Positions 1-16,052 of a stretch of 16,052 nt of DNA are shown piece by piece. A program made the position numbers and the translations under genes. The notes under the pieces were generated by a model. The model was not told the origin of the DNA. It saw nothing but the letters and a program-made list of their open reading frames with translations, and searched no databases. The stretch comes from Rikenellaceae bacterium (GTDB lineage Bacteria > Bacteroidota > Bacteroidia > Bacteroidales > Rikenellaceae). How positions within the stretch are numbered: the first letter of the stretch is position 1; each line of letters opens with the position of its first letter. The stretch spans positions 1 to 16,052 of the forward strand of contig JAJQAW010000175.1 in the NCBI GenBank assembly GCA_021203585.1, in the 5' to 3' direction.

Positions 1-1
1 T

Positions 2-292
2 TTCTGGAATGTGTGGTGGGAAAGTCATCCTTTCGATCTGGGAAATGAAAATCAGGTGCTGACCGTAGTTTTGGATTCCCTCGAATTAAGCAAATACCCT
101 TCGTGTCATATTTGGGTTACTGTGTTCGACCATTATGAAATCCAGGTAGGACAAAATATTCAGTGGGTGGACCGGCCGGTGGTACCGGGCGACAGTCCCT
201 TGGAGATTCGGGTTCCTGTGAAAAGCGGTTACTACGGATATACCGAGGTGTACGAGATCGATTTTATGGCGGAATTAGATTACTCCTTATAA
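2..292 (+). CDS. C-terminal fragment of an unrecognised protein
   Basis: The reading frame is open from the left edge of the window and ends at a TAA at 290-292, so the gene begins upstream. A GTG at position 11 is in frame, but the codons before it (Phe-Trp-Asn) show no start signal, so I read this as the tail of a longer gene. The visible 96 residues are rich in aromatic and beta-branched residues (for example VWWESHPFD and IQWVDRPVVPG) with few Lys, as in beta-sandwich domains of secreted Bacteroidetes proteins. I recognise no family, and no signal peptide can be seen because the N-terminus is missing. The gene ends five bases before a strong hairpin terminator that separates it from the convergent nifJ. 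Confidence 0.6.
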   Translation, partial: FWNVWWESHPFDLGNENQVLTVVLDSLELSKYPSCHIWVTVFDHYEIQVGQNIQWVDRPVVPGDSPLEIRVPVKSGYYGYTEVYEIDFMAELDYSL

Positions 293-296
293 TTAA

Positions 297-332
297 ACAG
301 CGATGGCGGCCTTTAAGGGCCGCCATCGCTGT
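297..332. terminator. Bidirectional hairpin terminator between convergent genes
   Basis: A 15-bp perfect stem (297-311 with 318-332) closes a six-base loop, between the TAA of the upstream + strand gene at 292 and the TGA of nifJ at 348. The T-rich tract is better on the - strand (TTTAATTATAA after the stem) than on the + strand (ATTATAG). It probably ends nifJ transcription and also blocks read-through from the left. Confidence 0.85.
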
Positions 333-347
333 ATTATAGAAATCGGA

Positions 348-3896
<3,549 letters not shown>

Positions 3897-3961
3897 CTTA
3901 AAAAGAAGGTTATAAAGTTAGGTTATACATGAATGATCAGAGATGTACTTATAAAGTGCCA

Positions 3962-3969
3962 CAAATATA
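3962..3969 (-). promoter_or_regulatory. nifJ promoter, -7 element
   Basis: On the - strand this reads TATATTTG, a perfect match to the Bacteroidetes -7 consensus TAnnTTTG, placed about 65 nt upstream of the nifJ ATG. The -33 box is poor: TGTTA is the closest match at the expected distance. The start site would be near 3955, giving a 5' leader of about 60 nt. Confidence 0.55.
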
Positions 3970-4101
3970 GTGATTTTCTCCGAAAATTAACAGCCCTTTT
4001 ACTGTTCAATTACTAACAGAAAAAATCGATCCCGGGAGTGCTCGTATCGGTCCGGAAACAAAAAAATCCGGGCCTTCATCCAGTTATGATTTCTTCATTT
4101 T

Positions 4102-4138
4102 TTTGTAAACGGATTGAAATATTCGATGTGTACTTTTA
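4102..4138 (+). promoter_or_regulatory. Possible promoter of the metalloprotease gene
   Basis: TTTG at 4102-4105 and TACTTTTA at 4131-4138 (7 of 8 to TAnnTTTG) are separated by 25 bp. That is longer than the roughly 20 bp usually quoted for Bacteroides promoters, but equals the spacing of the candidate promoter before susC. The predicted leader to the ATG at 4209 is about 65 nt. Apart from this and the nifJ promoter, the 3897-4208 interval shows nothing I can support. Confidence 0.35.
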
Positions 4139-4208
4139 ACCCGGTTTATACCCATGCGCGAGCCGAAAAGCATCCAGAGTAGGCAATCATAAATTCCCTT
4201 TTAACACC

Positions 4209-6119
4209 ATGAAAAAATTACGGACCGTTTTACTGCTGTTAACCGTTATCTTTCTCTTCGATTCCTGTATCCAGGATGTCAACGATCACTCCGGAAAGCA
4301 AGCCTCCGATGCCCTCTTGTCCGAACATACCCGGATCATTGCCTCCTGGGGATTCGACGTCTCGGATTTATACCAACTGGAGGAATTCTATGTGGTGGAA
4401 GGTGATCTTCTATTTCCGAAGGATTCTATTTCCGTGATGGCGCAAACCAGACAGTACTATGCCAAAAACCGGCTGGTCGACCCCATTCATGTCCATGATA
4501 TCAAACTGTGGATCGATCCGCAAATGTCCACCAATTCCTTGTTCGATTGGCGCTCCTCCATCCGACAGGCTATCGTGGAATGGAACAGTATCCCCGAGTG
4601 TTTGGTGTACATGCGCATCGTCTCCTCGGAAGAGGAGGCGGATATCAAAATCCGCACCCGTACCCTTCCTGCCGGCACAATCGGGATGGCTACGTTTCCT
4701 TCCGGCGGCAGACCGGGCTCGGTGCTTTATTTAACGGATGCGGCTTATTACAGCGAATCGCAGAAAATCTTCACCGTGGTGCATGAACTGGGGCACGCTT
4801 TGGGTTTATACCACACCGACAGCTCTCAATTCGAGGTGATTCTGAACGGCCTGGTATTGATTCCGGGAACCCCGGATTCCGATTCGAAATCCATCATGAA
4901 TTCCTATTTAAGACTATGGGCCGGATTTAGCGAATTCGACATCGTTGCCATGCAGTATTTATACCCCATGCCCATCCGGTATATGACCATGTCCTATATC
5001 TCGGAGTTCTCTCTGGATCAAATCGATTTCGACCTGGACGGTAGAGAGGTGGAAATCGAGTACAGACCCGTATCCGTTTCCGATCAGGTTTTCGGTCAGG
5101 GAGTTTCTCACGCCTTAGCCTTCATCAATCAAGAGATTTCAGAATCTGAATCTCCCTTTAGAATTCTCGATCTGACCATTCCCGAGCAGGCGAACGGTTG
5201 GGGTAAAATGATTTTTACAACCGGTGTTTATTCGACCGGAATGGAAATGATCCTGGAAATCGCGACCCAAAATTTTCCGTTCCGAATCATCCAATCCCCC
5301 ATTTCCCGGAAATATGAGATCGAAAATCAGGACAAGCTAAAGATTTATCCGGGTACCGTTTTCGATATCGTGCTGAACGGCTCCACTGCCGGGATTACCT
5401 ACTACCTTACCCGTGCCGGGGAGGTGGTAACCAGTAAATCGGGCCATGGCGGAAAACTGATTTTTTCCGGTGCCTACGGTCCGGGAACCTATAAAATCCG
5501 GGAGAACGACCGGCAGTTAAGCGGCGCCCGAACGGTTTATTCCGCTTCGGTTTTCGAGCATCCCTATTTCCAAGTGAACCGGAATGCCAGCCACATGATC
5601 GTCGATGGCGACGGCGGAATTTTCTCTTTTACCATTCCCACTACGGAATTGATGGATGTGGAGGAAGTCCGACAAATTTGCGCCGACTACAATGCCGGAA
5701 AAGTCTCCTATTGGCCGGCGGAGTATTACCGCCTGGAAGTAAGTGCTCATACGGACCAGGCCTGCGAATTCACCATCACCTGTGCTCCGAATCCCGGTGT
5801 AGAAGTGGATCTGGAAACTCATTTCAAAGCCCGGTGGGGAGATCGGGAATGCACGATTTATATTTATCAGGACGAAGAGGGAGAAGTCGGTATCTTCGAA
5901 CTCTCTCGATCGGCCAATGGAGACGGAAGCAGAAATATCCTGTTGAGTGGTTCGCAGCATCTGGTAAAGTATCGGCTTTATAAGGACCAGCAGCTCGTTA
6001 CCACCCTGGAAGGCAAAGGAAATCCATTGACCTTCACCCATTTACCACTTGGCAATTATTCCATTTACGCAGAATGCCGAGGGCGTTCCTTTAAAATGAA
6101 AGGAGAAGTAACCGATTGA
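4209..6119 (+). CDS. Secreted lipoprotein zinc metalloprotease (HExxHxxGxxH, matrixin-like)
   Basis: A 636-residue protein starting with a lipoprotein signal peptide: basic MKK, a hydrophobic stretch, and the lipobox FDSC with lipidated Cys20. The zinc site is HELGHALGLYHTD: ligands His192, His196 and His202, catalytic Glu193. The Met-turn is SIMNS with Met230, as in metzincins (matrixin/M10-like and the Bacteroidetes HEIGH-type peptidases). The catalytic domain spans about residues 85-260. The remaining 375 residues contain two related beta-type repeats (about 388-430 and 578-620) with the pattern LxGS...YxLxxxGxxV...G..L.F...GxYxI, suggesting Ig- or SprB-like modules. It probably acts on the cell surface; the substrate is unknown. 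It appears monocistronic, with its own promoter and a terminator 25 nt after the stop. The family call is strong, the exact subfamily is not. Confidence 0.85.
   Translation: MKKLRTVLLLLTVIFLFDSCIQDVNDHSGKQASDALLSEHTRIIASWGFDVSDLYQLEEFYVVEGDLLFPKDSISVMAQTRQYYAKNRLVDPIHVHDIKLWIDPQMSTNSLFDWRSSIRQAIVEWNSIPECLVYMRIVSSEEEADIKIRTRTLPAGTIGMATFPSGGRPGSVLYLTDAAYYSESQKIFTVVHELGHALGLYHTDSSQFEVILNGLVLIPGTPDSDSKSIMNSYLRLWAGFSEFDIVAMQYLYPMPIRYMTMSYISEFSLDQIDFDLDGREVEIEYRPVSVSDQVFGQGVSHALAFINQEISESESPFRILDLTIPEQANGWGKMIFTTGVYSTGMEMILEIATQNFPFRIIQSPISRKYEIENQDKLKIYPGTVFDIVLNGSTAGITYYLTRAGEVVTSKSGHGGKLIFSGAYGPGTYKIRENDRQLSGARTVYSASVFEHPYFQVNRNASHMIVDGDGGIFSFTIPTTELMDVEEVRQICADYNAGKVSYWPAEYYRLEVSAHTDQACEFTITCAPNPGVEVDLETHFKARWGDRECTIYIYQDEEGEVGIFELSRSANGDGSRNILLSGSQHLVKYRLYKDQQLVTTLEGKGNPLTFTHLPLGNYSIYAECRGRSFKMKGEVTD
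5370..5500 (+). repeat. Protease C-terminal repeat, copy 1
   Basis: Encodes residues about 388-430 of the metalloprotease, beginning VLNGSTAGITYYL and ending GPGTYKI. It aligns with copy 2 at Leu-x-Gly-Ser, Tyr-x-Leu, Val-Val/Thr, the central Gly-x-Gly and the closing Gly-x-Tyr-x-Ile. Similarity is at protein level only. Confidence 0.5.
5940..6070 (+). repeat. Protease C-terminal repeat, copy 2
   Basis: Encodes residues about 578-620, beginning LLSGSQHLVKYRL and ending PLGNYSI, near the C-terminus. It matches copy 1 over about 43 residues without needing long gaps. Such repeats occur in adhesion or substrate-contact parts of secreted Bacteroidetes proteins, so a binding role is a reasonable inference. 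Confidence 0.5.
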
Positions 6120-6143
6120 GAGAGCATCCCGGATCAACCCGAG

Positions 6144-6170
6144 AAGCAGATAGTTCCTATCTGCTTTTTT
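6144..6170 (+). terminator. Rho-independent terminator of the metalloprotease gene
   Basis: A 9-bp stem (6144-6152 with 6158-6166) has a five-base loop and a run of six T at 6165-6170. It lies 25 nt after the TGA at 6117-6119. Confidence 0.85.
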
Positions 6171-6214
6171 ATTAAATAAAAGTGGTCCTCCCCCGCCCAT
6201 TAGGTTGCACTTCC

Positions 6215-6237
6215 ACAGCCGCTGCTTCGGCTGTTTT
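6215..6237 (+). terminator. Second, weaker terminator-like hairpin
   Basis: ACAGCCG (6215-6221) pairs with CGGCTGT (6228-6234) around a six-base loop, followed by TTT. It may back up the terminator at 6144 or simply be structure upstream of the susC promoter. Confidence 0.35.
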
Positions 6238-6314
6238 CCGCATCAAACACCCTCTGACTCCAGTGCAGGGGGCATCCGACCGGAAAGCCCGGATTGTTAC
6301 CGTTTCTTAACCCC

Positions 6315-6351
6315 TTTGTAGGGACATAGAGATTTTCGACCCCTACTTTTG
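6315..6351 (+). promoter_or_regulatory. Promoter of the Sus-type operon
   Basis: TACTTTTG at 6344-6351 is a perfect TAnnTTTG -7 element, and TTTG at 6315-6318 lies 25 bp upstream. The start site would fall near 6357-6360, about 320 nt before the susC ATG at 6677. No ECF sigma or FecR-type anti-sigma gene is next to it, so the regulator must be encoded elsewhere. Confidence 0.6.
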
Positions 6352-6676
6352 CGGCAGTTAATCATTAGGATGGAAAGCTGAAATATGGAAAAATGAATCG
6401 AAGGTATTGTAAAGAATGACAAAATCAAATGAAAAATGAATTTCCCGCGCTATTGTTACATACCGTCCTCCTGCGCAGCTGCCTGAGCCGTCCCCCTTGG
6501 AGTGAACTCGGAACGGCCGATCAACCATCCCCTTTGTCTGGAGATTTACAAACGGGAATACCTGCAGCCTCCGCCTCCATGGATTTCAGGTTAAAGTGAA
6601 AACTTTACCCTGTACGCTTCACATAAAAATAGAATACCGAACGAAAGAAACACCTACACTTATTGATCACAATTTT
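6352..6676 (+). other. Long 5' leader of the susC operon
   Basis: About 320 nt lie between the predicted start site and the susC ATG. The first part (6370-6440) holds a chain of very short ATG-TGA frames, three of whose starts overlap the stop of the preceding frame in ATGA: 6370-6381, 6385-6396, 6393-6419, 6416-6439, then the 56-codon frame from 6429. I recognise no riboswitch. Leaders of this length are common before susC genes and can carry post-transcriptional control, but no specific element is evident. Confidence 0.4.
6429..6599 (+). CDS. Possible 56-residue leader ORF
   Basis: An ATG at 6429 opens a 56-codon frame ending in TGA at 6597-6599, entirely within the susC leader. The peptide begins MKNEFPALLLHTVLLRSC, which loosely resembles a short signal or lipobox sequence, then becomes Ser/Pro-rich with no family resemblance. 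It may be a leader peptide, a remnant or chance. I recognise no function. Confidence 0.2.
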   Translation: MKNEFPALLLHTVLLRSCLSRPPWSELGTADQPSPLSGDLQTGIPAASASMDFRLK

Positions 6677-9600
6677 ATGAATTTCAAATTCTACAACAGC
6701 ATGAAAGTTCTGTTATCTATGACCCTTATGGCCTTTTCGGCGGCCCGGGTACAGGCGCAGGACCGTATCAACGGAACGGTCTTCGACAGTGACGGGAAAA
6801 CCCCGCTTTCGGGAGCCAGCGTGGTGGTGAAGAACCGGGGAATCGGCGCCATTACCGATGCTCACGGGAATTACACGATTGCCGTTTTTCCGGAAGATGT
6901 CTTGGTTATCGGCTATTTAGGTTACGATGAACAAGAGACTGAAGTGAGAGAACGGAAGAAAGTCGATGTGACACTGGTTTCTTCGAATTTCGAGATGGAG
7001 GAACTGGTGGTCACCGCACTCGGGCTTACCCGTCAACAGCGTTCTCTGGGGTATGCCACTACCACAGTGAGTGGGGACGATTTGACTCAAACCGGTTCCG
7101 GAAACTGGGTCGACGCACTTTCCGGCCGGGTAGCCGGGTTGAAACTGGACCAGGCCGGTACCGGATCGATGGGATCGATCCGAGCCACCATCCGGGGGGA
7201 TAACTCGCTCAATTACGGCAACAACGAAGTATTGGTAGTCGTGGATGGGGTTCCGATCCATACCGGAGGGGTGGAAACCTCGAGCGGTTCCAATTATTCC
7301 AACAGCGACGCGCCGGTGGATTTCGGTAACGGTTTGTCCGACCTGAATGCGGACGATATCGAATCGATTACCGTGCTCAAAGGAGCGGCAGCCACCGCAC
7401 TGTATGGGTCACGGGCCGGAAACGGCGCTTTCATCATCACCACTAAAGCCGCCAAAAAACCGAAAGGGCTCGGCATCAGTGTCTCCTCCACCACCAGCTT
7501 CGACCGGGTCATGCGCTGGCCGGATTTCCAGAAAGAGTACGGCGGCGGAAACGATAACGGTGAGGTCGAATACAGCTTCTGGACCGTCGGCGCCGCAAAT
7601 GCTACGGACGGCAACGCTTACCGAAGAAATCAGGGACGCTACGCTTTCGGAGAAAAATACGATGCCCGAAAACTGCGCATACAGGTATCACTCGCGCAAT
7701 TGGGAGAATGACCCCTATACGCCGCTTCCGTGGGTCTACCAAGACAATTGGTATAAAGGATTTTTCCAGACCGGGGCCACCACCAAAAATATCATTACGG
7801 TGAACGGTAATAACGGCGAGGGATCCAGCATGCGCCTCTCAGTCACCGATATGCGGAGCCGGTGGGTGATTCCCAATACGCCCAGTTCGAGCCAGACTTT
7901 CTCGGTCAATGCGACCCACAAAGTCAACTCAGCCATAACCCTGCGGGCCGTGGTCAATTACCTGCGCCGGGATTCGGACAATGTACCTTACAGCGGATAC
8001 GGTTCGAAAAACCCGCTTTATTCATTGATTTGGGCCACCAGCAACCACGATATCAATCAGGGATTCAAAGCGGAATACTTCTCCGGCCGATTCGACGATC
8101 CGGCGGTGCGGGCGGCCAACGCGCTTTTCTACAACGCCGAAAACTCATACAATCCCTATTTTACGGTGTACGAAGAGGTCAATACGGTGGACCGCGACCG
8201 GGTTTATGGAAATTTCAGCCTGACGATCGACATCACCCCTCGGCTGAGACTGCTGCTCCGCTCGGGGCTGGATATGAACAACGAATTCCGTACCCAGCGC
8301 GCGCCGAAATATTCGGGATCTACTCCGGGCGGATTTTACCGCGAACAAACCCTTCGCAGTTACGAATGGAACAATGAATTCCTGATCACCTACAACCAGT
8401 CCCTGCTGGACGATTTGTTTTCACTGGGGGCCGGATTCGGGGGAGTGAACTGGAGAAAAGAGAATGCCAATACCCGGTTGAACGTTCCGCAACTGAACGA
8501 AGACTACGTGTTTAACCTCAGTAACGTCCACGAAGATTATATGCTGGAAGCGACCGACCGCAGAACGGCCAAAGAAAAAAACAGTTTCCTGGGCTACCTC
8601 AATCTGGCCTGGAAGAATTACCTGTACCTGGACATTACGGGCCGGAACGATTGGAGCAGTACGCTGGATCCGGAATACTGGAGCTATTTTTACCCTTCGG
8701 TGGGACTGAGTGTAGTCGTGAGCGACGCTTTTTCCCTGTACCGTACCATACCGTGGATCGACCTGATCAAATTCCGGGCTTCCTGGGCGCAAGTCGGGAA
8801 CGATACCGATCCCTACGCCATTATGGAGACGGCCCTGGATACCGATTATTCGGGAGGATTCCGGGTTCCCACCACACTAGCTACCCGTGACCTGAGTCCC
8901 GAGCAAATCAAAAGTGTGGAAGTCGGAGTCGATCTTAGCCTCTTTCAAAAGCGGATCACCTTCGACGCCTCCTATTACCATACCGTTACGGACAAACAAA
9001 TCATCTCGATCCTGGTGGATGCCCTGACCGGTGCGACTACCATGCGGCGGAATGCCGGAGAAATGCTCAATCACGGAGTCGAACTGGCCGTCTCATTCGT
9101 TCCGGTTCAACGCCCGGCCGGCGGCTTGCGCTGGAGTTTTTCGATGAACTGGTCCAAAAACTGGAATCGATTAAAAAGCATGTACGAGGGATGGGACAAT
9201 AACTCGCCGCTGCAAACGGCCATGGGAACCACCATCGGCAACCGCGTGTATGTTTATTCCTACGTAGGGGAATCGATGCATTACATCTACGGCAAGGATT
9301 ACGTCCGTGCTCCGGAGGGAAGTACGTATACCGACGAGCAGGGCCGTACGGTGGATTGTTCGGGTATGAAAATAATCAACAGCAATACCGGAATGCCCGC
9401 GCTGACGGAAAATCCCGATCAGCGGATCGCCAAGGTAAATCCCGATTGGTATGCCGGTATGACTCATAACCTCAGCTATAAAAACTGGAGCCTGGGCATG
9501 CACTTGGCCGCACAGTACGGCGGACATACCTTCTCGGCCAACCATTTTGCACTGGCTTATCAGGGAAAATTGAAAAATAGTTTGCCCGGACGGTACGACG

Positions 9601-9995
9601 GATTGGTGGTAGACGGTGTGAATCAACTCACCGACGGCTCCGGCCATGCGACCTACCAAAAGAACAACACCGTAACGGAAAATATTCAAACCTATTACAA
9701 TGCCTACGTATACATCCGCGACAATGTCAGGGAAAACACCTTCAGCACCTCCTACCTGAAATTGAAAAATGTACGCCTGGATTATACTTTCCCGGCCCAC
9801 TTGCTCCAGAAAACCGGATTTTTGCAAGGCGCCTCGTTGGGAGTTTACGCGACCAACGTATTCTGCATCACCAAATACCCGATGTTCGATCCGGAGACCG
9901 GAAACCTACAGGGCACCAACATCCACCGCGGTGTAGAAACCGGAGCGCTTCCGATGACCCGCAGTTTCGGAGTGAATATTAACCTGTCATTTTAA
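6677..9995 (+). pseudogene. susC: SusC/RagA-family TonB-dependent outer-membrane transporter, frameshifted
   Basis: SusC proteins form the outer-membrane barrel that imports ligands with TonB energy, under a SusD lid. The ATG at 6677 gives a signal peptide MNFKFYNSMKVLLSMTLMAF ending VQA|Q near residue 27; in-frame codons upstream to a GTG at 6596 are probably untranslated. A carboxypeptidase-regulatory-like domain (about 31-105, INGTVFDSDGKTPLSGASV) comes next, then MEELVVTALGLTRQQRSLGY, and the plug with VVVDGVP near 189 and ITVLKGAAATALYGSRAGNG near 235. The frame then breaks: residues up to YDARKLR (about 334) are in one frame, and YRYHSRNWENDPYTPLPW onward continues one base later, through the barrel to the typical ending RSFGVNINLSF. 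Removing one base near 7679 restores about 1105 residues, normal for the family. As written, translation stops at 7711. susD starts 8 nt after the stop. Confidence 0.9.
7643..7680 (+). other. +1 frameshift site in susC
   Basis: Codons before this stretch read in the frame of 6677 and codons after it in the frame of 7680. The best junction is CTGCGC|A|TAC, with one surplus A at 7679. Runs of five A (7643-7647) and four A (7669-7672) nearby are alternative sites for the extra base. Confidence 0.85.
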
Positions 9996-10003
9996 GATCG
10001 ATT

Positions 10004-11593
10004 ATGAAAAATATACTTAGAAATTTAGTTTTGGGTGCGGTTTTATTCAGCTTCGTCCCAGGCTGAACCCATGGCTTCATCGATACCAACACCAACCCCA
10101 ATTCGGTGATGTATGAAGATTTAAAAGCCAAAAACTTTCTGGAACCGCTCATTTACGACGCTTCCCGGACTTGGAGCTATTATACCTGGTACTGGTGCGA
10201 CCAGATTATGCAGTACGAAGCATTTACCGGCACCACCCGCGAGGAGCACCGCTATAAGATCGGTGAACAGGACTGGAACTTCTGGTACACCAACTTTTTG
10301 AGCCGTTGGGCAGTAAACGCCGACGCCATGCAACAGGCCGCCCACCAAGAGGGGTTGACGATCCTGGAAGCTGTAGCCATGACTTTGAAAGCCTATTACA
10401 TGGCCAACCTGACGGATATGTTCGGCGATATCCCTTGTTCCGAAGCCTTTATGGGCCGGGAAGTGGTACTCAAACCCCGCTACGATACTCAGCAGGAAGA
10501 TTACCGACAGCTATTCGAACTGCTGGAAACGGCTAACCGGATGTACGCCTCCGGAGAGAGTTTTCCCTCGAGTCTGACCGGTCAGGACGGCATGTTCGGC
10601 GGAGACTTAACGGGATGGCGCAAATTCAACAACTCCTTTTACCTGCGCTGCTTGATGCGGGTAAGCGGGCGTTCGGTCATGAATGCGGCAGCCAAAATGA
10701 CGGAAATACTGGCCGATCCGATCCAATACCCGATTTTTGAATCCAACGCCGACAACGCTGCCGTACACTACGGTACGACTGCCCCTTACCTCAGTTATTT
10801 TTCCGAAACCACCGAACAAAATTTCAACAGCGAACGCCGGATGACCAAACAGTTCGTCCAGATGACGGTACTTTCGGACGACGATAATCCGGAACAGGAA
10901 TTCCTCGATCCGCGGCTGCCCATCTGGGCGCACCCGGATGGAAACCGTCCCTGGAAAGGAGTGATTTCCGGCGGGGACCGCCTGGATGCCGATTTCCAGG
11001 AATCTACCCGCAACGCTTCCAAACTGCGTTATTCGGTATTCTGCCGAAACAATATGCCCTACACGCTGATGGATTATGCCGAGGTGCAGTTTATCTTCGC
11101 CGAAGCCGCCCTGAAAGGGTACATTCCCGGTGGTAAAACGGCAGCCAAAGGCTATTACCAGGCCGCCATTGCGGCCTCTATCGAACGGTGGAACGCACAG
11201 GCTCCGTATGCCGAATTGACCGAAGATCAGGAAATCACGGAAGAAAAAATCGAGCGATTCCTCTCCCATTCGGCCGTAGTTTTCGATACCGGCCTCTCGG
11301 ATACGGAATTAAGCAAACGCATCGGCGAACAAAAATTCTTGGCCCTGTTCTGGAACGGCATGGAGGCCTGGCACGAATTCCGCCGCACCGGATACCCGCA
11401 GCTGGAGATTGCCAGCGGAGCCGTATACAACGATTGCATACTGCCGACCCGCTTCGCCTACGTGCAGAATTCGATCGGTTCGAATCCAGAAAACGCGCAG
11501 GCGGCCATCGACCGCCTCAACGGAAACAACGACATGAAACAGCCCGTCTGGTGGAGCAAACAGGCCATCGACAGCAATTATTATCACGATTAA
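10004..11593 (+). pseudogene. susD: SusD/RagB-family surface lipoprotein (SusD-like_2 type), stop codon at the lipobox Cys
   Basis: SusD proteins cap the SusC barrel and bind ligand at the cell surface. The ATG at 10004 gives MKNILRNLVLGAVLFSFVPG, a normal lipoprotein signal, but codon 21, where the lipidated Cys should be, is TGA (10064-10066). The same frame then continues with THGFIDTNTNPNSV and about 500 residues of SusD sequence: helical segments such as WYWCDQIMQYEAFTG, MANLTDMFGDIPCSEAF, GWRKFNNSFYLRCLMRVSGR and the late FWNGMEAWHEFRRTGYP motif, all typical of the SusD-like_2 family. Full length would be 529 residues. Re-initiation at GTG 10106 or ATG 10109 would make a protein without export signal. 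It lies 8 nt after susC; its TAA overlaps an ATG of the next gene (TAATG at 11591-11595). Confidence 0.9.
10064..10066 (+). other. Nonsense codon TGA in the susD lipobox
   Basis: The codon follows Val-Pro-Gly of the signal peptide and sits where the invariant lipobox Cys (TGC or TGT) is expected. A single third-position change to A explains it. Confidence 0.85.
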
Positions 11594-12291
11594 TGTGCGA
11601 ATCCATGATTAAAAGAGTGTTTTTTCTGGCCCTGCTGCTGGCCGTTTTTACCGCAGGCTGGGCACGGCCTATCAAAGGCGTAGTGCGCAGTGGAAACGAA
11701 AAACTGGCCGGAGTGGTGGTCACCGACGGCTACCGGTTCACCGCGACCGATAAAAAAGGACGGTTTTCTCTGGAGATAGACCCGCAGGCCCAGTTCATTT
11801 CCATCGTTACCCCTTCCGGCTACATCTGTCCCTATGAGAGCGGAAGCCCGGTTTTTTACCGGAAGATCGAATCGGGAACCGATTATAATTTCAATCTCAT
11901 CCCTTACGGAAATAAAGAGGGGTACGTGCTTTTTGCCGTAGCGGATCCGCAGACGGGCAACGACAACCACTTCAAACGGTTTGAAGCGGAAACGGTCGCC
12001 GATCTGCGGAAACACTCGGCCGAACACTCGGTAAAAGGCCGGGCCATGCTGGGTCTGATGCTGGGCGATATCGTGTGGGATAACCTGCCGTTGCTGCAGG
12101 ATTATAAGAAGTCGATGGCCGGTCTGGGCTTCCCGGTCTATCCGGTGATCGGAAACCACGATTACGATATGAACGCACAAGGAGACGATGCGGCAGCCTG
12201 GGCTTACCGGGCGCAATTCGGTCCCGAATACTATGGATTCAACAGCGGCAACGAATATTTTATCGTACTGGACAATATCGTATACGATACC

Positions 12292-12294
12292 TAA
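12292..12294 (+). other. Nonsense codon TAA in the phosphoesterase domain
   Basis: It interrupts DNIVYDT and KRYAEAIDQRQLDWVENYL, which are continuous in this family, between the GNHD and AHS metal motifs. The frame is unchanged on both sides. Confidence 0.85.
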
Positions 12295-12840
12295 AAACGG
12301 TATGCCGAAGCCATCGATCAACGACAGTTGGATTGGGTGGAAAATTACCTGGCTTACGTCCCGCCCGGCTCGCATGTGGTTCTATGCGCCCATTCGCCGT
12401 TTCATCTGAACCGGAAACTGATCGACAATGCCGACGTGCTATTCGGACTGCTCGACGGTTATCGAGTACGGACCCTGTGCGGCCACACCCACATCAATTC
12501 CAATTATGAAATCCTGCCCGGCATCCTCGAACACAACATCGGAGCCTGCTGCGGCGCCTGGTGGACGGCTGACTCCAATAAAGACGGCACGCCGAACGGA
12601 TATCAGGTATTTGTTTCCAACCCGGGAGCATTCAGCTGGTACTACAAAAGCATCGGTAGAGAGGCCGGCTATCAGATCGAGGCGTACGACCGCGGAACCT
12701 TTCCCAACCGGGCCCAATGCGTGGCGGTGAAAGCTTGGAACCGGGACCACACCTGGAAAGCCGAATGGTACGAAGACGGCGTATACAAAGGCGAGATGGA
12801 GCCCTTTGTAGCGCGTGACCCCGGATATATGCGTTACTTG

Positions 12841-12843
12841 TAG
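12841..12843 (+). other. Nonsense codon TAG between the phosphoesterase and GDPD parts
   Basis: It follows ARDPGYMRYL and precedes ARRDAGKAEVGQYKQAVERD, inside the phosphoesterase C-terminal domain, which resumes with SPGAREVEVVVTDRFGN. It is therefore not a natural domain boundary stop. A Glu codon GAG would fit the site. Confidence 0.75.
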
Positions 12844-13849
12844 GCTCGCCGGGATGCCGGAAAAGCCGAAGTGGGACAATACAAGCAGGCTGTAGAGCGC
12901 GACTTTTATTTTGCAGCCAAACCGTCCCCCGGCGCGCGGGAAGTGGAAGTAGTGGTCACCGACCGTTTCGGCAATCGGTACGGAGAAAAAATCCCGCTGC
13001 GGGCGGTCGAGGTACAAGCACACCGGGGAGGCATGGGATTATGGCCGGAAAACACGATCCAGGCGATGTTGAATGCCGTCCGGATGGGGGTCCATACGCT
13101 CGAAATGGATCTACAAATCACCCGCGACAACCGGGTAGTAGTCTGTCACGATCCGGTACTGAGCTGGCGGTATGCCAGCCGCCCGGACGGACGGCCGGTG
13201 GAAAAAGATTCGGACCGCTTTGTGCTCTATCATATGAAATACGATTCCTTGCGCCGTTTCGATGTCGGCACCGGAATCCATCCGAATTTTCCCGATCAAG
13301 AAAAAACGGCGGCCCACATCCCCTTGCTCTCCACGCTGATCGATGCCGTGGAAAGCTATACCCGTGAGAACAACCTGTCTCCGGTCCATTACAACATCGA
13401 AATCAAATCTTCCGAAACGGGTGAAGCGGAGGGAATCGTCCCTGATTATAAGCACTATACAGACCTGGTCATGCAAGTATTGACGGCCAAAAATCTCGGA
13501 AGCCGGCTGTTGGTGCAGTGTTCCGATGTCCGGACCCTGGATTACCTGCACCGCCATTATCCGCAGGTCCGACTGGCTTATCTGATTGCGGCGGATAAGA
13601 GCGATTTCGAAGCCAATATGTCCATGCTCTCTTTTACACCGGAGTGTTACAGCCCCAACCATTCGCTGGTCGATCAGACGTTGGTCGATCGCTGCCGCCG
13701 TCGGGGAATGACCCTGATACCCTGGACGGTCGATCAAAGCGAGGAGACGCAGCGGTTGGTGGAGCTGCAGGTGGACGGCATCATTACCAATTATCCGGAT
13801 CGATTGTTAAAAATAACTCGGAAAATACTAACCAATTAAGCAAGAAAAT

Positions 13850-15157
13850 ATGAAACCTACCCCTAAGGGAAACCAGAAAAAAAGAGAATGGGCGCTCGCA
13901 GCGCTGTTGCTTCCCGCCTTGCTGTTTACAGCCTGCAACCCCGACGATAAACCCTCCGGAGATCCGGAATTCCGGTTCGAGACGGGTATTTCGGGCATCA
14001 CAGTGGCCGCAGTGGATACGGAAGCGAAATTTGTCATCCGATCGAACCGGGATTGGGAGTTTCAAGCGGATGGAGAGGAATATTGGCTGACCATTTTTCC
14101 GGCCGTTGGCTCGGACGACGGCATCATCAAAGTTTCCTTCACGGAGAACACCCTCTTTGAAGACCGTTCGGCATTTTTCCAGGTATTGGTCCACGGTCAA
14201 CCGCACGCCGATACCCTCTTACGCATTACGCAACGATCGGTCATCCCGCAGCTCAGCTTTCCGAAAGTTTCGGAAGGGAGGCTGAAAGCGTCCAAATGGG
14301 GAAATACCTTAGCCGTAGAAATCAGCGCCAATGTGGATTGGGTAGCCGCTATCGAGCCTTCAGGGCCCGGAGAAAGTTTCGATTGGGTAACCGTCGATGC
14401 CGAACAAACGGCGCCGAGCTCATTGGTGATCCGCGTGGAGGAGGTGCCGGAAGGGATGGAAGAAGAACAGGAGCGCAGCGTGATTGTTCGCCTTACGGCG
14501 CCGGATTTCCCGCAAGTGGATACCTGCTTTACCATTTACCAGGTGAATTCTCCTCCGGTCGAAGGACTACCGCAAACCTGGACCCTGACGTTGCTGGGCA
14601 GCGAACAGGAACGGGCGGAGCTGTGGCTAAGCGAACAAAAAATTTATCCGGATGATACGGAACAAGCGTGGATCCAATGGGTGAAAGGGCCGAATCCGGG
14701 AGTAGATGAAATCGAAACTTCTTACGATGTCAGTAATTCGGACCCTCGAGTGAGTTGCGGACGGGAAGGGGATGCGTGGATGATCGTTGTGCCTGTGAAA
14801 AACGGAAATGAGAACCAACCGGTGAGAATCAGCGGACAACTTCGTAGTTCTGGAGCCGGCGTTGCCTGGTATTATTTCCAGTATTCCACCGACGGTCAAA
14901 ACTGGACGACGGTCGACCCTACCGTATACACCTTTGACAGCGGGGTGCAAGTGGACCACACTGAAGGGATTATGTGTCGGGACGGTTCAGCCTATTGGCC
15001 CTTTGAAAAAACAGTGGTCATCGAACAGGAAGTGCAAGAGGGAAACTATTACTTCCGGTTATTGGTAACCACCGACGTTACCCAAAACGGAACTTCCACC
15101 CCCTCTACTACCGGTACCGCGAGGCTTGCCCGGCTCCTGAGCGTTGAAGAATTGTAG
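13850..15157 (+). CDS. BACON-domain surface lipoprotein
   Basis: A 435-residue lipoprotein: a long basic N-terminus (KGNQKKREW), a hydrophobic core and the lipobox LFTAC with Cys29. CNPDD follows; acidic residues just after the Cys resemble the surface-export signals of Bacteroidetes lipoproteins. Two BACON-like domains follow, about 48-128 (FVIRSNRDWEFQADG, then WLTIFPAVG and LLRITQ) and 133-232 (LAVEISANVDWVAAIEPS, then FDWVTVD and TCFTIYQ). The last 200 residues form a separate domain I cannot name with confidence, with GVAWYYFQYSTDGQNWTTV as its best marker. BACON domains are linked to ligand binding or spacing in Sus loci, so a SusE/SusF-like accessory role fits. It starts 11 nt after the fusion gene and is the last, and only undamaged, gene of the operon. 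Confidence 0.8.
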   Translation: MKPTPKGNQKKREWALAALLLPALLFTACNPDDKPSGDPEFRFETGISGITVAAVDTEAKFVIRSNRDWEFQADGEEYWLTIFPAVGSDDGIIKVSFTENTLFEDRSAFFQVLVHGQPHADTLLRITQRSVIPQLSFPKVSEGRLKASKWGNTLAVEISANVDWVAAIEPSGPGESFDWVTVDAEQTAPSSLVIRVEEVPEGMEEEQERSVIVRLTAPDFPQVDTCFTIYQVNSPPVEGLPQTWTLTLLGSEQERAELWLSEQKIYPDDTEQAWIQWVKGPNPGVDEIETSYDVSNSDPRVSCGREGDAWMIVVPVKNGNENQPVRISGQLRSSGAGVAWYYFQYSTDGQNWTTVDPTVYTFDSGVQVDHTEGIMCRDGSAYWPFEKTVVIEQEVQEGNYYFRLLVTTDVTQNGTSTPSTTGTARLARLLSVEEL

Positions 15158-15177
15158 TTTCCCGAATTCTTATCCCG

Positions 15178-15209
15178 AAGAGCTGCTTGCTGTTAGGCAG
15201 CTCTTTTTT
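15178..15209 (+). terminator. Rho-independent terminator of the Sus-type operon
   Basis: AAGAGCTGC (15178-15186) pairs with GCAGCTCTT (15197-15205), loop of ten bases, followed by a T run to 15209. It lies 20 nt after the lipoprotein stop codon. Confidence 0.85.
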
Positions 15210-15442
15210 GATGAAGAAAGACAGATGAAAGCCATGCAGCCCGTAAATTCCGGGTTTTGGATTCCTGATCTCTGTCCGTCCGCCGGAGATCGGGATCGGG
15301 GCAAATCCCCGGGACCGCGCCTGTTCAAGAGTTTTTCCGCTCCGCTCCTTTCGCCCCCTGCCGAATAGCGTGCATGCGGTCGATCATAGCGAAAGTGCAT
15401 TTGCCTGATCCTATGACCACGAAAGCCCGGATAGATGCATAG
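15210..15442. other. Intergenic stretch with no recognisable gene
   Basis: Bounded by a + strand terminator on the left and a - strand terminator on the right, so probably little transcribed. Short frames on both strands give low-complexity, Arg/Ser/Pro-rich peptides without family resemblance. I see no tRNA, repeat or insertion-sequence end. Confidence 0.5.
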
Positions 15443-15469
15443 AAAAAAGGCTATCCGATCCGGATAGCC
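15443..15469 (-). terminator. Rho-independent terminator, secG strand
   Basis: On the - strand GGCTATCCG pairs with CGGATAGCC around a three-base loop (15449-15469) and is followed by six T (15448-15443). The + strand lacks a T tract after the hairpin, so it works for leftward transcripts, most likely secG, whose stop is about 235 nt upstream. Confidence 0.8.
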
Positions 15470-15703
15470 CTATACTTTCTAAATTCTGCCGACGGTAAAG
15501 TCCGTTCACCGATACTCGCCGAAGACACTCCCGGACCGGCATTTAGTGCGGGACATGGACCCGGTTCTACCACCCCAGTCCTACCGGACATCCCGGTTAC
15601 TTTTCTGATTGACAAGTTCTCCTCTCCCGCTTCGAATTCAATCCCTTTCCGCGGCAGCGTGCGGGTATGCACCGACACCGATGGGTGCAGAGTTTTACCC
15701 GAC
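15470..15703 (-). other. Long secG 3' region, no convincing coding sequence
   Basis: About 235 nt lie between the secG stop and its terminator. A 103-codon frame overlapping the secG end is Arg/Ser/Pro/Gly-rich and unlike any protein I know. A small hairpin, TGCACC (15668-15673) with GGTGCA (15684-15689), sits near the secG end. The stretch could be an untranslated tail or hold a small RNA, but I cannot name one. Confidence 0.35.
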
Positions 15704-16051
15704 TTATTCTTCTCCTTCCTCTGCGGTAGGAGCTTCCGGAGCCGGCACGATCGGCAATTCAAACGACTGCGTTCCTTCTACCGACTGCTGAATGGTTTGT
15801 TCCAGGGCTGATTTACTCGCGTTGATATCTCCTTTGGGGATACTCATCGTTGCGGCCAAGCTTAATACCACAATGGCAATGGCCAAACCCCAGGTAAATT
15901 TTTCCAGGATATCGGCCGTTTGTCGCACCCCCATCACCTGGTTGGATGCGCCGAAATTGGCCGCCATACCGCTCTTCGGACTCTGAGCCAAAACAGTCAA
16001 AATCATCAGCACGCAGGCAATCAGGATCAGGATCACAATAAATGTATACAT
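15704..16051 (-). CDS. secG: Protein translocase subunit SecG
   Basis: SecG is the small inner-membrane subunit of the SecYEG channel and aids SecA-driven protein export. The 115-residue chain starts MYTFIVILILIACVLMILTV, the first transmembrane helix. The family signature loop follows (LAQSPKSGMAANFGASNQVMGV), then ADILEKFTWGLAIAIVVLSLAATM with the second helix at about 52-71. The C-terminal tail is Pro/Glu-rich (VPAPEAPTAEEGEE), a length and style usual in Bacteroidetes SecG. The ATG at 16051 lies one base from the window edge, so its promoter and upstream neighbour are not visible. Confidence 0.95.
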   Translation of the reverse strand: MYTFIVILILIACVLMILTVLAQSPKSGMAANFGASNQVMGVRQTADILEKFTWGLAIAIVVLSLAATMSIPKGDINASKSALEQTIQQSVEGTQSFELPIVPAPEAPTAEEGEE

Positions 16052-16052
16052 T

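Follow-up and report, generated by a model that had tools for sequence, protein, structure and literature searches.

A stretch of 16,052 nucleotides from a Rikenellaceae bacterium (hereafter the window) carries an operon in which a SusC-like receptor, a SusD-like protein and a fused two-part phosphoesterase are all broken, and the operon is thus a recent pseudogene. Its intact relatives probably encode a periplasmic protein that is fed by a SusCD pair, carries two unrelated phosphodiesterases and serves in the use of glycerophosphodiesters. The locus brings SusCD together with two phosphoesterase folds that are unrelated to each other and, in some relatives, with an importer and an oxidase of sn-glycerol-3-phosphate (G3P). 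As a rule, a SusCD pair is taken to serve glycans, and this recurrent locus names a concrete and testable class of non-glycan ligand.

Four genes on the forward strand of the window follow one another with gaps of about 10 bases: a SusC-like TonB-dependent receptor (6596–9995), a SusD-like_2 lipoprotein (10004–11593), the fusion gene (11605–13839) and an intact BACON-domain lipoprotein (13850–15157; Pfam scan, with the lipobox visible in the translation), which is likely a surface ligand-binding protein. The read-through translation of the fusion gene begins with a signal peptide without lipobox, and a Pfam scan of it placed MetallophosN (residues 25–98), Metallophos (151–297) and MetallophosC (309–459) in a single frame with GDPD (473–732), each above its Pfam cut-off. 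The three phosphoesterase models PF16371, PF00149 and PF16370 scored 72.9, 32.9 and 121.8 bits, respectively, and the GDPD domain (PF03009) has the TIM-barrel fold by prediction. A sequence-only reading of this DNA had seen both catalytic sets in one frame; the four domains are indeed there, but the frame is not open, as it is interrupted in frame by a TAA (12292–12294) and a TAG (12841–12843). The DNA therefore now yields three pieces, namely the signal peptide with MetallophosN and the first part of Metallophos (11605–12294), the remaining Metallophos with most of MetallophosC (12295–12843), and the end of MetallophosC with the GDPD domain (12844–13839; Pfam scan). In addition, SusD is broken by a TGA (10064–10066) near the end of its signal peptide, and SusC is frameshifted near 7680, which leaves it in two pieces in different frames. 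These lesions together make the operon a pseudogene, so nothing in the window's copy works as that reading described. Stop-codon reassignment was rejected, since TAA, TAG and TGA are all present as lesions and SusC is frameshifted. The surroundings that had been read from the letters, SusC/SusD with a BACON lipoprotein and no glycosidase, were borne out: a Pfam scan of six proteins of the window showed no glycosidase. Upstream of the broken SusC lies an intact M57/M10-like metalloprotease (4209–6119, forward strand), the signal peptide of which is lipobox-like, and the outer neighbours, on the opposite strand, are presumably NifJ and SecG.

In an alignment of 37 rows, the window has the majority residue at all 19 catalytic or ligand positions checked, 18 of which are invariant across the rows with the window included, and it deviates at just one of the 61 columns that are invariant among the 36 other rows. 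Judged from this residue conservation, the operon otherwise looks recently functional. H473, R474, E500, D502, H515 and E599 of the GDPD domain are invariant in all 37 rows; these residues we take to comprise the catalytic His pair and the metal-binding E, D and E. Motif I of the calcineurin-like domain reads D114-x-Q116 in 37 of 37 rows rather than the canonical D-x-H; where related loci encode a TIG-MetallophosN/C protein separately, that protein keeps D-x-H, unlike the fused form.

The stops and the frameshift might be assembly or sequencing errors, the operon being intact in the organism, an explanation that we consider very improbable, and the decay is taken as real. Such errors would fit a single, fragmented assembly (404 contigs, 82.3% complete). 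The search for another one of the species found none: at 100%, the GDPD fragment matched the window alone, the next matches being at about 50%. They would also fit the intact catalytic residues, with a departure at only one invariant column. The SusC genes of the same assembly argue otherwise. Among SusC rows over the cut-off, 10 of 20 carry stops (some of which may be terminal), as against 1 of 39 in the related genomes G192 and G207 together; this comparison concerns stops only, frame changes having been counted in the window's own genome. There, 18 of the 20 contigs with such rows were read (all but C207 and C168), and 10 of the 18 have internal stops or frame changes. Over all SusC contigs judged, 15 of 23 are broken, though some frame changes come from alignments of 22–30% identity, and 15/23 is not a random rate since the contigs were partly picked with the stop list in view (C89, C164 and C291, below the 150-bit limit, stand outside the 23). 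In the sister species G211, SusC rows over the cut-off are absent altogether.

Among the controls from the same genome, GTP_EFTU rows were free of stops in 11 of 11 cases, on short stretches of about 90 to 280 codons each, and long open reading frames persist (7.4 of at least 700 aa per 100 kb, against 10.2 in relatives), with a coding fraction of 0.86 compared with 0.96 in the relatives' stretches. When flank proteins of the relatives were searched against 21 contigs of the window's genome, genes other than SusC, SusD and the fusion were met in just four cases, all unbroken, which is a weak control. For tRNA-synt_1 there were five rows on three contigs, and one of the three genes matched has an internal TAA, which counts against a clean contrast. 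The SusC repertoire of the window's genome seems to be decaying, and the window points to a genus that is losing it. Neither GlpT nor DAO_C (GlpA), nor a second copy of GDPD or MetallophosC, was found in this 82.3%-complete assembly.

Intact fusions are numerous elsewhere. From 5.8 billion proteins, scoring covered the 7,997 candidates with the most words in common, and 173 passed; among the 120 listed, 92 (hand count) carry both PF16370 and PF03009 in chains of about 745 aa, at 33–51% identity and with the catalytic residues conserved. The search for both domains in one chain, which had been proposed as a check, thus established the fusion as real and recurrent, and homologues are not always encoded as two genes, although in G207 the two halves are separate. 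Full-length matches occurred in 2 of 268 whole genomes of the window's family (its own and G192), 2 of 393 of the order (its own and G631), 1 of 395 of the class (its own only) and 15 of 299 of the family of G631, so that the distribution of the fusion is patchy, with one other family in which it is common. A scan of genome contigs with the read-through protein yielded one weak relative, in Filimonas zeae. A tree built from 37 MetallophosC-protein rows requires seven changes of the fused state, at least four of them forced by well-supported branches; fusion or fission has thus recurred, and a single origin of the fusion is not supported.

Gene neighbourhoods were read at three sets of loci: the 16 full-length fusions besides the window (L069–L084), which are all that were found; 20 unfused MetallophosC genes (L085–L104), picked from the better-scoring rows rather than at random, a choice that passes over many rows of weaker score and a few of strong score; and 15 loci with GDPD only (L105–L119). 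Neighbours were counted by tblastn with fixed bit limits, and the background frequency of GlpT was assumed. Since the sequence stops close to the gene at L069, L075, L080 and L083, absences are weak. Around the fusions, SusC was found in 10 of 16 loci, SusD-like_2 in 5, the SusD_RagB type in 7, a GlpT-like gene in 4 and GlpA in 2. The unfused MetallophosC genes are accompanied by SusC in 16 of 20 loci, by GlpT in 11 and by GlpA in 7, and the GDPD-only loci by GlpT in 13 of 15 and by SusC in none. Taking the 36 phosphoesterase loci together, fused and unfused, GlpT is present in 15 and GlpA in 9, and six of them (L087, L091, L095, L102, L103 and L104) have both beside an unfused MetallophosC with no GDPD in view. 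Unfused GDPD genes directly adjoin a GlpT-like gene, with no SusC in view, in L105–L113 and L115–L118, and the two GDPDs of GDPD-only loci whose starts were printed are lipoproteins.

Three gene orders illustrate the arrangement. L069, in the window's family, reads GlpA-GlpT-SusC-SusD-fusion-BACON; L082 has GlpA (truncated where the stretch ends)-GlpT-TIG/MetallophosN/C-SusC-SusD-fusion-BACON; and in L085, where each half is a gene of its own, the order is GlpA-GlpT-GDPD-SusC-SusD-MetallophosC. The names GlpT and GlpA are likely, not certified. GlpT was the best NCBIfam model for 8 of 8 transporters scanned, at 479–567 bits and below the curated cut-off of 632.55, and the PgtP-subfamily cut-off was passed by two of the eight (L105 and L092). 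For the two oxidases scanned, models of glycerol-3-phosphate dehydrogenase were best, below the NCBIfam cut-off, while DAO and DAO_C exceeded their Pfam cut-offs.

The conserved SusC/SusD pair is not confined to glycan hydrolases, an outcome that would have spoken against phosphodiester scavenging, though glycosidases do occur: among the selected families searched, GH31 was found in 5 and GH89 in 1 of the 16 fusion loci, these loci having either the other SusD type or no SusCD pair in view. In L072 (3438–11059, forward strand), GH89 (NAGLU), GH31 and the fusion are consecutive. The fusion evidently has a part in other kinds of locus as well, as GlpT is in view at only 4 of the 16 fusion loci and the SusD_RagB type occurs at 7, together with GH31 at three of these. 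In Bacteroides thetaiotaomicron, according to the portion of the source consulted, the BT0438–BT0449 range contains a MetallophosC-type gene as well as an alpha-N-acetylglucosaminidase; within BT0446–49, a gene bearing the name of the MetallophosC family has family 10 glycosylhydrolases at its side and adjoins a SusD/TonB pair, and the GDPD gene BT4727 is near another TonB-receptor/SusD pair (PMC10434189).

What the calcineurin-like domain does was approached from fold, profile and context. In predicted folds of intact homologues, the solved structure that comes closest to it in fold is that of the glycerophosphodiesterase GpdQ, with Rv0805 almost level, whereas the sequence profile favours purple acid phosphatases (7.5e-5) over GpdQ (0.003). 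The sequence-only reading had the GDPD domain make G3P and the attached phosphoesterase strip its phosphate. That GDPD makes G3P or another monoester which the calcineurin-like domain dephosphorylates, in a locus that scavenges phosphate, seems unlikely to us: the top profile match speaks for it, but removal of the phosphate would deprive GlpT and GlpA of their substrate, and these neighbours recur, also where no GDPD is in view, next to a fold nearest to a glycerophosphodiesterase. With GlpT also in 11 of 20 unfused and 13 of 15 GDPD-only loci, the GlpT-rich loci suggest that G3P enters with its phosphate. Improbable, too, is that the domain cuts some other bond, for example a phosphoanhydride or a sugar-phosphate diester, with GDPD acting on another part of the same ligand; GpdQ, Rv0805 and the purple acid phosphatases score higher in fold, and neighbouring GlpT and GlpA point to G3P. 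We infer that the domain is a phosphodiesterase rather than a phosphatase. Against the glycerophosphodiester explanation stand the presence of GlpT in view in just 4 of 16 fusion loci, the SusD_RagB type at 7 of them, the GlpT and GlpA scores below the NCBIfam cut-offs and the choice of the 20 unfused loci by score and, against the likeness to GpdQ, the profile preference, the tie with Rv0805 and the D-x-Q motif I. The broader proposal of scavenging phosphodiester ligands fits the intact fusion loci, with SusC in 10 of the 16.

A glycerophosphodiester-utilisation locus on Sus lines would then operate in the intact relatives as follows. SusC/SusD, together with BACON and, often, a separate TIG-MetallophosN/C phosphoesterase as surface lipoproteins, would carry a phosphodiester ligand into the periplasm, where the GDPD domain of the two-domain protein, judging from its family, would release G3P and the calcineurin-like domain would most likely act as a second, unrelated phosphodiesterase on linkages closed to GDPD. 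Where these genes are present, family and gene order suggest that a GlpT-like antiporter would import G3P, phosphate included, and that a GlpA/GlpD-like enzyme would oxidize it. The topology of the proteins is consistent with this order. In Bacteroidota, acidic residues after the lipobox cysteine are a sign of surface export, and such residues mostly follow the cysteine in 9 of 9 TIG-MetallophosN/C and 5 of 5 BACON proteins printed, whereas the 16 intact fusions lack a lipobox (by eye). Surface lipoboxes beside a fusion without one point to a Sus-like sequence of surface binding and cutting, SusCD import, periplasmic cutting and GlpT. A separate MetallophosN/C lipoprotein of about 655 aa adjoins SusC in L078 (13374–15353, reverse strand), L082, L087, L095 and L102–L104, and the L078 protein contains a TIG domain. 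The MetallophosN/C family is thereby given a likely activity.

As for the ligand, small glycerophosphodiesters would hardly need a SusCD pair, which makes an oligomer attractive. Somewhat speculatively, the locus may be of Sus type and serve to use a glycerophosphate polymer made by other organisms (teichoic acid, for instance, or oligomers of deacylated phospholipid), with a surface phosphoesterase, SusCD import and a periplasmic protein of two non-homologous phosphodiesterases feeding GlpT and GlpA; the window would then show a lineage that is losing this system along with much of its SusCD repertoire. One domain might be exo-acting and the other endo-acting or of a different stereo- or linkage preference. 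In the consulted part of the literature on Bacillus subtilis, wall teichoic acid is degraded by exo-acting GlpQ and endo-acting PhoD, and GlpQ is halted by glycosylated or alanylated units (PMC7086022). GH31 and GH89 of some relatives might strip sugar substituents that block GDPD, which is a suggestion only, given that the loci with these genes have the other SusD type or show no SusCD pair. Should the ligand prove to be a glycerophosphate polymer, the food of these bacteria would be the walls or membranes of their neighbours.

Among known systems, GlpQ and PhoD, as exo- and endo-acting teichoicases of B. subtilis, are among the closest (consulted part of PMC7086022). No PhoD-family model is among the five Pfam matches of the fusion protein at E 0.001. 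The calcineurin-like domain is predicted to share the fold of GpdQ of Enterobacter aerogenes (3d03, 2zo9, 2dxl) at 17–19% identity, practically tied with Rv0805, and differs in its extra MetallophosN and MetallophosC and in its D-x-Q motif I, that of GpdQ being, as we take it, D-x-H. The Cytophaga hutchinsonii GDPD 3ch0 is likewise among the closest, and is single-domain, unlike the fusion. Neither the fusion nor a SusCD-GlpT-GDPD locus is described among the literature matches listed, with subscription journals mostly outside, nor is the MetallophosN/C family, by its Pfam names, in the literature searched.

The closest published system found is PUSI of Flavobacterium johnsoniae, in which, as far as the consulted sections go, PusCD1 stands with Fjoh_4172 (pf00149) and Fjoh_4173 (pf16670) and is induced by phosphate depletion (PMC8115612). 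The likeness lies in a SusCD-like pair with two periplasmic proteins of phosphodiesterase type (PMC8115612), and such a pair beside phosphoesterases is also found in the window. PUSI, as seen in those sections, has two separate genes with pf16670, whereas here there is one fused gene with GDPD. We take pf16670 to be a phospholipase-C-like family with a fold akin to GDPD. To us, the names of Fjoh_4172 (phospholipase C, pf00149) and Fjoh_4173 (CpdA, pf16670), as they stand in Table 1 of PMC8115612, look swapped relative to the Pfam meanings. Induction by phosphate depletion is a feature of PUSI, whereas the window's locus is known here from its sequence; conversely, the GDPD fusion and the GlpT/GlpA context are not among the PUSI features seen in the consulted sections (PMC8115612).
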